64,000 nt of DNA from positions 62,001 to 126,000 of the forward strand of contig CANNFU010000007.1 in assembly GCA_947503965.1 (NCBI GenBank), read 5' to 3'. This DNA is from an uncultured Paracoccaceae bacterium. Its GTDB lineage: Bacteria > Pseudomonadota > Alphaproteobacteria > Rhodobacterales > Rhodobacteraceae. The position numbers were made by a program, and so were the translations under genes. Below are positions 1 through 64,000 of the stretch, piece by piece. The notes below the pieces were generated by a model. It did not search any database, had not been told where the DNA came from, and saw only the letters and a list, made by a program, of their open reading frames with translations. Within the stretch, counting starts at the first letter, position 1. Every line of letters begins with the position of its first letter.

Positions 1-234
1 AAGATCGATGCGGCAGAGGTGCAGTCGGAAAGCCCTGTGCATCTGGCACCTCCACCCGTGCCCGTGACCGTTTGGGTCGGCGCGGATGAACGGCCCGCAT
101 TTTTACAGCAGGCGCAGGCTTTGACCGATGCCTGGGGATGCGCACAGGTCATCGCCCATGGATTGCACCATTTCAGCGTGGTTGAAGGTCTGGCTGATCC
201 TTATGATGCGCTGACCAAGACGATTGCCGCATGA
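1..234 (+). CDS. alpha/beta hydrolase, C-terminal part (cut by window edge)
   Basis: The gene enters from outside the window and only the last 77 residues are visible. They end in a pattern typical of the kynurenine-formamidase/esterase branch of alpha/beta hydrolases. A GADERPAF segment is likely to carry the acid residue of the triad, and HGLHHFSVVEGL carries the catalytic histidine. The nucleophile serine lies upstream and cannot be checked. The last 62 bases overlap, in antiparallel orientation, the 3' end of the HAD gene on the other strand. The fold is fairly sure; the substrate is unknown. Confidence 0.7.
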   Translation, partial: KIDAAEVQSESPVHLAPPPVPVTVWVGADERPAFLQQAQALTDAWGCAQVIAHGLHHFSVVEGLADPYDALTKTIAA

Positions 235-820
235 TCTGATCGAGCGGTTGTCCGGTGTAGTGATAGGCCTGCCAGCCGCATCTTTTGGCAGCTTCGACAT
301 TCTCCATCGTGTCGTCGATCAGGATCAGATCGGTGACTTGGCGATCTTCTGCCTTGGCAATGCCGTCAAAGAAGGCGGCATCCGGTTTCGCAAATCCAAT
401 CGCAGCCGAGGTGTAGGCCCCGTCGCAATGATCGCGTAGCCCCAAATTGTCCAACAGATGCGCAGCGCGGCTGTGATCCTGATTTGTGGCCAGCATCACG
501 CGATGTCCGGCGGCGCGCCGTCTGTCCATCCAGGCACAGACTTTCCGATCAATCCGTGCGTCTTGACTGAACCAGAAATCGCGGACTGCTTCAGGGCTGG
601 CGGGGCTTTGCATTGCGATCAGAGCTTCTGCAAGCCGTGGCAAAAGTTGGTCACGACCACGCACGATGTCTTGCCAAAATGGCGCAAAGAAATGTGTTCT
701 TAGCGCAGATTTGTCAAAGCCGAAGTGCTGTTCCAGATCTGTCCACCATGCTGCACCATCGCTGGGCCGGCCTGTTACAATGACGCCATCGACATCCATT
801 AGGTATACGGATTTTCGCAT
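173..820 (-). CDS. HAD-superfamily hydrolase
   Basis: A 215-residue cytoplasmic HAD phosphatase-like protein. Motif I is DVDG near residue 9, giving a nucleophile Asp and an acid/base Asp two residues on. Motif II is ATNQ near residue 110, the motif III lysine is in KPDAAFF, and motif IV is LILIDDTMEN. A helical cap lies between motifs I and II, as in subfamily IA enzymes such as phosphoglycolate phosphatase or haloacid dehalogenase. The ATG at 820 has an AAGGT ribosome site at a good distance. Its 3' end overlaps the convergent alpha/beta hydrolase by 62 bases. The substrate cannot be told from sequence. Confidence 0.85.
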   Translation of the reverse strand: MRKSVYLMDVDGVIVTGRPSDGAAWWTDLEQHFGFDKSALRTHFFAPFWQDIVRGRDQLLPRLAEALIAMQSPASPEAVRDFWFSQDARIDRKVCAWMDRRRAAGHRVMLATNQDHSRAAHLLDNLGLRDHCDGAYTSAAIGFAKPDAAFFDGIAKAEDRQVTDLILIDDTMENVEAAKRCGWQAYHYTGQPLDQIMRQSSWSAHHKDQPDLQPR

Positions 821-965
821 TGACTAGACCTTTTTTCATAGGTTTTGGTTGGGACTTGCCGATTTGCTTGGCGGATTGGCGCTTAGGTGGACCTATACGC
901 AATCTAAACTTATTGTCGTCAGCATGAAACGCGCGAATCGCGCCGACAGGAATAGTGAGAAAGAC

Positions 966-1277
966 ATGGGTTTGACACGTGGTTTGATGATGGTTTTTGC
1001 TGCGGGGATGCTTGTCGCCTGTGAACGTAGCGGCGACGCCGACGATATCACCGATGGTGGGGTTGACGGTGGCCTTCTGCGTGATGGTGTGGCTAATGTC
1101 TGGGTTGATCCTGATGGCTGCCAGCATTGGTACATCGACGACGGGATCGAAGGCTTCATGACGCCGCGCCTGAACCGTGACGGAACACCACGATGCCAGG
1201 ATACGCGTGGAACGGTGATGTTGAAAGACGGCACTGAAATCGCGACCGAGCAGGAGCCAGTGAATACCGGATCCTGA
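966..1277 (+). CDS. small putative lipoprotein
   Basis: A 103-residue protein whose N-terminus is a lipoprotein signal: a short basic region, a hydrophobic stretch and the lipobox LVAC, with Cys 18 as the expected lipidation site. I chose the ATG at 966 because it places the lipobox correctly; an in-frame ATG at 924 would give a longer n-region. The mature part has an acidic linker and then a conserved-looking block, VWVDPDGCQHWYIDDGIEG, with a later Cys that may form a disulfide. I do not recognise a named family. Small lipoproteins with a similar C-terminal block occur in Rhodobacterales. A terminator follows closely. Confidence 0.65.
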   Translation: MGLTRGLMMVFAAGMLVACERSGDADDITDGGVDGGLLRDGVANVWVDPDGCQHWYIDDGIEGFMTPRLNRDGTPRCQDTRGTVMLKDGTEIATEQEPVNTGS

Positions 1278-1297
1278 GGCACAATTCGCAATCAGCC

Positions 1298-1325
1298 AAA
1301 GGCACCGTAAATCGGTGCCTTTTCT
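1298..1325. terminator. intrinsic terminator, bidirectional
   Basis: A perfect 10-bp hairpin (AAAGGCACCG, loop TAAAT, CGGTGCCTTT) ends in a short T run. It sits between the lipoprotein gene and the convergent RNase T2 gene, and the A run on the left arm lets it serve both strands. Confidence 0.8.
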
Positions 1326-1328
1326 CGT

Positions 1329-1958
1329 TTAGCGCATGGGGCTGAAGCGGGCGTCGGTCAGCGTGCAATCGCGGATAACGTCCTGACCGCAACTGCGAAA
1401 TTGCAGGTCGCGCGTCATGCAGATACGTGCTTCTTGGATATAGCCGGATTTACAGGTGATTGTGATCTGATCAGCCATCAATTCAGGGTTATCTTGCAAG
1501 AAAGCCTCTTCCACTACGGCGGCGGGTAAAGTGATATCGTTCTTAAGTTGTCGGAACACATCAGGCCGGGTGATGCGGGCATAGGCCCTGCGCGACAGGT
1601 CATAATAGTCATCTGATGTCAGGCCGGTACAAACCCCGTGTTTGCGCCATTGATGCCAGGCCAAACCGGACGTACCCATTATATCCACCATCTCAGCCGT
1701 GTCCGCCCGGCTGGGTGCCCGCGCGCTGGTGTTGCAATACTCAGGATAGCCCTCATCATATTGTGGCCAAAGCCCATGCAAGATCCAGCCAAAGTCTTCC
1801 GCCGCATCGCATTGCGGTGAATTCCGCGCGTCACCTTCCAGCGCGCACCAATTGGCCGACCAGGACAGTGAAAGGACATAATAGTCGAACTCACCCGCGC
1901 GGTCCTGTGCGCGGGTCGGGGATGCAAGTACACAAAGCATGGCCAGAACCAGACGCAT
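1329..1958 (-). CDS. ribonuclease T2 family protein
   Basis: A 209-residue exported endoribonuclease. Residues 1-17 form a signal peptide ending at PTRAQD. Both T2 active-site blocks are present: CAS I as LHGLWP and CAS II as WHQWRKHGVC, each with its catalytic His, plus several cysteines for disulfides. This fits a periplasmic or secreted enzyme that degrades RNA for scavenging through 2',3'-cyclic phosphates. The ATG at 1958 was preferred to an in-frame start at 2000 because it has an AGGAAAG site and begins right at the signal peptide. A cyclic-nucleotide phosphodiesterase gene lies 11 kb away and could act on its products, but they are not linked. Confidence 0.92.
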   Translation of the reverse strand: MRLVLAMLCVLASPTRAQDRAGEFDYYVLSLSWSANWCALEGDARNSPQCDAAEDFGWILHGLWPQYDEGYPEYCNTSARAPSRADTAEMVDIMGTSGLAWHQWRKHGVCTGLTSDDYYDLSRRAYARITRPDVFRQLKNDITLPAAVVEEAFLQDNPELMADQITITCKSGYIQEARICMTRDLQFRSCGQDVIRDCTLTDARFSPMR

Positions 1959-2092
1959 TTTGATCTTTCCTATCGCTTCCGCCGCTACTATATAGACCAT
2001 AAGTTCCTCGACAATGCGAACCCGGCTGCTACCGCAGTCTGCCTAACTCAAGGGCGCGGGAGAGGCTTGTCTGACAGATCAGGAGACGAAAG

Positions 2093-2848
2093 ATGTCTGA
2101 TACACCCATTATGGCCAAGGCGACCGCCGTCTGGCTTTGTGACAATACAACACTGACCTTCAAGCAGATCGCCGATTTCTGCGGCTTTCACGAGCTGGAG
2201 GTGCAGGGGATTGCGGATGGCGATGTGGCCGCCGGCGTAAAGGGCTTTGACCCGATAGCAAACAAACAGTTGACCCAGGAAGAGATCGACAAGGCTGAGG
2301 CGGACCCAAAGCACAAGCTGAAGCTGCTTTACAACCCGGCCTCTGCTGGCGAAGAGAAGCGTCGCGGCCCACGCTATACGCCACTGTCCAAGCGGCAGGA
2401 TCGGCCTGCGTCGATTTATTGGCTGGTCAAGTTCCACCCGGAGCTGACGGATGGTCAGATTTCCAAACTGGTTGGCACAACAAAGCCGACCATTCAGGCG
2501 ATCCGTGACCGGACCCATTGGAACATCAACAATATCGATCCGATCGATCCCGTTGCCCTTGGCCTCTGCAAGCAGTCTGAGCTGGACGCAGCCGTGCAGA
2601 AAGCCAACGCCAAGAAGGCAAAGGAAGGCACCGTCATGTCCGATGACGAACGGCGCAAACTGGTCAGCACCGAACAGTCGCTGGGTATGCCTGCAGAGCC
2701 CAAGATGCCAAGCGCGATGGCCGGGCTTGAGACGTTCAGCCTCTCCGATCCGCGCGATGATGAGGACGGGCCAGACGCAGATGATCGTGATGTCACAGAC
2801 GCTGACAGCTTCTTCAATCTACCAGATGATGACGAGAACAAGGACTAA
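2093..2848 (+). CDS. trcR: cell cycle transcriptional regulator TrcR (DUF1013)
   Basis: A 251-residue protein matching the alphaproteobacterial DUF1013/TrcR family. The conserved N-terminal block starts MAKATAVWLCDNTTLTFKQIA and contains a helix-turn-helix-like segment (FKQIADFCGFHELEVQGI). A second HTH-like region follows near residues 105-140 (LVKFHPELTDGQISKLVG, TTKPTIQAIRDRTHWN). The last 35 residues are very acidic. Members are nearly universal in alphaproteobacteria and are thought to act in cell-cycle transcription. The ATG has an AGGAGACG site. The gene appears monocistronic, with a strong terminator 20 bases after its stop. The family call is firm; the regulatory role comes from family knowledge. 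Confidence 0.88.
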   Translation: MSDTPIMAKATAVWLCDNTTLTFKQIADFCGFHELEVQGIADGDVAAGVKGFDPIANKQLTQEEIDKAEADPKHKLKLLYNPASAGEEKRRGPRYTPLSKRQDRPASIYWLVKFHPELTDGQISKLVGTTKPTIQAIRDRTHWNINNIDPIDPVALGLCKQSELDAAVQKANAKKAKEGTVMSDDERRKLVSTEQSLGMPAEPKMPSAMAGLETFSLSDPRDDEDGPDADDRDVTDADSFFNLPDDDENKD

Positions 2849-2865
2849 CTTGCCCTTCGGTTGAT

Positions 2866-2899
2866 AAAAAAGCGCGTCACCTGCCGGTGGTGCGCTTTT
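2866..2899. terminator. intrinsic terminator between convergent genes
   Basis: A long hairpin with AAAAGCGC and GCGCTTTT outer arms and an inner CACC/GGTG stem separated by a two-base bulge on each side. A-rich and T-rich flanks suit both trcR and the convergent minus-strand operon. Confidence 0.8.
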
Positions 2900-2919
2900 C
2901 TTGTTTGCGGCGCTAGGCG

Positions 2920-3759
2920 TTAGCTTCGCTTTGCCATCTCGTGCAGTTGCTCCATCAGACTGAGGTGATCCAACGTCGCGCTATCGGCATAAACCTTGAA
3001 TGTCGCAGAGGTGCGCAGACGCTGCGGGTTCGTACCGGGGGGCAGCACCTCAAGATCGGTGATCCATAGCTCATCAATATCAAAACTTACCCGGCTCAGG
3101 ACGCAATTGCCATATTGGCGGCGCAACTGGTCGCAAATCGCCTGAGCGTCCTGCATGGCCTTGATCCGCGACGCGGGTTCGTTTGCCGGGCGCAGATCGC
3201 CAGAATAGGGCAATTCGACACGGCCGGATATCAATACGCCCTCTTGCACCTTTGACGGATCGCCAAGCACTGCGACAGGGCGAAAACCCAGATGCCCGGT
3301 CAAGACCAGCTTTCCGTTGCGGTTCTCGCGGACCTCGCTGCGCAACACGTCGCATGCGGTGCCAATGGCGGAAAGCACGTCTGGACAATATGCGATCAAC
3401 CGCGCGGGCGCGCGCGCGTTGGCATAAAGTTCCAGGAAAACCGGGTCGGGCAAGGTTTCACCGGGTCTCAACAGGTCGGTGTCGTCAATGATCTCTTGAA
3501 CCACGACGATACGGTCGGATGTAATTTCATCCCGTGTGAACGTGTCCCGCAAATCTGCCCGGCTGCGCAACCAGTCAAGCGGGTTGGTCGGCATCGGCAT
3601 CGCGTCCGGGATGACTGCGGCATCGTTGAGGATGGCATCGTTGCGGGCTACCTCGTTATTGACCCATTGGGTCATGTTAAAGCCCCACAGGCTGACAGCG
3701 ATCATGGGAAGCATAATGATAATGCCGATGCAGAAAGACAGAATGCGCAGACCGGTCAT
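2920..3759 (-). CDS. membrane-anchored protein of unknown function
   Basis: A 279-residue protein with one N-terminal hydrophobic helix (about residues 5-27, LSFCIGIIIMLPMIAVSLWGF), so most of it should lie in the periplasm. The soluble part holds several cysteines (near AYCPDVL, GTACDVL, AICDQL, GNCVLS) that could form disulfides. I recognise no catalytic motif. Its start overlaps the stop of the upstream gene by four bases (ATGA), so the two are translationally coupled and probably work together. It ends at a bidirectional terminator. Function is unknown. Confidence 0.75.
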   Translation of the reverse strand: MTGLRILSFCIGIIIMLPMIAVSLWGFNMTQWVNNEVARNDAILNDAAVIPDAMPMPTNPLDWLRSRADLRDTFTRDEITSDRIVVVQEIIDDTDLLRPGETLPDPVFLELYANARAPARLIAYCPDVLSAIGTACDVLRSEVRENRNGKLVLTGHLGFRPVAVLGDPSKVQEGVLISGRVELPYSGDLRPANEPASRIKAMQDAQAICDQLRRQYGNCVLSRVSFDIDELWITDLEVLPPGTNPQRLRTSATFKVYADSATLDHLSLMEQLHEMAKRS

Positions 3760-5066
3760 GGCGATGTCCTTTCCATGGGCAGCGGGTCAAGAAGGGCTAT
3801 GTCCCCACCGATTGCAGCCAGCAGCATGTCACGATGCAGGGCTTCGGTTTGCGCCGCGCGCATGGTGGCGTTTCCCGTTATGATATTGTCTGTGTGCATC
3901 ATATGAACATTCTGTCCGGCGATGGTCCGATATGTGATCGGCGTCGCGGGAACGGGGCCAAGCAGGACATGGGCCGCGTCGCGCGGGGCCACGATATTGG
4001 TGTTGGCCGCCACCCCAAGGGCGCTGGTGTACCATGCGTTGTACGCCGCATGCCCTTTGCTGAATGACGTGATTTGATTTTCATACAGCGTGTTGCCGTT
4101 CGCCGCCTTTTGCGCGGCAATCCAGTCTGGCTGCGGGTTGCGCCAGGGGCGGATCATGCAGTCACGGATCTGATCATCCGCACCAAATTCATGTGGCCCG
4201 ACAAAATCGCTCACAAGCAGTGCGTCAAACGTGGTATTCGCGGGCAGGTTCACCAAGCCGGAATGCCCTGAAGATACAATCGCGATATGTGCGACATTCA
4301 CATCAGGGGCAGTGTGGATGTTCCACAGAATGCCATGCCCCATATTCTGCAAGACCAGATAAAGCGGTGCGGATGTGTCCGTGACAAACACGTCCACGCT
4401 GCGCAAATCGCCGGTGATCCGTCCGTCCAGATCATAGGCGCGGCCCCCTTGTGTTATGGCTGTCACGTTCTTGGTCAGCCGATCAGCCAGTGCCGCATGT
4501 GAGAAAGCCTGGACCGGTGCCGGCAGCAACCCGTTTGCGAGGCGTATATTCATCACCGTCTCGTTGGGAAGCGGGCGACGCAAGCTGCAGCTTGCGTTGC
4601 GTACAAACGGGATGACGGCCCCTGGTACGGTATCCGCAGTGGGAAGGTCGACCCCTGACGCAATGTCCGAAAGCGTCAGTGGCTCGGATTGCAGGTTTGC
4701 AACATGCGGCGAGTGCAGGATCGGTCCATGATCGGACATGTCGCCCGAGATGTGCAGGACCGGCTCTTCCGTATCGTCTATGGCGGCGCTGGCCACGTTT
4801 TCGGCACCGTTGCCCGCCCCGAACAGGGATTTAAGGTCGTCGGGCAATGCATTAATCGCATGATAGCCGCCCAGACCAGCCGCAGCAAAGATCATCATCC
4901 AGATCAGCGTATTGCGGATCAGATGTCGCTCTTGGGGGTGATCATAAGGTGACGGCGCGGGGGTGATCCCCAAATCCGCAGCCGTGACGGGGGGCTGATT
5001 TTGCCGCCGCTCTTCAATGCGGTGCAGGCGCTCTGCAAAATCATTGGGCCGGGATGGGTTGGTCAT
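3756..5066 (-). CDS. membrane-anchored protein of unknown function, coupled partner
   Basis: About 436 residues. The N-terminal 50 residues are polar and likely cytoplasmic (FAERLHRIEERRQ). One membrane helix follows (about residues 50-70, LIRNTLIWMMIFAAAGLGGY), and then a long periplasmic domain. That domain has segments such as GRAYDLDGRITGDLRSVDVFV and TSAPLYLVLQNMGHGILWNIH, which look like beta-rich ligand-binding folds, but I cannot name a family. I chose the ATG at 5066; a GTG at 5075 is also possible. The four-base overlap with the next gene marks a two-gene operon. Function is unknown. Confidence 0.75.
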   Translation of the reverse strand: MTNPSRPNDFAERLHRIEERRQNQPPVTAADLGITPAPSPYDHPQERHLIRNTLIWMMIFAAAGLGGYHAINALPDDLKSLFGAGNGAENVASAAIDDTEEPVLHISGDMSDHGPILHSPHVANLQSEPLTLSDIASGVDLPTADTVPGAVIPFVRNASCSLRRPLPNETVMNIRLANGLLPAPVQAFSHAALADRLTKNVTAITQGGRAYDLDGRITGDLRSVDVFVTDTSAPLYLVLQNMGHGILWNIHTAPDVNVAHIAIVSSGHSGLVNLPANTTFDALLVSDFVGPHEFGADDQIRDCMIRPWRNPQPDWIAAQKAANGNTLYENQITSFSKGHAAYNAWYTSALGVAANTNIVAPRDAAHVLLGPVPATPITYRTIAGQNVHMMHTDNIITGNATMRAAQTEALHRDMLLAAIGGDIALLDPLPMERTSP

Positions 5067-5159
5067 GGGTCTCACGCTTCTCGTTGCGTGATACCCGTAG
5101 CTTGGGATTTTGACCCTTCACGTGCGAAGTTGTGGCAATATCTTGATATAATATTAACG

Positions 5160-5753
5160 CTAAAGCGCCTTGCGGGCATTCAATGCGGCAGTGATCGTGC
5201 CATCGTCCAGATAATCCAGTTCGCCCCCCACCGGCACACCCTGCGCCAGTGATGTGACCGTGATACCGGGCAGTTGATCAGCGATGTAATGCGCGGTGGT
5301 TTGTCCGTCGATCGTGGCGCCCAGTGCAAGGATTACTTCGGTTACGTTTTCAGAGGTGATCCGGTCGATCAGTTTCGGGATACGCAGCTCATCCGGCCCA
5401 ATGGCGTCAAGCGCTGACAGCGTCCCGCCTAGAACGTGATAGCGGCCTTTGAAAACCCTGCTACGTTCCATCGCCCACAGGTCGGCCACATCTTCAACCA
5501 CCGCGATCTGGCCCGTCGCGCGTTTTTCGGACTGGCAGATTTCGCAGATATCGGTGGTGGTGACGTTGCCGCAATTTAGGCACTCGCGCACGGTCGCGCC
5601 GACCTTATGCATTGCATCGGCCAAGGGCAGCAGGACAAGTGACCGTTTCTTGATCAGATGCAGCACCGCACGCCGGGCCGAGCGGGGGCCAAGCCCCGGC
5701 AGCTTGGCCATCAGCGCGATGAGATTATCAAGGTCTTCGGTTCCGTTGCTCAT
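5160..5753 (-). CDS. recR: recombination mediator protein RecR
   Basis: A 197-residue RecR of standard length. It has the N-terminal helix-hairpin-helix ([17 protein letters not shown], residues 18-34), a four-cysteine zinc finger (CLNCGN and CEICQS), and a C-terminal Toprim domain with the conserved [14 protein letters not shown] and the end motif [20 protein letters not shown]. With RecO (and RecF) it loads RecA onto SSB-coated gaps. It is the last gene of the dnaX-ybaB-recR run on this strand, 76 bases after ybaB, an order conserved across many bacteria. Confidence 0.98.
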
Positions 5754-5829
5754 GATGCTTTCGGCGCAGCGAAGAGGTTTCGCGAAATCTCTTCTGTGTC
5801 ATGAATTTTCTGGAAAATTCATTCCGGTC

Positions 5830-6174
5830 TCAGAAGGGCAGGTTCACACCGGGCGGCAGACCCAGCCCTTCGGTGATTTTGGCCATCTCTTGTTGCGACC
5901 GCTCGTTCGCCTTGCTTTGTGCGTCCTTGATCGCGGCAAGGATCAAATCCTCGACCACCTCTTTGTCATCGCCATTGAAAATAGATGGGTCGATATCAAG
6001 GCCTTTCAATTCACCCTTGGCCGTTGCGGTTGCCTTGACCAGACCCGCGCCGCTGACCCCCTCGACAGTGATACTGTCTAGATCGTTCTGCATTTGCGCC
6101 ATCTTCGCCTGCACTTCCTGTGCCTGCTTCATCATCTTGGCCATATCGCCAAGCCCGCCTAGTCCTTTGAGCAT
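5830..6174 (-). CDS. ybaB: YbaB/EbfC family nucleoid-associated protein
   Basis: A 114-residue YbaB/EbfC protein, a small dimeric DNA-binding nucleoid protein. The Met-rich N-terminal helix (MLKGLGGLGDMAKMMKQAQ) and the later DPSIFNGDDKEVVEDLILAAI block are diagnostic. The ATG at 6174 follows an AGGGAGAA site and matches family starts; a frame open to 6201 adds nine unlikely residues. It lies between dnaX and recR. Confidence 0.96.
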   Translation of the reverse strand: MLKGLGGLGDMAKMMKQAQEVQAKMAQMQNDLDSITVEGVSGAGLVKATATAKGELKGLDIDPSIFNGDDKEVVEDLILAAIKDAQSKANERSQQEMAKITEGLGLPPGVNLPF

Positions 6175-6232
6175 TTGAATTCTCCCTCTGTCTCGTTGCA
6201 CCCCAGTTAGGGGGTTTGGGGGCTATCTGCAA

Positions 6233-7975
6233 TCAGTCCTCTTCGAACGGATCCCATTCTTCGTCCACTTCGGGAAGCGCGTCTTCCAGCGCATCATGTT
6301 CCTTTTCCGCCTCGGTGCGGATATCCGTGATCCTGGCCTTGGGGAACGCGGCGATAACCGCCTGAACAAGGGGATGCGCCTGCGCTTCCGCCTTGATCGC
6401 GTTTTCGGCCGCGTCCCGCGTTTCCGCAATCGTCGGCGCCCCGCCATCCGCGACGCTGATCGCCCAACGATTGCCGGTCCAGGCCTGCAATCGGGCACCC
6501 AGCCGCCCCAGCAGATCAGGCGCAGCATCTGGTGTCGGGTTCACCTCGATCCGCCCGGGCTGGTAGCTGACAAGGCGCAGGCCGGTTTCGACCTCGACCA
6601 GCAGCTTGACGTCGCGATGGGCGCGGATCAGTTCGACCACATCCTCGAACCGGGCGTAATGCTGCAAGGCATCCATTGCCAATGCCACAGCGGTTTGCGC
6701 GCCAGAGGCGGTAGGTCCGCTTGGTACGCTGTGGGTCGAGGCAGGGCTGCCGGACGCGACGGTATTGCCGCCAGAGGGGGCCGGTCTGCCACCCGAAGGT
6801 CCGCCGGGCGGTGGCGTGGCGTCCTGTAGCTTTTTCACCAGTTCGTCCGGGCTGGGCAGGTCGGCCACATGGGTCAGGCGGATCACGGCCATTTCGGCGG
6901 CCATCATGGCGTTGGGGGCCATCGCAACCTCTTCCAGCGCCTTCAGCAGCATTTGCCACATGCGCGACAGGACCCGCATCGGTAGTTCATCTGCCATCGC
7001 CTGTCCGCGCGTACGTTCATCCGGGCTGATCGTGGGGTCCTCGGCCGCCTCCGGCGTGATCTTGACCACGCTGACCCAATGGCAGACCTCGGCCAGATCA
7101 CGCAGCACGGCCATCGGATCGGCCCCATCGGCGTATTGGGCGCTGAGTTCGGTCAACGCTTCAGCGGCTTGTCCACGCAGGATCATATCGAAGAGGTCGA
7201 GCACCCGGCCCCGGTCCGCCAGCCCCAGCATGGCGCGGACCTGCTCGGCGCTGGTTTCACCGGCGCCGTGGCTGATCGCCTGATCCAGCAGCGATTGCGC
7301 ATCGCGGGCAGAACCTTCGGCGGCGCGGGTGATCAGGGCGAGCGCTTCATCGGTGATCGCCGCGCCTTCTGCATCGGCGATTTTGCGTAACAGGCCGATC
7401 TGCGCCTCAGGCTCGATCCGGCGCAGGTCGAACCTCTGGCAACGGGACAGGACGGTCACCGGCACCTGCCGGATTTCGGTTGTGGCGAAAATGAATTTGA
7501 CGTGCTCGGGCGGCTCTTCCAGCGTCTTCAACAGGGCGTTGAAGGCGTTTTTCGACAGCATGTGCACTTCGTCGATGATGTAGATCTTGTAGCGGGCCGA
7601 GGCCGCGCGATAGTGAACGCTGTCGATAATCTCGCGGATATCGCCCACACCGGTGCGGCTGGCGGCATCCATTTCCATCACGTCCACATGGCGGCCTTCC
7701 ATGATCGCCACACAATGTTCGCATTGGCCGCAAGGTTCCGTGGTCGGTCCACCTGTGCCGTCCGGCCCGATGCAATTCATCCCCTTTGCGATGATCCGCG
7801 CTGTTGTGGTTTTGCCGGTCCCCCGGATGCCCGTCATCATGAAGGCCTGCGCGATCCGGTCGGCGGCAAAGGCGTTCTTCAGCGTGCGCACCATGGCATC
7901 CTGCCCAACCAGATCGGCAAAGGTTTCAGGCCGATATTTCCGGGCGAGCACTTGGTAGGCGGGTTTGTCGGTCAT
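6233..7975 (-). CDS. dnaX: DNA polymerase III subunit gamma/tau
   Basis: A 580-residue clamp-loader ATPase. Family landmarks in order are YQVLARKYRP at the start, Walker A GIRGTGKTTTA (about residue 45), a zinc module with four Cys (CIGPDG, then CGQCEHC), Walker B IYIIDEVHML, sensor 1 (FIFATTE) and the SRC motif LSRCQRFDLRRIEPE. A Pro/Gly/Ser-rich linker (about residues 400-440) leads into a tau-like C-terminal domain ending in a very acidic tail (EEWDPFEED). The ATG at 7975 was chosen over an open frame reaching 8122 because the family begins with this MTDKPAYQVLARKYRP block. It is the first gene of the dnaX-ybaB-recR operon. Confidence 0.97.
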   Translation of the reverse strand: MTDKPAYQVLARKYRPETFADLVGQDAMVRTLKNAFAADRIAQAFMMTGIRGTGKTTTARIIAKGMNCIGPDGTGGPTTEPCGQCEHCVAIMEGRHVDVMEMDAASRTGVGDIREIIDSVHYRAASARYKIYIIDEVHMLSKNAFNALLKTLEEPPEHVKFIFATTEIRQVPVTVLSRCQRFDLRRIEPEAQIGLLRKIADAEGAAITDEALALITRAAEGSARDAQSLLDQAISHGAGETSAEQVRAMLGLADRGRVLDLFDMILRGQAAEALTELSAQYADGADPMAVLRDLAEVCHWVSVVKITPEAAEDPTISPDERTRGQAMADELPMRVLSRMWQMLLKALEEVAMAPNAMMAAEMAVIRLTHVADLPSPDELVKKLQDATPPPGGPSGGRPAPSGGNTVASGSPASTHSVPSGPTASGAQTAVALAMDALQHYARFEDVVELIRAHRDVKLLVEVETGLRLVSYQPGRIEVNPTPDAAPDLLGRLGARLQAWTGNRWAISVADGGAPTIAETRDAAENAIKAEAQAHPLVQAVIAAFPKARITDIRTEAEKEHDALEDALPEVDEEWDPFEED

Positions 7976-8204
7976 GGGGGCCTTTGGCAAGATTCGGTTG
8001 CCGGCAGAGCCTAAGCCGCCGGCCTGCGATGGTCCACTGCTTGCGCCAATCCGCATGCTGGCATAAACTTGCGTGGCCGGGTTGGGCGGCATCCAGGTTC
8101 GCGGAAAGCGTGACGCACCCAATGACGACCGAAACGACCCACATTTGTGGTCTTTCTCATTTGCCCGATCAAGCGAACCGGCGGGAGTGATGGTGAGGAA
8201 GCCA

Positions 8205-9731
8205 ATGACAGACCCACTTGATGCCCTGCGCAGGCAGGCGAAAACCCTTCAAAAATCCTATGAGCGTGGCGACCGGCAAGCGATTGCCCGCGTGAACATG
8301 GTCAATCCGCGTAAGAATGGCCCGCTGAAACGGGCAGATTTCCTGCATGTGATCGCGCGAGAAAACAGCTTTGCCAGTTGGCCGCAAATGAAGATCGCGG
8401 TGGACACGCAAGGTATGGATCGCGCCGCCAAACAGCAGCGGCTGAAGATGGCCCTGTTTCACGGTCAGGCCCAAGTCGTGCAGCAACTGATCTGGGATAC
8501 ACCTGATTTGGCAGAGGGGAGTTTTGGCGTGCAGATCGCGCTGTTCGATCTTGATGCCGTCCGGCGCGTTCTGGCCGAAGATCCCGCTGCGGCAACCCGT
8601 GCAGACGGGCCGCGCCGCCCGATCCTGCATCTGGCATTTTCAAAGATGCTCCACGTCTGGCCGGACCGCGAGGCGGACATGTTGGCCATTGCGGATTTGC
8701 TGGTCGCCCATGGGGCGGATGTGAATGACGGCGTTCCACATGAACCCGGCAGCGATCACAAGCTGTCGGCGCTTTACGGTGCGATAGGCCACGCGGGCAA
8801 TATGCCGCTGGGCCGGTGGTTGTTAGAGCAGGGCGCCAATCCGAACGACAACGAAAGCCTTTATCATGCGACCGAGCTTGGTCATCATGAAGGGCTCCAG
8901 CTGCTATTGGCCCATGGCGCAGATCCCAAGGGGACCAATGCGCTGCTGCGCGCGATGGATTTTCATGATGTCACGGCAGTGCGGATGCTGCTGGATGCGG
9001 GCGCTGATCCGAACGAGTTTGCAGGTGAACCAGTCGGGGGTGAGGTGCCGTTTGTCGTGCCCGCGCTGTTTCAGGCGGCGCGGCGGCAGTCCCCGGCCGA
9101 AATGATTGATCTTTTGTTGCAGGCAGGGGCTGATCCAGACCTGACATGGGATGGCGTGCATCCCTATGCGGCCGCCTGTGTTTACGGGAACGCGGCCTTG
9201 CAGGAGCGATTGCCGCAAAGATCGCTATCGCCGGTGGAAGTGATTTTGGCTGAGTGTGCCCAAGATCATGTGGTTGACGGACGCTGGATTGATCCCGCGC
9301 AGATACCACGCCCATTCCGCAACATTCTGGGCGAGGTGCTGGGTCTACCCGGTCGGGCGGCCCATGTGCAGGCATTGGTTGCTGTGGGCCTGCCATGGGA
9401 TGCGCCGGATCATCAGGGAATGCCGCCGGTGCATCTTGCGGGATGGCAGGGCCTGCCTGACATGACGGCCTATTTCCTGTCGCTCGGTTCAGATCTCAGC
9501 CATGTGAACGGCTATGGTGGTACACTGTTGAGCACCATCATCCACGGGTCAGAGAATTGTCCGGAAAGGGCGGCACGCGATCATCTTGCCTGTTTGCGTC
9601 TGGTGCTGGAACACGGCGTTGCCCTGCCAAAGCGGGCAATTGAACTGGCTGGCGCACCGGAGGTGGCGGATTTCCTAGCGGACTGGGCCCTACAGCATCC
9701 CGGCCAAGTGGTAGAGCACGGCATTGCCTGA
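8205..9731 (+). CDS. ankyrin repeat protein
   Basis: A 508-residue protein without signal or membrane segments. Ankyrin units are clear in the middle: LLVAHGADVND, WLLEQGANPNDN, LLLAHGADPKG, MLLDAGADPNEF and LLLQAGADPDL, followed by weaker C-terminal units (YFLSLGSDLSHVNGYGG). The first 100 residues resemble the helical lead-in of bacterial ankyrin proteins (ALRRQAKTLQKSYERGD). The ATG at 8205 has a GAGGAAG site. Its stop overlaps the start region of a tyrosine-phosphatase-like gene, so the two are probably co-translated. The binding partner is unknown. Confidence 0.88.
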   Translation: MTDPLDALRRQAKTLQKSYERGDRQAIARVNMVNPRKNGPLKRADFLHVIARENSFASWPQMKIAVDTQGMDRAAKQQRLKMALFHGQAQVVQQLIWDTPDLAEGSFGVQIALFDLDAVRRVLAEDPAAATRADGPRRPILHLAFSKMLHVWPDREADMLAIADLLVAHGADVNDGVPHEPGSDHKLSALYGAIGHAGNMPLGRWLLEQGANPNDNESLYHATELGHHEGLQLLLAHGADPKGTNALLRAMDFHDVTAVRMLLDAGADPNEFAGEPVGGEVPFVVPALFQAARRQSPAEMIDLLLQAGADPDLTWDGVHPYAAACVYGNAALQERLPQRSLSPVEVILAECAQDHVVDGRWIDPAQIPRPFRNILGEVLGLPGRAAHVQALVAVGLPWDAPDHQGMPPVHLAGWQGLPDMTAYFLSLGSDLSHVNGYGGTLLSTIIHGSENCPERAARDHLACLRLVLEHGVALPKRAIELAGAPEVADFLADWALQHPGQVVEHGIA

Positions 9732-10197
9732 GTTCGTGATCCATAGCCTGCCTGTTGGGGGTGGTGAACTTGCGATCACCCCCATACCGGGCCGCACCCG
9801 ACATTATTATACCGACTGGCTGCGGCTGACGGCGTGGCACCCACAGCTGGTCATCTCAATGACGTCGCAGGCTGAATTGGATCGGAAGGGCGCAGGCAGC
9901 CTTGGCGCGGATCTCGCCATTGCGGGGATCGATTGGCTGCATCTGCCAGTGCCGGATTTTGGGGTGCCAGTTGATATGGACTGGCCCGCGGCGCGCGATC
10001 AGGCGCTCGCCGTGCTGGCGGGGGGCGGGCGTGTTCTGGTCCACTGTTTTGGTGGCTGCGGACGGTCGGGGATGATGTGCTTACGATTGATGATTGCCGC
10101 CGGGGAAGACCCTAATGCGGCGTTGGGCCGGCTACGTCAGGTACGGCCATGTGCAGTGGAAACAGAGGCGCAGCTGGCGTGGGCGCAACAGGGGTGA
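9724..10197 (+). CDS. dual-specificity/tyrosine phosphatase-like protein
   Basis: About 157 residues with the cysteine-phosphatase signature HCX5R: Cys 108 and Arg 114 in VHCFGGCGRSG, counted from the TTG at 9724. An upstream region, LPVPDFGVPVDMDWP, fits the general-acid loop (the Asp in PDFGVP). The fold resembles small CDKN3-like or KAP-like phosphatases found in alphaproteobacteria. The start is uncertain: TTG at 9724, overlapping the ankyrin gene stop, or GTG at 9736. The tight overlap suggests that the ankyrin protein and the phosphatase act together, which is an inference. Confidence 0.82.
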   Translation: MPEFVIHSLPVGGGELAITPIPGRTRHYYTDWLRLTAWHPQLVISMTSQAELDRKGAGSLGADLAIAGIDWLHLPVPDFGVPVDMDWPAARDQALAVLAGGGRVLVHCFGGCGRSGMMCLRLMIAAGEDPNAALGRLRQVRPCAVETEAQLAWAQQG

Positions 10198-10201
10198 TGA
10201 A

Positions 10202-10231
10202 ACGTAAGATGGGTTTCAACCCATCTTACGT
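10202..10231. repeat. perfect 13-bp palindrome, possible terminator or REP-like element
   Basis: The arms ACGTAAGATGGGT and ACCCATCTTACGT flank a TTCA loop. It sits four bases after the phosphatase stop and before the convergent rsgA gene. There is no T tract, so if it terminates transcription it is not a classic Rho-independent site. From memory, similar GTAAGATGGGT palindromes recur between genes in Rhodobacterales. Confidence 0.75.
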
Positions 10232-10291
10232 GATACTTAAGGACCAAAACCTACCTTGTTTGCGGTCCCTCAGGCGTATCAATGGCCGCGA

Positions 10292-11326
10292 CTATGACCG
10301 CTTCTTCTTGGACATTGCAGATTTCACCATTTTGCCGAACTTGCGGTGACGGTCGCGCGATTGTGCAATTGTCTCGGTCGCGTGCTGGTTTTCGCGTTTG
10401 AGCTTTTTGAACCGTTTCAGCCTGTCCGGGTCGACCTCACCCTCGTCGATGGCGGCAATCACGGCGCAACCCGGTTCGGTTTCATGTTCGCAGTCGCGAA
10501 ACTTGCAATGTGTAGCCAGTTCCGAGATTTCGGGGAAGGTCGCGTCGATCCCATACGCGACCTCGGCCACGCCAAGCCCGCGCATGCCGGGTGTGTCGAT
10601 CAACCAGCCGCCGATGGGGATCTGGTGCAGCGAACGCCCTGTGGTCGTATGCCGTCCGCGCGCATCGTCTTCCCGAATGTCCTGCGTCAATGCCGCACCA
10701 CCGGTCAGCGCATTGGCGATGGTGGTCTTGCCGACACCGGATGACCCGGCAAAGGCGACGGTTTGCCCCTTGCCGCACCATGGGGCGAGGTGTTCGGCCA
10801 CATCATCGCCTTTGGCGTTGATCGCCAGCACCTCAAGATCGCGCCCAAGTTTGCGAGCCTGGTCAACATAGCTGTCTGGATCGTCGCATTGATCCGCCTT
10901 GGTCAGGACGATCACAGGCGTGATCATCGCATCATGGGCCAGTGCCAGATAGCGTTCCAGCCGGGCGACGTTAAAGTCATTGTTGCAGGATGATGTAATA
11001 AACAACGTATCAAGATTGGCGGCGATCAGTTGCTTTTCGCCTGTGTGATACTCGGTACCCCGGCTAAGTTCGGTCTTGCGGTCCAAGACGCGCACCAGCC
11101 TGTGCTGTTCAGGGGCGGCCAGTACCCAATCACCAACCGCCACGGCAGCGGTGGTGATGCCGGGATCAAGGGTCAGTTCAAGCGTGCCCAGTTCAGAAAA
11201 TCCCACCACGCGGTCGCGGTGAACCGTTCCGATGCGGGCAGGGGTGAGGGTCTCCAGCTCTTCGATTTCGAGCTGGGACATGTAGAAAGGCGACCAGCCA
11301 AGGGCGTCGCGTGTGAGTTCTGTCAA
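10292..11326 (-). CDS. rsgA: ribosome small subunit-dependent GTPase A
   Basis: A 344-residue circularly permuted GTPase that acts late in 30S maturation. In order it has an OB-like N-terminal domain, the G4 motif as LTKADQCDD, G1 as GSSGVGKTTIANAL, G3 as DTPGMRG and a C-terminal zinc motif (CKFRDCEHETEPGC). Permuted order (G4 before G1) is diagnostic of the RsgA/YjeQ family. The start is TTG at 11326 with a GAGG site; the alternative ATG at 11281 would cut into the N-terminal domain. A 12-codon ORF with a strong ribosome site lies 80 bases upstream. Confidence 0.95.
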   Translation of the reverse strand: MTELTRDALGWSPFYMSQLEIEELETLTPARIGTVHRDRVVGFSELGTLELTLDPGITTAAVAVGDWVLAAPEQHRLVRVLDRKTELSRGTEYHTGEKQLIAANLDTLFITSSCNNDFNVARLERYLALAHDAMITPVIVLTKADQCDDPDSYVDQARKLGRDLEVLAINAKGDDVAEHLAPWCGKGQTVAFAGSSGVGKTTIANALTGGAALTQDIREDDARGRHTTTGRSLHQIPIGGWLIDTPGMRGLGVAEVAYGIDATFPEISELATHCKFRDCEHETEPGCAVIAAIDEGEVDPDRLKRFKKLKRENQHATETIAQSRDRHRKFGKMVKSAMSKKKRS

Positions 11327-11405
11327 TGGAGTGTCCTCGTCAAAGGAAATGCGTTTGCTGACGCAGATGCATCAGCGGGAACCGGACGAGGTTGCGGACA
11401 AAGCT

Positions 11406-11444
11406 TCAGCGCACCCGGACCGGGAGGAAGGATCGCACAATCAT
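11406..11444 (-). CDS. possible 12-residue leader ORF (MIVRSFLPVRVR)
   Basis: A very short frame of 12 codons and a TGA, preceded by an exceptionally strong AAGGAGG site five to six bases before its ATG. It lies on the rsgA strand, 80 bases upstream of rsgA. It may be a leader peptide or an independent small protein. The peptide is basic and amphipathic, with three Arg. Nothing but the ribosome site and position supports it. Confidence 0.4.
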   Translation of the reverse strand: MIVRSFLPVRVR

Positions 11445-11603
11445 CTTTGTCCTCCTTGTTTGACAGGCCGTCGGCGTACTAACAGCGTTTCGCTTACTAC
11501 GTTCATCGCTGACCCGCTGGGCGTTTGTCAAGCATCTGCCAGGTTGTCGTTCGCGTGAAAGGCGGTAATGATATGCATAATGCATTCATTGAGGGACGTA
11601 TTG

Positions 11604-12212
11604 ATGCGTTGGCTTACTGCATTTTTATTGTTTGCGACCCCCGCGATGGCTGAGCCGCTGTTGATCGCACCTGAACGTGTGCTGGGTGTGTTTGATGCCA
11701 ATGAATATGCGGGCAATGACTGGAACCGGGATGAATATCAGGACCTGACTGTCATTGCGATTTCGCAGAGTGGTGATGCGGTTGATTTGTATCTTGCCAC
11801 GTCTGACCCTGTTACGGGCGCGCTGACGGTCACAGATGTTGCCTACGGAATTCTGCCCTATGATCCTGACCGCATTGGCGATGTCAGATATGAGATATTC
11901 CCAAGCCATGAAACCTATGATCCTGTGGTCGGGTATAACTCTGAGGTGTCTGGGAAATCGCTTTATATCCGCATCGGCGCAAGGGAGGTTGGTTCGGATA
12001 TCATGGACGTATTAGCTCTGACGTCTACAGAACCGGGTCAGCCATCAAAAACGAATTGCGAGATTTGGTTTGTGAACATTTTTGAGGAGAATTTTGTGCC
12101 ACATGCGACGGTGCTTTCGCCTGATGGTGAAGAGACGACATACAATCCGGGTGCTCCGCCATTATTAGCGGATTGGCACCATACCGATCTGCCGAACCCA
12201 TGTTTGCCATGA
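11604..12212 (+). CDS. secreted protein of unknown function (paralogue 1)
   Basis: A 202-residue protein with a clear signal peptide (MRWLTAFLLFATPAMA, then EP). The mature part includes DWNRDEYQDLTVIAISQSGDAVDLYLATSDPVTGAL. This matches in spacing and residues a segment of the next gene (DMNGDGLNDRLLLV...GDAVDMIVLMSDPQTGAF), so the two are paralogues. The D-x-N-x-D-x-x-x-D spacing looks like a degenerate calcium-binding or FG-GAP-like loop. The ATG at 11604 has a GAGGGA site. It overlaps the next gene by four bases. No function is recognised. Confidence 0.75.
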   Translation: MRWLTAFLLFATPAMAEPLLIAPERVLGVFDANEYAGNDWNRDEYQDLTVIAISQSGDAVDLYLATSDPVTGALTVTDVAYGILPYDPDRIGDVRYEIFPSHETYDPVVGYNSEVSGKSLYIRIGAREVGSDIMDVLALTSTEPGQPSKTNCEIWFVNIFEENFVPHATVLSPDGEETTYNPGAPPLLADWHHTDLPNPCLP

Positions 12213-12817
12213 CGTATGCACCGTCTTTCCTGACCCGCCTTGCATTACTTGCTGCGGTATCGCTGCCTGCCCCGTTGGTCGCGGATGGGCTGGAGACAGC
12301 CCCGTTGATCGATATTACCCACCTTGTCGGGGAGGCCAGTGATCAGGATATGAATGGCGACGGTCTTAACGATCGTCTTTTGCTGGTGATCAATGATGTG
12401 GGTGACGCTGTGGATATGATTGTTTTGATGTCTGATCCGCAAACAGGTGCGTTTGCCCCCCCGCAGTTTGTGCGTACTGTATTGCCCACCGAGCTGCCGC
12501 GACATAATTACAATCTGCATCAGATCAACTATGCTGGCGGCTCTGATCCGAAGGTGGCGGTGCAACCCGTGATAACTGTGTTTGGGCCACAAAGCCGTAT
12601 GGAACTGGTGCTGAAACAGGCGGCGGATGGCTGGCAGATTGATCGGCTCAGCGGGGCTATGGCAGTTGATGCACCGGAGTGCCGGTTGAACTATGCTGCG
12701 GGTCGCGGCGTCGTGATACGTGTGCGGCAGGATAGCGAATATATCAGTATTGGTGCGGCACCCAAGTTGCGTCCCTATTGGTGGCAGGATGGGTTGGCTG
12801 CTGTGTGTTTGGGGTAG
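12209..12817 (+). CDS. secreted protein of unknown function (paralogue 2)
   Basis: A 202-residue protein whose ATG overlaps the TGA of the preceding gene (ATGA), so translation is coupled. The signal peptide is about residues 1-29 (RLALLAAVSLPAPLVADG). The loop DQDMNGDGLNDRLLLV has the D-x-N-x-D-G-x-x-D spacing of calcium-binding VCBS/FG-GAP-type motifs, and GDAVDMIVLMSDPQTGAF repeats the pattern of its upstream paralogue. Two cysteines lie near the C-terminus. It is probably periplasmic or exported and arose by tandem duplication. Function is unknown. Confidence 0.75.
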   Translation: MTYAPSFLTRLALLAAVSLPAPLVADGLETAPLIDITHLVGEASDQDMNGDGLNDRLLLVINDVGDAVDMIVLMSDPQTGAFAPPQFVRTVLPTELPRHNYNLHQINYAGGSDPKVAVQPVITVFGPQSRMELVLKQAADGWQIDRLSGAMAVDAPECRLNYAAGRGVVIRVRQDSEYISIGAAPKLRPYWWQDGLAAVCLG

Positions 12818-12911
12818 GGTTAGTTTGCGCCACTTCTAGGACTCCGCCAAGCGGCTTTGCCGTTTCGATCTGTCCCTATCCGCGATTTTGCTGCGCGAAT
12901 TCGCGGTAGGT

Positions 12912-13005
12912 GAGAGGCTGGACAACGACCCAAGCGGGGCTCGTTATGGCTGCTTCCTTCCGGACCTGACCAGGTTGGCGAGGCGCTCGCCCGCGCCAAC
13001 CTCTC
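12912..13005 (-). ncRNA. ffs: signal recognition particle RNA, small bacterial type
   Basis: On the minus strand this reads as a hairpin RNA with the invariant SRP domain IV core, CAGGTCCGGAAGGAAGCAGCC (about 12948-12968). The 5' GAGAGG pairs with the 3' CCTCTC to close a rod about 94 bases long. The inner strands GGTTGGCG and CGCCAACC pair on the 5' side. It binds Ffh and guides co-translational membrane targeting. The exact ends may extend by a few bases. Confidence 0.95.
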
Positions 13006-13044
13006 AATGCGCATATAGCCTCGTGCTTGCCGTTGCGCAAGATG

Positions 13045-14919
13045 TCACAGGATAAGTTGATAGGTATCAAACCCGTCAGGGCCGGGGCCTAGATGCCGCA
13101 TGGCTTTGGTCATGTGATGGCGCGCCTTGGGTGCGGACAAGAAGGTGGCAGACGTGTCTGGAAGATCGGAAAATCGCCATGTCGGCTCAATCTGGTCAAC
13201 AATTGTTTGTTGTTGTCGCAGGCTTGCTATCAGGATGTCTCGCGTGGACTGCGCTGAGCGATAGAGGATGTTTCGGTCGTCTATGGCAGGATAGTTGCCA
13301 CCGCCATAGGCGCGGTAGCTATTGGTCGCCAGGACAAACAGGTCGTCGTCAAGCACTGGCCTGCCCTGATAGGTCATGTTGCGGATGCGTGCTGCTTGCG
13401 GCATGACGACCAGCCCATCTGTGGCATGACGTGCGGGCTGGCTCAGATCAATTTCGTAACGCAAGCCATAGAGCGCATCGAAATCATAGCCGGGGCTGTG
13501 ATGCATCAGCAAAGCCTGGTCGGCGCGGCCCGGTATGAGATGTTGAAAATGGGCTGCGGCCCGTTCCAGCCAGGCGCGCAGGTCCGCGCCGGTTTGCAGG
13601 ACGGCGCATAAGGTATTGGCAAAAGGATAAATCGCTGCCGTGTCGCGTAATGTCAGCGGACCTGGCGCGATATCGATATAGTGGCCCGGACCGGATTTAT
13701 CGCCAAACATAAACGGCGATGTCGCGCTGATGACGGGCAGATCTGCCTGGGGTGTGTCAGACAGGGCTGACCGCACATGGTCGCGCTGTGCCTTGGCCAG
13801 TAATTGCTGGCCAAGATCAGGAACAATCGTCGCGAAATAGCTGTGGACCGGGTTCATGGTGGTGGCAACGGGTTGCCGGATATGGGCCAGCGTAGCCTGA
13901 TGCCCATTAGTGAGACCGGCTTTGATCGTATCATGCAGGTGTGCGGTGACAGGTGTGGGGGCAGATCCGACCTCAAGCGAGATCTGGTGATGTGCGATCT
14001 GCCATCCCTTTGCGTCAACGCGAAGATCCAGATCGACGACGCCTAACCGATTGCCATAAAAGCCCGCCATGACAGTCGGCTTGCCGTGCAATGTGCCCGC
14101 GACAGGGTTGACGACCCGGGTCGAAGCAAGGGTTGGATCTGGAAAAACGTCGTGCGTGTGCCCCGTCAATAGCACGTCGATACCGTCGATGCTAGCAAGT
14201 GGGACGGCAGGATTTTCCATACGATCGGTGTGGGTTTCGGCGGCAATACCCGCATGGCAAAGGGCTATGATCACGTCGGCGCCCGCGCTTTTGATATGGG
14301 GGACGAGACGTCTGGCGCAGATCACGATGTCTTCGGTAACCAGATGACCCGCCAGCGCATCATGATCCCATTGGGTGATCTGTGGTGTGACAAAGCCGAT
14401 TACCCCGATCGTGATCGGGCGCGATTGTCCGTCACTGCAGGTCAGGCTGCGTTCGATCATACAGAAACTCTTGGCAATCGGTCGAACATGACGATCATCA
14501 ATATTCGCGCACACGACCGGAAAACGGGCGTCTCGCAGTGCGCGGCGCAGGAACGGAAGGCCGTAATTGAATTCATGATTGCCTAGTGCGACCGCGTCAT
14601 ATTGCAGCGCATTGAAAGCGTGGATCATGGGATGCACGCCGTCTTGCGGGGATTGCGTTGCCAGATGATCGGCCAGCGGATTGCCCTGAATGAAATCGCC
14701 GTTGTCAAATAGCAAAGTCGTCTGGCCCGGCGCGCTGCGCAGCGCGTGGATCGGCTCCAGCAACCGGACCAGCCCACAGTTTTCATCCACACGATCTGCA
14801 AAATAGTCGTAATCCAACAGATGCACATGCAGATCCGTTGTCTCCAGTATACAGAGCCGGGCAGTTGGTGCGATGGGCGATGATCCGACAGGTAATGCGT
14901 CGGGTTGGTTGGCAATCAT
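13045..14919 (-). CDS. cpdB: 2',3'-cyclic-nucleotide 2'-phosphodiesterase / 3'-nucleotidase
   Basis: A 624-residue 5'-nucleotidase-family enzyme. The N-terminal metallophosphatase domain shows TTDLHVHLLDYDYF (metal Asp-x-His), DNGDFIQGNPL and GNHEFNYGLPFL, then GLCHAG-like (ALCHAGI) and GHTHDVFP. The C-terminal substrate domain contains NSYRAYGGGNYP, diagnostic of CpdB. It converts 2',3'-cyclic nucleotides to 3'-nucleotides and then to nucleosides. CpdB is normally periplasmic, but I see no signal peptide: the first 20 residues are polar. It may therefore be cytoplasmic or use another route. It is divergent from nudC. Confidence 0.92.
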   Translation of the reverse strand: MIANQPDALPVGSSPIAPTARLCILETTDLHVHLLDYDYFADRVDENCGLVRLLEPIHALRSAPGQTTLLFDNGDFIQGNPLADHLATQSPQDGVHPMIHAFNALQYDAVALGNHEFNYGLPFLRRALRDARFPVVCANIDDRHVRPIAKSFCMIERSLTCSDGQSRPITIGVIGFVTPQITQWDHDALAGHLVTEDIVICARRLVPHIKSAGADVIIALCHAGIAAETHTDRMENPAVPLASIDGIDVLLTGHTHDVFPDPTLASTRVVNPVAGTLHGKPTVMAGFYGNRLGVVDLDLRVDAKGWQIAHHQISLEVGSAPTPVTAHLHDTIKAGLTNGHQATLAHIRQPVATTMNPVHSYFATIVPDLGQQLLAKAQRDHVRSALSDTPQADLPVISATSPFMFGDKSGPGHYIDIAPGPLTLRDTAAIYPFANTLCAVLQTGADLRAWLERAAAHFQHLIPGRADQALLMHHSPGYDFDALYGLRYEIDLSQPARHATDGLVVMPQAARIRNMTYQGRPVLDDDLFVLATNSYRAYGGGNYPAIDDRNILYRSAQSTRDILIASLRQQQTIVDQIEPTWRFSDLPDTSATFLSAPKARHHMTKAMRHLGPGPDGFDTYQLIL

Positions 14920-15008
14920 GTCTCAACCATAGATGGAAATTTTGTTGCTGCCACCAGTGGCGTGCAGAAATATTTGAACTTACCGATTTGCCGTGTCATT
15001 CCGTCACG

Positions 15009-15956
15009 ATGAAAATTGCAGAAACAGTAACGTTCGGCGGCTCTGGCCTGGATCGCGCGACCGATCTTCGCGGTGACATTGCTGCCGTGCAGGCCGATCC
15101 CGCAGCCCGTGTTGTGCTAATGTGGCGCGGCAAGCCGATGATTGATGGCGATGCCTTGATCCGGGTTGCGCTGGATCATCCGATATTGGCCGATGCGCGA
15201 CCGGGCCAGGTCTTGTTGGGACGTGACGATGCCGGCCCGGTACTGGCCGCGGACCTGTCAGACTGGGCCCCGCCCGAAGGTGATCCGGGGCAATTGGACA
15301 GTTTTCTGGACAAGACCGAACAACGGCACCCCACGATCACAGACGCGACATTTGCCGAATTGCGCGGGGTCATGACCCGGCTCTCGCCACGCGACGCAGA
15401 GCTTGCAGCGACAGCCAAGGCCGTTCTGGGCTGGCATCAGACGCACCGCTTTTGCGCACGCTGCGGACAGGAAAGCGTCATGGCGATGGCCGGATGGCAG
15501 CGGGATTGCCCGGCTTGCGGGCATCACCATTTCCCACGAACCGATCCCGTGGTCATCATGCTGATCACCCATGGCAATTCCGTGCTGGTCGGTCGCTCTC
15601 CCGGATGGCCCGAAGGCATGTATTCACTGCTCGCCGGTTTTGTCGAACCGGGCGAGACGATGGAGGCTGCCGTGCGTCGCGAAGTGTTCGAAGAGGTTGG
15701 CGTGAAGGTCGGTCCGGTCAGTTATCTGGCCAGCCAGTCCTGGCCTTTCCCGGCCTCATTGATGCTGGGTTGTGCAGGCACGGCGTTAACCACTGATCTC
15801 ATACGCGACCCGAACGAGATCGAAGATGCGCTATGGGTCAGCCGAGAGGACATGGCGCGGGCTTTTGCGGGTGAACATCCCGATATCCTGCCCGCCCGTA
15901 AAGGCGCGATTGCGCATTTCCTGCTGCAGGCATGGCTGGCCGATAGGCTTGATTAA
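15009..15956 (+). CDS. nudC: NAD(+) diphosphatase (NADH pyrophosphatase, deNADding Nudix enzyme)
   Basis: A 315-residue NudC. The order is an N-terminal domain, a zinc ribbon (Cys 149, 152, 167 and 170 in CARC and CPAC), and the Nudix box with GFVEPGETMEAA, REVFEE and VGV. The NudC signature follows as SQSWPFPASLML. It hydrolyses NAD(H) to NMN(H) and AMP and can remove NAD caps from RNA. The ATG at 15009 was chosen; the open frame upstream runs into the divergent cpdB start and lacks family similarity. An SRPBCC gene follows 46 bases later. Confidence 0.94.
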   Translation: MKIAETVTFGGSGLDRATDLRGDIAAVQADPAARVVLMWRGKPMIDGDALIRVALDHPILADARPGQVLLGRDDAGPVLAADLSDWAPPEGDPGQLDSFLDKTEQRHPTITDATFAELRGVMTRLSPRDAELAATAKAVLGWHQTHRFCARCGQESVMAMAGWQRDCPACGHHHFPRTDPVVIMLITHGNSVLVGRSPGWPEGMYSLLAGFVEPGETMEAAVRREVFEEVGVKVGPVSYLASQSWPFPASLMLGCAGTALTTDLIRDPNEIEDALWVSREDMARAFAGEHPDILPARKGAIAHFLLQAWLADRLD

Positions 15957-16002
15957 CCCCGGCGTGCCAAAAATGCGGCCAAACGAAAGACGGAAGACGT
16001 AA

Positions 16003-16467
16003 ATGAAGTTCAGCACGCGCGAGGATATCGAAGCCCCGATTGCCTTTGTCTTCGAACGGATCAGTGATTTTGATACGTTCGAAAAACGTGCGCTGCGTCA
16101 AGGGGCCGACGTGCAGCGGACGGACGAGGGCGCATTTGACGTCGGGGCGATCTGGGACGTGGCCTTTCCGTTTCGGGGCCGCACCAGAAAGATGCAGATC
16201 AAGCTGACGCAGATTGATCCACCCAATGGCTACCATTTTGAGACGGAATCCGATGGTATGACCGCCACATCGGACGTTACCTTGGTATCATTGTCTCCGA
16301 CCCGTACCCGGATCGCCGTGGGGATAGACCTGCGCGCACGGACGCTGACCGCGCGCCTTTTGATCCAATCCATGAAATTGGCGAAAACCAAACTGTCCAA
16401 TCGGTTCAAGGCGCGTGTACTGGATTATGCCGAAGATATCGAGGATGCGTTTCGCAAGCAGGGCTGA
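16003..16467 (+). CDS. SRPBCC (START-like) family protein
   Basis: A 154-residue single-domain protein with the helix-grip pattern of polyketide-cyclase/START-like proteins. It starts MKFSTREDIEAPIAFVFERISDFDTFEKRALR, followed by alternating strands (GAIWDVAFPFRG, MQIKLTQIDPPNGYHFET) and a long C-terminal helix. Such proteins bind hydrophobic ligands; the ligand here is unknown. It lies directly after nudC and could share its transcript. Confidence 0.82.
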   Translation: MKFSTREDIEAPIAFVFERISDFDTFEKRALRQGADVQRTDEGAFDVGAIWDVAFPFRGRTRKMQIKLTQIDPPNGYHFETESDGMTATSDVTLVSLSPTRTRIAVGIDLRARTLTARLLIQSMKLAKTKLSNRFKARVLDYAEDIEDAFRKQG

Positions 16468-16873
16468 GTGAGCCGAGGGCGCAGTGCATTTGAGCGTTGC
16501 ATGATCCCTTCCAACGGTTTTCCGGAACATGAACAAGACACCCCGGCAGATGAACCGCCCCGGCTTTTCCTGAAGCCGTTGAGTTTGTATTCCAGACAAC
16601 GATTTTGTCTGTTTGCAAGCTCTCGGTCTTAATCCAGTCACCCCCATTTGCGTGTTGCGTACTCCACGGCGTCGAATGGCCCACGACGGTGAATGACCGT
16701 TGCCTTGCAAGCGCGCTTATCGCCTTGGCCACAGCATTCAGGCGCCTATGCCTGCCAAGTGTCGCGGTCTGCGGGATCAGACATCTTGCGTTGCGCGGTT
16801 TGTTTTACGTAAGGTCAAGCATCCTGGTTGTTGTTGATGTGAAACGCGCACCACCTGCGCAAGAGGGTCTGAG
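16468..16873. other. intergenic stretch, 406 bases
   Basis: No supported gene. A minus-strand frame at 16406-16732 reads protein-like at its start (FTVVGHSTPWSTQHANGGDWIKT), but it has a weak start and runs into the SRPBCC gene, so it may be a relic. The last 70 bases, ending in an AGAGGG site, presumably hold the promoter of the AraC gene. I see no terminator hairpin. Confidence 0.5.
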
Positions 16874-17827
16874 ATGACGGGTCATACGCCGTTTGAAGTT
16901 TGGAATGAGGACCTCAACGCGATTTGCGGAAGCTATTTCGGCGTGCCGAAATCCGGCCAGAACACTGTGTCGGGTCGTATCACCGTCAAGTCTTTTGACA
17001 CGCTGGATGTCGCGGACATATCCGGAAACATCGACAAGATCGTCCGCAATCGCCGGGGCATACGTCAGGACGACGCAGAACATATCTTTCTTGTCATGGA
17101 AATGGACGGCCAACTGGGTGTCGATCATAATGGCCATTGCGCAATTCTGGCTCAGGGTGATTGCATCCTGCTTGACTCGACCAAGGAAGGCACGCTTGCG
17201 AACCTGGATACGCATCGGCGCATCTTGTCATTTCACCTGCCGCGCCAATCGTTTCTGAATGAACGGGGCGTTGTCCCACGGATCGGGGAACGGCTGTCAA
17301 GCAATAGCGACGCGGCACGCACGCTCGGGCGGCACCTGTCCCGGGTTCTGCGGCCCGAGGGGCGCCCCGGACGCGCAACCACGCTTTTTGATCTGGTGCA
17401 CCACGCCTTTTCGCGGCCCGATGCCGGTCTCGCATCGGCAGTGGTCAGCGATACAACAACCCGTTTCGATCTCGCGGTCGATCTGATCGACCTCAACCTG
17501 TCTTGGGACGGGTTGAAACTGCCGTGGCTTGCCAAACAACTTGGCCTCTCGACGCGGCAGGCACAGCGTCTGTTCGAAGAGCAGGGAACCAGCTTTCGCG
17601 AAATGGTGCGGTCAAAGCGCTACCGCTTTGTCAGGGAACAGCTGGACCGCGTGGATGGCGCACATGGACGCATTGCCGATATCGCTTTTCAGGCCGGTTT
17701 CCGGGATCTCTCTAACTTCAATCGTGGTTTTCGGCACCGTATGGGCATGACACCGCGAGAGTATCACGCGCAATCTGTGGCGGGCATGGCGCAAAAGTCC
17801 AAGATTCGCGCGGGTCTTCAGCGCTAG
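16874..17827 (+). CDS. AraC family transcriptional regulator
   Basis: A 317-residue regulator. The N-terminal 200 residues resemble the AraC-binding-like domain (FeaR type: [31 protein letters not shown]). The C-terminal 100 residues carry the two HTH units, [26 protein letters not shown] and [33 protein letters not shown]. It sits just upstream of, and co-oriented with, an acyl-CoA synthetase and a PQQ alcohol dehydrogenase, and probably controls them. The inducer may be an alcohol or acid. An AGAGGG site precedes the ATG. Confidence 0.92.
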
Positions 17828-17883
17828 CATCCTGTCTCAGAACAAGTGGCAAAACAATGCCATGGCACAGACGGGAGGAGAAG

Positions 17884-19623
17884 ATGGCTCACGGTCATTT
17901 GGCGCCGGACGCTTCCACTTTGGGTATTATCCCTCAGGGTGGTGTTTCACATGTGCGGGGCAGCCGGGATGTGCCGCTACTGGACGTCACCATACCTGCG
18001 CTTTTGGCCGGCTGCGTGCTGCAACGTCCTGACGCCGAAGCGGCGGTGTTTGCCGCACAGGGCATTCGTTGGACGTGGTCACAGCTTGCAGCAGAAATTG
18101 ATGCGTTGGCAGGTGGGTTCCACGCCATTGGTATCAGGAAAGGCGATCGTGTCGGGATATGGGCGCCCAACCGTGCCGAATGGTTGCTGACGCAATTTGC
18201 CACGGCGCGGATCGGGGCGATCCTTGTCAACATAAACCCGGCTTATCGCGTGTCCGAACTGAATTTCGCGCTGCGTAAGACCGGCTGCAAGGCGCTGGTT
18301 CTGGCCGAGACTTTCAAAAACTCTCACTATGTGGAGATGCTTTGCGAATTGGCGCCTGAGTTATCGTCGGCGACGCCCGGCGGGCTTGTGGCAAAGGCAT
18401 TGCCCGATTTGCAGTCGGTGATCGTCTGCGGTGACACGCATCACCCAGGATGTTTCCGGTTCGGAGACATCAAGGTCCGGGGTGCAGAAGTATCCGCCGA
18501 GGCACTGGATGCGATAACCGACACGCTTGCACCCAATGACCCGATCAACATCCAGTTCACCTCTGGCACAACGGGACTGCCAAAGGGTGCGACCTTGACC
18601 CACCATAACATCGTTAACAACGCCAATTTCGTCACGGCTGCCATGGCCTTAGGCGATTTGGATCGGCTTTGTATTCCAGTACCGTTTTATCATTGTTTCG
18701 GCATGGTGATGGGCACGCTGGGTTGCGTGACCAAAGGGGCCACAATGATCGTGCCGGGCGAAGGGTTCGACCCTGAAACGACGCTCAAGACCGTGGCCGC
18801 CGAAAAGTGCACCGCACTTTACGGCGTTCCTACGATGTTTGTGGCGATGCTTGAGCATCCCGACTTCAGCCGCTTTGACGTTGGCAGACTGCGCACCGGT
18901 ATCATGGCAGGTTCACCTTGCCCGATTGAGGTTATGAAAAAGGTTCAGCAGGACATGAACATGTCCGAAGTCACCATCGCCTATGGCATGACGGAAACCT
19001 CGCCTGTCTCGTTTCAGTCGGATACCAGCACACCGCTTGATAAGCGCGTCGCGTCAGTCGGGCGTGTGCAGCCACATCTTGAAGTGCGCATCGTCGATGC
19101 GGCGGGCCAGATCGTGCAGGTGGGCGAACAGGGCGAACTGCACACCCGCGGCTATTCCGTCATGCAAGGATACTGGGACGCGCCCGAAAGAACAGACGAG
19201 GCCATCGATGCCGATGGCTGGATGCACACCGGCGATCTGGCGCGGCTGGACGCAGAGGGATATTGCTACATCACCGGGCGGCTGAAGGATATGATCATTC
19301 GCGGTGGCGAAAACATCTATCCGCGCGAGATCGAGGAATTCCTTTATACCCATCCTGGTATCAGCCAGGTGCAGGTGTTTGGTATTCCAGATCCAAGGTT
19401 CGGCGAGATCGTCGCTGCCTGGATAGTGTCAAAACCCGGAGCCGATCTATCTCAGGATGCGATCCAGACCTTCTGCCAAGGCAGAATTGCCCATTACAAG
19501 GTGCCTGCTTTGGTGCGGTTCAAGTCCGAACTGCCGATGACCGTTACGGGCAAACCCCAAAAATTCCTGATGCGTGAGGCCATGATAGAGGAGCTTGGCC
19601 TGACAGATGCCGACACCGCCTGA
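17884..19623 (+). CDS. acyl-CoA synthetase (AMP-binding, fatty acid-CoA ligase type)
   Basis: A 579-residue adenylate-forming ligase that makes acyl-CoA from an acid, ATP and CoA. It shows the P-loop-like A3 motif [19 protein letters not shown]5 as YGMTETSP, A7 as [10 protein letters not shown]8 as [21 protein letters not shown] and the C-terminal catalytic Lys in [10 protein letters not shown]. The overall pattern is that of FadD-type medium/long-chain ligases. The ATG at 17884 has a strong GGAGGAG site. It lies between an AraC regulator and a quinohemoprotein alcohol dehydrogenase, which suggests it activates the acid made from an oxidised alcohol. The chain length cannot be told. Confidence 0.9.
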
Positions 19624-19661
19624 AACAGGCGGCACTACCAAACCAAGGGAGGACACAGAAC

Positions 19662-21755
19662 ATGAGACTTCATCTTGCGCTGGCAATAGCCGCGCTTGCC
19701 AGCACCACGCAGGCGCAAACGATCACAGAGGACCAAATCAGGTCTGCGGTGGGGGCTATAGATACTGCTGCCATCATCGCAAACGACAGCCACGACAGGA
19801 ACTGGCTGAACTATGGGCTGAACTATGCGGAAACGCGCTATTCCCAACTGGACGAAATAACCGCCGATAACGTGAACACGCTAGGGCTTGAATGGACCTA
19901 TAATCTGCAGTCGCGTCGCGGCGTGCAGGCCACACCCATCGTGGTGGATGGGGTCATGTATGTAACTGCCTCGTGGTCTGTGGTTCACGCGCTCGACGCG
20001 CTGACCGGAGAGCCATTATGGGTCTACGACCCAGAAGTGCCGGGCGAATTTGCCTCAAAGGGATGTTGCGATGTCGTGAACCGGGGTGTCGCCGTCTATG
20101 ATGGCAAGATCTATGTCGGTGCGTTCGACGGCTATCTTCATGCAATCGACGCGGCAACGGGCGAACGGGTGTGGAAGGTCGACACGATCGAAAACCGCGA
20201 CATGTCCTACACCATCACAGGGGCACCGCGCATCATCAACGGTAAGGTGATCATTGGCAATGGTGGCGCAGAATACGGCGTGCGGGGGTATATCACCGCC
20301 TATGACACCGAAACCGGGCAAGAGGCGTGGCGCTGGTACACCGTTCCCGGCGATCCTGGCAAACCTTTTGAAAACGAAGCGATGGAGATGGCGTCAAAAA
20401 CATGGGACCCGTCAGCAATTTATTGGGAAGCAGGCGGTGGCGGCACCGTCTGGGACGCGATGGCTTATGATCCAGACCTGAACCTGCTTTACATCGGAAC
20501 GGGCAACGGATCGCCTTGGAACCAGCATTTGCGCAGCCCCGCAGGCGGCGACAACCTGTTTCTGGCTTCGATTGTCGCGCTGAACCCTGACACGGGCGAA
20601 TATGTCTGGCACTATCAGAACACACCCGGCGATACCTGGGATTACACCAGCACGCAGCATATCATCCTGGCCGATCTCGAAATTGACGGCCAGGAACGGC
20701 AGGTGCTGATGCAGGCCCCCAAGAACGGCTTTTTCTACGTCATTGACCGGACCAATGGCGAATTCATATCGGCCGAACCATTTGTAGAGGTGTCCTGGGC
20801 CACCGGTTATGATAAAAACGGGCGACCCATCGAAAATCCGGCTGCCCGGTCCAAGGATGAACCATTCGAGACTGTGCCGTCGGCTTATGGCGCGCATAAC
20901 TGGCACCCGATGAGCTTTAATCCCGATACAGGTCTGGTCTACATCCCGGCGCAGGGTGTGCCTTTGGTGCAATCGACCGACCCAAGCTGGTCGCTCAATG
21001 CGCATCAGCCGATGTCGACCATGTCAGGCATGGGCTGGAACCTTGGCTATCTGTTCAATGTGGTCGCACCTGATGCAACGCCTTTCGGGCATCTGTTGGC
21101 CTGGGATCCTGTCGCCCAGAAGGAGGTCTGGCGTGCAGAATATGTGTCGCCTTGGAATGGTGGCACGCTGACAACTGCGGGAAACCTGGTGTTTCAGGGC
21201 ACGGCAGATGGCCGGTTCATCGCCTACAACGCGCAAACAGGTGAAACGCTTTGGCAGATGCCGGTCACATCCGGCGTTGTGGCGGCACCGATGACATGGG
21301 AAAAGGACGGCACGCAATATGTCACCATTGCGGTTGGCTGGGGCGGTGTCTACGGGCTGATGCAGCGTGCAACGGACAGGGTCGGACCGGGCCGGGTATT
21401 CACGTTCCGCATCGATGGCACAGCCCAGATGCCTGACTTTGAAATCACGGACCGCACCGAACTGGTCTCGGGGCTGCCCTACGACCCGGCCAATGTCGAA
21501 GCAGGCCTGGCGACCTATGTGTCCAACTGCCTGTTCTGTCATGGCGTGCCCGGGGTCAACAATGGTGGCGCCATCCCGAACCTTGGCTATTCAGCGCCCG
21601 AAACGCTCGCCAATGCTGATATCTGGGTTCTGCAAGGCGGCGGCATTCACAACGGTATGCCACGTTTTGATGCCCATCTGGATGAAACGGACGTTGAAAA
21701 CCTTATCGCGTTCATCCAAGGAACAGCAGACTCCTTGCGGGCCGCCAACCAGTAA
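19662..21755 (+). CDS. PQQ-dependent quinohemoprotein alcohol dehydrogenase
   Basis: A 697-residue periplasmic dehydrogenase with a signal peptide (MRLHLALAIAALASTTQAQ). The N-terminal eight-bladed propeller binds PQQ and Ca. The vicinal disulfide is Cys135-Cys136 (KGCCDVV), and metal and catalytic residues appear in GGAEYGVRG, GTGNGSPWN and WDYTSTQ (Asp 327). A C-terminal cytochrome c domain has CLFCH (Cys 623, Cys 626, His 627) and a likely Met ligand in GMPRF. It oxidises alcohols and passes electrons to the respiratory chain. The residue two after Asp 327 is Thr, not Asp, which suggests a Ca-type rather than a lanthanide-type enzyme. No PQQ synthesis genes are nearby. Confidence 0.93.
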   Translation: MRLHLALAIAALASTTQAQTITEDQIRSAVGAIDTAAIIANDSHDRNWLNYGLNYAETRYSQLDEITADNVNTLGLEWTYNLQSRRGVQATPIVVDGVMYVTASWSVVHALDALTGEPLWVYDPEVPGEFASKGCCDVVNRGVAVYDGKIYVGAFDGYLHAIDAATGERVWKVDTIENRDMSYTITGAPRIINGKVIIGNGGAEYGVRGYITAYDTETGQEAWRWYTVPGDPGKPFENEAMEMASKTWDPSAIYWEAGGGGTVWDAMAYDPDLNLLYIGTGNGSPWNQHLRSPAGGDNLFLASIVALNPDTGEYVWHYQNTPGDTWDYTSTQHIILADLEIDGQERQVLMQAPKNGFFYVIDRTNGEFISAEPFVEVSWATGYDKNGRPIENPAARSKDEPFETVPSAYGAHNWHPMSFNPDTGLVYIPAQGVPLVQSTDPSWSLNAHQPMSTMSGMGWNLGYLFNVVAPDATPFGHLLAWDPVAQKEVWRAEYVSPWNGGTLTTAGNLVFQGTADGRFIAYNAQTGETLWQMPVTSGVVAAPMTWEKDGTQYVTIAVGWGGVYGLMQRATDRVGPGRVFTFRIDGTAQMPDFEITDRTELVSGLPYDPANVEAGLATYVSNCLFCHGVPGVNNGGAIPNLGYSAPETLANADIWVLQGGGIHNGMPRFDAHLDETDVENLIAFIQGTADSLRAANQ

Positions 21756-21767
21756 AATCCAGAAAAA

Positions 21768-21796
21768 TGCTCCGGCCATTCTTCGCGAATGGCCGG
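21768..21796 (-). terminator. intrinsic terminator of the exonuclease operon
   Basis: A 10-bp stem (CCGGCCATTC / GAATGGCCGG, five-base loop). Read on the minus strand it is followed by ATTTTTC. It lies between convergent genes. Confidence 0.75.
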
Positions 21797-21820
21797 GTGC
21801 TGGATCAAACGGTCTTGGCC

Positions 21821-23209
21821 CTATTCCTGCACTTCCAAAATACGCGCATGTTTGCGCATCTCGGCCTTAACCTGCCCAAAGGTTTTCAATCCACGCGCCT
21901 CAAGCACCGGCAGCATCGCCACGAATGCCTCGGCCGTGGCCATGGCATCGCCAAAGGCCGTGTGGCGCAGGTTATCGGGGATCGTCACCTCCAACCGTTC
22001 GCAAAGCGCATCCAGCGTGTGGGTCGCCGAACCGCCAAAGACAATTGCTGACAGATGCACGGTATCCAAGATCGGGTTGTCAAAGGCCGGGTCCTTGATC
22101 CGGTGCAGAAAGGCCATATCGAACGGCGCGTTATGCGCGATGATGACGGCATCTCGTGCAAAGGCGTGAAATCGCGTGCGGACCCGATCAAAGGGCGGCG
22201 CGTTTGCAACCATGTCGTCGCTGATCCCATGCACCTTGGTTGATGCGGCAGGGATCGGCCTGCCGGGATTGACAAGCGCGTCAAAGACTTCCGCCCGGAT
22301 GACCTTGCCATTGACGATCCGCACGGCACCCAGTTGCACGACGTCATCCTTTGCCGGATCAAGCCCGGTGGTTTCGCTGTCAAAGACCACAAAGGTCAGA
22401 TCACGCAGCGGCGTTTCATCGGGATCGGTCTTGCGATCCTTGTCCAGCAGATCGAGGTCGTAAACCAATGGGCGTGACGCACCCGGATCAAGCGGTTCCA
22501 GCATCAGCATATACCCGCCCGCATCGTCAAAGACGCGGATATGGCCAGAATAAACCGCGCCTGATTTCCCATTGATCGTGATCGGGCGGCGTGCGGTATC
22601 GCGCTGTTCCATCGTGGCAAGTGCTGCCAGCAAGGCGCCCTCATCCAGATAATCGCAAACCGATCCGTTCAGGCGGGCAGGGGCCTCGCGTTCCATCAGG
22701 TCTGCGGCCTGTCCGTCATAAAGGACGATCTGGTGGTCCCGGGTGGCGACGATAACCGCAACAGGAATGTCGGACAGGATACGCAGAAGCTGTGCGCGCT
22801 GGCGTTCCAGCCGCGCGGTTTTCTCGGCTACGGTTTCGGCGGTTGCGCGCGATGCCTGCCCCAGTTTTTCGTTGATCGCACAAGCCGCCGGGGCCAGATC
22901 GCCCAGATATCTGGCGGTGCTTTCATCGATCGCGGTTTCAATCCCGGTTTCCGCGCGAACGCGGAATTGCGCGGCCATCACCTCGATCGGTTTGCTGATG
23001 TTTTCGTCAAAGAGCCGCCAGACGAACGTGGACAGCGCCAATGTGCCAAAGCTCGCCACGACCCCGGCTGTAATGAACGACGACAGCGCCTCGGGGGTGC
23101 CCAGTTGCCGATAGCCCAGAAACAGGGCGGTCACCACAACCGCGACCCCGCCGCCGCCAATCAGGCAGAAGAACAGGAAAATACGCAGGCGCAGGCTGAG
23201 GTCTTTCAC
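21821..23209 (-). CDS. membrane-bound PAS sensor fused to a DnaQ-like 3'-5' exonuclease
   Basis: A 462-residue fusion. Two membrane helices lie at about residues 9-29 and 42-64, followed by a HAMP-like linker and a PAS-like segment (about 130-230, ILSDIPVAVIVATRDHQIVLYDG). The C-terminal DEDDh exonuclease domain has VVFDSETTGLD (Asp and Glu), HNAPFDMAFL (Asp) and HTAFGDAMAT (His and Asp), so all catalytic residues are kept. It is similar to Pol III epsilon but is not the replicative subunit. The GTG start lies one base after the stop of the preceding gene, so it is coupled. It is the last gene of the symporter/DUF294 cluster. The role of a membrane exonuclease there is unknown. Confidence 0.88.
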   Translation of the reverse strand: MKDLSLRLRIFLFFCLIGGGGVAVVVTALFLGYRQLGTPEALSSFITAGVVASFGTLALSTFVWRLFDENISKPIEVMAAQFRVRAETGIETAIDESTARYLGDLAPAACAINEKLGQASRATAETVAEKTARLERQRAQLLRILSDIPVAVIVATRDHQIVLYDGQAADLMEREAPARLNGSVCDYLDEGALLAALATMEQRDTARRPITINGKSGAVYSGHIRVFDDAGGYMLMLEPLDPGASRPLVYDLDLLDKDRKTDPDETPLRDLTFVVFDSETTGLDPAKDDVVQLGAVRIVNGKVIRAEVFDALVNPGRPIPAASTKVHGISDDMVANAPPFDRVRTRFHAFARDAVIIAHNAPFDMAFLHRIKDPAFDNPILDTVHLSAIVFGGSATHTLDALCERLEVTIPDNLRHTAFGDAMATAEAFVAMLPVLEARGLKTFGQVKAEMRKHARILEVQE

Positions 23210-23210
23210 G

Positions 23211-23732
23211 TCACGCTTCCTCGCACGCGGTTGTCAGCAGCGGATCGGCGGGGTCCACTGCGAACCATTGGGCATTCACCACTTCGCCCCCGTCGCCGAA
23301 TTCGATCCCATCGACCACATCAGCCCGCTGGTTTTCAGCACAATCAAACAGCATCGGCACTTTGGCGGTGCGCGTCCAGCGTCCGTAGAAAACGAGATCG
23401 ACCAACCGCTGATCGGGATGGTTCGGGTGGGTGCGCGTACTTTGCTGATCAACCGCCACATAACGCGAGATAAAGGGCGCGGCATAGGTCCAGGGCCGGT
23501 AGAACGCGGTTTCTTCAACGGTTCGGGCCACAACCATACCTTCGGGCATGGTCGCGACGGTGCGCGCGTACCAGCCATATTCGCTGGATATGGTTGCGGC
23601 CAACATCGCCGCCCCGGCAGAGGCCGGGATCAGCCATTTCGGCAGCCGACCTTTCAGCGTGCGGTTCAGCGCCCAGAGAAGCAGTGCAGCCGCCGCGCCA
23701 GCGAAAATCGTGCCGATGAGTTCGAAAAACAT
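23211..23732 (-). CDS. small membrane protein of unknown function
   Basis: A 173-residue protein with two N-terminal hydrophobic helices (FELIGTIFAGAAAALLLWAL and WLIPASAGAAMLAATI) and a soluble C-terminal domain containing two Cys (MLFDCAENQ and TTACEEA). No family is recognised. It lies between the DUF294 gene and the membrane exonuclease, and its stop is one base from the exonuclease start. Context makes it part of the same membrane signalling unit. Function is unknown. Confidence 0.75.
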   Translation of the reverse strand: MFFELIGTIFAGAAAALLLWALNRTLKGRLPKWLIPASAGAAMLAATISSEYGWYARTVATMPEGMVVARTVEETAFYRPWTYAAPFISRYVAVDQQSTRTHPNHPDQRLVDLVFYGRWTRTAKVPMLFDCAENQRADVVDGIEFGDGGEVVNAQWFAVDPADPLLTTACEEA

Positions 23733-23756
23733 GGACCCTCCTCCCTGTTTTCTATC

Positions 23757-25583
23757 TTACCCCAAAACACCCCGGCCTTGCATCAGGGCAGATTGCATCG
23801 TTTTGATCACCACGAACGCATCGCGCAAGTGGCTGCGTTCAAATGCAGAAAGTGTTGCAGGCGGTAGAAAGTTATCCGGGGCCTGACCCGATTTGATCTG
23901 TCGCGCCTGATGGTCAAGCCGGGTTTGCGCCACCAGATCATAGGCGTCAAGCAAATCACGCCCGCCGCTTTCGCTTATGACCGCTCCTGCCATGGCCGCT
24001 TGAAGCCGCGCACGGGTATTCACCGGGTCGAGCTTACCTTGCAGCGCATACATCCGTCCCAGATCGACCACCGGGACCACCCCGCTCAGTTTCATATCGA
24101 CCGTGTTGCGGTTTTCGCCGGATCGGATCGTGGCTAACCCTTTCAGCAGGCCCAGCGGTGTTTGGTGGGTCAGCGCGTTGGTGGCCATATGGGCGGTGAA
24201 GATGGAATTGCCTGCCGCCGCTTCCAGCGTTTCGGCCTGCAATCCATCAAACAGGCTCGCATCGCCACCAATCACGCGCAGGTCGAACATGACAGAGGCA
24301 AGCATCTGCGCCTCTTTGCTGGGGTTCTTGATCCAATGACGAAAATACTCGCGCCATGTCGAAATCGGCTGCCGCCAGCGCGGGTTTGTCGCCATCATAT
24401 CGCCGGGGCAATAGACATAGCCGCAGGCGTGCAGCCCGTCGCTGACGAATTGCGCGAAAGGTTCGAAATAGGCCAGATCGTTTTCGCTCAGATCATCCTG
24501 TAGGATCAGGCAATTGTCCTGATCGGACACGCCCGTTTGTTCCTGCCGCCCCTGCGATCCGCAGGCGAGCCAAGCGTAGCGGGCGGGTGGTGGTCCATAT
24601 GTCTCTTCTGCCATCGCAAGCAGGCGGCGCGTGACCACATCGGCAATATCGGTGATCATGCGCGTGACCACATCGTGCCGGTTGCCTGCGGCGACCAGTT
24701 GCACCAGCAGGTTGGGGATGCGTCTGGTCACGGCGGCAAGATCTGCAACCGTATCGGCGCGCGCCGCATCGGCCACGAACCCTGCGGTATTGGATGCCTG
24801 AAAGCGGGTCAGGTCCGTCTGGGTGACAATCCCAACCAGCTTGCCCGCTGCGACAATCGGCAAATGGCCCAGCCGGTATTCCATCATCATATGCAGCACG
24901 TCCGACCCGATCGCGGATGGCGACAGGGTGCGGGGATCGGGTGTCATGATTTCACTGACGGGCGTGTCATGGGCCAGCCCCTGGGCCAGCGCCTTGCCTG
25001 ACAGATCGCGGACCGTCAGGATGCCGATCAGCTTTTTGCGGTTCGTCACGCAAAGACAGGAAATCCGTTCATCGCGCATCTTTTGCGCGGCTTGCTGGAT
25101 CGTCATTGTGGGCGGGCAGGTCACGGGATTGGCGACCATCAGGGTTTCGACCTGCACGCGGGTCAGGTCAAAATCGCTTAGCGCGTCTTTCGCCTCTGCC
25201 TTGCCGCTCCGGTCAAAGAACGTGCGGAAGGGTTCGTGGTCTGCGCGCAGCTTGTGGAACAGTTGCGGCGGGATGCAGATCAGGCGCGCATCCTCTTGCG
25301 CGCGGGCCGAGGTGGCCGCGCGCCCATCCTTCAAAAGACCACGTTCGCCAAATGAGTTTTCGCGCTGCAGCAGGGAAATCTGGTTGTCGTTTTCGTCATG
25401 CACGGCAACCTGACCGCTTTCGATCACGTACAGACCGTCAAGGTCCTCGCCCAAAGCATAGATTGGCGCACCGGCCGGATAGGTCCGAAACATCGCGTCG
25501 CGCCGTAACGCGCGAAACGCCCCGTCAGGCAGGGCGTCGTAAGGATGCAATTGTCGCAGGAATGAGAATGCGCTCTCGGTCAT
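23757..25583 (-). CDS. cNMP-binding / CBS / DUF294 nucleotidyltransferase-like protein
   Basis: A 608-residue cytoplasmic regulator in four parts. A cyclic-nucleotide-binding domain (about residues 5-130, VIESGQVAVHDEND) is followed by two CBS domains (about 150-270, MVANPVTCPPTMTIQQAA and MTPDPRTLSPSAI). A DUF294 Pol-beta-type nucleotidyltransferase domain has GSQGRQEQTGVSDQDN, giving the GSx-R and DxD motifs. A DUF294 C-terminal helical domain ends the protein. These resemble the regulatory parts of GlnD-like uridylyltransferases. The ATG at 25583 has a GGAGAA site. It lies directly after the SSS symporter and probably tunes its activity; the nucleotide and target are unknown. Confidence 0.9.
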   Translation of the reverse strand: MTESAFSFLRQLHPYDALPDGAFRALRRDAMFRTYPAGAPIYALGEDLDGLYVIESGQVAVHDENDNQISLLQRENSFGERGLLKDGRAATSARAQEDARLICIPPQLFHKLRADHEPFRTFFDRSGKAEAKDALSDFDLTRVQVETLMVANPVTCPPTMTIQQAAQKMRDERISCLCVTNRKKLIGILTVRDLSGKALAQGLAHDTPVSEIMTPDPRTLSPSAIGSDVLHMMMEYRLGHLPIVAAGKLVGIVTQTDLTRFQASNTAGFVADAARADTVADLAAVTRRIPNLLVQLVAAGNRHDVVTRMITDIADVVTRRLLAMAEETYGPPPARYAWLACGSQGRQEQTGVSDQDNCLILQDDLSENDLAYFEPFAQFVSDGLHACGYVYCPGDMMATNPRWRQPISTWREYFRHWIKNPSKEAQMLASVMFDLRVIGGDASLFDGLQAETLEAAAGNSIFTAHMATNALTHQTPLGLLKGLATIRSGENRNTVDMKLSGVVPVVDLGRMYALQGKLDPVNTRARLQAAMAGAVISESGGRDLLDAYDLVAQTRLDHQARQIKSGQAPDNFLPPATLSAFERSHLRDAFVVIKTMQSALMQGRGVLG

Positions 25584-25603
25584 TCGGTTCTCCGGCAGGG
25601 AAG

Positions 25604-25629
25604 GGGCCAGCAACACATGCTGCTGGCCC
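25604..25629 (-). other. intercistronic hairpin after the symporter gene
   Basis: A 9-bp stem (GGGCCAGCA / TGCTGGCCC, eight-base loop) lies in the 54-base gap between the symporter stop and the DUF294 start. No T tract follows. It may reduce read-through or protect the symporter mRNA. Confidence 0.55.
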
Positions 25630-25637
25630 TGTTTGGT

Positions 25638-27440
25638 TTAGTGATCGGCGGCTGCCGCACCTGCACCCGCAGGAATACGAACGCTTTCGACCAGATCCTT
25701 GATCTCTTGCGGGGTATCCTTGGTCATCATCGACACGCCGTAAGCGACGGCAAAGTTGATGATCGCACCAATCGCACCAATCGCTGTGGACTGGATCCCG
25801 AACAAAGAACCGTCAACCGTATCCGGGAACGAATTCGTCCCGGCAATGAACAGCCATCCCTTGTGTAGGAAGATGTAGACCAGCGTAAAGATCAGACCGG
25901 ACAGCATACCTGCGACAGCGCCAACGTTGTTCACGCGCTTTGAGAAGATACCCATCATCAACGCCGGGAAGATCGACGCCGCAGCCAGACCAAAGGCCAA
26001 GGCCACGGTTTGCGCCGCAAAGCCCGGTGGGTTCAACCCAAGGACTGTGGCAACAGCAATCGCAACGGCCATGGCGATCCGGGCTGACATCAGCTCTGCC
26101 TTCTCGGACATGTTGGGTGTCAACTGACCTTTCAGCAAGTCATGGCTGACCGCTGACGAAATCGCCAGAAGCAGACCCGCTGCTGTGGACAGTGCTGCCG
26201 CCAGACCACCCGCTGCGACCAGACCAATTACCCAACCTGGCAGGTTGGCAATCTCTGGGTTCGCCAGCACCAGGATGTCGCGGTTGAAGTTGGTCAGCTC
26301 ATTGCCTTCCCAGCCATTTGTCGCAGCACGTTCGGCCATCGCATCGGACTGATCGTTATAGTACTGGATCAGGCCATCGCCATTCTTGTCTTCCCAATCA
26401 AGAAGACCGGTTTTCTGCCATGTCAGCATCCAGTCATATTCAGGCGCTGTTTCGATGGTTTGTACCGACACAGGCTCACCCGAGGTGCCATTTGGCCACA
26501 TCAGTTCGGTAATGTTCAGGCGCGCCATCGCACCAACAGCAGGCGCTGTCAGATAGAGCAGGGCGATGAACACCAGCGTCCAACCAGCTGACCAGCGTGC
26601 GTCAGACACTTTGGGAACGGTGAAGAAACGCATGATCACGTGCGGCAGACCTGCCGTACCGATCATCAGCGACAGCGTGAACAGAACCATGTTCAGGTTG
26701 TCCTTATGCGCCTCTGTATAGCTGGCAAAGCCAAGGTCGGTGACGATCTGGTCAAGTTTGGTCAACAGATACACGCTGCCTTCAGCACCCGTCGCGGTCG
26801 TTTCGCTGAACAGACCAAGGGCAGGAATTGGAGTCCCCGTCAGTTGCAGTGAGATGAAGACGGCCGGGATCGTATAGGCAGTGATCAGCACGCAGTATTG
26901 TGCCACCTGCGTATAGGTCACACCCTTCATGCCGCCGAACACCGCATAGGCAAACACCACAGCGGCACCGATCAACAGACCAGCCGTGTTCGAGATTTCC
27001 AGGAACCGGCCAAACGCCACGCCTACACCGGTCATCTGACCGATCACATATGTGACCGACGCCACGATCAGACAGATCACGGCAACCATGCGCGCGGTTG
27101 GCGAATAGAACCGGTCACCGATGAATTCGGACACCGTGTATTTGCCGAACTTGCGCAGGTAAGGGGCCAGCAGCAATGCCAGCAGCACATAACCACCGGT
27201 CCATCCCATCAGATAGGTCGAGTTGTCATAACCGGTAAAGGCAATCAGACCCGCCATCGAGATGAAGGAGGCCGCAGACATCCAGTCTGCCGCAGTTGCC
27301 ATCCCGTTGGTGACGGGGTGGACACCCCGGCCAGCGGCATAGAATTCTGAGGTCGAGCCCGCCCGGGCCCAGACCGCGATGCCGATGTAAAGCGCGAAGG
27401 ACGCGCCCACAAACAGCAGGTTAATGGTAAACTGTTCCAT
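25638..27440 (-). CDS. sodium:solute symporter, large subunit (VC_2705-like, ActP-related)
   Basis: A 600-residue SSS transporter with about 13 membrane helices (SAASFISMAGLIAFTGYDN early, then GGLAAALSTAAGLLLAISSAVSHD with the family signature). A hydrophilic insert at about residues 300-390 is not found in classic ActP. It contains DKNGDGLIQYYN, which has EF-hand-like spacing and so may bind calcium. It lies four bases after the DUF4212 small-subunit gene, a pairing typical of the VC_2705 subfamily. Placement beside acs suggests acetate or another short-chain acid as substrate, but this is not proven. Automated pipelines often call it a cation acetate symporter. Confidence 0.9.
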   Translation of the reverse strand: MEQFTINLLFVGASFALYIGIAVWARAGSTSEFYAAGRGVHPVTNGMATAADWMSAASFISMAGLIAFTGYDNSTYLMGWTGGYVLLALLLAPYLRKFGKYTVSEFIGDRFYSPTARMVAVICLIVASVTYVIGQMTGVGVAFGRFLEISNTAGLLIGAAVVFAYAVFGGMKGVTYTQVAQYCVLITAYTIPAVFISLQLTGTPIPALGLFSETTATGAEGSVYLLTKLDQIVTDLGFASYTEAHKDNLNMVLFTLSLMIGTAGLPHVIMRFFTVPKVSDARWSAGWTLVFIALLYLTAPAVGAMARLNITELMWPNGTSGEPVSVQTIETAPEYDWMLTWQKTGLLDWEDKNGDGLIQYYNDQSDAMAERAATNGWEGNELTNFNRDILVLANPEIANLPGWVIGLVAAGGLAAALSTAAGLLLAISSAVSHDLLKGQLTPNMSEKAELMSARIAMAVAIAVATVLGLNPPGFAAQTVALAFGLAAASIFPALMMGIFSKRVNNVGAVAGMLSGLIFTLVYIFLHKGWLFIAGTNSFPDTVDGSLFGIQSTAIGAIGAIINFAVAYGVSMMTKDTPQEIKDLVESVRIPAGAGAAAADH

Positions 27441-27443
27441 GGG

Positions 27444-27722
27444 TTATTCCTCCACCCCGTACTGGCGGTCGAGCTTGTTCATCCGCCAGGCGTAGAAAAA
27501 GATCAGTACCAGAAAGACGAGAATCGACCCTTGCTGGGCGAACCAGAATCCAAGGTCCGTGCCGCCGATTTCGATCCCGGCAAGCATGGGACGCAGCAGG
27601 ATGCCGAACCCGAATGACACAAGCGCCCAGATGATGAGGCTGATAATGATAAGGCGCAAATTGGCCTTCCAGTATCCGACCCCATCCTCGGCCGCTCTTA
27701 CGTATGATGTTTGATCCGCCAT
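27444..27722 (-). CDS. DUF4212 sodium/solute symporter small subunit
   Basis: A 92-residue membrane protein with two helices (about residues 22-45 and 52-80) and a conserved-looking start (YWKANLRLIIISLIIWALVSFGFGILL). DUF4212 proteins occur next to VC_2705-type symporters and are regarded as their small subunit. The gap of three bases to the symporter gene means one translational unit. It may aid folding or coupling. Confidence 0.92.
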   Translation of the reverse strand: MADQTSYVRAAEDGVGYWKANLRLIIISLIIWALVSFGFGILLRPMLAGIEIGGTDLGFWFAQQGSILVFLVLIFFYAWRMNKLDRQYGVEE

Positions 27723-27752
27723 GTGGCGCTCCTCCTTGTTTATTGGCTATTT

Positions 27753-27779
27753 GGGTGCGGACGGAAACCGTCCGTACCC
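27753..27779 (-). terminator. terminator-like hairpin after adk
   Basis: A 12-bp stem with one G-U pair (GGGTGCGGACGG / CCGTCCGTACCC, AAA loop) lies between the adk stop and the DUF4212 start. Read on the minus strand it is followed by AAAT rather than a T run, so it may act as an attenuator or mRNA stabiliser between acs-adk and the symporter operon. Confidence 0.6.
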
Positions 27780-27785
27780 GGCTTT

Positions 27786-28472
27786 TCAGGCCATGACGCT
27801 CTGGGTCAGTGCGCCAATGGCATCCTTGATCGTGGCAATCTCGCGCATCGCATCCACGCGACGCAGCACGCCCTTCGCATCGTAGTATGCAATCAGCGGC
27901 GCGGTTTGTTCATGATATGCATCAAGGCGCGACATGACGGTTTTTGCATTGTCGTCGGCCCGGCGGGTCATTTGCCGGGCACCGCAGCAGTCGCAGGTGT
28001 CTGCGACCTTGGGTTTCTTGAAATCGTCATGATATCCCTCACCGCAGGCACCACAGGTGAAACGCCCGGCGATGCGGACGACCATTTTGACGTCATCCAC
28101 CTCTAACAGGATTGTGGAATTCACGTTTTGCCCGGTTTCGCCCAGCATGGCGTCAAGTGCCTCGGCCTGTGCCGTGGTGCGCGGGAACCCGTCAAGGATC
28201 ACGCCCTTGGCACAATCAGGGGCGGCAAGCCTGTCGCGCAGGATGGCGATGACGATATCGTCGCTGACCAGATCGCCGGCTTCCATCACAGCCTTGGCGG
28301 CCTTGCCCGCCTCGGACCCGGAGGCGACCGCTGCGCGCAAGAGATCCCCGGTAGACAGCTGTACAAGCCCAAACTGTTCTTCCAGCATCCGCGCCTGCGT
28401 GCCCTTTCCAGCGCCCGGCGGTCCCAACAGGATCAGAACCGGCGGGGTTTCAGGTGTGCGTGAGCCATCCAT
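27786..28472 (-). CDS. adk: adenylate kinase (zinc-LID type)
   Basis: A 228-residue enzyme for ATP + AMP = 2 ADP. The P-loop is GPPGAGKGTQ (residues 17-26), the AMP site is STGDLLRAAV, the motif DGFPRT is present, and a long LID holds four Cys (CGAC and CDCC) for structural zinc. The gene overlaps the acs stop by one base (TAATG), so it is coupled to acetyl-CoA synthetase. This makes sense because Acs makes AMP. A standard adk usually sits in the ribosomal protein operon, so this may be a second, acs-dedicated copy; that needs the full genome. Confidence 0.95.
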   Translation of the reverse strand: MDGSRTPETPPVLILLGPPGAGKGTQARMLEEQFGLVQLSTGDLLRAAVASGSEAGKAAKAVMEAGDLVSDDIVIAILRDRLAAPDCAKGVILDGFPRTTAQAEALDAMLGETGQNVNSTILLEVDDVKMVVRIAGRFTCGACGEGYHDDFKKPKVADTCDCCGARQMTRRADDNAKTVMSRLDAYHEQTAPLIAYYDAKGVLRRVDAMREIATIKDAIGALTQSVMA

Positions 28473-30421
28473 TACGCGTCCTCCCGGTTCATGCGATTTT
28501 CGATCAGGTCGTCAACCACCGCAGGGTCTGCCAGTGTTGATGTGTCACCCAGTGCGCCAAAATCATCCTCGGCAATCTTGCGCAGGATGCGGCGCATGAT
28601 CTTGCCCGAACGGGTCTTTGGAAGACCGGGCGCCCATTGGATCAGGTCCGGCTTGGCAATCGGGCCAATCTCGGACCGGACCCAGACCTCAAGTTCCTTG
28701 CGCAACTCATCCGATGGTTCCTGCCCGTTCATCAGCGTGACATAGGCGTAAATGCCCTGACCCTTGACGGGATGTGGATAGCCAACAACAGCCGCCTCGG
28801 CCACTTTGGCATGGGCCACCAACGCGCTTTCAACTTCGGCAGTACCCATCCGGTGACCAGAGACGTTAATCACGTCGTCAACGCGGCCGGTGATCCAATA
28901 ATCGCCGTCGGCATCGCGGCGGCAGCCATCGCCGGTAAAGTAATAGCCTTTGTAGTCGCTGAAGTAGGTCTTCTCGAACCGTTCATGATCGCCCCAGACG
29001 GTGCGCATCTGACCGGGCCAGCTATCGGCCAGCACCAGAACGCCCTCGGCTTCGGTCGTTGTGATTTCCTGACCCGATTGCGGGTCCAGCACCTTGGGCA
29101 CGATCCCAAAGAAAGGTTGCTGCGCCGATCCGGGTTTCAGTTCAGTCGCGCCGGGCAGGGGGGTCAGCAGATGACCGCCCGTTTCGGTCTGCCACCATGT
29201 ATCGACGATTGGGCAGTTTCCCTTGCCCACAACCTCATTATACCAGTTCCAGGCTTCCGGGTTTATCGGCTCGCCAACGGTCCCGAGAACCCGCAGATCA
29301 GACAGATCATAGGATTCAACAGGACCGTTGCCGGCCGCCATCAAGGCGCGGATCGCGGTCGGGGCTGTGTAGAACTGGTTCACCTTGTACTTTTCACATA
29401 CAGCCCAGAAACGGCCCGCGTCAGGATAGGTCGGAACACCTTCAAACATGATGGTCGTGGCGCCATTGGCCAGCGGGCCATAGACGATATAGCTGTGGCC
29501 GGTGACCCAGCCGACATCGGCGGTACACCAGAACACATCCCCATCATGGTAATCGAACACCAGCTCATGCGTCATCGCGGCATAGGTCAGATAGCCGCCG
29601 GATGTATGCACCACACCCTTCGGCTGACCGGTGGAACCAGAGGTATAAAGAATAAACAGCGGATCTTCGGCGTTCACTTCCGCCGGGGCGCAATAGTCAT
29701 CGGCTTCAAGCGCCATTTCGTTATAGTCATAATCGCGGTCGGTCCATGTCGTCTGGCCGCCCGTGCGTTTCACTACAAGGCATTTCACCCGATCATCGCA
29801 ATGCAGCAGAGCTGCATCCGTGTTCGATTTCAACGCCGTCTTGCGTCCGCCACGGGGGGCTTCGTCCGCTGTGATCACGACCTTGGCGTCGCAGCCATTA
29901 ATCCTTGCGCCTAGCGCATCGGGCGAGAAGCCCGCGAAGACGATTGAATGGATGGCGCCAATCCGTGCACAGGCCAGCATCGCATAGGCGGCTTCAGGGA
30001 TCATGGGCAGGTAGATGACAACGCGGTCGCCTTTGCGCACGCCGAGCGTTTCAAGGATATTGGCCATCTTGCAGACGCTGCGATGCAGGTCCTTGTAGGT
30101 GATGTGCAGTGATGCGTCGTTGGGATCATCCGGTTCCCAGATGATCGCCGTTTGATCACCACGTGTTTCCAGATGCCTGTCAATGCAGTTGGCCGAAACG
30201 TTCAGTACCCCATCCTCAAACCATTTGATCGAGACCTGGCCCAGCGTGAAATCCACATCCTTGACCTTGGTAAAGGGCTTCATCCAGTCCAGACGTTTGC
30301 CTTGCTCTGCCCAAAAGGCGTCGGGGTCAGCGACCGAAGCTGCGTACATCTTTGTATATTGCGCGGCATTCACATGCGGCGTTCGGGATTTTGAAGTGTC
30401 TTGTGTTGTGGCGGTGTTCAT
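28472..30421 (-). CDS. acs: acetate--CoA ligase (acetyl-CoA synthetase)
   Basis: A 649-residue Acs of standard length. It has the N-terminal AcCoAS domain ([20 protein letters not shown]), the P-loop [14 protein letters not shown], the adenylate motif [10 protein letters not shown], the hinge [21 protein letters not shown] and a C-terminal [12 protein letters not shown] with the lysine that is acetylated in Acs enzymes. It activates acetate for the TCA cycle. It is the first gene of the acs-adk pair and is followed by the symporter cluster. A TTTGCAAA palindrome in the upstream region may bind a short-chain fatty-acid regulator. Confidence 0.97.
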
Positions 30422-30771
30422 TTGCAGCCTCCTCCAGCCAATGACATGGTGGGAAATGGTGTGACTGTTTCACACGGCTCCCCCACCCAAGCTGTAAAGA
30501 GGATTAGCCTAATACTGCTATGTGTTTCACTAACTAACTGTTTTGCATCGCTTTTTGTGATAATAAATTTGCAAACGTAAGCTAAATCTGTAAATTTTGA
30601 CGCGAGTTTAGCCTCAAATACCGACAATCACACAGTTTTTACCTGTTAACCCTACGTTAACAAAAACACTGTTAGCGCCCAAGCATTCGCAACTTTCTTT
30701 CGCGCATACGTACTGTTTGACCGATGCGGATGCCCGCCTGCGCGCCATTGACCGACTCGGCGCTATCGCAA
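30422..30771. other. intergenic stretch of 350 bases, acs upstream region
   Basis: This AT-rich stretch, clearly less GC-rich than its neighbours, lies upstream of acs and downstream of the AraC gene, both on the minus strand. It probably holds the acs promoter and a long 5' leader. A TTTGCAAA palindrome is at 30568-30575. No reading frame here is convincing. Confidence 0.6.
30568..30575. promoter_or_regulatory. TTTGCAAA palindrome, candidate ScfR/RamB-type operator
   Basis: A perfect 8-bp palindrome about 150 bases upstream of acs. TTTGCAAA-like boxes are known for RamB/ScfR-type regulators of acetate and propionate genes. A single 8-mer is weak evidence, so this is a candidate only. Confidence 0.3.
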
Positions 30772-31626
30772 TCACAAGGTGGATTGAAACGGATCCCGCA
30801 GGTTCGCCAGCCGATAGGCACGCGGCGTGGTGCCGAACTGGCGGCGGAATAGCCGGTAGAAGTAGCTGGTATTCTCAAACCCGCAATCGTTGATCACATC
30901 ATCGATTGAGGTTTCATCGCTGCGCAACAGATGGGCGGCATATTCGATCCGTATGCGATTGATATATTGTGAAGGCGTCAACCCGGTGACGGTCTTGCAG
31001 GTCCGGCAGACATGTTCATGGCTACGCCCCGCCACCTTGATGAAACCGGGCGCGCCCTTGCGAAACACGTCGAGCGACTGTGCGGCGCTGCACGCTTCGG
31101 AAAACCAGTGCGGCGCATTGCCTTGGTCGCCGACACTGGCAAGTGCGACGCGATTGGTCAGAAACAACAGGAACTCTTCGATCCGGGCCAGTGATCTCTC
31201 CGAGGTCTGCAATTGCTGTGCCACATTCACCGCCCGCGTAAATCTGGCAGAGGCAAGGGTGTGCATCTCGGGCATCGCACCGCGCGCATCAAAAAATCGA
31301 CCCGCGATCGTATCGCGATAGCGCTGCGCCAGATGCGCTGCGGTCTCGATCCGGAACATCACGTTGATAATCTGGCACCCTGTTTTGCGATCCGCGCAAA
31401 ACGCATGCGCATCACCGGGGCGCAAAAACGCCAACTGTCCAGGTTCCAGATACTGCGTCACCCCGTTGATCCAATGCGCTGTCCGTCCGCTTTCGATCAG
31501 GAAAACCTCGAAATAATCATGATCATGCGCCTTTCGCGGAAATCGCTTTGCCAATCGCTTGCGTGCGAAATGAAACGCCTCATGCGCACCGATATAGTCA
31601 TCAATATGAAATGTGGTCTGATCCAT
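30772..31626 (-). CDS. AraC family transcriptional regulator of the mannoside-type operon
   Basis: A 284-residue regulator with an N-terminal cupin sensor (HDHDYFEVFLIESGRTAHWING, then LEPGQLAFLRPGDAHAF) and a C-terminal double HTH (TSIDDVINDCGFENTSYFYRLFRRQFGTTPRAYR). The cupin form usually senses a sugar or small metabolite. It is divergent from the dioxygenase/ABC/alpha-mannosidase run with 131 bases between starts, so it is the likely local regulator. The start at 31626 begins at the cupin domain but has a poor ribosome site; an ATG at 31695 is open in frame. Confidence 0.9.
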   Translation of the reverse strand: MDQTTFHIDDYIGAHEAFHFARKRLAKRFPRKAHDHDYFEVFLIESGRTAHWINGVTQYLEPGQLAFLRPGDAHAFCADRKTGCQIINVMFRIETAAHLAQRYRDTIAGRFFDARGAMPEMHTLASARFTRAVNVAQQLQTSERSLARIEEFLLFLTNRVALASVGDQGNAPHWFSEACSAAQSLDVFRKGAPGFIKVAGRSHEHVCRTCKTVTGLTPSQYINRIRIEYAAHLLRSDETSIDDVINDCGFENTSYFYRLFRRQFGTTPRAYRLANLRDPFQSTL

Positions 31627-31757
31627 GAAGCAAGATGAGCGAAAGAAACCCCGATAATTCTGATTGAATATCAAAACCGTACAATAAAATGTCAATCCTC
31701 GCTACTGACAGTCTGCAGGCACACTCTAGGCTGGTGAGCACTTTGGGGAGGACGCAC

Positions 31758-32582
31758 ATGTTGGTTGCGGCGCAAGATCTGAGCTTTGTGCCTGTCAGGA
31801 CCGCGAAGCCGCAAACGCTGACGCAGGCGCAGATTGCACATTACAACACGCATGGCTTCGTCCAGCCATTCGATGTGTTCTCGGCGCAAGAAATGACCGA
31901 ACTCCGCGCCTATATTGACGGTCTGATGGCCGATATGGGCCCAGACGGCGCCTATGGCATCAACTGCTATCAGGCACGCCTGTCCGGCCTGTGGGATATC
32001 GCGACCGATCCCCGCATCTTAGATCATGTGCAGGATATCATCGGCCCCGATATTCTGTGCTGGGCCAGTGCGATCCTGTCCAAAGCCCCGCATGACCCCA
32101 AGGCCGTGCCATGGCATCAGGATGCGGGCTTCTGGAAACTCAAACCGGCGCGCACCGTCACGGTTTGGTTGGCGATTGATGATGTGGACAAAACGAATTC
32201 CGCGATGCGCTTTATCCCCGGGACCCATGATCGTGGTCTGCTGGATATGCAATCCACCGGGGCAGAGGCCGTGTTTCACAAAGAAACCGCCGGGGCCGAG
32301 GCGCTCGGCGAACCCTTCACCAACAGCCTGAAAGCCGGACAGATATCGCTGCACGCGGATATGCTGGTGCATGGGTCCGAACCCAACCGCAGTGACCGCC
32401 GTCGTTGTGGCCTGACCCTGCGCTATTGCCCATCATCTGTGCAGATCACCGATCAAGACTGGGCCAACGGGGTCGAGGCGATCCTGTGTCGCGGCGACGC
32501 CGGCAACTGGCGCACCCACCCGCGCCCGGACAATAACGACATTACCAAAACATCCAGCCCGCATGTGGTGGGGAATAACTGA
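31758..32582 (+). CDS. phytanoyl-CoA dioxygenase (PhyH) family protein
   Basis: A 274-residue Fe(II)/2-oxoglutarate oxygenase. The metal triad is visible as His 120 and Asp 122 in WHQDAGFW and His 205 in LVHGSEPN, with an Arg downstream (R215 or R222) for 2-oxoglutarate. Residues MRFIPGTHDRG are typical of PhyH proteins. The family includes hydroxylases and demethylases of small molecules. It is the first gene of a seven-gene run ending in alpha-mannosidase, and its stop touches the next ATG. It may oxidise the aglycone or a substituent of the imported glycoside, which is an inference. The ATG at 31758 has a GGGGAGGA site. Confidence 0.9.
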   Translation: MLVAAQDLSFVPVRTAKPQTLTQAQIAHYNTHGFVQPFDVFSAQEMTELRAYIDGLMADMGPDGAYGINCYQARLSGLWDIATDPRILDHVQDIIGPDILCWASAILSKAPHDPKAVPWHQDAGFWKLKPARTVTVWLAIDDVDKTNSAMRFIPGTHDRGLLDMQSTGAEAVFHKETAGAEALGEPFTNSLKAGQISLHADMLVHGSEPNRSDRRRCGLTLRYCPSSVQITDQDWANGVEAILCRGDAGNWRTHPRPDNNDITKTSSPHVVGNN

Positions 32583-33263
32583 ATGCAAATCACCTGGTAC
32601 GGACATGCGGCCTTTGGTCTGACCCCGGAAAACGGGCCGCGGATCATCACCGATCCCTATACGCCCGAAGGTGTGGGATACGCACCAATCAGGGACAGTG
32701 CCGATCTGGTCATCATCTCATCGGATGACGACAGCGCCCATTGCCGGGCTGATCTGATCAGCGGCGAACCTGAAGTGGTGAACGCGCTGACCGTCGCACA
32801 ATCAGGCGGCAGTACCACAGCCTGCGGGGTCGACATCACCGCGATTGAGGCGGCGGAATGGGACCACCACCCCGAACACGAAGTGCCGGGTCAAAACGGG
32901 ATGTACCGCTTTGAACTGGACGGCATCAAGTTTGCCCATATGGGCGATGTCGGCAATCCACTGACCGACGCGCAACAGGCGTTCTTTGAAGACACCGATA
33001 TCCTGTTTGCGCTGGCGGGCGGCTACCTGACCCTGGAACTGCCGGACCTGATGGAGATGATCCACCGGACACGGCCCAAACTGGTGATCCCGATGCATTT
33101 CCGTACGTTGACCTATCGGCCACGCAACACGATGTGGATCGAAAGCTTTCTGAGCCATTTCAAGGACGAGGATGTGGATTTCGCCTTTGGTGCGACCACC
33201 GAACTTACGAAAAGGGATTTGCCAGACCGCACCCGCGTTCTGGTGATGGACTACGTCCGCTAG
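32583..33263 (+). CDS. metallo-beta-lactamase-fold protein with degraded metal motif
   Basis: A 226-residue protein with an UlaG/YtkL-like MBL layout: ITWYGHAAFGL at the start, GIKFAHMGDVGN and LVIPMHF later. Where HxHxDH should be (about residues 46-53) it reads SSDDDSAH, so two metal His are replaced by Asp, and only the last His, the later Asp (GDVG) and the His of PMHF remain. It could bind metal differently, catalyse another reaction or serve as a non-catalytic partner. Its ATG directly follows the oxygenase stop. Lactonase or phosphodiesterase activity is a guess from the fold. Confidence 0.8.
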   Translation: MQITWYGHAAFGLTPENGPRIITDPYTPEGVGYAPIRDSADLVIISSDDDSAHCRADLISGEPEVVNALTVAQSGGSTTACGVDITAIEAAEWDHHPEHEVPGQNGMYRFELDGIKFAHMGDVGNPLTDAQQAFFEDTDILFALAGGYLTLELPDLMEMIHRTRPKLVIPMHFRTLTYRPRNTMWIESFLSHFKDEDVDFAFGATTELTKRDLPDRTRVLVMDYVR

Positions 33264-33303
33264 CCGGGCAAGAGGGGCGCAAGCCTGCAACTGGGAGGAA
33301 GAC

Positions 33304-35028
33304 ATGAAATTCACCGCAACATTGCTGGCGTCCTCGGCGCTTGCGCTGATCGCTTCGGCAGCCACCGCACAGGATGTGGCCCGCGAAAACACGGTCATCT
33401 TTGATCTGGATCGGACTATTCAGGACCCTGAAAATTTCAACTGGATGACACCCGGCACCAAACGGATGCACGGCGCGCATCAAACCATGTGGGAGCCATT
33501 GTTCATCCTCAACTACGGCACGGGCGAACTGGACCCGTGGCTTGCCACCGGCTTTGAAAGCAACGCAGACAGCACCCGTTTCACGATCAGCCTGCGCGAA
33601 GGGGTGGAATGGTCAGATGGAGAGGCATTTGATGCCGATGACGTTATCTTCACCGTCAATATCGCCCTGACCGATGAAGAGATTTCCAGCCGCGAGGCAT
33701 CCACCATCCGCGCGCAGATCGCCAGTGTGACCAAGATTGATGATCTGACGGTTCAGTTCGACCTGAACGATCCGAATCCCCGCTTTATCGTCGAAAACTT
33801 CGGCGTGCGCATCTTTGGGTCATTCCTGATCATGCCCGAACATATCTGGAATGGCGAAAACCCCGCGACTTTTGCGTTTAATCCGCCCATCGGGACGGGG
33901 CCCTACACCTTCACCTCTGCCGCGTCGAACCGGGCGATCTGGGACCGCAACGATGATTGGTGGGGGGCAAAGACTGGGTTCATGGACCTGCCTGCACCGG
34001 AGCGTGTGATCTTCCTTGAATCAGGTGGCGAGGAAAGCCGCGCGCAATTGATGGCCTCCAACCAACTTGACGCGGCACAGAACGTCACCATCGGCACGTT
34101 CGAGGCGATCCAGGCGCAAAACCCCAACGTCATCGCATGGTATGCTGATTATCCCTATGCCGCCGCCGACCCTTGCGCGCGCCAGCTAGAGATCAACACC
34201 ACCATCGCGCCGTGGGACAATGCGAATATGCGCAAGGCCGTGGCCCATATCATCGACCGCAATCAGATCGTGAACATCGCCTATGAAGGTACGACAACCG
34301 CCAGCCAGACGATGTTTGCGCAATATGGCTCTATGGCGCCGTTCATCGATGCGGTGGTCGAAGCTGGCTACGGCCTGCCAGCCGCTGCCGATGTCGCCGC
34401 CGGTCAGGCACTGATCACGGCCGAGGGCTGGACCCGCGATGGCGACTATTACACCAAGGATGGCGAAACCCTGTCGGTGAATATCCACGTGAATTCTGCC
34501 TCGACCGAATACACGAGGACGATTGATGTGATCGTCGAACAGTTGCAACGCGCCGGGATCGACGCCCGCGCGGTGCCGGTGGAAAACGGAGTGTTCTGGG
34601 GTGAGGTGCTGCCATTTGGCGCATATGAGATGTCTTATAGCTGGCTGTCCTGCGGGTCCGTGAACGAACCATGGGCGTCAATGGGCCGCTACACGGTGGC
34701 GGACGTGGTGCCGGTGGGCGAACGCTCTCCCGGTTTCAACAACACGTCACGCTGGGATGGTCCGGCGGCTGAAACCTATTCCGCGATCATGGCGGATATC
34801 GCCGCGCGCCCATTGGGTGACGAGGCGATCCCCGGGCTGGTGGCCGAAGCCTATCAACATCTTGATGCGGAAATGCCATTCATCCCGCTTGTGCAGGCGG
34901 CGAAACTGCTGCCCATGAACGAAACCTATTGGACTGGCTGGCCCACGGCTGACAATTACTACAACCACCCGTTCTTTTGGTGGAACCACACGCATCAGAT
35001 CATTCACAATCTCGAACCTGCGCAATAG
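33304..35028 (+). CDS. ABC transporter substrate-binding protein, family 5
   Basis: A 574-residue periplasmic binding protein. The signal peptide is about residues 1-22 (LASSALALIASAATAQ). It has family 5 (DppA/OppA) features: WEPLFILNYGTGELDPWLATGFE, the cluster GVEWSDGEAFDADDVIFTV and GTGPYTFTSA. Family 5 proteins bind peptides, nickel or oligosaccharides; in this operon, next to alpha-mannosidase, a sugar-like ligand is likely. It has a strong GGGAGGA site. The downstream intergenic repeat may limit read-through so that this gene is made in excess. Confidence 0.92.
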   Translation: MKFTATLLASSALALIASAATAQDVARENTVIFDLDRTIQDPENFNWMTPGTKRMHGAHQTMWEPLFILNYGTGELDPWLATGFESNADSTRFTISLREGVEWSDGEAFDADDVIFTVNIALTDEEISSREASTIRAQIASVTKIDDLTVQFDLNDPNPRFIVENFGVRIFGSFLIMPEHIWNGENPATFAFNPPIGTGPYTFTSAASNRAIWDRNDDWWGAKTGFMDLPAPERVIFLESGGEESRAQLMASNQLDAAQNVTIGTFEAIQAQNPNVIAWYADYPYAAADPCARQLEINTTIAPWDNANMRKAVAHIIDRNQIVNIAYEGTTTASQTMFAQYGSMAPFIDAVVEAGYGLPAAADVAAGQALITAEGWTRDGDYYTKDGETLSVNIHVNSASTEYTRTIDVIVEQLQRAGIDARAVPVENGVFWGEVLPFGAYEMSYSWLSCGSVNEPWASMGRYTVADVVPVGERSPGFNNTSRWDGPAAETYSAIMADIAARPLGDEAIPGLVAEAYQHLDAEMPFIPLVQAAKLLPMNETYWTGWPTADNYYNHPFFWWNHTHQIIHNLEPAQ

Positions 35029-35040
35029 CGCATCATCACG

Positions 35041-35120
35041 TGAACCCGTCTCGGGCTTGACCCGGGACCTCTACCCGAGATTGACGTAGAGGCCCCGGAT
35101 CAGGTCCGGGGCGGGTCACC
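35041..35120. repeat. imperfect inverted repeat, alphaproteobacterial intergenic type
   Basis: Two diverged copies of a 23-base unit face each other: CGGGCTTGACCCGGGACCTC with TAC, and the reverse of the unit ending TCCGGGG. Their tips pair as CCTCTAC/GTAGAGG. The element sits between the binding-protein and permease genes. Repeats containing CGGGCTTGACCCGGGA are frequent between genes in Rhodobacterales and Rhizobiales. The large hairpin probably affects mRNA stability. Confidence 0.8.
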
Positions 35121-35141
35121 CCAAAGGCGGAACTTTTTTAC

Positions 35142-36152
35142 ATGGGACGCATCCCCCGCGCCTATCTGATCAACCGGCTGACGACACTGGTGCTGACGAT
35201 CCTGATCGCTGCCACGATCATCTGGATCATCCCGCGTCTGTCACCCGTTGATCCTGCCGAAATCGCACTTGGGCGCATGGCAGCAGGAGCCGGGTCTGTC
35301 GCGAATTCGGAAGAGATTTTGGCGCAACTCCGTGCGAATATGGGCATCGATCAGCCGCTGATCGTGCAGTATCTCAAATACATATCCGGCGCCCTGATGT
35401 TCGATTTCGGGCTGTCCACGGCTGCGTTCCCGACGCCGGTTTCTACCCTGATTCTCAACGCCTTACCGTGGACGCTGGGTCTGATGATCCTGTCGCTGAT
35501 CATCACATTCTTCATCGGCAACCTCTTGGGCGCGCTGATGGTCTGGGACCGGTCGCCGAAACTGGTCCGCGTCGCGATCCCGGCGGCGATGGTCTTTACC
35601 TCGATCCCGCCAATCCTGTCCGGTCTGTTGCTCATGTGGGTCTTCGCGGCCAAGCTGCAATGGTTCCCGCTGACAGGTGCCTACAGCATTTTCGTCGAAC
35701 CCGGCTGGACATGGGATTTCGTGACATCCGTGCTGCATCACGGCTTCCTTCCTGCCCTCTCTATCGTGATCGTCACTTTCGGTTTCTGGGCCCTCGGCAT
35801 GCGCGGTCTGATGATCACGGTGCAGGGAGAGGATTATGTAAAACTGGCCGAGGCCAAGGGGTTACGGCCCCGCTATATCCTTTATCGTTACATGATCCGC
35901 AACGCGATCCTGCCGCAGATCACTGCCTTTGCTTTAAAGATCGGGTTGCTGATCGCAGGGCAGGTGCTGGTCGAACGCATCTTTGCCTATAACGGCATGG
36001 GCAAGCTGTTGTATGACGCGATCCTGAACCAGGATTTCCCGGTCATTCAAGGCGTTAGCTATGTGATCATCCTGATGACGGCGCTCAGCGTCTTTCTTGT
36101 CGATCTGCTTTATCCGTTCATTGATCCGCGTATCAGACATGAGGCCGCGTGA
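35142..36152 (+). CDS. ABC transporter permease, DppB/OppB type
   Basis: A 336-residue integral membrane protein with about six helices. The family features are an N-terminal helix (TTLVLTILIAATIIWIIPRLSPVDP), a periplasmic loop and the EAA-type ATPase contact loop GEDYVKLAEAKGLRPRYILYRYMIRNA. It forms the import channel with the second permease. The last bases overlap a 9-bp hairpin around its stop codon. Confidence 0.94.
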   Translation: MGRIPRAYLINRLTTLVLTILIAATIIWIIPRLSPVDPAEIALGRMAAGAGSVANSEEILAQLRANMGIDQPLIVQYLKYISGALMFDFGLSTAAFPTPVSTLILNALPWTLGLMILSLIITFFIGNLLGALMVWDRSPKLVRVAIPAAMVFTSIPPILSGLLLMWVFAAKLQWFPLTGAYSIFVEPGWTWDFVTSVLHHGFLPALSIVIVTFGFWALGMRGLMITVQGEDYVKLAEAKGLRPRYILYRYMIRNAILPQITAFALKIGLLIAGQVLVERIFAYNGMGKLLYDAILNQDFPVIQGVSYVIILMTALSVFLVDLLYPFIDPRIRHEAA

Positions 36153-36211
36153 TATGATGCGCAGACATCATATCGCGCCGTACGCAAAGGCATATTGCAG
36201 CGCAATATGCC
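36151..36211. repeat. two tandem hairpins between permease genes
   Basis: The first is GATATGATG / CATCATATC (36151-36159, 36166-36174) and overlaps the stop codon of the first permease. The second is GGCATATTGC / GCAATATGCC (36189-36198, 36202-36211). Both are perfect. They probably act as mRNA stability elements or mark an insertion into the operon. There are no T tracts. Confidence 0.7.
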
Positions 36212-36251
36212 AGCGACACTCGTTTGCTTATCCAGACACAGGGGGTGCATC

Positions 36252-37175
36252 ATGACCGATACGCCGCTCACCCGTGCCGAAAAACGGCAGGCCAAACGGA
36301 TCAGGCGGTTCGATAACCCTTGGCTGAACCCCAAGCTGATTTGGGGTGCGGGGCTGCTGATTGCGATTGTGGCTATGGGTCTGCTGGGCCGTGTGTTCTG
36401 GGACCCTGATCTGGTGTTTACCGGTTCCGCACAGTTGAAGCTGCCACCCTTGGGCTTTGAGAATTTGCGCGGTCAGTCGGGCATAATGAGTAATCCGCTG
36501 GGCACGGATGGCGGGGGCCGCGATATGCTGGCGCTGATCATCATTGGTGCGCCGAACACATTGTTTGTGGGCCTGCTGGCCAGCCTGATCGGCATGTCGA
36601 TCGGGATTTTCCTTGGCTTTTCGGCGGGCTTTGTGGGCGGGCGCACGGATGATGTGATCCGGGTGCTGGCCGATGTGATGATCACCATCCCCCCACTGCT
36701 AATCCTTGTGGTGTTTCAGACCGCCTATGGAGATGTGTCCCTGACGATGATGGCGCTGCTCATCGCCGGTTTCGTGTGGCAGTCGCCCACGCGCCTGATC
36801 CGCGCGCAGGTACTGTCGATGAAGCAATCGGGCTATGTACAGATGGCGCAACTGTCGGGCGCATCGACTGGGCACATCATGTTCCGCGAGATGCTGCCGA
36901 ACCTTGTCCCCTACCTGTTCGGGTCGTTCATCGCCTCGGTCACGACATCGATTGTGACCGCAGTGGGGCTGGAGGTTCTGGGCCTTGGTCCGCAGCGCAT
37001 CCCGACCCTTGGTCGCACTATTTACGAGGCGATCAATGCAGGTGCGCTGATCCAGAACCTATGGTGGTGGTGGGGTATTCCGACGCTGCTATTGGGTATC
37101 ATCTTTATCGGATTGCTGCTGATCAATCTGGGGCTTGATGAGGTATCGAACCCACGTTTGCGGAGGTTGTCATAA
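36252..37175 (+). CDS. ABC transporter permease, DppC/OppC type
   Basis: A 307-residue permease. A cytoplasmic basic N-terminus (RAEKRQAKRIRRF) precedes the first helix (LIWGAGLLIAIVAMGLLG), and SNPLGTDGGGRDMLALIIIGAPNTLFVGLLASLIGMSIGIFLGF is typical of the C-type subunit. The EAA loop is near QSGYVQMAQLSGASTGHIMFREMLPN. Its stop and the next start share TAATG. It pairs with the DppB-like gene. The ATG at 36252 is preceded by GGGGGTG. Confidence 0.94.
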   Translation: MTDTPLTRAEKRQAKRIRRFDNPWLNPKLIWGAGLLIAIVAMGLLGRVFWDPDLVFTGSAQLKLPPLGFENLRGQSGIMSNPLGTDGGGRDMLALIIIGAPNTLFVGLLASLIGMSIGIFLGFSAGFVGGRTDDVIRVLADVMITIPPLLILVVFQTAYGDVSLTMMALLIAGFVWQSPTRLIRAQVLSMKQSGYVQMAQLSGASTGHIMFREMLPNLVPYLFGSFIASVTTSIVTAVGLEVLGLGPQRIPTLGRTIYEAINAGALIQNLWWWWGIPTLLLGIIFIGLLLINLGLDEVSNPRLRRLS

Positions 37176-38920
37176 TGGCGGATAAACCGGTTCTGACCCT
37201 GCGTGATCTGTCGATCGAATTTCCAACCCCGCAAGGCGTGGTGCAGGCGGTCAAGGCGCTGGACCTGACAATTGATCAAGGCCGCCGTGTCGGGTTCATC
37301 GGCGAAAGCGGATCGGGCAAGACGACCACCGCGCTGGCGGTGATGCAGATGCTGGCCGAGCCGGGGCGCGTATCCTCTGGCAAGATTGATCTGGCGGGGA
37401 CGGATGTGCTGGCGTTGGGTGAAGAAGACATGCGCAAGACGCGCCTTTCGCGTATCGCCTATATCCCGCAGGGCGCGATGAATTCGCTGAACCCTGTCAT
37501 GCGGGTCGAGCCGCAGTTGTGGGACGGGATCATCGCGCATGAAGGCAAGCTGGATCGCGCGGAGCTTAAGCGCCGCTCAGACAAGGCACTCGCCAGCGTC
37601 GGCTTGCCCGCCCACACCGCCGACCTTTTCCCGCATGAACTGTCAGGGGGGATGAAACAGCGCGTTTGTATCGCGCTGGGCATTATTCTGGACCCGGAAC
37701 TGATCATCGCGGACGAGCCGACATCGGCCCTCGATGTGGTGACACAGCGACAGGTAATGCAGACGCTGAAGGATATTCAGGCGCAGATCGGATCGGCCCT
37801 GATCTTGATCGGGCATGATATGGGATTGATGGCGCAGTCGGTGGATGAACTGGCGGTGCTGCGTAATGGGGAGCTGGTGGAACATGGCACCGTGCAGCAG
37901 ATCATCGAGAACCCGCAGCACCCCTATACCAAGGACCTGATTTCATCCGTGCCGCTGGTCGGCGGAGAGAGCTTTCTGAACCCCGACCGCGCCGCCCCCG
38001 CACCGCAGCGGGCAAGCGCAGAGCCGTTGCTGCGGTTCGAGAATGTGCGCAAGGATTACGGCGCGGTCACCGCGCTGCATCCAATGTCATTCACGTTACA
38101 GGGGGATACGCCGCAGATCATCTCCATCGTCGGTCAATCCGGGTCGGGCAAATCGACCATGGGGTCGATCATGCTGGGTTTTAACCCGCCATCACAAGGT
38201 CGCGTGTTGTATGAAGGGCAGGATGTGCAAAAGATGTCCGCCACGCAATCGCTGGATTTCCGCAAGAACGTGCAGGCGGTGTTTCAAGACCCTTACGCCT
38301 GCTTCAACCCGTTCTACCGGGTCAACCATGCGCTGAAATTCCCGTTCAAACGCTTTGGTCTGGCGCAAAGCGACGCGCATACGCTAAAGGCGATGGAAGA
38401 GGCGTGTGAGGCGGTGGGGTTGGACCCTGATCTGGTCCTGCCGCGTTATCCGCATCAGCTGTCGGGCGGCCAGCGCCAGCGGTTGATTGTCGCTCGCGCG
38501 CTGATGCTGTCACCAAAACTGCTGATCGCGGATGAGCCTGTGTCGATGGTCGATGCCTCGCTGCGCGCATCAATCCTGTCGAATATCTATGACCTGAAGG
38601 ATAAATTCGGCATCTCGATCCTGTATATCACGCATGATCTGGCGACCGCCTATCATGTCAGCGATTACGTGATGGTCCTGTTCAAGGGGCATGTGGTCGA
38701 GGCGGGACCGCCGAAAGAGGTGATCGGCGCGCCGCAGCACCCTTATACCAAGCTTTTGATCGACGCGATCCCCTGGCCTGATTTGCATCGGTCGTGGGGC
38801 GATGGTCGTGCCGACTGGGACCCGACAGCGCTAGAGGCCGAGGCGGCACGCACAGCCGCGGTCTATCGCGGTGACGTGGCGGGTTTTGATCTGGTGCGAC
38901 CGCAGGGCGCCTTTGCATGA
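37175..38920 (+). CDS. ABC transporter ATP-binding protein with two fused ATPase domains
   Basis: A 581-residue fusion of DppD- and DppF-like subunits. Domain 1 has Walker A GESGSGKTTTA, signature LSGGMKQR and Walker B LIIADEPTSALD. Domain 2 has GQSGSGKSTMG, LSGGQRQR and LLIADEPVSMVD. C-terminal family-5 tags (PQHPYTKDLISSVP and PQHPYTKLLIDAIP) follow each domain. In domain 2 the residue after the Walker B Pro is Val instead of Thr. It powers the importer and overlaps the alpha-mannosidase start by four bases. Confidence 0.95.
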   Translation: MADKPVLTLRDLSIEFPTPQGVVQAVKALDLTIDQGRRVGFIGESGSGKTTTALAVMQMLAEPGRVSSGKIDLAGTDVLALGEEDMRKTRLSRIAYIPQGAMNSLNPVMRVEPQLWDGIIAHEGKLDRAELKRRSDKALASVGLPAHTADLFPHELSGGMKQRVCIALGIILDPELIIADEPTSALDVVTQRQVMQTLKDIQAQIGSALILIGHDMGLMAQSVDELAVLRNGELVEHGTVQQIIENPQHPYTKDLISSVPLVGGESFLNPDRAAPAPQRASAEPLLRFENVRKDYGAVTALHPMSFTLQGDTPQIISIVGQSGSGKSTMGSIMLGFNPPSQGRVLYEGQDVQKMSATQSLDFRKNVQAVFQDPYACFNPFYRVNHALKFPFKRFGLAQSDAHTLKAMEEACEAVGLDPDLVLPRYPHQLSGGQRQRLIVARALMLSPKLLIADEPVSMVDASLRASILSNIYDLKDKFGISILYITHDLATAYHVSDYVMVLFKGHVVEAGPPKEVIGAPQHPYTKLLIDAIPWPDLHRSWGDGRADWDPTALEAEAARTAAVYRGDVAGFDLVRPQGAFA

Positions 38921-41900
38921 GCGGCAGATGGCCTTTCACAGCGGAAAAGATCGCGACCCGGCTTGATCTGATCGCGCCTTACATCTTTCGCTACAAACAG
39001 CCATTGCCGCATTTTCGCATGCTTCCGTTGAGCGGCGCGATGGTTGACGCGCCGATCTGTGCCGATCCGTCCGGTTGGGAAGAGATCCCGCATCAAAGCT
39101 ATTGGGGTCATGCCGACCTGAACTTTGTGATGAAAAGCCATTTCACCGTGCCCGAAAGCTGGGATGCGCAGAGCCTCGCCCTGCATCTGCCCCTTGGCGT
39201 GTTGGGCGATATCTTCAGCCACCCTGAGGCGTTGGTGCATATTGATACTGTGCCCATCGGGTCTGCGGATCGGTATCACCACACCATCCCGCTGGATGGT
39301 CATGTGCGGGACGGGCAGCACCACGTCGTATCGCTGCATGGCTGGACAGGACTGGCTGGCTGGCCGCCAGCCCCTGATAGCAAGGCAAAGCTGTTCATGG
39401 GAACGTCGACACTTGTCGTGCGTGATCTGGCCCTGATGGCGTTTCATAGACTGGCCAGCACCACGCTGGATGCGACAAGGATGCTGAACCCCGACAGCGC
39501 AGAGCATCAAGGGCTGCTGCGCGCGCTGGATCAGGCATTCCTGACACTGGATACCCGCGACCCGATAGGTGACGCATTTTATGACAGTGTCGATGCGGCC
39601 GATAGCGTACTTCGGACCGGGATCGCTGAGTCGGGTGCCCCTTTGGATGTAACCCTGCACGGCATTGGGCATGCGCATATGGATATTGCGTATCTTTGGC
39701 CGATCTCTCAGATACGGCTCAAGAATGCGCGGACCTATTCGAATGTCCTGCGCCTGATGGATGACGACCCCGATTATCACTTCTCCCATTCCCAACCGCA
39801 GCTTTATGCCTATACCGCGCAGGATTATCCGGCCTTGTTTGCCCGTATCAAGGATCGCGTGGCCGAGGGGCGCTGGGAAGTCATGGGCGGGATGTGGGTC
39901 GAACCAGATCTGAACATTCCGGGGCCAGAGGCGCTGGTGCGTCAGCTCATGCTAGGCCGCGATTATTATCGCAAGACCTTCGGGGATGTGGAAACCCCGG
40001 TTCTGTGGTTGCCGGATACGTTTGGTTTTCCCGGCCAAATCCCGCAACTGATGCGGCATGCGGGCCTGCCGTGGTTCGTGACCAACAAATTGAACTGGAA
40101 CCAGCGCAACCCGGTGCCGTGGTCCACCCACCATTGGGAAGGCATTGACGGTTCGCGCGTGCTGGCCCATGTGCTGACGACCCCGCGTGACGTGCAGTAT
40201 CTGCCGTTTCCGACAAATTACAAAAGCGATCTGAGCGCGTTTGAGGTCTTGGGGACGTGGACCAATGCACATGCGGGCGAAAAGGTGAAAGCGCTGCCGA
40301 TCTGTTTTGGATACGGCGATGGCGGCGGTGGCCCGACAGAAGAGCTGTTGGGCAAAGCGCACGCCTATGCGGCGATGCCGGGCATGCCGCAAATGCGGAT
40401 GAACACGGTGCGCGCCACGTTCGAACATTTTGAAGCACAGGCCGATGATCTGCCTGTCTGGCGTGGTGAGCATTACATGGAAGGTCATCGCGGTGTGTTC
40501 ACGTCGCAGGCCTGGATCAAACGTGCCAATCGCAAAGCCGAATGGGCCCTGCATGAGGCCGAGGCGCTGGCTGCGATGGCCGGGTTGGCGCCGGATCTGG
40601 ACGAAGCATGGCGGCTTTTGTGTCTCAACCAGTTTCACGACATCATCACCGGTACTTCGGTGCCTGAGGTGTTTGCAGAGGCCCGCAAGGACCATGCGCG
40701 GATCAGGGATCTGGCCGAGGCAGCAGCGTCGCAGGCGGCTGACGCGCTTTGTGTGGATGAGACCGCTGTGGCGAATACGTCGCCCGTGACCGGCCCCCGC
40801 CTTGCGTTCTTGCCGATGCCTGATCTGCCCGGCGGACAGACCGTGGATGGTGGCAGCCTTGTTTATTTCGATGCATTGCCATCCTATGCAGTAACCCCGC
40901 TTAGTGCGGCGACCAGCCCCGAAGGCATTTGCCGCTGCCGCCTGGACGCTGATGGTGCTGTTCTGGAAAGCGCGACCCTGCTTGTGCGGATCTGCAATGA
41001 CGGTCAGATCAGCTCTGTCTACGACAAACTGGCGGGTCGGGATGTGTTGCAGACGGGTGCATTGGGCAATCAGTTGCAGGCGTTCGAGGATCGCCCGATT
41101 TGCTGGGACGCTTGGGATATCGACCCGTCTTACGAAGACCGCCTTGAACTGGTCAATGGCCCGGTAGCATTCGAAGTTGTGGAAAATGGACCGCTGCGCG
41201 CAAGCCTGCGTTGGGTACAGAAATGGCGATCAAGCACCATTGTCCAGACTATCCGCCTGTCCGCCCATTCCAACCGGGTTGATTTTGAAACAGAGGTAGA
41301 CTGGCACGAAAGCCATACACTTTTAAAGGTTGCGTTCCCCACCAGTATCGACGCCACGGTGGCGCAATGTGATATCCAATGGGGTGTCATCGAACGCGCG
41401 ACCAAACGTGACACCCCATTTGACGGTGCCCGGTTCGAGGTGCCTGCGCAGAAATGGGTGCAGTTGGCTGATGAGACGTTGGCGGTCGCCGTGTTGAATG
41501 ATTGCAAATACGGATATGACATTCGCGATCAGACGATCCGGCTGACCCTGATCAAGTCATCCACGGCCCCTGACCCGCAGGCCGATCAGGGCGCACATGT
41601 CTTTACCTACAGCCTGTTGTCCATTGCCGATGCCCGGCGCGACCTGCTGGATCAGGCCGCCTATGATCTGAACGCGCCTTTGCGTGTTTTACCACCGCGT
41701 AATGGGGCGCAGCCGAAGCGCCCGTTTGTCGTCTCGGATATGTCGAACGTTATCATCGAGACGCTAAAACCTGCCGCTGACGGCGATGGTGTGATATTAC
41801 GGGCGTTTGAAGGGACGGGAACGGCAACAGAGGCGCGATTGCACTTCGCACGGGTGCCGCGCCGGGTGTTACGCGTAAACTTTCTTGAGGAAACCGTTGG

Positions 41901-41979
41901 TGATGTCGCCGTCGATGCTGATGGCGTTCACGTGACGTTGCGCCCGTTTGAAATTGTTTCACTACGCGTGGTTTTCTAG
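38917..41979 (+). CDS. alpha-mannosidase, glycoside hydrolase family 38
   Basis: A 1020-residue cytoplasmic GH38. The zinc motif is GHAHMDIAYLWP (His 254, Asp 256), the GGMWVEPDLNIPGPEALVRQ block is typical, and the catalytic Asp 367 lies in LWLPDTFGFPGQIPQL. The second zinc His is in NQFHDIITGTSVPEV. C-terminal beta-sandwich domains follow. No signal peptide is present, so the substrate must be imported first, which fits the coupled ABC importer. It removes alpha-linked mannose from small glycosides; mannosylglycerate, mannosides of glycolipids or N-glycan pieces are possible substrates. Its ATG overlaps the ATPase gene. A terminator ends the operon. Confidence 0.94.
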   Translation: MSGRWPFTAEKIATRLDLIAPYIFRYKQPLPHFRMLPLSGAMVDAPICADPSGWEEIPHQSYWGHADLNFVMKSHFTVPESWDAQSLALHLPLGVLGDIFSHPEALVHIDTVPIGSADRYHHTIPLDGHVRDGQHHVVSLHGWTGLAGWPPAPDSKAKLFMGTSTLVVRDLALMAFHRLASTTLDATRMLNPDSAEHQGLLRALDQAFLTLDTRDPIGDAFYDSVDAADSVLRTGIAESGAPLDVTLHGIGHAHMDIAYLWPISQIRLKNARTYSNVLRLMDDDPDYHFSHSQPQLYAYTAQDYPALFARIKDRVAEGRWEVMGGMWVEPDLNIPGPEALVRQLMLGRDYYRKTFGDVETPVLWLPDTFGFPGQIPQLMRHAGLPWFVTNKLNWNQRNPVPWSTHHWEGIDGSRVLAHVLTTPRDVQYLPFPTNYKSDLSAFEVLGTWTNAHAGEKVKALPICFGYGDGGGGPTEELLGKAHAYAAMPGMPQMRMNTVRATFEHFEAQADDLPVWRGEHYMEGHRGVFTSQAWIKRANRKAEWALHEAEALAAMAGLAPDLDEAWRLLCLNQFHDIITGTSVPEVFAEARKDHARIRDLAEAAASQAADALCVDETAVANTSPVTGPRLAFLPMPDLPGGQTVDGGSLVYFDALPSYAVTPLSAATSPEGICRCRLDADGAVLESATLLVRICNDGQISSVYDKLAGRDVLQTGALGNQLQAFEDRPICWDAWDIDPSYEDRLELVNGPVAFEVVENGPLRASLRWVQKWRSSTIVQTIRLSAHSNRVDFETEVDWHESHTLLKVAFPTSIDATVAQCDIQWGVIERATKRDTPFDGARFEVPAQKWVQLADETLAVAVLNDCKYGYDIRDQTIRLTLIKSSTAPDPQADQGAHVFTYSLLSIADARRDLLDQAAYDLNAPLRVLPPRNGAQPKRPFVVSDMSNVIIETLKPAADGDGVILRAFEGTGTATEARLHFARVPRRVLRVNFLEETVGDVAVDADGVHVTLRPFEIVSLRVVF

Positions 41980-42022
41980 GACTTAACGCGGCTGTTTCCA
42001 GCACATAGGCCAAGAACGAAAA

Positions 42023-42059
42023 AGGGCCTCGCGGCAATGCGCGAGGCCCTGGCTTTTTC
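42023..42059. terminator. strong bidirectional terminator
   Basis: An 11-bp perfect stem (AGGGCCTCGCG / CGCGAGGCCCT, loop GCAATG), with an A run on the left and GGCTTTTTCT on the right. It ends the alpha-mannosidase operon and the convergent MORN gene. Confidence 0.9.
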
Positions 42060-42070
42060 TTGAAGTCTGA

Positions 42071-43483
42071 TCAGTTGTCTGCGTTTGTTTCCGACACCAG
42101 TGCGCCGTCTGACCAGATGCCTGTGGTCTCTTGCCCGGTGGCATAGCGCATGGTGCCTTCGCCTTCACGGCGGCCGCGGACGAATGTGCCTTCATAGACG
42201 TCACCATTGGCATAGGTGGCAACACCCTGGCCATTGATCTCGCCCTCCAGCCATTCGCCGACATAGGTAAACCCGTCCGGCAAGGTGATTTCACCGGTGC
42301 CATTACGCTGACCGTTGGCAAATTCACCGACATAGATTGTTCCATCGGCATAAGTGGCGCGGCCCGTGCCGTTGCGCTGACCTTCGAACCACTGGCCTTC
42401 ATAGACGTAGCCGTCATCATACGTCATTTTGCCCTGACCGTGGTTCTTGGCGTTCAGGAACTCACCCTCGTAGACCAGACCGTTCACATATGTAGCGATC
42501 CCGGAGCCGTTGATGACGCCCATCTCCCAGTTGCCTTCGTAGCTGGACCCATCGGGATAGGTGATTGTTCCGGTGCCATGCGCCAGATCATCCATGAACG
42601 ATCCCACATAGACGGACCCGTCGGGATAGGTGACTTCACCATTGCCTTCGATCTGTCCTGCGACCCACGCGCCAGTATAAACGTATCCGTCAACGCCGCG
42701 GAAGGTGCCGGTGCCTTCGCGCCGGTCATTGGCAAACGTGCCTTCATACACATCGCCGTTGGAATACGTGACCTTGCCGTTTCCTTCGCGACGGCCTGCA
42801 ACCAGATCACCCTCGTAGATGTCTCCATTGGGCTGGGTCAGTGTGCCCACGCCCTGGATCTGTCCATCGACCCATTCGCCACTGTAAACCAGCCCGTCGG
42901 CCATGGTCAGCGTACCCGTGCCATCGCGTTCACCCGCTTTCAGCGTGCCTTCGTAGACTGCGCCATCGGGGTAGGTGATCGTGCCTTGCCCTTCCTTGGT
43001 GCCGTTGATCCATTCACCCTCGTATACATAGCCGCCGGGGCTGGTCATGATGCCGATGCCGTGATGCATCGCGTTGCGGAACTCGCCCTGATAGACGACG
43101 CCATTGGCATATTCCGCGACACCCTGACCGGTGATGTTGCCATCGACCCATTCGCCTTCGAACGTGCCGCCATCGGCGAACGTGATTCGACCCTGTCCCT
43201 CGGGCTTGCCTGCGACAAAACTGCCCTCGTAGACCGATCCGTTGGGGAAGGTGGCGACGCCTTCGCCGCGAATCTCACCCTCCATCCATTCGCCGGTGTA
43301 TTCATAGCCATTGGGAAGCCGGTATGTCCCTGTGCCGTGTTGCTTGCCGTCGAGGAATTCCCCTTCGTACACGCCACCGTCATCATATTGTTTTGTTTGG
43401 ACTGTTTGGGCCAGAGCGCCCGTCGCCAGACCGGCCGCCAGTACGGCGACTGCCATGCTTTTCGGTAATCCAAACGTCTTCAT
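42071..43483 (-). CDS. exported MORN-repeat protein
   Basis: A 470-residue protein: a signal peptide (about residues 1-25, MAVAVLAAGLATGALAQ), then 18 complete 23-residue MORN repeats and a partial one. Each is of the form DG-x-x-Y-x-G-x-W/F-x-x-G-x-x-x-G-x-G-x-x-T-x-P, filling almost all of the chain. Bacterial MORN proteins of this kind form long beta-strand scaffolds; the target (lipid, envelope or protein) is unknown. I chose the ATG at 43483 because its ribosome site (GGAGAGACGG) is better placed than that of the ATG at 43495. It shares a terminator with the convergent mannosidase gene. Confidence 0.92.
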   Translation of the reverse strand: MKTFGLPKSMAVAVLAAGLATGALAQTVQTKQYDDGGVYEGEFLDGKQHGTGTYRLPNGYEYTGEWMEGEIRGEGVATFPNGSVYEGSFVAGKPEGQGRITFADGGTFEGEWVDGNITGQGVAEYANGVVYQGEFRNAMHHGIGIMTSPGGYVYEGEWINGTKEGQGTITYPDGAVYEGTLKAGERDGTGTLTMADGLVYSGEWVDGQIQGVGTLTQPNGDIYEGDLVAGRREGNGKVTYSNGDVYEGTFANDRREGTGTFRGVDGYVYTGAWVAGQIEGNGEVTYPDGSVYVGSFMDDLAHGTGTITYPDGSSYEGNWEMGVINGSGIATYVNGLVYEGEFLNAKNHGQGKMTYDDGYVYEGQWFEGQRNGTGRATYADGTIYVGEFANGQRNGTGEITLPDGFTYVGEWLEGEINGQGVATYANGDVYEGTFVRGRREGEGTMRYATGQETTGIWSDGALVSETNADN

Positions 43484-43637
43484 CCGTCTCTCCATCTCTT
43501 CGGTCGCTGGCGCAGCTTAGGTGAGGTCCTAAACCCTGACAACTGTTAACGCTCGCACGGCGATGCCGATCTGGCGCTATCGTCTTTCCCCCAGGCGTCA
43601 TTCTGATACATCCATCGCAGTGCATTGGGACAAAACT

Positions 43638-45299
43638 ATGACAAAATTATTTCGAATAACGATGGCGCAGCTGAACCCGACGGTTGGCGATATCGCAGGC
43701 AACGCCGATCAGGCCCGCGCCGCATGGGCGGCGGGCAAGGCGGCGGATGCCGATCTGGTGGCATTGCCCGAGATGTTTCTGGTTGGCTACCAGACGCAGG
43801 ATCTGGTGATGAAACCGGCCTTTGTCGCTGATGCACAGGCCCATCTGATGCGGTTGGCCGCCGATTGTGCCGATGGCCCGGCGCTGACAATCGGCTGCCC
43901 CGTGGTTGAGGACGAGCGTTTGTATAACGCCTATTATACTCTGCGCGCGGGTAAGGTGATTGCCCGGATGCGCAAACATTTTCTGCCGAATTTCAACGTC
44001 TTTGACGAGGTGCGATTGTTCAAAAGCGCGGATATCGCGGGACCTTTCGCGATGAATAACGGCCCTCGCATCGGTGCGCCGATCTGTGAAGACGCCTGGT
44101 ACCCCGACGTCTGCGAAGCGATGACGGAAAGCGGTGCCGAGATTTTGCTGGTCCCGAATGGGTCGCCTTATTTCCGCAACAAATTTCCCATTCGCATGCA
44201 CACGATGGTGTCGCGTGTGATCGAGAATCAGGTGCCGATGGTTTATCTGAACATGGTTGGCGGTCAGGATGATCAGATGTTCGATGGCGGATCATTCGTG
44301 CTGAACCCCGGTGGCAAGCTGGCTGTGCAGATGCCGGTATTTGAAACCGGCTACGCCCATGTGGATTTTGAACTGACGGATGATGGCTGGGTTGCGCTGG
44401 AGGGTGAGAAAGCCGTTTTGCCTGATGACATTGCGCAGGATTACCGCGTGATGGTGGAGGCGCTGCGGGATTACATGCGCAAGACCGGGTTCCAGAAAGT
44501 GTTACTGGGTCTGTCAGGTGGTATCGACAGTGCAATTGTTGCCGCCATCGCGGTGGATGCGCTGGGCGCGGACAATGTGCGCTGTGTGATGCTGCCTTCG
44601 GAATATACCAGCCAGGGCTCGCTTGATGATGCCGCGGCAGCGGCGCAGGCGCTGGGCTGCAAATACGACACGATCAGTATTGCCGGCCCACGCGCCGCAG
44701 TGACTGAGGCGCTGGCGCCCTTGTTTGATGGATTGGATGCGGATCTGACCGAGGAGAATATTCAATCACGCTTGCGGGGGCTATTACTGATGGCGCAGTC
44801 CAACAAGTTCGGGGAAATGCTGCTGACAACTGGCAACAAATCCGAGGTCGCGGTCGGTTACGCCACGATCTATGGCGATATGGCAGGGGGCTATAACCCG
44901 ATCAAGGACATGTACAAGACGCGCGTGTTCAAAACGGCCCGTTGGCGCAATACGCATCACCATGACTGGATGAAAGGGCCAGAGGGTGAGGTCATTCCGG
45001 TGGCGATTATCGACAAACCACCATCAGCCGAACTGCGGCCTGATCAGCGCGATGATGACAGCCTGCCACCTTATGATGTGCTGGATCGTATCTTGGAAAT
45101 GCTGGTGGATCACGAGGCGTCTGTGGCTGATTGTGTGGCCGCGGGATACGAACGCGAAACGGTGAAGCGGGTGGAGCATCTGATTTACATCAGCGAATAC
45201 AAGCGGTTTCAGTCCGCCCCCGGTCCGCGTCTGTCGAACCGGGCGTTCTGGCTGGATCGGCGCTATCCGATTGTGAACCGCTGGCGTGATGATGGCTGA
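43638..45299 (+). CDS. nadE: NAD+ synthase, glutamine-dependent
   Basis: A 553-residue two-domain enzyme. The N-terminal nitrilase-type glutaminase domain has Glu 45 (ALPEMF), Lys 113 (RMRKHFLPN) and Cys 150 (GAPICEDAWYP) as the triad. The C-terminal synthetase domain has the PP-loop LSGGIDSAIVAA near residue 292, and later NKSEVAVGYATIYGDMAGGYNPIKD. It converts nicotinate adenine dinucleotide to NAD with glutamine as amide donor. The ATG at 43638 matches family starts. The next gene overlaps its end by eight bases. Confidence 0.96.
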   Translation: MTKLFRITMAQLNPTVGDIAGNADQARAAWAAGKAADADLVALPEMFLVGYQTQDLVMKPAFVADAQAHLMRLAADCADGPALTIGCPVVEDERLYNAYYTLRAGKVIARMRKHFLPNFNVFDEVRLFKSADIAGPFAMNNGPRIGAPICEDAWYPDVCEAMTESGAEILLVPNGSPYFRNKFPIRMHTMVSRVIENQVPMVYLNMVGGQDDQMFDGGSFVLNPGGKLAVQMPVFETGYAHVDFELTDDGWVALEGEKAVLPDDIAQDYRVMVEALRDYMRKTGFQKVLLGLSGGIDSAIVAAIAVDALGADNVRCVMLPSEYTSQGSLDDAAAAAQALGCKYDTISIAGPRAAVTEALAPLFDGLDADLTEENIQSRLRGLLLMAQSNKFGEMLLTTGNKSEVAVGYATIYGDMAGGYNPIKDMYKTRVFKTARWRNTHHHDWMKGPEGEVIPVAIIDKPPSAELRPDQRDDDSLPPYDVLDRILEMLVDHEASVADCVAAGYERETVKRVEHLIYISEYKRFQSAPGPRLSNRAFWLDRRYPIVNRWRDDG

Positions 45300-46119
45300 A
45301 CCGCAATTTCCCCTGCTGGCAGAGCTCGCGGCGGACAGTGATAAGGCATCCGGGCCTGCAACGGTTCCCGAAGGCAAAGGGGGTTTTGTTTTTGTAGATG
45401 GTGCCCTGCACCGTATCCGCGACATAACGCGCAAGATCGAAGGTCATGCGGCATTCGGACTTTCAGTGAATGAAGCGGAACTGGCGCAGCTTTGTGCGCA
45501 GGTCGATGTTGCTTATCTGGGCTTCAAGGGATTGCGCACGACCACAATTGCACCGCTTGCCCGGATAAAGCGTCTGCGTCGGCTGCAATTGTGGTGGGTG
45601 CAGAAACTGGCGGACCTTTCGCCATTGGCGGGGCTGCCGCTGGATGCGTTGGTGCTGGATGATTTGCGCTATTGCAATGATATCGCTGTGCTGGCGCAGA
45701 TGCCGACGCTGCAGGCGCTGACAATTTCCGGTGGGATGAACACGACACAAGTGATCGAGACGCTTGAACCACTCACCACCCTTCCTGATCTACGCGAGTT
45801 GCGATTGGTCGCGTTGAAACTGGCTGATGACAGCCTGCGCCCCTTGGTGCGATGCAAGGCGTTGACCGATCTGTGGCTGCCCAACACGCTTGACGTGTCC
45901 GAATATGCCTATCTGGCGGCGATGCGCCCGGATATCCGGGCGAACGCCTTGGCTGCGTACCAGGTAATGGGACACAAGATCGGCGGTAAGGATGTGATGG
46001 TCACCGGCAGGCGGCGTCCGTTTCTGAACAGCAAGACGGATGGGGCGAAGATGGCAACCTATCAGGCGCGCTTTGACGAGATCGTCGCGGATTTCCGGGA
46101 CAAGGTCTCTGGTGGCTGA
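45292..46119 (+). CDS. leucine-rich-repeat-like protein
   Basis: About 275 residues, cytoplasmic. The middle carries four or more LRR-like turns: IAPLARIKRLRRLQLWWVQKL, LSPLAGLPLDALVLDDLR, IAVLAQMPTLQALTIS and LTTLPDLRELRLVALKLADDSLRPLVRCKALTDLWLP. These are bacterial LRRs that form a short curved scaffold. Three starts are possible (GTG 45286, ATG 45289, ATG 45292). All overlap the nadE stop, so expression is coupled to it. No catalytic motif is seen. Its stop overlaps the next gene. Function is unknown. Confidence 0.8.
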   Translation: MAEPQFPLLAELAADSDKASGPATVPEGKGGFVFVDGALHRIRDITRKIEGHAAFGLSVNEAELAQLCAQVDVAYLGFKGLRTTTIAPLARIKRLRRLQLWWVQKLADLSPLAGLPLDALVLDDLRYCNDIAVLAQMPTLQALTISGGMNTTQVIETLEPLTTLPDLRELRLVALKLADDSLRPLVRCKALTDLWLPNTLDVSEYAYLAAMRPDIRANALAAYQVMGHKIGGKDVMVTGRRRPFLNSKTDGAKMATYQARFDEIVADFRDKVSGG

Positions 46120-46642
46120 CGTCTACATCCGGGAGTCGTTTCGTCCGCGCCGCGTGGGCGGCGCGTTGTTCGTCGTTATTGGTCTGCCGATTACGCTGTT
46201 CTGGCTGCGGTTTGGATTTCCGCTGCGTTATCAATTTGCCGATCTTCTTTTTGCGGTGGGTGGTCCCGGTCTTGTTCTTGCGGGGCTTTGGGCGGCTTTT
46301 CCACGGCGCGTGCCGCAGGTTCGCCTGACAATAAGTGATGAGGCGTTGTGGATCGTCACCCACACCGGCGAAAAGGTCATCGCACTTGACGACCTGATCA
46401 GCGTTCAATGGCAATACATCGGGCGGCACAACAACCAGCGGCTGAAGTTCAGAACCGCCAAGACATCAGTGTTTTTCGATGTCGTCCATTTGACCCATGA
46501 CGCGCGGGATATCATCAATCTGATCGCCATGCGTTTTGAAAACAGGGGCAAGGTCATGCGTGAGGGGCAGGCACGGATCACCGGCGCGCCGGATGGTATT
46601 TGGACGGTCGAGACGGGCGATGCTTTCGAAGATGCCACCTGA
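46112..46642 (+). CDS. small membrane protein of unknown function (PH-like domain)
   Basis: A 176-residue protein with a GTG start that overlaps the LRR-like gene stop. Two hydrophobic helices lie at about residues 18-35 and 43-64. A soluble C-terminal part (RLTISDEALWIVTHTGEKVIALDDLISVQWQYIG) resembles bacterial PH domains. Function is unknown. It is probably part of the nadE transcript. Confidence 0.65.
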   Translation: MADVYIRESFRPRRVGGALFVVIGLPITLFWLRFGFPLRYQFADLLFAVGGPGLVLAGLWAAFPRRVPQVRLTISDEALWIVTHTGEKVIALDDLISVQWQYIGRHNNQRLKFRTAKTSVFFDVVHLTHDARDIINLIAMRFENRGKVMREGQARITGAPDGIWTVETGDAFEDAT

Positions 46643-46659
46643 TATGTTAACCTCTGCTT

Positions 46660-47088
46660 ATGGCAGAGAATAAAACCCAACCGACAGCTGTTGATCCCAC
46701 AGGTTTCATCGCCGCTGTCGAAAATCCGGCCCGCCGGGCGGATGCCGAGGTGCTTGATAAGATGTTTCGCCGCATCACAGGCTGGCAGCCGCGCATGTGG
46801 GGTCCGTCACTGATTGGATACGGTGCATATCATTACACCTACGACAGCGGTCGCAGCGGCGATATGCTTGCCACCGGTTTCAGTCCCCGCAAGGCGAACC
46901 TCGTGCTTTACATCATGCCTGGATATGCCGAGTTTGGGCATATCCTTGACCGGCTTGGTAAGCATAAGCTGGGCAAAAGCTGTCTTTACATCAACAAGCT
47001 GGCCGATGTGAATATGGATGTCGTGGAAGATATCGTGCGCGCAGGTCTGGATGATCTGGGCCAACGTTGGCCCGTCACCCCGACCTGA
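46660..47088 (+). CDS. DUF1801 domain-containing protein
   Basis: A 142-residue protein of the DUF1801/YdhG-like fold. Typical segments are MWGPSLIGYGAYHYTYDSGRSGD and FSPRKANLVLYIMPGY, followed by LGKHKLGKSCLYINKLADV. It is cytoplasmic and of unknown biochemical function. It is 18 bases after the preceding gene and convergent with an MBL gene 12 bases away, with no terminator between. Confidence 0.88.
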   Translation: MAENKTQPTAVDPTGFIAAVENPARRADAEVLDKMFRRITGWQPRMWGPSLIGYGAYHYTYDSGRSGDMLATGFSPRKANLVLYIMPGYAEFGHILDRLGKHKLGKSCLYINKLADVNMDVVEDIVRAGLDDLGQRWPVTPT

Positions 47089-47100
47089 GCGTCACTTGAA

Positions 47101-48009
47101 TTACAGCAATTGGTAGCTGTGCGGAATATACCGGAAACCGTCATCGCGGGTTTCGATGTAGCCCATGCCGGGGAACGGCATATGGTAGCCGATCAGCGGG
47201 ATGCGATCCGTTGCAGCCATGTCCATAACCCGGCGCCGTGTGGCTGCAGCGGCGGCCTTGTCCATGTCGAACCGGACCTCCCAGTCGGGATAGCCCACCG
47301 ACCAGACATAATGGTTTGCAATATCGGCCATCAGGAACAGCTGCTTGCCGCCGCTTTCCAGCATATAGCCCATATGCCCGGGCGTATGCCCGAAGGTGGC
47401 CATCGCTGTCACGCCTGACCGCACCGCGTCACCGTCACCCAGGAAACTGAACTTCTCGGCCAACGGCCGCACCTTGGCTTCGAAATTGTCGTTCTCGGCC
47501 CCGGCCCAATGGTCAAATTCAACCTGACCAGTGAGGTAGGCGGCGTTGGTAAAGGTTTCGGTGCCGCCATCATCAGCCAGCCCGCCGATATGGTCGCCAT
47601 GCATATGGGTGATCACCACATGGGTGATATCGGCAGGGGTATAGCCTGCCGCGTTCAGCGCGGCACCTGTACCATCGGGGTTCAGGCCGGTATCGAACAG
47701 GATCACCTCTGATCCGGTGTTGACAACCGTTGGTGTGAAAAAGAATTGCGCCATGTCATCGGGAATGAAATTGGCGCCACTGACATCCGAGAACGTCTGG
47801 GCATCGACATTCATGCCGAAGATGCTTTGCGGTTCATCCACACTGCGGCTGCCGGCCAGCAGTGTTGTCACCTTGAAATCACCCAGGGTGAAATCGCGGT
47901 GGGTGGGCAGCGCAGCGGCATGGCCGCCGGCGTTGACGATACCGGGCGCACCGACGGCAAGGGGCAGAGCGGCCCCCGACAAGAGTGTTTGGCGGCGTGT
48001 AAGTTTCAT
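47101..48009 (-). CDS. exported MBL-fold metallo-hydrolase (Tat-type signal)
   Basis: A 302-residue protein. The N-terminus MKLTRRQTLLSGAALPLAVG has a twin-arginine motif and hydrophobic core, so Tat export with metal bound is likely. The catalytic motif is HMHGDHIGGL, with downstream metal ligands His (GHTPGHMGY) and Asp (LMADI), and a late His in IGYHMPFPGMGY. This layout resembles lactonase-type MBL enzymes related to AHL lactonases and to other exported hydrolases. The substrate is unknown. Confidence 0.9.
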   Translation of the reverse strand: MKLTRRQTLLSGAALPLAVGAPGIVNAGGHAAALPTHRDFTLGDFKVTTLLAGSRSVDEPQSIFGMNVDAQTFSDVSGANFIPDDMAQFFFTPTVVNTGSEVILFDTGLNPDGTGAALNAAGYTPADITHVVITHMHGDHIGGLADDGGTETFTNAAYLTGQVEFDHWAGAENDNFEAKVRPLAEKFSFLGDGDAVRSGVTAMATFGHTPGHMGYMLESGGKQLFLMADIANHYVWSVGYPDWEVRFDMDKAAAAATRRRVMDMAATDRIPLIGYHMPFPGMGYIETRDDGFRYIPHSYQLL

Positions 48010-48149
48010 GTGCAGAACCTTTCAATGAGGTGACCAAGAAAAAGTAGAGCTTTGTACCATCCCGGCAAGCAACAGTGTTGTGAGCGGGTTGGCCGGATGG
48101 ACAAATCCCCGCAGCCATGACAAAGCGTGCCGCAACAGGAGACCTGTCC

Positions 48150-49469
48150 ATGACAACGACCAGATTCGCCCCATCACCCACCGGCTGGCTGCATATCGGC
48201 AACCTGCGTGCCGCTTTGTTCAACTATGCGGTCGCGCGACAAAACGGTGGCACGTTCATTCTGCGCATCGACGATACCGATGCAGAGCGATCCAAGGATG
48301 AGTATGTCGAGGGGATCAAGGAAGACCTGACATGGCTGGGCCTGACATGGGACCGGATCGAGCATCAGTCTGCCCGGATGGACCGCTATCTGGCGGCCAA
48401 GCAGCGCCTGATCGATATGGGCCGTCTTTATGAGTGTTTTGAGACACCGACCGAACTCGATCTCAAACGCAAGAAACAGCTGAATATGGGTAAGCCGCCG
48501 GTTTATGACCGGGCGGCGCTGGCCTTGTCCGAGGGTGAAAAAGACCGGTTGCGTGCCGAGCGCGGTTCGCATTGGCGGTTCAAGCTGGATCATGAACGGA
48601 TCATTTGGCAAGACGGCATCATCGGTGAGATTTCGATTGATGCGGCCTCTGTCAGTGATCCCGTCCTGTTCAAGAATGACGGGCAGATTTTGTACACGCT
48701 CGCGTCCGTTGTGGACGATACCGAAATGGGGATCACGGATGTGGTGCGCGGGTCGGACCATGTGACCAACACGGCAACCCAAATCCAGATGATCAAGGCG
48801 CTCGGCGGGGATGTGCCGCGCTTTGCCCACCATTCGCTACTGACAGGTCCACAGGGCGAGGCTTTGTCGAAACGCCTCGGCACGCTGGCGTTGCGTGATC
48901 TGCGCAAAAAGGGGATTGCGCCGCAAGCGATCCTGTCACTGATGGCCCGTCTGGGGTCGTCTGACCCGGTCGAGCTGCGCGCCAATGTGGATGAGGTTGT
49001 CGCCGGGTTTGATCTGTCGAAATTCGGATCGGCACCGACAAAGTTTGACGCCGAAGACCTTGGCCCGCTGACAGCCCGTCATCTTGCGACCCTTGGTGCG
49101 GATGACGTGGCCGATGTTCTGAAATCCGCTGGTGTGCCGGGTGAACTGGCGCAGCCATTCTGGGATGTGGTGAAGGACAATATCGGCTCATTGGATGATG
49201 TCGCCGGGTGGTGGGCGTTGTTCCGGGACGGTCCAACGCCGCTGGTTGACGAGGAAGATCGCGATTTTGTTGCGCAAGCCTTTTTCCTGCTCGATAGCCC
49301 GCCTTATTCGGCCGACACGTGGTCCAACTGGACGGCCGCGGTCAAAGAGACCACGGGCCGCAAGGGCAAGGGGCTGTTCATGCCGCTGCGTAAGGCTGTG
49401 ACCGGCCGCGAACGCGGACCGGAAATGGCTGATGTAATGCCTTTGCTGCAGGTCAAACCGACGCTCTAG
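48150..49469 (+). CDS. gltX: glutamate--tRNA ligase
   Basis: A 439-residue class I synthetase. The HIGH motif is HIGNLRAALFNYAVAR, then FILRIDDTDAERSKDEYVEGI, and the KMSKS-like loop is ALSKRLG. It charges tRNA-Glu. Alphaproteobacteria often have two gltX copies, one of which also glutamylates tRNA-Gln; this one cannot be assigned without the other. The ATG at 48150 follows an AGGAG site. Confidence 0.96.
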   Translation: MTTTRFAPSPTGWLHIGNLRAALFNYAVARQNGGTFILRIDDTDAERSKDEYVEGIKEDLTWLGLTWDRIEHQSARMDRYLAAKQRLIDMGRLYECFETPTELDLKRKKQLNMGKPPVYDRAALALSEGEKDRLRAERGSHWRFKLDHERIIWQDGIIGEISIDAASVSDPVLFKNDGQILYTLASVVDDTEMGITDVVRGSDHVTNTATQIQMIKALGGDVPRFAHHSLLTGPQGEALSKRLGTLALRDLRKKGIAPQAILSLMARLGSSDPVELRANVDEVVAGFDLSKFGSAPTKFDAEDLGPLTARHLATLGADDVADVLKSAGVPGELAQPFWDVVKDNIGSLDDVAGWWALFRDGPTPLVDEEDRDFVAQAFFLLDSPPYSADTWSNWTAAVKETTGRKGKGLFMPLRKAVTGRERGPEMADVMPLLQVKPTL

Positions 49470-49534
49470 CCGTCTGGATCATTGACATGAGTATCTGTCG
49501 CGGGTCTTGCTGACACCAGCGAAAGGGCTATCGG

Positions 49535-50929
49535 TTGGCAGAGGCACAGGCAAAGTTTACGCAAGGCAACTTGTTCGGCCACATCTCGGTCATGTCGTTC
49601 ACCGCATCTGTCGGGCTGATGGCGATCTTTCTGGTCGATTTCGTCGACATGATTTTCATCTCCATGCTTGGCAAGGCAGAGTTGGCAGCAGCGGTCGGAT
49701 ATGCCGGGGCCATCTTGTTTTTTACCACGTCTTTCGGGATTGGCATGGCGATTGCAGCAGGTGCCTTGGTCGCGCGTGCCCTGGGTGCCGGTGAGGCAGA
49801 AGAGGCGCGGCGGCGTTCGACCAATTCCCTGATCTACGGCGTCATCTTCGGTGCAATTTTCGCGGCTGTCGTCTGGTACAATCTGGTGTTTCTGGCCGGT
49901 TTGGTGGGTGCCACCGGCGAGACGCTGGATCTTGCAGTGATGTATCTCTCAATCATCGTGCCCTCGCTGCCGTTTCTGATGGTGGGCATGATCGGGGGCG
50001 CGATCCTGCGTGCCCATGGCGACGCCCGCCGCGCGATGATGGCCACGATCTGGGGTGGGTTGGTGAATGCGGTGCTGGACCCGATCCTGATCTTTGGGCT
50101 GGATCTGGAACTGATGGGGGCAGCGCTGGCCAGTGTTGCGGCCCGGATCGTGATAGCGATTGTCGCGCTGCAACCGCTGATCAAATATTACGGGGGCTTT
50201 GACAGGCCAACACCTGCCAACCTGTCGATTGATATCCGTCCCATCCTGGCGATTGCCGTGCCTGCGATCCTGACGCAATTGGCAACCCCGGTGGGCCAGG
50301 CCTATGTCACCCGCGCGATGGCCGAATACGGGGAAGAGGCTGTCGCGGGGATGGCCATTGTCGCCCGGATCACCCCAATCGGGTTCGGCATCATCTTTGC
50401 GCTATCCGGTGCGATTGGGCCGATCATCGGGCAGAACGCTGGGGCAGGGTTGAATGACCGTGTGCGGGGTGCGTTCCGCGATGGGCTGATGTTCGCAGGG
50501 CTGGTTGTCGTTGTCGTGTCGGCCCTGTTGTTTCTGGCCCGTCCGGGGCTGGCGTGGCTGTTCCAACTGGATGGGGTCGCGCTGACGCTTGTGTTTCTGT
50601 TCGCAGGGCCATTGTCGCTGATGTTCTTTTTTAACGGCGTGATTTTCGTGGCCAATGCGTCATTTAACAATCTGGGGCATCCGTTTTATTCAACGGTTGT
50701 GAACTGGGGGCGCAATACGCTGGGAACTGTGCCGTTCGTGATGGTGGGTGCCTCGCTATATGGCGCGCCGGGCGTGCTGATTGGGCAGTATCTGGGTGGT
50801 GCGGTTTTTGCTGTTATCGCCTTCATGCTGGCGCGTCGCATCATGGCTGAGCCAACATCGCTTGAAGATGAACAAGAGCCGTTTCAGCGGCAGGCGCGTT
50901 TATTCAGTATTCTGCATCATCGCCGCTAG
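49535..50929 (+). CDS. MATE family efflux transporter
   Basis: A 464-residue membrane protein with about 12 helices, starting GNLFGHISVMSFTASVGLMAIFLVDFVDMIFISMLGKAELAAA, which is the classic MATE first helix. Segments such as GGAILRAHGDARRAMMATIWGGLVNAVLDP and GLNDRVRGAFRDGL follow. It extrudes organic cations or toxins with Na or H coupling. The TTG start follows an AAAGGG site. Its 3' end overlaps the convergent GGCT-like gene by 30 bases. Confidence 0.92.
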   Translation: MAEAQAKFTQGNLFGHISVMSFTASVGLMAIFLVDFVDMIFISMLGKAELAAAVGYAGAILFFTTSFGIGMAIAAGALVARALGAGEAEEARRRSTNSLIYGVIFGAIFAAVVWYNLVFLAGLVGATGETLDLAVMYLSIIVPSLPFLMVGMIGGAILRAHGDARRAMMATIWGGLVNAVLDPILIFGLDLELMGAALASVAARIVIAIVALQPLIKYYGGFDRPTPANLSIDIRPILAIAVPAILTQLATPVGQAYVTRAMAEYGEEAVAGMAIVARITPIGFGIIFALSGAIGPIIGQNAGAGLNDRVRGAFRDGLMFAGLVVVVVSALLFLARPGLAWLFQLDGVALTLVFLFAGPLSLMFFFNGVIFVANASFNNLGHPFYSTVVNWGRNTLGTVPFVMVGASLYGAPGVLIGQYLGGAVFAVIAFMLARRIMAEPTSLEDEQEPFQRQARLFSILHHRR

Positions 50930-51442
50930 GTGATGATCGACAAGGTTTTGTTCCGACTTGTTAAGCGGCTGATGCCGCGAGTAACGTGGGTTGGCACGGT
51001 CGTTCAAGACAGGCTGCCAATCCGTGGTTGTTTCGAAGAAATGTGTCACGCCTTCTTCTCCGAAAACGTGCAGAAAACCTTGGACGACCGTATCAATATA
51101 GCTCAGCAGGATCGGTTGCGGGCCTGTCTTTGACAAGTGATCCGGTGCGACCTGATAAACGGCAGTCGGTTTGTGGTGGTCGATTTCAACGGTCACGTCG
51201 TGGCGTTGATAGGCCGCTTCGCGCGCGTCCAAGGCTGCCCAATCGGCACCGGGAACATGAGCGATGATCCCCTTGATTTCCGTTCGTCCACAGCGTTCGA
51301 CCGACAGATATGCAGTTTCGCGGAGGCTTGTCGTTCGCCAAACCCGCCGCCAGCCTTTCAGTGTCGCAGGTGTTGGGTCGGCATAGTCATGGGTGCGCAA
51401 ATTGACGAGACTGCCATAGCCGAAGAATGCCGGGTCGGTCAT
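50900..51442 (-). CDS. gamma-glutamylcyclotransferase-like protein
   Basis: A 180-residue protein with the GGCT-fold substrate motif FFGYGSLVN and the likely catalytic Glu in ALDAREAAYQRHDV. Such enzymes cleave gamma-glutamyl compounds to 5-oxoproline; the substrate here is unknown. Its ATG overlaps the permease stop (ATGA), so it belongs to the ABC operon. It overlaps the convergent MATE gene by 30 bases. Confidence 0.83.
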   Translation of the reverse strand: MTDPAFFGYGSLVNLRTHDYADPTPATLKGWRRVWRTTSLRETAYLSVERCGRTEIKGIIAHVPGADWAALDAREAAYQRHDVTVEIDHHKPTAVYQVAPDHLSKTGPQPILLSYIDTVVQGFLHVFGEEGVTHFFETTTDWQPVLNDRANPRYSRHQPLNKSEQNLVDHHLAAMMQNTE

Positions 51443-53955
51443 TCGCGCGCCCTGAGCACACGGGCCGGTTTGGCGGCAAGTGGTCGCCATGCGAAGGCAA
51501 GTCCGGCAAGGGTCGATGCCAAGACACCTCCGCCGATGATCAAAAGCGCGTTGCCCCAAATGACGCTGTAACCGGTATCCATGATAAAGGTGGATACCGC
51601 CCAGCCGCCCAATATACCAGCGCCGAGCGCTACGATCCCTGCGGCAAGCCCAAGCAATGCGGCGCGTAGGGCAAAGCTGGCAAGGATGCTTTTGCGCGAC
51701 GCCCCCAGCGTTTTCAGCACGGCGGATTCGTAGGTTCGCATCCGTTCCCCCGCTGCCGCGGCACCGATTAGCACCAGGAACCCGGTGATCAGCGTGATCA
51801 GCGCGCCATAACGTGTCGCAGCTGATATGCCGCCGACCAGTTCGATCACCTGATCAATGGCGTCCCGGATCCGGATCGCGGTGATATTTGGATAGGCGGT
51901 GGCGAGGTCGCGCAGGATTTGTGCCTCAGCTTCCTCTTCCGCGTAAACGGTCGAAATCCAGCTATGCGGCGCGCCAGCCAGTGCCGATTGGTTCATCGCA
52001 AGGACAAAGCCGATGCCGGCATCTTCCCAACTGACATTGCGAAAGCTGGTGACTTCACCTGTTATGTCGCGGCCCAAGATGTTGACGGTCATCGTATCGC
52101 CGATGGACAGACCCATTTCCAGTGCCTCTTCCTCGGCAAAGCTGATCTGGGGCGGGCCGTCATAGCCTTCGGGCCACCACGCACCTGCAGTGACTTCGGT
52201 GCCGTTGGGCTGGGTGTCGGAATAGGTCACGCCGCGGTCGCCCTGGACGACCCAATGGCCATCCGCGAAATCCTCGGCCGGGATGCCGTTGATCTGGGTG
52301 ATGATGCCGCGCAGCATCGGGGCGGTATCAATGCGGCTGACCGCGTCGTCGGTGTCGAGGCGTTGGCGGAATCCGTCGATCTGATCGGGCTGGATATCGA
52401 CGAAGAAATAGCTGGGTGCGACGGCGGGCAGATCGTCGCTGAAAGAACTGCGCAGGTTGCCATCAATCTGCCCGACAGTGGCAAGGACGGTCAGCCCAAG
52501 CCCAAGGGAGAGGACAACCGATGTCGCCTCGCCCCCGCGCGCGCCGATCGACCCAAAGGCAAGGCGAAGCGCCGTGCGTCCGCGCGTCGGTTTGCGCAGG
52601 CGGCGGGCCACCCACCGGATCAACACAGCAGCAAGGATCAGGATCAACAGTGATCCGGCGATGCCGCCCGCAGTCCACAGTGTCAGGAAAGCCGTGCCCG
52701 AAAACCAGATCGCCGCACCGATCAGCGTAGCGAGGAGGGCTGCGATGACTGCGAGGTAGCGTTTGGCGGGCAGAAGTTTGGAGGCGGCGAAAGCGTCACG
52801 GAACAGCGTTGCCGCGCGGATGTCTTCGGTCTTTGCCAGCGGCCAGAGTGTAAAGATGAGGGCGGCAAGCAGGCCGTAGATCGCAGCCTCGATCAATGGT
52901 TGCGGATAGATGGCAAAAGCAGCAGGGATTGGCAGCCGTGCTTCGATGAGGGGCGCGAACAGGATGGGGAGCGCGCCGCCGATTATGACACCGATCAGGA
53001 TACCAAGCAGTGTCAGCGCACCGACTTGCAGAAAGTAGGTCAGGAAAATCGTCTGCCGTGTTGCACCCAGCGTTTTCAGTGTGGCAATGACGCTGGTTTT
53101 ACCCGCAAGATAGGCCCGCACAGCGGCGGACACGCCCACACCGCCGACCGCAAGGCCGGAAAGCCCCACAAGGATCAGGAAGGCACCGATCCGGTCGACG
53201 AATTCGGCGATCCCGCCGGCACCCCTGCGGCTGTCGCGCCAGCGCAGGCCGCTGTCGCGGAACTGTGCCTCGGCCGCGTCTTCAAGCGCTTGCAGGTCGG
53301 CGCCCGGCGGCAGGTCAAGCCGATATTGGGTGGAAAACAACGTGCCTTCTGCGATAAGGCCGGATTCAGCCAGTGCATCGGTCAGCACAATGGTGCGCGG
53401 ACCAAGACCAAAGCCACCGGCGGCATTGTCGGGATAGCGGTCAAGGATGGCGCGCAGGGTAAACTCCTGTTCACCCAAGCGGAAGGTATCGCCCGGTGTC
53501 AGCGCCAGCCGGTCGGCCAGCACGCGCTCCATCACGCCGCCATAGTCGGCAAGCGCGTCTTCAAGGGGTATTGCGGGATCAAGCTGAACCTGACCGACAA
53601 GCGGATAGGCGTCATCGACAGCGCGGATCTGTGTCAGCCCGCGTTCGGTTGTCCCGTCGCGCGCGACCACAGCCATAGAGCGGAAATCGACAGTTTCGGA
53701 TATCTCTTCGGCGATGGAATTGAGCCATGCCAATTCGGCTTCGCGGGCGAAGCGGTACGTGAATTCGACCTCTGCATCCCCCCCCAGCAGGGCCGCACCA
53801 TCGCGTTGCAGCCCGGCCTCGATCCCGGCACGCACGGTGCCGACAGCGGCAATGGCAGCAACTCCAAGTGCCAGACAGGCCAGAAAGACGCGGAAACCGC
53901 GCAGGCCACCGCGCAACTCGCGGGCAGCAAAACGGGACGCGACCGCCAAGCTCAT
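51439..53955 (-). CDS. ABC transporter permease of YbbP/FtsX type
   Basis: An 838-residue permease with an N-terminal helix (VFLACLALGVAAIAAVGTV), a periplasmic MacB-like domain and two FtsX cores (around residues 255-370 and 720-830). There are about ten helices in all. The pattern fits the YbbP family, which pairs with a YbbA ATPase and lies beside TesA as here. Such systems extract or move lipids or proteins at the inner membrane rather than import nutrients. It overlaps the ATPase gene by four bases. Confidence 0.92.
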   Translation of the reverse strand: MSLAVASRFAARELRGGLRGFRVFLACLALGVAAIAAVGTVRAGIEAGLQRDGAALLGGDAEVEFTYRFAREAELAWLNSIAEEISETVDFRSMAVVARDGTTERGLTQIRAVDDAYPLVGQVQLDPAIPLEDALADYGGVMERVLADRLALTPGDTFRLGEQEFTLRAILDRYPDNAAGGFGLGPRTIVLTDALAESGLIAEGTLFSTQYRLDLPPGADLQALEDAAEAQFRDSGLRWRDSRRGAGGIAEFVDRIGAFLILVGLSGLAVGGVGVSAAVRAYLAGKTSVIATLKTLGATRQTIFLTYFLQVGALTLLGILIGVIIGGALPILFAPLIEARLPIPAAFAIYPQPLIEAAIYGLLAALIFTLWPLAKTEDIRAATLFRDAFAASKLLPAKRYLAVIAALLATLIGAAIWFSGTAFLTLWTAGGIAGSLLILILAAVLIRWVARRLRKPTRGRTALRLAFGSIGARGGEATSVVLSLGLGLTVLATVGQIDGNLRSSFSDDLPAVAPSYFFVDIQPDQIDGFRQRLDTDDAVSRIDTAPMLRGIITQINGIPAEDFADGHWVVQGDRGVTYSDTQPNGTEVTAGAWWPEGYDGPPQISFAEEEALEMGLSIGDTMTVNILGRDITGEVTSFRNVSWEDAGIGFVLAMNQSALAGAPHSWISTVYAEEEAEAQILRDLATAYPNITAIRIRDAIDQVIELVGGISAATRYGALITLITGFLVLIGAAAAGERMRTYESAVLKTLGASRKSILASFALRAALLGLAAGIVALGAGILGGWAVSTFIMDTGYSVIWGNALLIIGGGVLASTLAGLAFAWRPLAAKPARVLRARE

Positions 53956-54644
53956 TCAGCGGCCTTTGCCAGCGGCGCATCAATCCGTCCGTCGCGCAGC
54001 CGGACAACGCGGTCGCAGCGATTAGCCAGCTCATTTGAATGTGTGACCATGATCAATGTCGCGCCGTGCCGGTCGCGCAGATCAAACAGCAGATCAATGA
54101 TCGCCTGCCCATTGGCTTCGTCCAGATTGCCGGTGGGTTCATCGGCCAGCAGCAACCGGGGCCGGGGGGCCGAGGCGCGGGCGAGCGCCACGCGCTGCTG
54201 TTCGCCACCTGACATCTGATTGGGATAGTGATCCATGCGGTCACCAAGGCCCACGGCCTGCAATTCTGCCTCTGCCCGGTCAAATGCATCCCGTGCACCG
54301 GCCAGTTCCAGCGGGGTCGCTACATTCTCTAATGCCGTCATTGTCGGGATCAGGTGGAAAGATTGGAAAACCACCCCCATATTGTCCCTGCGAAAGAGGG
54401 CAAGCTGGTCTTCGTTCATCGCGGTCAGATCCTGGCCAAGCGCCATGATGTTGCCCGATGTGGCCTGTTCCAGCCCGCCCATCAGCATAAGGAGTGACGA
54501 TTTGCCAGACCCGCTTGGCCCGACAAGGCCCAATGTTTCCCCGGCTGTGACCGTCAGCGAGATGTCATGCAGGATGTCCACGCGGCCTGCGTTCCCGTCA
54601 AGCGACAGGTTTGCATCCGTGATGGTCAGGACAGGGTCGGTCAT
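53952..54644 (-). CDS. ABC transporter ATP-binding protein, YbbA type
   Basis: A 230-residue LolD/MacB-like ATPase with Walker A GPSGSGKSSLL, signature MSGGEQQRVALARA and Walker B LLLADEPTGNLDE. The ATG at 54644 shares the CATG bases with the divergent esterase start. It overlaps the permease gene by four bases. The tesA-ybbA-ybbP arrangement is the same as in enterobacteria. Confidence 0.94.
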   Translation of the reverse strand: MTDPVLTITDANLSLDGNAGRVDILHDISLTVTAGETLGLVGPSGSGKSSLLMLMGGLEQATSGNIMALGQDLTAMNEDQLALFRRDNMGVVFQSFHLIPTMTALENVATPLELAGARDAFDRAEAELQAVGLGDRMDHYPNQMSGGEQQRVALARASAPRPRLLLADEPTGNLDEANGQAIIDLLFDLRDRHGATLIMVTHSNELANRCDRVVRLRDGRIDAPLAKAAE

Positions 54645-55326
54645 GCGGTGCGCCTCTAAAAAGATCGTTTCAGTTGGATATGGGGCGGTTTCGACGCTCC
54701 GCAACCTGAGTTTTGCGGTTTTGCTGATGGGCAGTGCTGCGCAGGCGGAAACGGTGACCATTGCGGCCTTGGGTGACAGTCTGACAGCGGGTTACGGTCT
54801 GCCGCAGGCCGATGGCTTTGTCCCGCAGCTTGAGGCCTGGTTGCAAGAGCAGGGCGCTGATGTTGCCGTTGTGAATGCAGGCGTGTCAGGGGATACGACG
54901 GCTGGCGGGCGCAGCCGCGTAGACTGGACGCTGACGCCGGACGTGGATGCCATGATTGTCAGTCTGGGCGGCAATGACTTTTTGCGCGGGCTGGACCCGC
55001 TTGTCAGCCGTCAGAACCTTGATGCAATTCTGGCTGCTGGTCAGGCTGCAGGGGTTGAGATGCTGTTGGTCGGGCTGACTGTGGGCGCGAATTACGGCCT
55101 TGATTACAAGGCCCAGTTCGAAGGCATGTATGCGGAACTGGCCGAGAAATACGATATCCCGTTATATCCCGATTTTGCTGCCGGGCTGCGCGCCGTCGCG
55201 GGTATGCAGGAAGGTATGTCAGAATTCATGCAGCCAGACGGTCTGCACCCCAACAAAGAGGGCGTATCCGTGATTGTTGCCGCGATGGGACCCAGCATTC
55301 TGGAACTGGTCGAGGCGGCCCAGTAG
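54643..55326 (+). CDS. tesA: arylesterase / TesA-like GDSL hydrolase
   Basis: A 227-residue exported SGNH hydrolase. The signal peptide has a long n-region and ends at GSAAQAE. Block I is ALGDSLTAGYGL (nucleophile Ser), block II has NAGVSGDTTAGG, block III is LGGNDFLRG (Asn) and block V is DGLHPN (Asp and His), so all four catalytic blocks are present. It is a periplasmic thioesterase/lysophospholipase/arylesterase-type enzyme. The ATG at 54643 overlaps the divergent ybbA start by two bases. It is followed four bases later by an SRAP gene. Confidence 0.9.
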   Translation: MRCASKKIVSVGYGAVSTLRNLSFAVLLMGSAAQAETVTIAALGDSLTAGYGLPQADGFVPQLEAWLQEQGADVAVVNAGVSGDTTAGGRSRVDWTLTPDVDAMIVSLGGNDFLRGLDPLVSRQNLDAILAAGQAAGVEMLLVGLTVGANYGLDYKAQFEGMYAELAEKYDIPLYPDFAAGLRAVAGMQEGMSEFMQPDGLHPNKEGVSVIVAAMGPSILELVEAAQ

Positions 55327-55329
55327 CTC

Positions 55330-55911
55330 ATGCCCGGCCGGTTTTTCCTGACACGCGAAGTTGCTGGTATAAAAGATCCGCCCCGTCTGAACATCGCGCC
55401 TGGACAAGAGGTAATCACGATCACTGCCGATGGCGCACGGCATATGCGGTGGGGGATGATCCCGGTGGGTCGCGTCAATGCACGTGGGCGTCCGGTGATG
55501 GAGACGATTGTAAACGCGCGGTCCGAAACCGTGTTTGACAAATCCGCCTTTGCGGATGTGCGTCGGGCGGTCGTTCCCGTTGACGGGTGGTACGAATGGA
55601 CCGGGGAAAAGCGGCGCAAGCAGCCTTGGCGGATTTCCCGCAAGGATGGTGAAATCCTTTATTTTGCGGCGATCTATGATGTGTGGAACGGACCCGGTGG
55701 TGTTGAGGTATCGCAGGTCGCCACGATCACTTGCGAACCATCGGCAGATGTGCGCGATATTCATCACCGGATGGGTGTTATCCTGGAAGAAAGCCAGTTG
55801 GATCAGTGGCTGTCTGGCAGTGAAGCGGCGGCAAAAGAGCTTATGCGGCCGTATCCTGATGGAACGCTTAATGTCGAAAAGGCCGACAATGTGGACTGGA
55901 GCGGGCCTTGA
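55330..55911 (+). CDS. SRAP (HMCES/YedK) domain protein lacking Cys2
   Basis: A 193-residue SRAP-domain protein. In this family Cys 2 crosslinks to abasic sites in single-stranded DNA. Here the start reads MPGRFFLT, so Pro replaces Cys 2. The other active-site residues are kept: Asn 62 in VNARSE, Glu 89 in GWYEW and His 146 in HHRMGVIL. No in-frame start upstream would supply a Cys. The protein may bind DNA without crosslinking or may act differently. Family labels include SOS response-associated peptidase. It lies four bases after the esterase gene. Confidence 0.88.
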   Translation: MPGRFFLTREVAGIKDPPRLNIAPGQEVITITADGARHMRWGMIPVGRVNARGRPVMETIVNARSETVFDKSAFADVRRAVVPVDGWYEWTGEKRRKQPWRISRKDGEILYFAAIYDVWNGPGGVEVSQVATITCEPSADVRDIHHRMGVILEESQLDQWLSGSEAAAKELMRPYPDGTLNVEKADNVDWSGP

Positions 55912-55950
55912 CGCTAGGCTTGTGCCCTGAGCAATCAAAGGGAGCTATTG

Positions 55951-56154
55951 ATGTCAGTTGCAAAGGTCACTGAAATCATCGCGTCGTCGTCGAAATCCTT
56001 TGATGACGCTGTCGAAAAAGGGATCGAGAAAGCATCCAAGACGCTGAAGGGGATCACGGGTGCGTGGGTTGCCGACCAGAAGGTAACCGTCAAGGACGGG
56101 AAGGTCGATGAGTATCGCGTTGCGATGAAAGTCACCTTCGTCTTGCATGACTAA
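55951..56154 (+). CDS. dodecin family protein
   Basis: A 67-residue dodecin, a dodecameric flavin-binding or flavin-storage protein. The pattern VAKVTEIIASSSKSFDDAVEKGIEKASKT, then ITGAWVADQKVTVKDGKVDEYRVAMKVTFVL, matches the strand-helix-strand fold. Most flavin-binding dodecins have a Trp at this place in the first part of the strand, and a Trp is present here (GAWVADQ). The ATG at 55951 has a GGGAG site. A terminator follows four bases after the stop. Confidence 0.92.
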   Translation: MSVAKVTEIIASSSKSFDDAVEKGIEKASKTLKGITGAWVADQKVTVKDGKVDEYRVAMKVTFVLHD

Positions 56155-56157
56155 CGC

Positions 56158-56186
56158 AAAAGGGCGCCGAAGAACGGCGCCCTTTT
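56158..56186. terminator. bidirectional terminator
   Basis: A perfect 12-bp stem (AAAAGGGCGCCG / CGGCGCCCTTTT, loop AAGAA) between dodecin and the convergent cold-shock gene. Confidence 0.9.
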
Positions 56187-56205
56187 CGCAGTATCTCCAA
56201 CTCTT

Positions 56206-56415
56206 TTAGTCGGCCAGTGTCAGGTTCACCGCGCTTTCGCGACCGTCACGCCCTGCTTCGATGTCGAAATTCACTTTCTGATCATCCTTGAGGCCGGTCA
56301 AACCTGACCGTTCTACCGCAGAGATATGGACGAATACGTCTTTTGACCCACCATCGGGTGCAATAAATCCGTATCCTTTAGTGGTGTTGAACCATTTGAC
56401 AGTGCCTGAAGCCAT
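56206..56415 (-). CDS. cold-shock domain protein (copy 1)
   Basis: A 69-residue CspA-family RNA/DNA-binding protein: [23 protein letters not shown] with RNP1 (KGYGFIAP) and RNP2 (VFVHIS). It destabilises RNA structures and is usually induced by cold or growth change. The ATG at 56415 was chosen over an in-frame ATG at 56472 because it starts the domain. It is closely similar to the next gene. The 239-base gap separating them may hold a regulatory leader. Confidence 0.95.
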
Positions 56416-56603
56416 GTCCTTGTCTTCCTTATGTTTTCCGCTCGCGGAAGTGCAGCGGCGCGGCGCAGTCAAACTTCAATCGAAGGACTGGGCCGAATAG
56501 GGAGACAGTAGTCGATAGAGTCACTTTGCCAGAAAATTATGCCACATTTCGTGAACCGAATAAAGGAAATACCGGCATTGTTTCGGCAGTGACGTCAATG
56601 CGC

Positions 56604-56633
56604 AAAAAATGGCGCACAGAATATGTGCGCCAT
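56604..56633 (-). terminator. terminator of cold-shock copy 2
   Basis: A perfect 10-bp stem (ATGGCGCACA / TGTGCGCCAT, loop GAATA). On the minus strand it is followed by a TTTTTT run. Confidence 0.88.
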
Positions 56634-56654
56634 CACTGTTTTTCGCAGGTTTAC

Positions 56655-56861
56655 TTACGCAAGTGCGAGATTGATCGCAGATTCACGGCCATCACGGCCG
56701 GCTTCCACGTCAAAAGTAACCTTTTGGTCGTCCTGCAGACCTGTCAGGCCAGACCGCTCAACCGCGGAGATATGAACGAATACGTCCTTGGATCCGCCAT
56801 CGGGTGCGATAAAGCCGAAGCCTTTTGTTGCGTTGAACCATTTCACGGTGCCAGTAGCCAT
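56655..56861 (-). CDS. cold-shock domain protein (copy 2)
   Basis: A 68-residue paralogue of the neighbouring copy, nearly the same over the whole chain ([30 protein letters not shown]). It differs at about ten positions, including NTT to NAT and KDD to QDD. Tandem csp genes are common in Rhodobacterales. It has its own terminator, so the two copies are separately expressed. AGGAAAAAC precedes the ATG. Confidence 0.95.
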
Positions 56862-57057
56862 CGTGTTTTTCCTTTAGTATCAATGCTGTCCGCGAGATTG
56901 CGACAGCTTGGCTTAGTCAGTGCAAGATCGAAAGACTGTAGCCGAAAGGAAAACAGTGGGTCGAGGTTGAATAACGTTCGCACCCCTCACATGCGCTTAC
57001 TGGGCTCGAAAATCAAGGACAATCAATGGTTTTGTGAAAAGCGGCCAGGTTGTGCCG

Positions 57058-57273
57058 TCATGATCTGTGCTGCCTGCGTGCCTTGATTTCTTCATGTGAC
57101 CCCTCGGACAGGGGCGGCAAGGGGAGCCGGAATGTCAGGATGATCACCGCCAGTGTAAACAGCATGAACACGACGGCACCACCAGGACCCATATGCGTGC
57201 CGAGCATCGTGTTCAATATAGCACCGGCCAGTAGTGTCAGGGTCGCGCAGATAAGCGTTCGAACAAAAAACAT
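57058..57273 (-). CDS. small two-helix membrane protein
   Basis: A 71-residue protein with two hydrophobic helices (LICATLTLLAGAILNTML and AVVFMLFTLAVIILTFRL) and a basic C-terminus (KARRQHRS). The ATG at 57273 has an AGGGA site; one at 57288 is also in frame. No family is recognised. It stands alone between cold-shock and ettA genes. Confidence 0.6.
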   Translation of the reverse strand: MFFVRTLICATLTLLAGAILNTMLGTHMGPGGAVVFMLFTLAVIILTFRLPLPPLSEGSHEEIKARRQHRS

Positions 57274-57376
57274 GACGTCATCCCTCATTCACCATTTGGT
57301 ATAGAAGGCTGTTCAATCGTGGCAGGAATGAGGGGATTTGAAGCGAATATCTGGGATATTCTGCGCTTTGATCACG

Positions 57377-57419
57377 GGCCCGGTCCAATGATTGAATACT
57401 CCAATGATTGGACCGGGCC
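57377..57419. repeat. 13-bp inverted repeat with nested direct repeat
   Basis: The arms GGCCCGGTCCAAT (57377-57389) and ATTGGACCGGGCC (57407-57419) are perfect and enclose 17 bases. CCAATGATTG also occurs twice as a direct repeat (57385-57394, 57401-57410). It lies downstream of the ettA stop and could be its terminator, though no T tract is present, or it could be an operator. Confidence 0.65.
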
Positions 57420-57483
57420 GTCGCGTGTGCGCATGCGGCTATTTCGACTGAAACAGAGCAGTCATGGTCTGTCCGGGACGCAT

Positions 57484-59139
57484 CTACCGCACGAATTTCT
57501 TGTGCTTCATCCGCTTGGGTTCCAGCGCGTCGGCGCCGAGCCTACGTTTCTTGTCCTCTTCATAATCCGTGAATGCGCCCTGGAACCATTCCACGTGGGC
57601 GTCCCCTTCGAAGGCAAGGATGTGGGTGCAGATCCGGTCGAGGAAGAAGCGGTCGTGGCTGATCACCACGGCGCAGCCTGCGAAGCTGACCAGTGCGTCT
57701 TCGAGCGCGCGGAGCGTTTCGACGTCGAGGTCGTTGGTTGGTTCGTCGAGCAGCAGCACGTTGCCGCCGGATTTCAGGAGTTTCGCCATGTGGACCCGGT
57801 TGCGTTCGCCGCCAGATAGCAGTCCGACTTTCTTTTGCTGGTCGCCGCCCTTGAAGTTGAAGGCCGAGCAATAGGCACGGGAGTTCATCGAGGCGTCGCC
57901 GAGTTCGATGATCTCGGCCCCGCCACTGATTTCTTCCCACACCGTTGCGTCCGCGTTCAGCGCATCGCGGGACTGGTCCACGTAGGCGAGTTTGACGGTA
58001 TCGCCATATTCGACCGTGCCTTCGTCGGGTTCGTTCTGGCCGGTCAGCATGGAGAAGAGCGTGGATTTACCAGCCCCGTTGGGGCCGATCACGCCGACGA
58101 TGCCGCCGGGGGGCAGATCGAAGGAGAGGTCTTCAATCAGGAGCTTGTCGCCCATGTGCTTTTTCAGCCCGTTGACCTCGATCACTTTAGAGCCGAGCCG
58201 GGGGCCGTTGGGGATGATGATCTGGGCGCGCCCGAGTTTTTCCTTTTCGGATTGGTTGGCCAGTTCATTATAGGACGCAATCCGGGCCTTGGATTTGGCC
58301 TGCCGCGCCTTGGCCCCCTGCCGCATCCATTCCAGCTCGCGGGCGAGGGTGCGTTGTTTGGATTTGTCTTCCTTGGCTTCGCGCTCAAGCCGCTTGGCCT
58401 TGGCTTCGAGCCAGGAGGAATAGTTGCCTTCATGCGGGATGCCGGAGCCGCGGTCGAGTTCGAGGATCCAGCCTGTGATCGCGTCGAGGAAGTAGCGGTC
58501 GTGGGTGACGATCAGGCAGGTGCCCTTGTAGTCGATCAGGTGCTGTTGCAGCCAAGCGATAGTTTCGGCGTCCAGGTGGTTGGTCGGTTCGTCGAGGAGC
58601 AGCATGTCGGGCGCTTCGAGCAGCAGTTTGCAGAGGGCGACGCGTCGCTTTTCACCCCCGGACAGCGTTTCGACATTGGCGTCGTCGGGAGGGCAGCGCA
58701 GGGCCTCCATCGAGATGTCGATCTGTGCGTCGAGGTCCCAGAGGTTCTGGCTGTCGATCTGATCCTGAAGTTGCGCCATCTCGTCCGCGGTTTCTTCGGA
58801 ATAGTTCATGGCCACTTCGTTATAGCGATCCAGGATCGCCTTCTTGTCGGCCACGCCCAGCATGACGTTTTCGCGGACGGTCAGGTTCGGGTCGAGTTCG
58901 GGTTCCTGTGGCAGATAGCCGACGCGCGCGCCTTCGGCGGCCCAAGCCTCGCCCTGAAAATCCTTGTCCTGGCCCGCCATGATCCGCATCAGGGTGGATT
59001 TACCGGTGCCGTTGACCCCGACCACGCCGATCTTGACCCCGGGCAGAAAGTTCAGCCGGATGTTTTCGAATACCTTTTTGCCTCCCGGATAGGTTTTGGA
59101 CACGCCATCCATGAAATAGACGAATTGATTGCTGGCCAT
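57484..59139 (-). CDS. ettA: energy-dependent translational throttle protein EttA (ABC-F)
   Basis: A 551-residue soluble protein with two ATPase domains. Domain 1 has Walker [13 protein letters not shown], signature LSGGEKRR and [11 protein letters not shown]. Domain 2 has [12 protein letters not shown], signature LSGGERNR and [12 protein letters not shown] helical linker rich in Lys/Glu lies between ([24 protein letters not shown]). No membrane segments are present. EttA binds the ribosomal E site and gates translation by energy state. The ATG at 59139 was chosen over an in-frame start at 59337 because it begins the domain and has a GGAGCG site. Confidence 0.96.
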
Positions 59140-59471
59140 TGGGGACGCTCCGCTGAATTGAGGTTTGGCCTTAGATAGCGGCAGGGCGCATCGGGGGCAA
59201 TCGGGGAAGCGTATGTGTCGTGGCCGCCATGCGACCATGATGCAGGATGCACGATTTTCCTGTATGGTGCCATGAGACAGCCTTTTGTTCTGTCTACTGC
59301 GATCCCCACAGGCTATAGTTTCTGATTTCACTACCAAATGAAGTTTTTACGCTTATTGATCCGTTTTTGCGTATAATCAGAGGCATCAGCCGCAAGAAGC
59401 TGAACGGTCTGCTTGGGTCGGTACGGTGTCCTGACCCGAGTTCAAATGAACACTCAAACGGGGACGCTACC
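59140..59471. other. intergenic stretch of 332 bases between divergent genes
   Basis: No gene is supported. A TATAAT at 59372-59377 is a possible -10 box for the universal stress protein gene; no good -35 is visible at standard spacing. Confidence 0.5.
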
Positions 59472-59912
59472 ATGAGTAAGACAACATTTGTCGTCGGGAT
59501 TGACGGCTCGGACGCGGGGGAAAGGGCGGTTCAATTCGCCAAAACCCGTGCCAAGGCGGTGGGCGATTGCGCCATCGCGCTGTGCTACGTGATTGAATGG
59601 TCACCATTCAGCTTTCAAACCGCGGAAGAAAACGAACAGCGCCACAAGCGTCGTGAGGAAGAGGTCAGCATGGCCCATTCCCGTGTGCTTGATCCGGCGG
59701 TCGAGGCTGCCAGAAAAGACGGTTGCGAGGTGTCCGGCTTTGTCCGGCACGGCGATGCAGCAGAGATCCTTGATAATCTGGCCAAGGAATTGGGGGCCGA
59801 GCAGATCATCGTTGGTCGTGTGGGCGTTCGCGGCCTGAAAGAACGGGTCTTTGGTGGTGTGACAGGACGTTTGGTGGCTTCGGCTTCTGTCCCTGTGACG
59901 ATCATTCCGTAA
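59472..59912 (+). CDS. universal stress protein family protein
   Basis: A 146-residue UspA-fold protein. It starts KTTFVVGIDGSDAGERAVQFAKTRAK, and near the C-terminus GRVGVRGLKERVFGGVTGRLVASASVPVTIIP has the ATP-binding motif G2xG9xG(S/T). Here the last part, GRVGVRG...GGVTGRL, is close to that form, so ATP binding is likely. The sodium/alanine symporter starts 11 bases after its stop. Confidence 0.92.
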   Translation: MSKTTFVVGIDGSDAGERAVQFAKTRAKAVGDCAIALCYVIEWSPFSFQTAEENEQRHKRREEEVSMAHSRVLDPAVEAARKDGCEVSGFVRHGDAAEILDNLAKELGAEQIIVGRVGVRGLKERVFGGVTGRLVASASVPVTIIP

Positions 59913-59923
59913 GGGGAAAAATC

Positions 59924-61477
59924 ATGAAAAAGCTATTTACCGCAGCCTCTTTGGCGACGCTTGCGCCTGTTGCCGCTGCCGCGCAAGAGATGTCGATCGA
60001 TGATCGCGTCAACGAAGTTTTTGCCAGTTCGACGGGGTGGTTTGTCAACCTCATCTTCTCGCCATTGCCGTTTCAGATCGCGGGGTCTGATTTCCCGTGG
60101 ATCGTGATGTGGTTGGTCGTTGGTGCGACTGTTTTCACCGTCTATTTCGGGTTGATCCAGTTGCGTGCCTTTGGTCATGCGATATCGCTGGTGAAGGGTG
60201 ACTACTCTGATCCCAATGATGCAGGCGAGGTCAGTCACTTTCAGGCGCTGACAACGGCGTTGTCGGGCACTGTTGGTCTGGGGAACATCGCTGGTGTGGC
60301 CGTTGCCGTAGGCATCGGTGGGCCTGGCGCCACATTCTGGATGATCCTTGCGGGTCTGCTGGGCATGGCCTCCAAGTTCACCGAATGCACGCTGGGTGTG
60401 AAGTACCGCAACGAATACCCGGACGGCACCGTGTCGGGTGGCCCGATGTATTACATGACCAAGGGGTTCAAGGAACGTAACCTGCCTGGCGGTAGCATTC
60501 TGGCGGTCTTGTTTTCGATCTTCTGTATCCTGGGTGCGCTGGGCGGGGGCAACATGTTCCAGGCCAATCAGGCGCATGCGCAGATTTCGGGGATTTTGGG
60601 TGATTATCCCGGGTGGTGGACAGGTGTTGTCTTTGCCATTGTTGTGTTCCTGGTCATTGTAGGTGGTATCAAATCCATCGCTTCGGTGACCGAAAAAGTC
60701 GTGCCTTTCATGGGGATCATGTATGTGGGTGCCGCGTTGGTGATCCTGCTGGTCAACTATGATCAGATCGGCTGGGCGTTTGGCCAGATCTGGGCGGGTG
60801 CCTTTACTGGTCTGGGTGTTGCTGGCGGTTTTGTCGGTGCGCTGATCCAGGGCTTCAAGCGGGCGGCGTTCTCAAACGAAGCCGGGGTGGGTTCTGCGGC
60901 CATCGCACACTCTGCCGTGCGGACAAAAGAGCCTGTGACCGAGGGTGTCGTATCCTTGCTGGAGCCGTTCATTGATACCGTTGTGATTTGCACCATGACA
61001 GCGCTTGTGATCACCATCTCTGGTGTACTGGTCGTTGATCCGACGACGGGTTTGTATGTCCTGAATGAAGCAGGGACATCCATTCAGACTGCTGACGGAT
61101 CATCCGGTGTGCAACTGACATCAGCGGCGTTCGCAACGGGCTTTAGCTGGTTCCCTTATGTTCTGGCAGTTGCGGTGGTCCTGTTCGCTTTTTCGACCAT
61201 GATCAGTTGGTCCTATTATGGGTTGAAGGCATGGACCTATCTGTTTGGTGAGGGAAAGACCAAGGAATTGGTGTTCAAGCTGATCTTCTGCGTTTTCATC
61301 GTGATCGGTGCTGCGGCGCAACTGGGCGCTGTTATTGATTTCTCGGATGCAATGATCTTTGCAATGGCTGTTGTGAACATCACCGCTCTCTACTTCCTGA
61401 TGCCAATCGTGAAGCGTGAGATGAACAGCTATTTCAACCGTCTCAAGACGGGTGAGATCGTCAAGCACACGCATTAG
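59924..61477 (+). CDS. sodium:alanine/glycine symporter (AGCS family)
   Basis: A 517-residue transporter with 10-11 helices. It shows AGCS features: TTALSGTVGLGNIAGVAVAVGIGGPGATFWM, then MASKFTECTLGVKYR and GFKRAAFSNEAGVGSAAIAHSAV. It takes up alanine or glycine with Na. The first 22 residues (MKKLFTAASLATLAPVAAAAQE) look like a cleavable signal peptide, which is unusual for this family. The gene follows the usp gene by 11 bases and ends at a terminator. Confidence 0.94.
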   Translation: MKKLFTAASLATLAPVAAAAQEMSIDDRVNEVFASSTGWFVNLIFSPLPFQIAGSDFPWIVMWLVVGATVFTVYFGLIQLRAFGHAISLVKGDYSDPNDAGEVSHFQALTTALSGTVGLGNIAGVAVAVGIGGPGATFWMILAGLLGMASKFTECTLGVKYRNEYPDGTVSGGPMYYMTKGFKERNLPGGSILAVLFSIFCILGALGGGNMFQANQAHAQISGILGDYPGWWTGVVFAIVVFLVIVGGIKSIASVTEKVVPFMGIMYVGAALVILLVNYDQIGWAFGQIWAGAFTGLGVAGGFVGALIQGFKRAAFSNEAGVGSAAIAHSAVRTKEPVTEGVVSLLEPFIDTVVICTMTALVITISGVLVVDPTTGLYVLNEAGTSIQTADGSSGVQLTSAAFATGFSWFPYVLAVAVVLFAFSTMISWSYYGLKAWTYLFGEGKTKELVFKLIFCVFIVIGAAAQLGAVIDFSDAMIFAMAVVNITALYFLMPIVKREMNSYFNRLKTGEIVKHTH

Positions 61478-61497
61478 GGTCATCACCTGAATGTTGT

Positions 61498-61529
61498 AGG
61501 GCGCGCCGGGCAACCGGCGCACCCTTTTT
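61498..61529 (+). terminator. intrinsic terminator
   Basis: A 12-bp stem with one mismatch (AGGGCGCGCCGG / CCGGCGCACCCT, loop GCAA) and a T run. It ends the symporter gene; a convergent gene ends immediately after. Confidence 0.85.
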
Positions 61530-61530
61530 G

Positions 61531-62379
61531 TCAGAGCGAGATGACGGTGCCATCCTTGCCCAAGGTCAGCGGGCCAGACCAGTATTGTCTGACAGCCGCC
61601 TCCCAATGCGCATCGGTAAAGTCGGGGTCGCCATCAGGGACAAAATGGTTAAGGGCGAGCTGTTTGACCCGCGCATCCCGCGCGATCCGGCCTACATCGA
61701 CAGCGTCGGTATGACTGCGCAGGATATGCGCGCGCAAGCGTTCATCGCCATTCGTCATACGCGCGCAGAGTGCCTCAACACCCTCTCTTAGCATGGCTTC
61801 GTGTACCAAAAGGTCCGCGTCCTTCGCGAATTCCGCCATTTCAGGCATATAGGCTGTGTCGCCCGACAACACGACGGATTTATCATCGGCCTCAAGGCGC
61901 AATGCATAAGTGTCCTTGATTGGCGGATGGATGTTGCGCATCGCCTTTACAGTAATCCCATCAAACGCCGCCTCGTCTGACAGAGCCGAGAGCTGGGCGA
62001 GGCCCGCAAAATCGCATCGGCCTTCGTCGCGCATCCTGAGGTCGATATCGAAATGCATGCTTTGCTGGAACCCGGCCCAGTAGGTATCAAGCCCCTTGGG
62101 TCCGATCACCGGGATCGCGTGGTTTAGTCCCGCGGTCCATGCAGTATGAAAGAGGGGACCCAGTTCAAGGTAGTGATCAGAATGCAGATGGGTGATGAAG
62201 ATCATGTCTATCTGGGTCAGCGCCACCCCTTGATCGCAGATGCCACGGGTCACACCCAGACCCGCATCGATAAGAATTGTCTTGCCGCCCAAACGTATCA
62301 GGGTGGATGTCGGCATATGAGAGCCCGGCCGGATCGCCGGGCCTCCTTTGACGCCCATCAGTGCAACGCTGCCTGTCAT
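61531..62379 (-). CDS. MBL-fold metallo-hydrolase (RNase Z-like layout)
   Basis: A 282-residue cytoplasmic protein. The catalytic motif is THLHSDHYLELGPLFHTAW, with metal ligands later in SGDTAYMPEM (Asp), VHEAML (His) and a late His in LALNHFVP. The pattern is like RNase Z/arylsulfatase-type MBL proteins, but I cannot give a substrate. The ATG at 62379 has a GGAGG site. It is downstream of the PilJ-like gene. Confidence 0.88.
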   Translation of the reverse strand: MTGSVALMGVKGGPAIRPGSHMPTSTLIRLGGKTILIDAGLGVTRGICDQGVALTQIDMIFITHLHSDHYLELGPLFHTAWTAGLNHAIPVIGPKGLDTYWAGFQQSMHFDIDLRMRDEGRCDFAGLAQLSALSDEAAFDGITVKAMRNIHPPIKDTYALRLEADDKSVVLSGDTAYMPEMAEFAKDADLLVHEAMLREGVEALCARMTNGDERLRAHILRSHTDAVDVGRIARDARVKQLALNHFVPDGDPDFTDAHWEAAVRQYWSGPLTLGKDGTVISL

Positions 62380-62499
62380 ACTGCCTCCGCTTAATGGGCG
62401 CAGTGTTGCTATACGGCGTGGCATTTGCATAGCCCTTAAGCTCAATAAGTCGGACGAAGCCCGCTATGCGCCTCCGGCCGCTTATGTCTTGTCGCGCTG

Positions 62500-63456
62500 T
62501 TATAGCCCGAGCTTTGATGCCTCTGAATACATTCCGACGACTATGTTCATGTCGCGCGTCATCACCAGTGACCCATTGAACATGATTGATCGCATTTCTT
62601 CGTCTATCGCCTGGCCTGTAAGGACCCGATCGACAACTGTCTTGATTTCAGTCCAATCTGCGATGACAACGTCAAGCCCGTCGCTGATTTGTTCACTTGG
62701 CGGCGCTTTGATACCGACATCTGCCATACCGTTGCGTAGCGCCATTAGCGAGACCTCGAACATCTCTTTCGTGGCGGCAAGCTCTGCTAAGGCGGTGTCT
62801 TGATTGACCCCGGAACTGATCAGGCAGACGTTCTTTGACATGCGTTGCGATAGCATGCGTTGTCGTCCGGCAATATCGATCACAAGGGCGTCGGATTGCA
62901 GCAACGCGGTTGGGTCAGAATATTGCCCGGACAATTCGCTGACCAGCATCTTTGCCATCTCTAACAGCGGTGCGCTCTGGTCTGCCAGCAGCTTGACTGT
63001 TTCGACGGACGTGTCACCGGCAGCAATCAACTGCGCTGTCGCATTGGTCGGGTCCCAAAGCTCGCGTAGTTTTCTGATCCCAACCTGCGTTCTGCGTCGC
63101 TCTTCTGCGCCAATGATCCCCAATTCGGCATCACCAAATTCCAGCGCGTCAATGATCCTTTGAAACTCATCACTGGTGGCACTCAAGACTGCACCACTTC
63201 TTTCTGGATCTATCCCGGCGGAATAGTTGCAGCCTGCAGCGACGATCCGTTGACTTAACATGCGCAGCTTGCCGGAAAAGTCGATGCGTTGGCTGGCACC
63301 GATATCTTCGACGAACTGTGTTTGATGCAGCAACGATGCTGTTTCTGGCGCGGTCTGAGCCTGAAGGGGTGAACACATGATGCCGAAGCTGAACATCGCT
63401 GTCGTGATTTGTTTGAAAAAGCCCTCAAAAGGTGGGGTTGTACTCGTAACTGGCAT
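62500..63456 (-). CDS. periplasmic protein with two PilJ/NarX-like sensor segments
   Basis: A 318-residue protein. A hydrophobic stretch near residues 15-35 (ITTAMFSFGIMCSPLQAQT) looks like a signal peptide. Two copies of the type IV pili methyl-accepting-transducer N-terminal domain follow: IDFSGKLRMLSQRIVAAGC and IDIAGRQRMLSQRMSKNVC, each opening a helical bundle. In NarX-type sensors this region holds the nitrate-binding P-box. There is no kinase, HAMP or methyl-accepting domain, so it is a stand-alone exported sensor/binding protein. Its partner is unknown. Confidence 0.86.
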   Translation of the reverse strand: MPVTSTTPPFEGFFKQITTAMFSFGIMCSPLQAQTAPETASLLHQTQFVEDIGASQRIDFSGKLRMLSQRIVAAGCNYSAGIDPERSGAVLSATSDEFQRIIDALEFGDAELGIIGAEERRRTQVGIRKLRELWDPTNATAQLIAAGDTSVETVKLLADQSAPLLEMAKMLVSELSGQYSDPTALLQSDALVIDIAGRQRMLSQRMSKNVCLISSGVNQDTALAELAATKEMFEVSLMALRNGMADVGIKAPPSEQISDGLDVVIADWTEIKTVVDRVLTGQAIDEEMRSIMFNGSLVMTRDMNIVVGMYSEASKLGL

Positions 63457-63670
63457 GGCTGTCCTACAAATGCTTCAGCAACACTCGCTGAAAACTACGT
63501 TTAACTTTTTACACTCTGACAGCGGCCCCCATGCGTGCACTGTCGAATGATACTTACCGGTCGCCAAGGTTATGACGACCACAGCGTGTATTCTACGACG
63601 CTACCCTTTATTAAAAGGGACTGGTGGCATTTTTAGCAAGCTAAATAAGGGTTTAGAGAGATTGACCTTT

Positions 63671-63699
63671 CCTTAAGTTGAGGTTGACTGATCTTAAGG
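63671..63699. promoter_or_regulatory. CCTTAAG inverted repeat, candidate operator
   Basis: A perfect 7-bp dyad (15-base spacer) about 215 bases upstream of the PilJ-like gene start. It could be an operator. No known site is recognised. Confidence 0.3.
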
Positions 63700-63774
63700 G
63701 GTGACTATCGCCGCGCTTTTTCTGCTTAAAGGTGAGCATTGCAGATAGGCCGAGATGAATTGAAGCCGCTTCCA

Positions 63775-63807
63775 AAAGAAAGGTCCGCAAATTGCTTTGC
63801 GGACCTT
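63775..63807 (-). terminator. terminator of the partial right-edge gene
   Basis: A perfect 12-bp stem (AAGGTCCGCAAA / TTTGCGGACCTT, loop TTGC). Read on the minus strand it is followed by TCTTTTGG. Confidence 0.85.
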
Positions 63808-63834
63808 CATATCGACATTCTTGGTAAATGGAGC

Positions 63835-64000
63835 TTACATCAGGTTTTGGACATTGATCCCAAACGTGATGGCACCGATCACTTCTCCGCTCGCAGGATC
63901 CTTGATCGCGATTGATGCTTGCGATTGATAAAAACCGGTACTGTCGTCAAACTCGACATCGCTGATATGCAGCGCGTCAGGACCGACCTGATAGGTTTGC
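63835..64000 (-). CDS. C-terminal end of a possible PDC/cache-type sensor protein (cut by window edge)
   Basis: The last 55 residues of a gene entering from the right, on the minus strand. They read FDDSTGFYQSQASIAIKDP and GEVIGAITFGINVQ, ending in NLM. Strand-turn-strand repeats such as SIAIKDPASGEVIGAITFGI are common in cache/PDC ligand-binding domains. The frame has no stop from the window edge to 63837, and a terminator follows. It is likely an exported ligand-binding protein upstream of the PilJ-like gene; the family is uncertain because only the end is seen. Confidence 0.6.
   Translation of the reverse strand, partial: QTYQVGPDALHISDVEFDDSTGFYQSQASIAIKDPASGEVIGAITFGINVQNLM

Follow-up and report, generated by a model that had tools for sequence, protein, structure and literature searches.

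A recurrent Rhodobacteraceae operon with a putative role in the uptake and oxidative O-demethylation of methylated alpha-manno-oligosaccharides

Gene content and organization of the locus

The window, i.e., the whole analysed stretch of 64,000 nucleotides from an uncultured Paracoccaceae bacterium, contains a set of co-directed genes that encode a PhyH-type oxygenase, an MBL-fold protein, a family-5 solute-binding protein (SBP), two permeases, a fused double ATPase and a GH38 enzyme, in this order and followed by a terminator. The preliminary description had claimed seven such genes for uptake, oxygenation and mannoside cleavage, and all eight ORFs, including the regulator, lie where it placed them and match the families it named. 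The Pfam families found over these ORFs are AraC/cupin, PhyH, Lactamase_B_3, SBP_bac_5, two BPD_transp_1, a double ABC_tran and four GH38 parts.

The AraC-family regulator, with a cupin N-terminal half assigned by Pfam, is on the reverse strand (30772-31626). Its ORF opens at 31695 and the likely start, judged by eye, is the ATG at 31626. All the other genes are on the forward strand. The PhyH-type Fe(II)/2-oxoglutarate (2OG) oxygenase, a proposed O-demethylase that keeps the HxD...H triad (31758-32582; Pfam, alignment and structure model), probably starts at ATG 31758, by eye, behind GGGGAGGA. The spacing between PhyH and AraC is then about 130 bp, and an overlap of both genes is not required. 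An operator-like element between the regulator and the operon (31670-31695, forward strand) was recognized in a 10-sequence alignment of the closest loci, in all ten of which it is conserved. It has one match genome-wide with up to three mismatches, and its reversed control has none in the whole genome at the same threshold.

The MBL-fold gene (Lactamase_B_3, 32583-33263; Pfam and alignment) is followed by the SBP gene (33304-35028; Pfam and PDB matches), whose product has a signal peptide by eye. Profile matches identify an OppB/DppB-type permease (PermB, 35142-36152), an OppC/DppC-type permease (PermC, 36252-37175) with an ORF that opens at TTG 36195, and the fused double ABC ATPase (37175-38920). 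The last gene encodes a GH38 alpha-mannosidase of the Ams1/MAN2C1 type (38917-41979; Pfam and PDB matches) in which a signal peptide is absent by eye. The earlier statement that neighbouring genes mostly overlap or adjoin is true of three of the six joints: PhyH and MBL abut, PermC and the ATPase overlap by 1 base, and the ATPase and GH38 by 4 bases. The other three are gaps of 40 bases (MBL-SBP), 113 bases with a palindromic element inside (SBP-PermB) and about 99 bases (PermB-PermC, given a PermC start at ATG 36252). A stem scan places a terminator-like stem with a T-rich tail after GH38 (42023-42050, forward strand). It has 11 pairs, 9 of them G-C. The scan of that stretch lists 15 such sites, against 8.9 ± 3.1 expected by shuffling, and none of those on the forward strand is stronger.

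The SBP is closest to the Thermotoga maritima mannoside binder (PDB 4pfu/5hm4) and to a chito-oligosaccharide binder, and several of its top PDB matches are deposited as peptide binders. The four GH38 parts of the last gene score over the Pfam cut-off, and the motifs HAHMD, LPDTFG and HD, which we take to be the GH38 catalytic residues, are visible by eye. Its best PDB matches (7vqo, 6lz1 and 7ufs) are of the Ams1/MAN2C1 type. An assignment as the mannosylglycerate hydrolase MngB was rejected (83 bits against an NCBIfam cut-off of 1138). The enzyme is the only GH38 match of the genome, which has zero matches to GH92, GH76 and type I mannose-6-phosphate isomerase. The earlier proposal that an alpha-mannoside is imported intact, cleaved in the cytosol and relieved of a non-sugar group is partly supported, since it fits the co-conservation of the genes, the SBP relatives and the GH38 type.

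Recurrence of the gene set

The gene cluster is compact and recurrent, and occurs mainly in Rhodobacteraceae. The comparison across genomes suggested in the preliminary description showed an identical arrangement of the eight genes in 31 of the 34 distinct orthologous loci, with the regulator divergent in all 34. Scattered orthologues, which would have spoken against that description, were not found; the exceptions are a single genome in which PhyH is unlinked (L120/L121) and another in which MBL is a remnant (L128). Operons cut by a contig end (L003, L016 and L013, which carries a second PhyH gene), contig-edge GH38 loci (L009 and L025) and duplicates (L182, L188, L189 and L190) were left out of this count, and the GH38 genes of L180 and L181, truncated by the contig end, were scored as present. 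Any one gene family of the flanks is common to at most a few of the loci.

Among 294 other genomes of the family, GH38 and PhyH have 23 and 20 carriers, respectively, and are found together in 18 (hypergeometric P from 6.7e-20 to 1.4e-24 over the 294 genomes, with kinship ignored). Given this co-occurrence and the order kept in the loci, the eight-gene set is considered a real unit. The family genomes with GH38 and without the PhyH of the operon contain GH38 parts only (G001, G180 and G256) or a more distant GH38 (G077 and G132). These data also bear on the view that the locus is an ordinary operon for the import of alpha-mannosides, with oxygenase and MBL as mere passengers. Two Chloroflexota loci (L019 and L020) have this form, i.e., importer and GH38 with PhyH and MBL unmatched in the stretch fetched, but the presence of GH38 in 18 of the 20 PhyH genomes and the fixed position in 31/34 loci render passenger genes very unlikely.

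Plasmid spread was considered and rejected, as a search of the plasmid collection with PhyH found nothing at 1e-40. One of the loci (L017) is from a Roseibium.

The oxygenases, the MBL-fold protein and the group proposed to be removed

The PhyH of the window (PhyH1) scores 104 bits against the PF05721 cut-off of 22. Residues H120, D122, H205 and R214-R216 are invariant in 20 sequences and correspond, by eye, to the HxD...H triad and the 2OG-binding arginine. Its structure model (mean pLDDT 86) matches ThoJ, SyrB2 and PHYH, as well as proline, leucine and ectoine hydroxylases. The closest solved relatives are ThoJ and SyrB2, at about 27% identity. Both are presumably natural-product oxygenases, which weakens the reading of PhyH1 as an O-demethylase.

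The slot between SBP and PermB holds an extra gene in 12/34 loci, and in 12 of these 12 it is an oxygenase: a second PhyH (PhyH2) in 11 loci and a P450 in one (L014). With an identity of about 22% to PhyH1, PhyH2 is no product of a recent duplication, and its best PDB match is human PHYH. The P450, present in only 1/34 loci, matches PDB 6g5o, which we take to be a 6-O-methyl-galactose demethylase P450 of the CYP236A type, with an E value of 7.7e-92 and 43% identity; the next match has 5e-40. Its structure prediction from one sequence has a mean pLDDT of 36. Relatives of this P450 occur in 5/295 family genomes, all within sugar clusters. An ABC importer, a GH31 and a GH13-like gene are common to four of the five clusters, whereas the remaining one contains a 2Fe-2S ferredoxin, an AraC and a sugar-type binding protein. 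L005/L190 have a different P450 beside the operon; it was not counted, because its closest matches are a vitamin D hydroxylase and further P450s rather than 6g5o.

The oxygenase-only slot and its 6g5o-like P450 favour an O-methyl ether as the group removed. Sulfatases added to two of the 34 operons (L175 and L184) hint at sulfate on the substrate. The initial list of removable groups (N- or O-methyl, choline-like, sulfo or acyl) is thus narrowed. According to PMC12709175, several PF05721 enzymes demethylate the 2'-O-methyl ribose of nucleosides with release of formaldehyde. With these precedents and the slot, PhyH may be proposed as the O-demethylase of an O-methyl sugar. On the other hand, human PHYH is inactive on 2'-O-methyl nucleosides in the same paper, which, as the best match of PhyH2, counts against O-demethylation.

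An alternative is the removal of a phosphonate, e.g., aminoethylphosphonate on mannose, in which PhyH would hydroxylate the carbon adjoining phosphorus and MBL would replace the HD partner. Paralogues of PhyH1 in the family (34-36% identity) adjoin HD-domain proteins of phosphonate type, for which the Phn-HD, TmpB and PhnZ models give sub-threshold matches (two pairs scanned, the rest by eye). Hydroxylation of the carbon next to phosphorus is the reaction of the PhnY/TmpA systems. N-glycans of Euglena with aminoethylphosphonyl mannose are mentioned in PMC12507850 and PMC8678454. PhyH1, however, forms its own clade with a support of 1.000, apart from the HD-partnered group (tree of 21 sequences), and scores 33 bits with the methylphosphonate hydroxylase model against a cut-off of 500, outside PhnY/TmpA membership. 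The Pfam scan of the eight ORFs gave no HD gene and the P450 is left unexplained, so that a phosphonate is decidedly unlikely. The same P450 is unexplained if the operon instead N-demethylates a charged mannoside or frees it of a choline/betaine-type group. Although PhyH-fold enzymes include amino acid and ectoine hydroxylases, no choline, betaine or methylamine gene was recognized by eye in the flanking ORF starts of 24 loci, and this alternative is highly improbable.

The MBL protein belongs to the fold family (Lactamase_B_3) and its closest solved relative is TM0207. The usual metal motif of the fold is HxHxDH, at which position the window has SSDDDSAH; the replacement SS-D/A-DD-S/D-AH is found in 28/28 aligned copies, and the zinc-hydrolase motif is thus not retained. 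The mean identity to the window is 77.6% for MBL and 57.7% for GH38. In 385 sampled genomes of the class, beyond which further operons are possible, 42 match MBL, the best besides the window with 27% identity. The surroundings of MBL relatives that stand outside such an operon (L169-L174) gave, on inspection by eye, no clue to the substrate. The protein has no place in a simple demethylation, and this counts against O-demethylation. An alternative that gives it a role is an attack on the sugar or aglycone by hydroxylation or ring oxidation without ether cleavage, where MBL would be a lactonase that opens a sugar lactone, for which UlaG-like lactonases are the model. The conservation and fold family of MBL agree with this, as does a xylose-isomerase-like TIM-barrel gene added in 3/34 loci. 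The altered motif of all copies and the operon that matches only a 54-residue remnant (L128), so that MBL is not strictly required, argue the opposite, and a lactone route is rather unlikely.

Proposed pathway and related systems

From the sequences, there is about an even chance that the operon serves the uptake and oxidative O-demethylation of O-methylated, sometimes sulfated, alpha-manno-oligosaccharides, such as microalgal N-glycans. The AraC regulator would sense the sugar and drive the local promoter, and, judging from their families, the binding protein and ABC importer would carry the chain in intact. In the cytosol, PhyH would oxidize O-methyl ethers on mannose, joined in other species by a second PhyH or by the CYP236A-like P450. 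The hemiacetal would then yield free sugar and formaldehyde, the latter cleared by the general glutathione route. Glutathione formaldehyde dehydrogenase and S-formylglutathione hydrolase score over the cut-off in the genome, away from the operon, and each does so in 3/14 control genomes. GH38 would afterwards trim the unblocked alpha-mannose residues. Speculatively, the MBL protein is perhaps a mono-metal hydrolase. Further points that weigh against this reading are the single locus with the P450, the HD-partnered paralogues of PhyH1, the peptide binders among the top matches of the SBP, and the absence of genome matches to type I mannose-6-phosphate isomerase, GH92 and GH76.

The main coccolith polysaccharide contains methylated mannose. 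A coccolith study has 3-O- and 6-O-methyl-mannose as standards and mannose as the most abundant sugar of that polysaccharide, which is a weakly backed source of the substrate. O-methyl-mannose is reported in N-glycans of several microalgae in PMC12507850, PMC8678454 and PMC8107433; in the species that it examined itself, the diatom study among them (PMC8678454) detected no methylated mannose.

The binding protein of the T. maritima mannoside ABC system (4pfu/5hm4) is likewise of family 5 and was deposited as binding mannosides. That system is specific for beta-mannosides and is not known to have oxygenase or MBL partners. Ams1/MAN2C1 enzymes, of the same GH38 type, trim oligosaccharides of their own cell, whereas here the enzyme is part of an uptake operon. 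The PHYHD1/FJS demethylases of PMC12709175 are also PF05721 2OG oxygenases with the HxD...H triad and cleave sugar methyl ethers, but their substrates are free nucleosides and PhyH1 is a distant relative of PHYHD1 (E 8e-9). The porphyran system of Reisky et al. 2018, described in PMC10033563, uses a P450-dependent 6-O-methyl-galactose demethylation. As in the pathway proposed here, a methoxy sugar of algae is O-demethylated oxidatively within a sugar-utilization cluster, the products being sugar and formaldehyde, and the L014 P450 links that system to the present loci. Unlike in porphyran use, the conserved oxygenase here is a PhyH 2OG enzyme, uptake relies on an ABC importer of family 5, and the glycosidase is a GH38 that lacks a signal peptide.

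Among the papers listed in searches of the open-access literature, none was seen to describe a bacterial route for the removal of O-methyl-mannose. It is conceivable, at somewhat below even chances, that the operon is a new catabolic system in which PhyH 2OG oxygenases, rather than P450s, strip the methyl ethers of imported oligomannosides for a cytosolic GH38, with an altered, possibly mono-metal MBL helper, and in which the further oxygenases of the slot and the sulfatases at other places of the unit match the decoration of the glycan. If true, the enzymes of the operon would be useful for mapping methylated glycans, the PhyH family would gain a role in the breakdown of capped algal sugars, and the use of such sugars by some Rhodobacteraceae would be explained.

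Layout and conservation of the cassette

The unit, carried by a genome of 4.65 Mb in 47 contigs, consists of a divergent cupin-AraC regulator followed by genes for a PhyH oxygenase (PhyH1), an MBL-fold protein, a family-5 binding protein, two Opp-type permeases (PermB and PermC), a fused double ATPase and a GH38 mannosidase, and is closed by a terminator-like site at 42023-42050, after GH38. Its neighbours, named by eye, are an acetyl-CoA synthetase gene on one side and a MORN-repeat gene on the other. The latter encodes a MORN-repeat-like protein of 474 residues (42071-43495), directly behind the operon on the opposite strand. A GC-rich palindromic element, perhaps a REP-like stabiliser, lies between the binding-protein and permease genes (35040-35125). 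The GH38 gene is the sole GH38 match in the genome. By eye, its product lacks a signal peptide, as the preliminary description had claimed, and the binding protein carries one.

The co-conservation raised in that description was examined in 34 distinct orthologous loci (window not counted). All eight genes occur in identical order in 31 of them, and the operon is thus a real, conserved cassette; the ATPase match falls into two pieces in L008 and L121. As exceptions, a contig end cuts L118/L175 before GH38, L121 has its PhyH elsewhere (L120) with an AraC gene beside it, and the MBL of L128 is down to a 54-residue match. Averaged over 30-31 loci, identity to the window is 86% for PermB, 83% for PermC, 81% for the binding protein, 78% for MBL, 76% for the ATPase, 70% for PhyH, 58% for GH38 and 56% for AraC. 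The flanks have no gene family in common across more than a few of the loci compared. An isomerase-like gene is added in L021, L178 and L179. Sulfatases, sought with one sulfatase query, lie between MBL and the binding protein on the opposite strand (L175) and directly behind GH38 on the same strand (L184).

Most loci are from Rhodobacteraceae; L017 comes from a Roseibium and L003 from a Rhizobiaceae MAG. Among 295 family genomes, GH38 matches were found in 24, PhyH orthologues (E below 1e-100) in 21 and MBL orthologues (identity at least 56%) in 21. With the window's own genome left out and kinship uncorrected, GH38 (23 carriers) is present in 18 of the 20 PhyH carriers and 17 of the 20 MBL carriers, and MBL in 18 of the 20 PhyH carriers. 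Another species of the genus (G294) has neither a GH38 match nor a close PhyH, so the presence of the operon is patchy. Apparent remnants occur at L126:7138-9146, where a binding-protein piece abuts a GH38 piece with a stop inside, L123:7435-8200 and L127:11322-12878; partial GH38 genes are found in two family genomes (G001 and G256).

In two Chloroflexota loci, GH38 accompanies the binding protein, permeases and ATPases, and neither PhyH nor MBL is matched within the stretch examined; the oxygenase and MBL therefore look like a later addition to an older importer-mannosidase unit. An Anaerolineae (Chloroflexota) GH38 relative (45%, L035:2751-4211) lies about 6 kb from a sulfatase gene on the other strand.

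Regulator, importer and enzymes

The AraC-PhyH intergenic space contains an element conserved in the ten closest loci aligned (ten of 35, picked by AraC identity of 70% or more). With up to three mismatches allowed, this operator-like element has a single occurrence in the genome, and the reversed control gave no hit. As far as such a pattern can show, AraC would be a local regulator with one target.

The best solved relative of the binding protein is the Thermotoga binder 4pfu/5hm4, deposited as mannoside-binding (E 5e-38), followed by a chitin-oligosaccharide binder (1zty group, E 3e-33). A number of chains deposited as peptide binders also match (E 1e-28 to 1e-30), and nickel binders (7e-24) and dipeptide binders (about 1e-11 to 1e-12) match more weakly. 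GH38 resembles large alpha-mannosidases, Ams1 among them (E 2e-120); mannosylglycerate hydrolase was rejected as its identity, the best matches being Ams1-type.

The HxD...H triad of PhyH is kept in 20/20 aligned copies, and its structure model (mean pLDDT 86) comes closest to ThoJ and SyrB2 (about 27%). A lone PhyH1 orthologue (60-63%) adjoins an ABC transporter of another type (L119:7018-7899), and the same genome has an MBL relative (46%) at a separate place (L173). MBL-fold proteins usually carry an HxHxDH motif. The operon's MBL protein does not, the stretch reading SS-D/A-DD-S/D-AH in 28/28 copies; all 28 retain the His and Asp positions further along (HMGD, HFRTL). A sister group (about 46%), located away from the operon (L171:8857-9537, L172:9694-10374, L173:8589-9269), has a differently altered motif, SSSNDDFHDN.

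The group proposed to be removed, and the oxygenase slot

The preliminary description read the operon as importing an alpha-mannoside intact and removing a non-sugar group from it. That general reading stands; the group, left wide there, can be narrowed, with O-methyl now the best candidate. Beside the directly observed gene content, order, conservation, operator-like element and families, the following route is proposed. The importer would bring in alpha-manno-oligosaccharides on which O-methyl groups would stand in the way of GH38; PhyH, joined in some species by a second PhyH (PhyH2) or a P450, would oxidise the methyl carbon; formaldehyde would leave via the glutathione route, and GH38 would trim after demethylation. 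Both glutathione-route formaldehyde enzymes are present in the genome, over cut-off. Several PF05721 enzymes demethylate 2'-O-methyl ribose, an activity that the authors consider widespread in the family (PMC12709175), and O-methyl-mannose is described in microalgal N-glycans (PMC12507850, PMC8678454, PMC8107433), although PMC8678454 saw none in the diatom it studied.

The slot between the binding protein and the first permease holds an extra gene in 12 of the 34 loci, an oxygenase in 12/12. In L014 it is a P450 and in the other 11 PhyH2, of which four were identified by Pfam scan and seven by tblastn (identity at least 70%). In the remaining loci the slot, at most 326 bases long (L005), could not accommodate a gene. 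PhyH2 shares about 22% identity with PhyH1 and separates from it on a small tree. In the importer tree, PhyH2 turns up here and there in the deeper branches and is absent from the window's close group; L014 and its sister L015, without a slot gene, are placed among PhyH2 carriers, consistent with a slot that was emptied and refilled.

The L014 P450 matches PDB 6g5o (E 7.7e-92, 43% identity; next match 5e-40), which, with 6g5q, we take to be 6-O-methyl-galactose demethylase. Its relatives (41-49%) occur in five of the 295 family genomes. Four adjoin a GH31 gene and have both a conserved ABC importer and a GH13-like gene close by (L195:9321-12535, L196:24-3025, L197:6821-10042, L198:9402-12608), and the fifth adjoins a 2Fe-2S ferredoxin, AraC and a sugar-type binding protein of an importer (L194:9691-11119). 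With sugar-gene surroundings in all five genomes, this P450 family is sugar-linked in the group. The five clusters are candidates for methylated glucosides. P450 demethylation of 6-O-methyl-galactose is described as yielding sugar and formaldehyde (PMC10033563).

Against O-demethylation, the closest solved structure to PhyH2 is human PHYH, inactive in the 2'-O-methyl ribose study (PMC12709175), and the P450 is thinly represented (one in 34 loci). The main specific rival is phosphonate removal: phosphonate-type HD proteins adjoin PhyH1 paralogues at 34-36%, and Euglena has phosphonylated mannose (PMC12507850, PMC8678454). The PhyH-HD pair is itself recurrent (L163:9802-11270, L160:8033-9495; also L154, L159, L164, L168) and is possibly a new phosphonate pair: the two pairs that were scanned scored under the cut-offs of established phosphonate models, and the others were assigned by eye.

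Implications for the host

O-methyl removal from imported mannosides remains the best candidate, and no description of the cassette or pathway was found among the open-access matches listed. Since GH92, GH76 and type I mannose-6-phosphate isomerase have no match in the genome, the host may leave release of the oligosaccharides to others and may use another mannose route.
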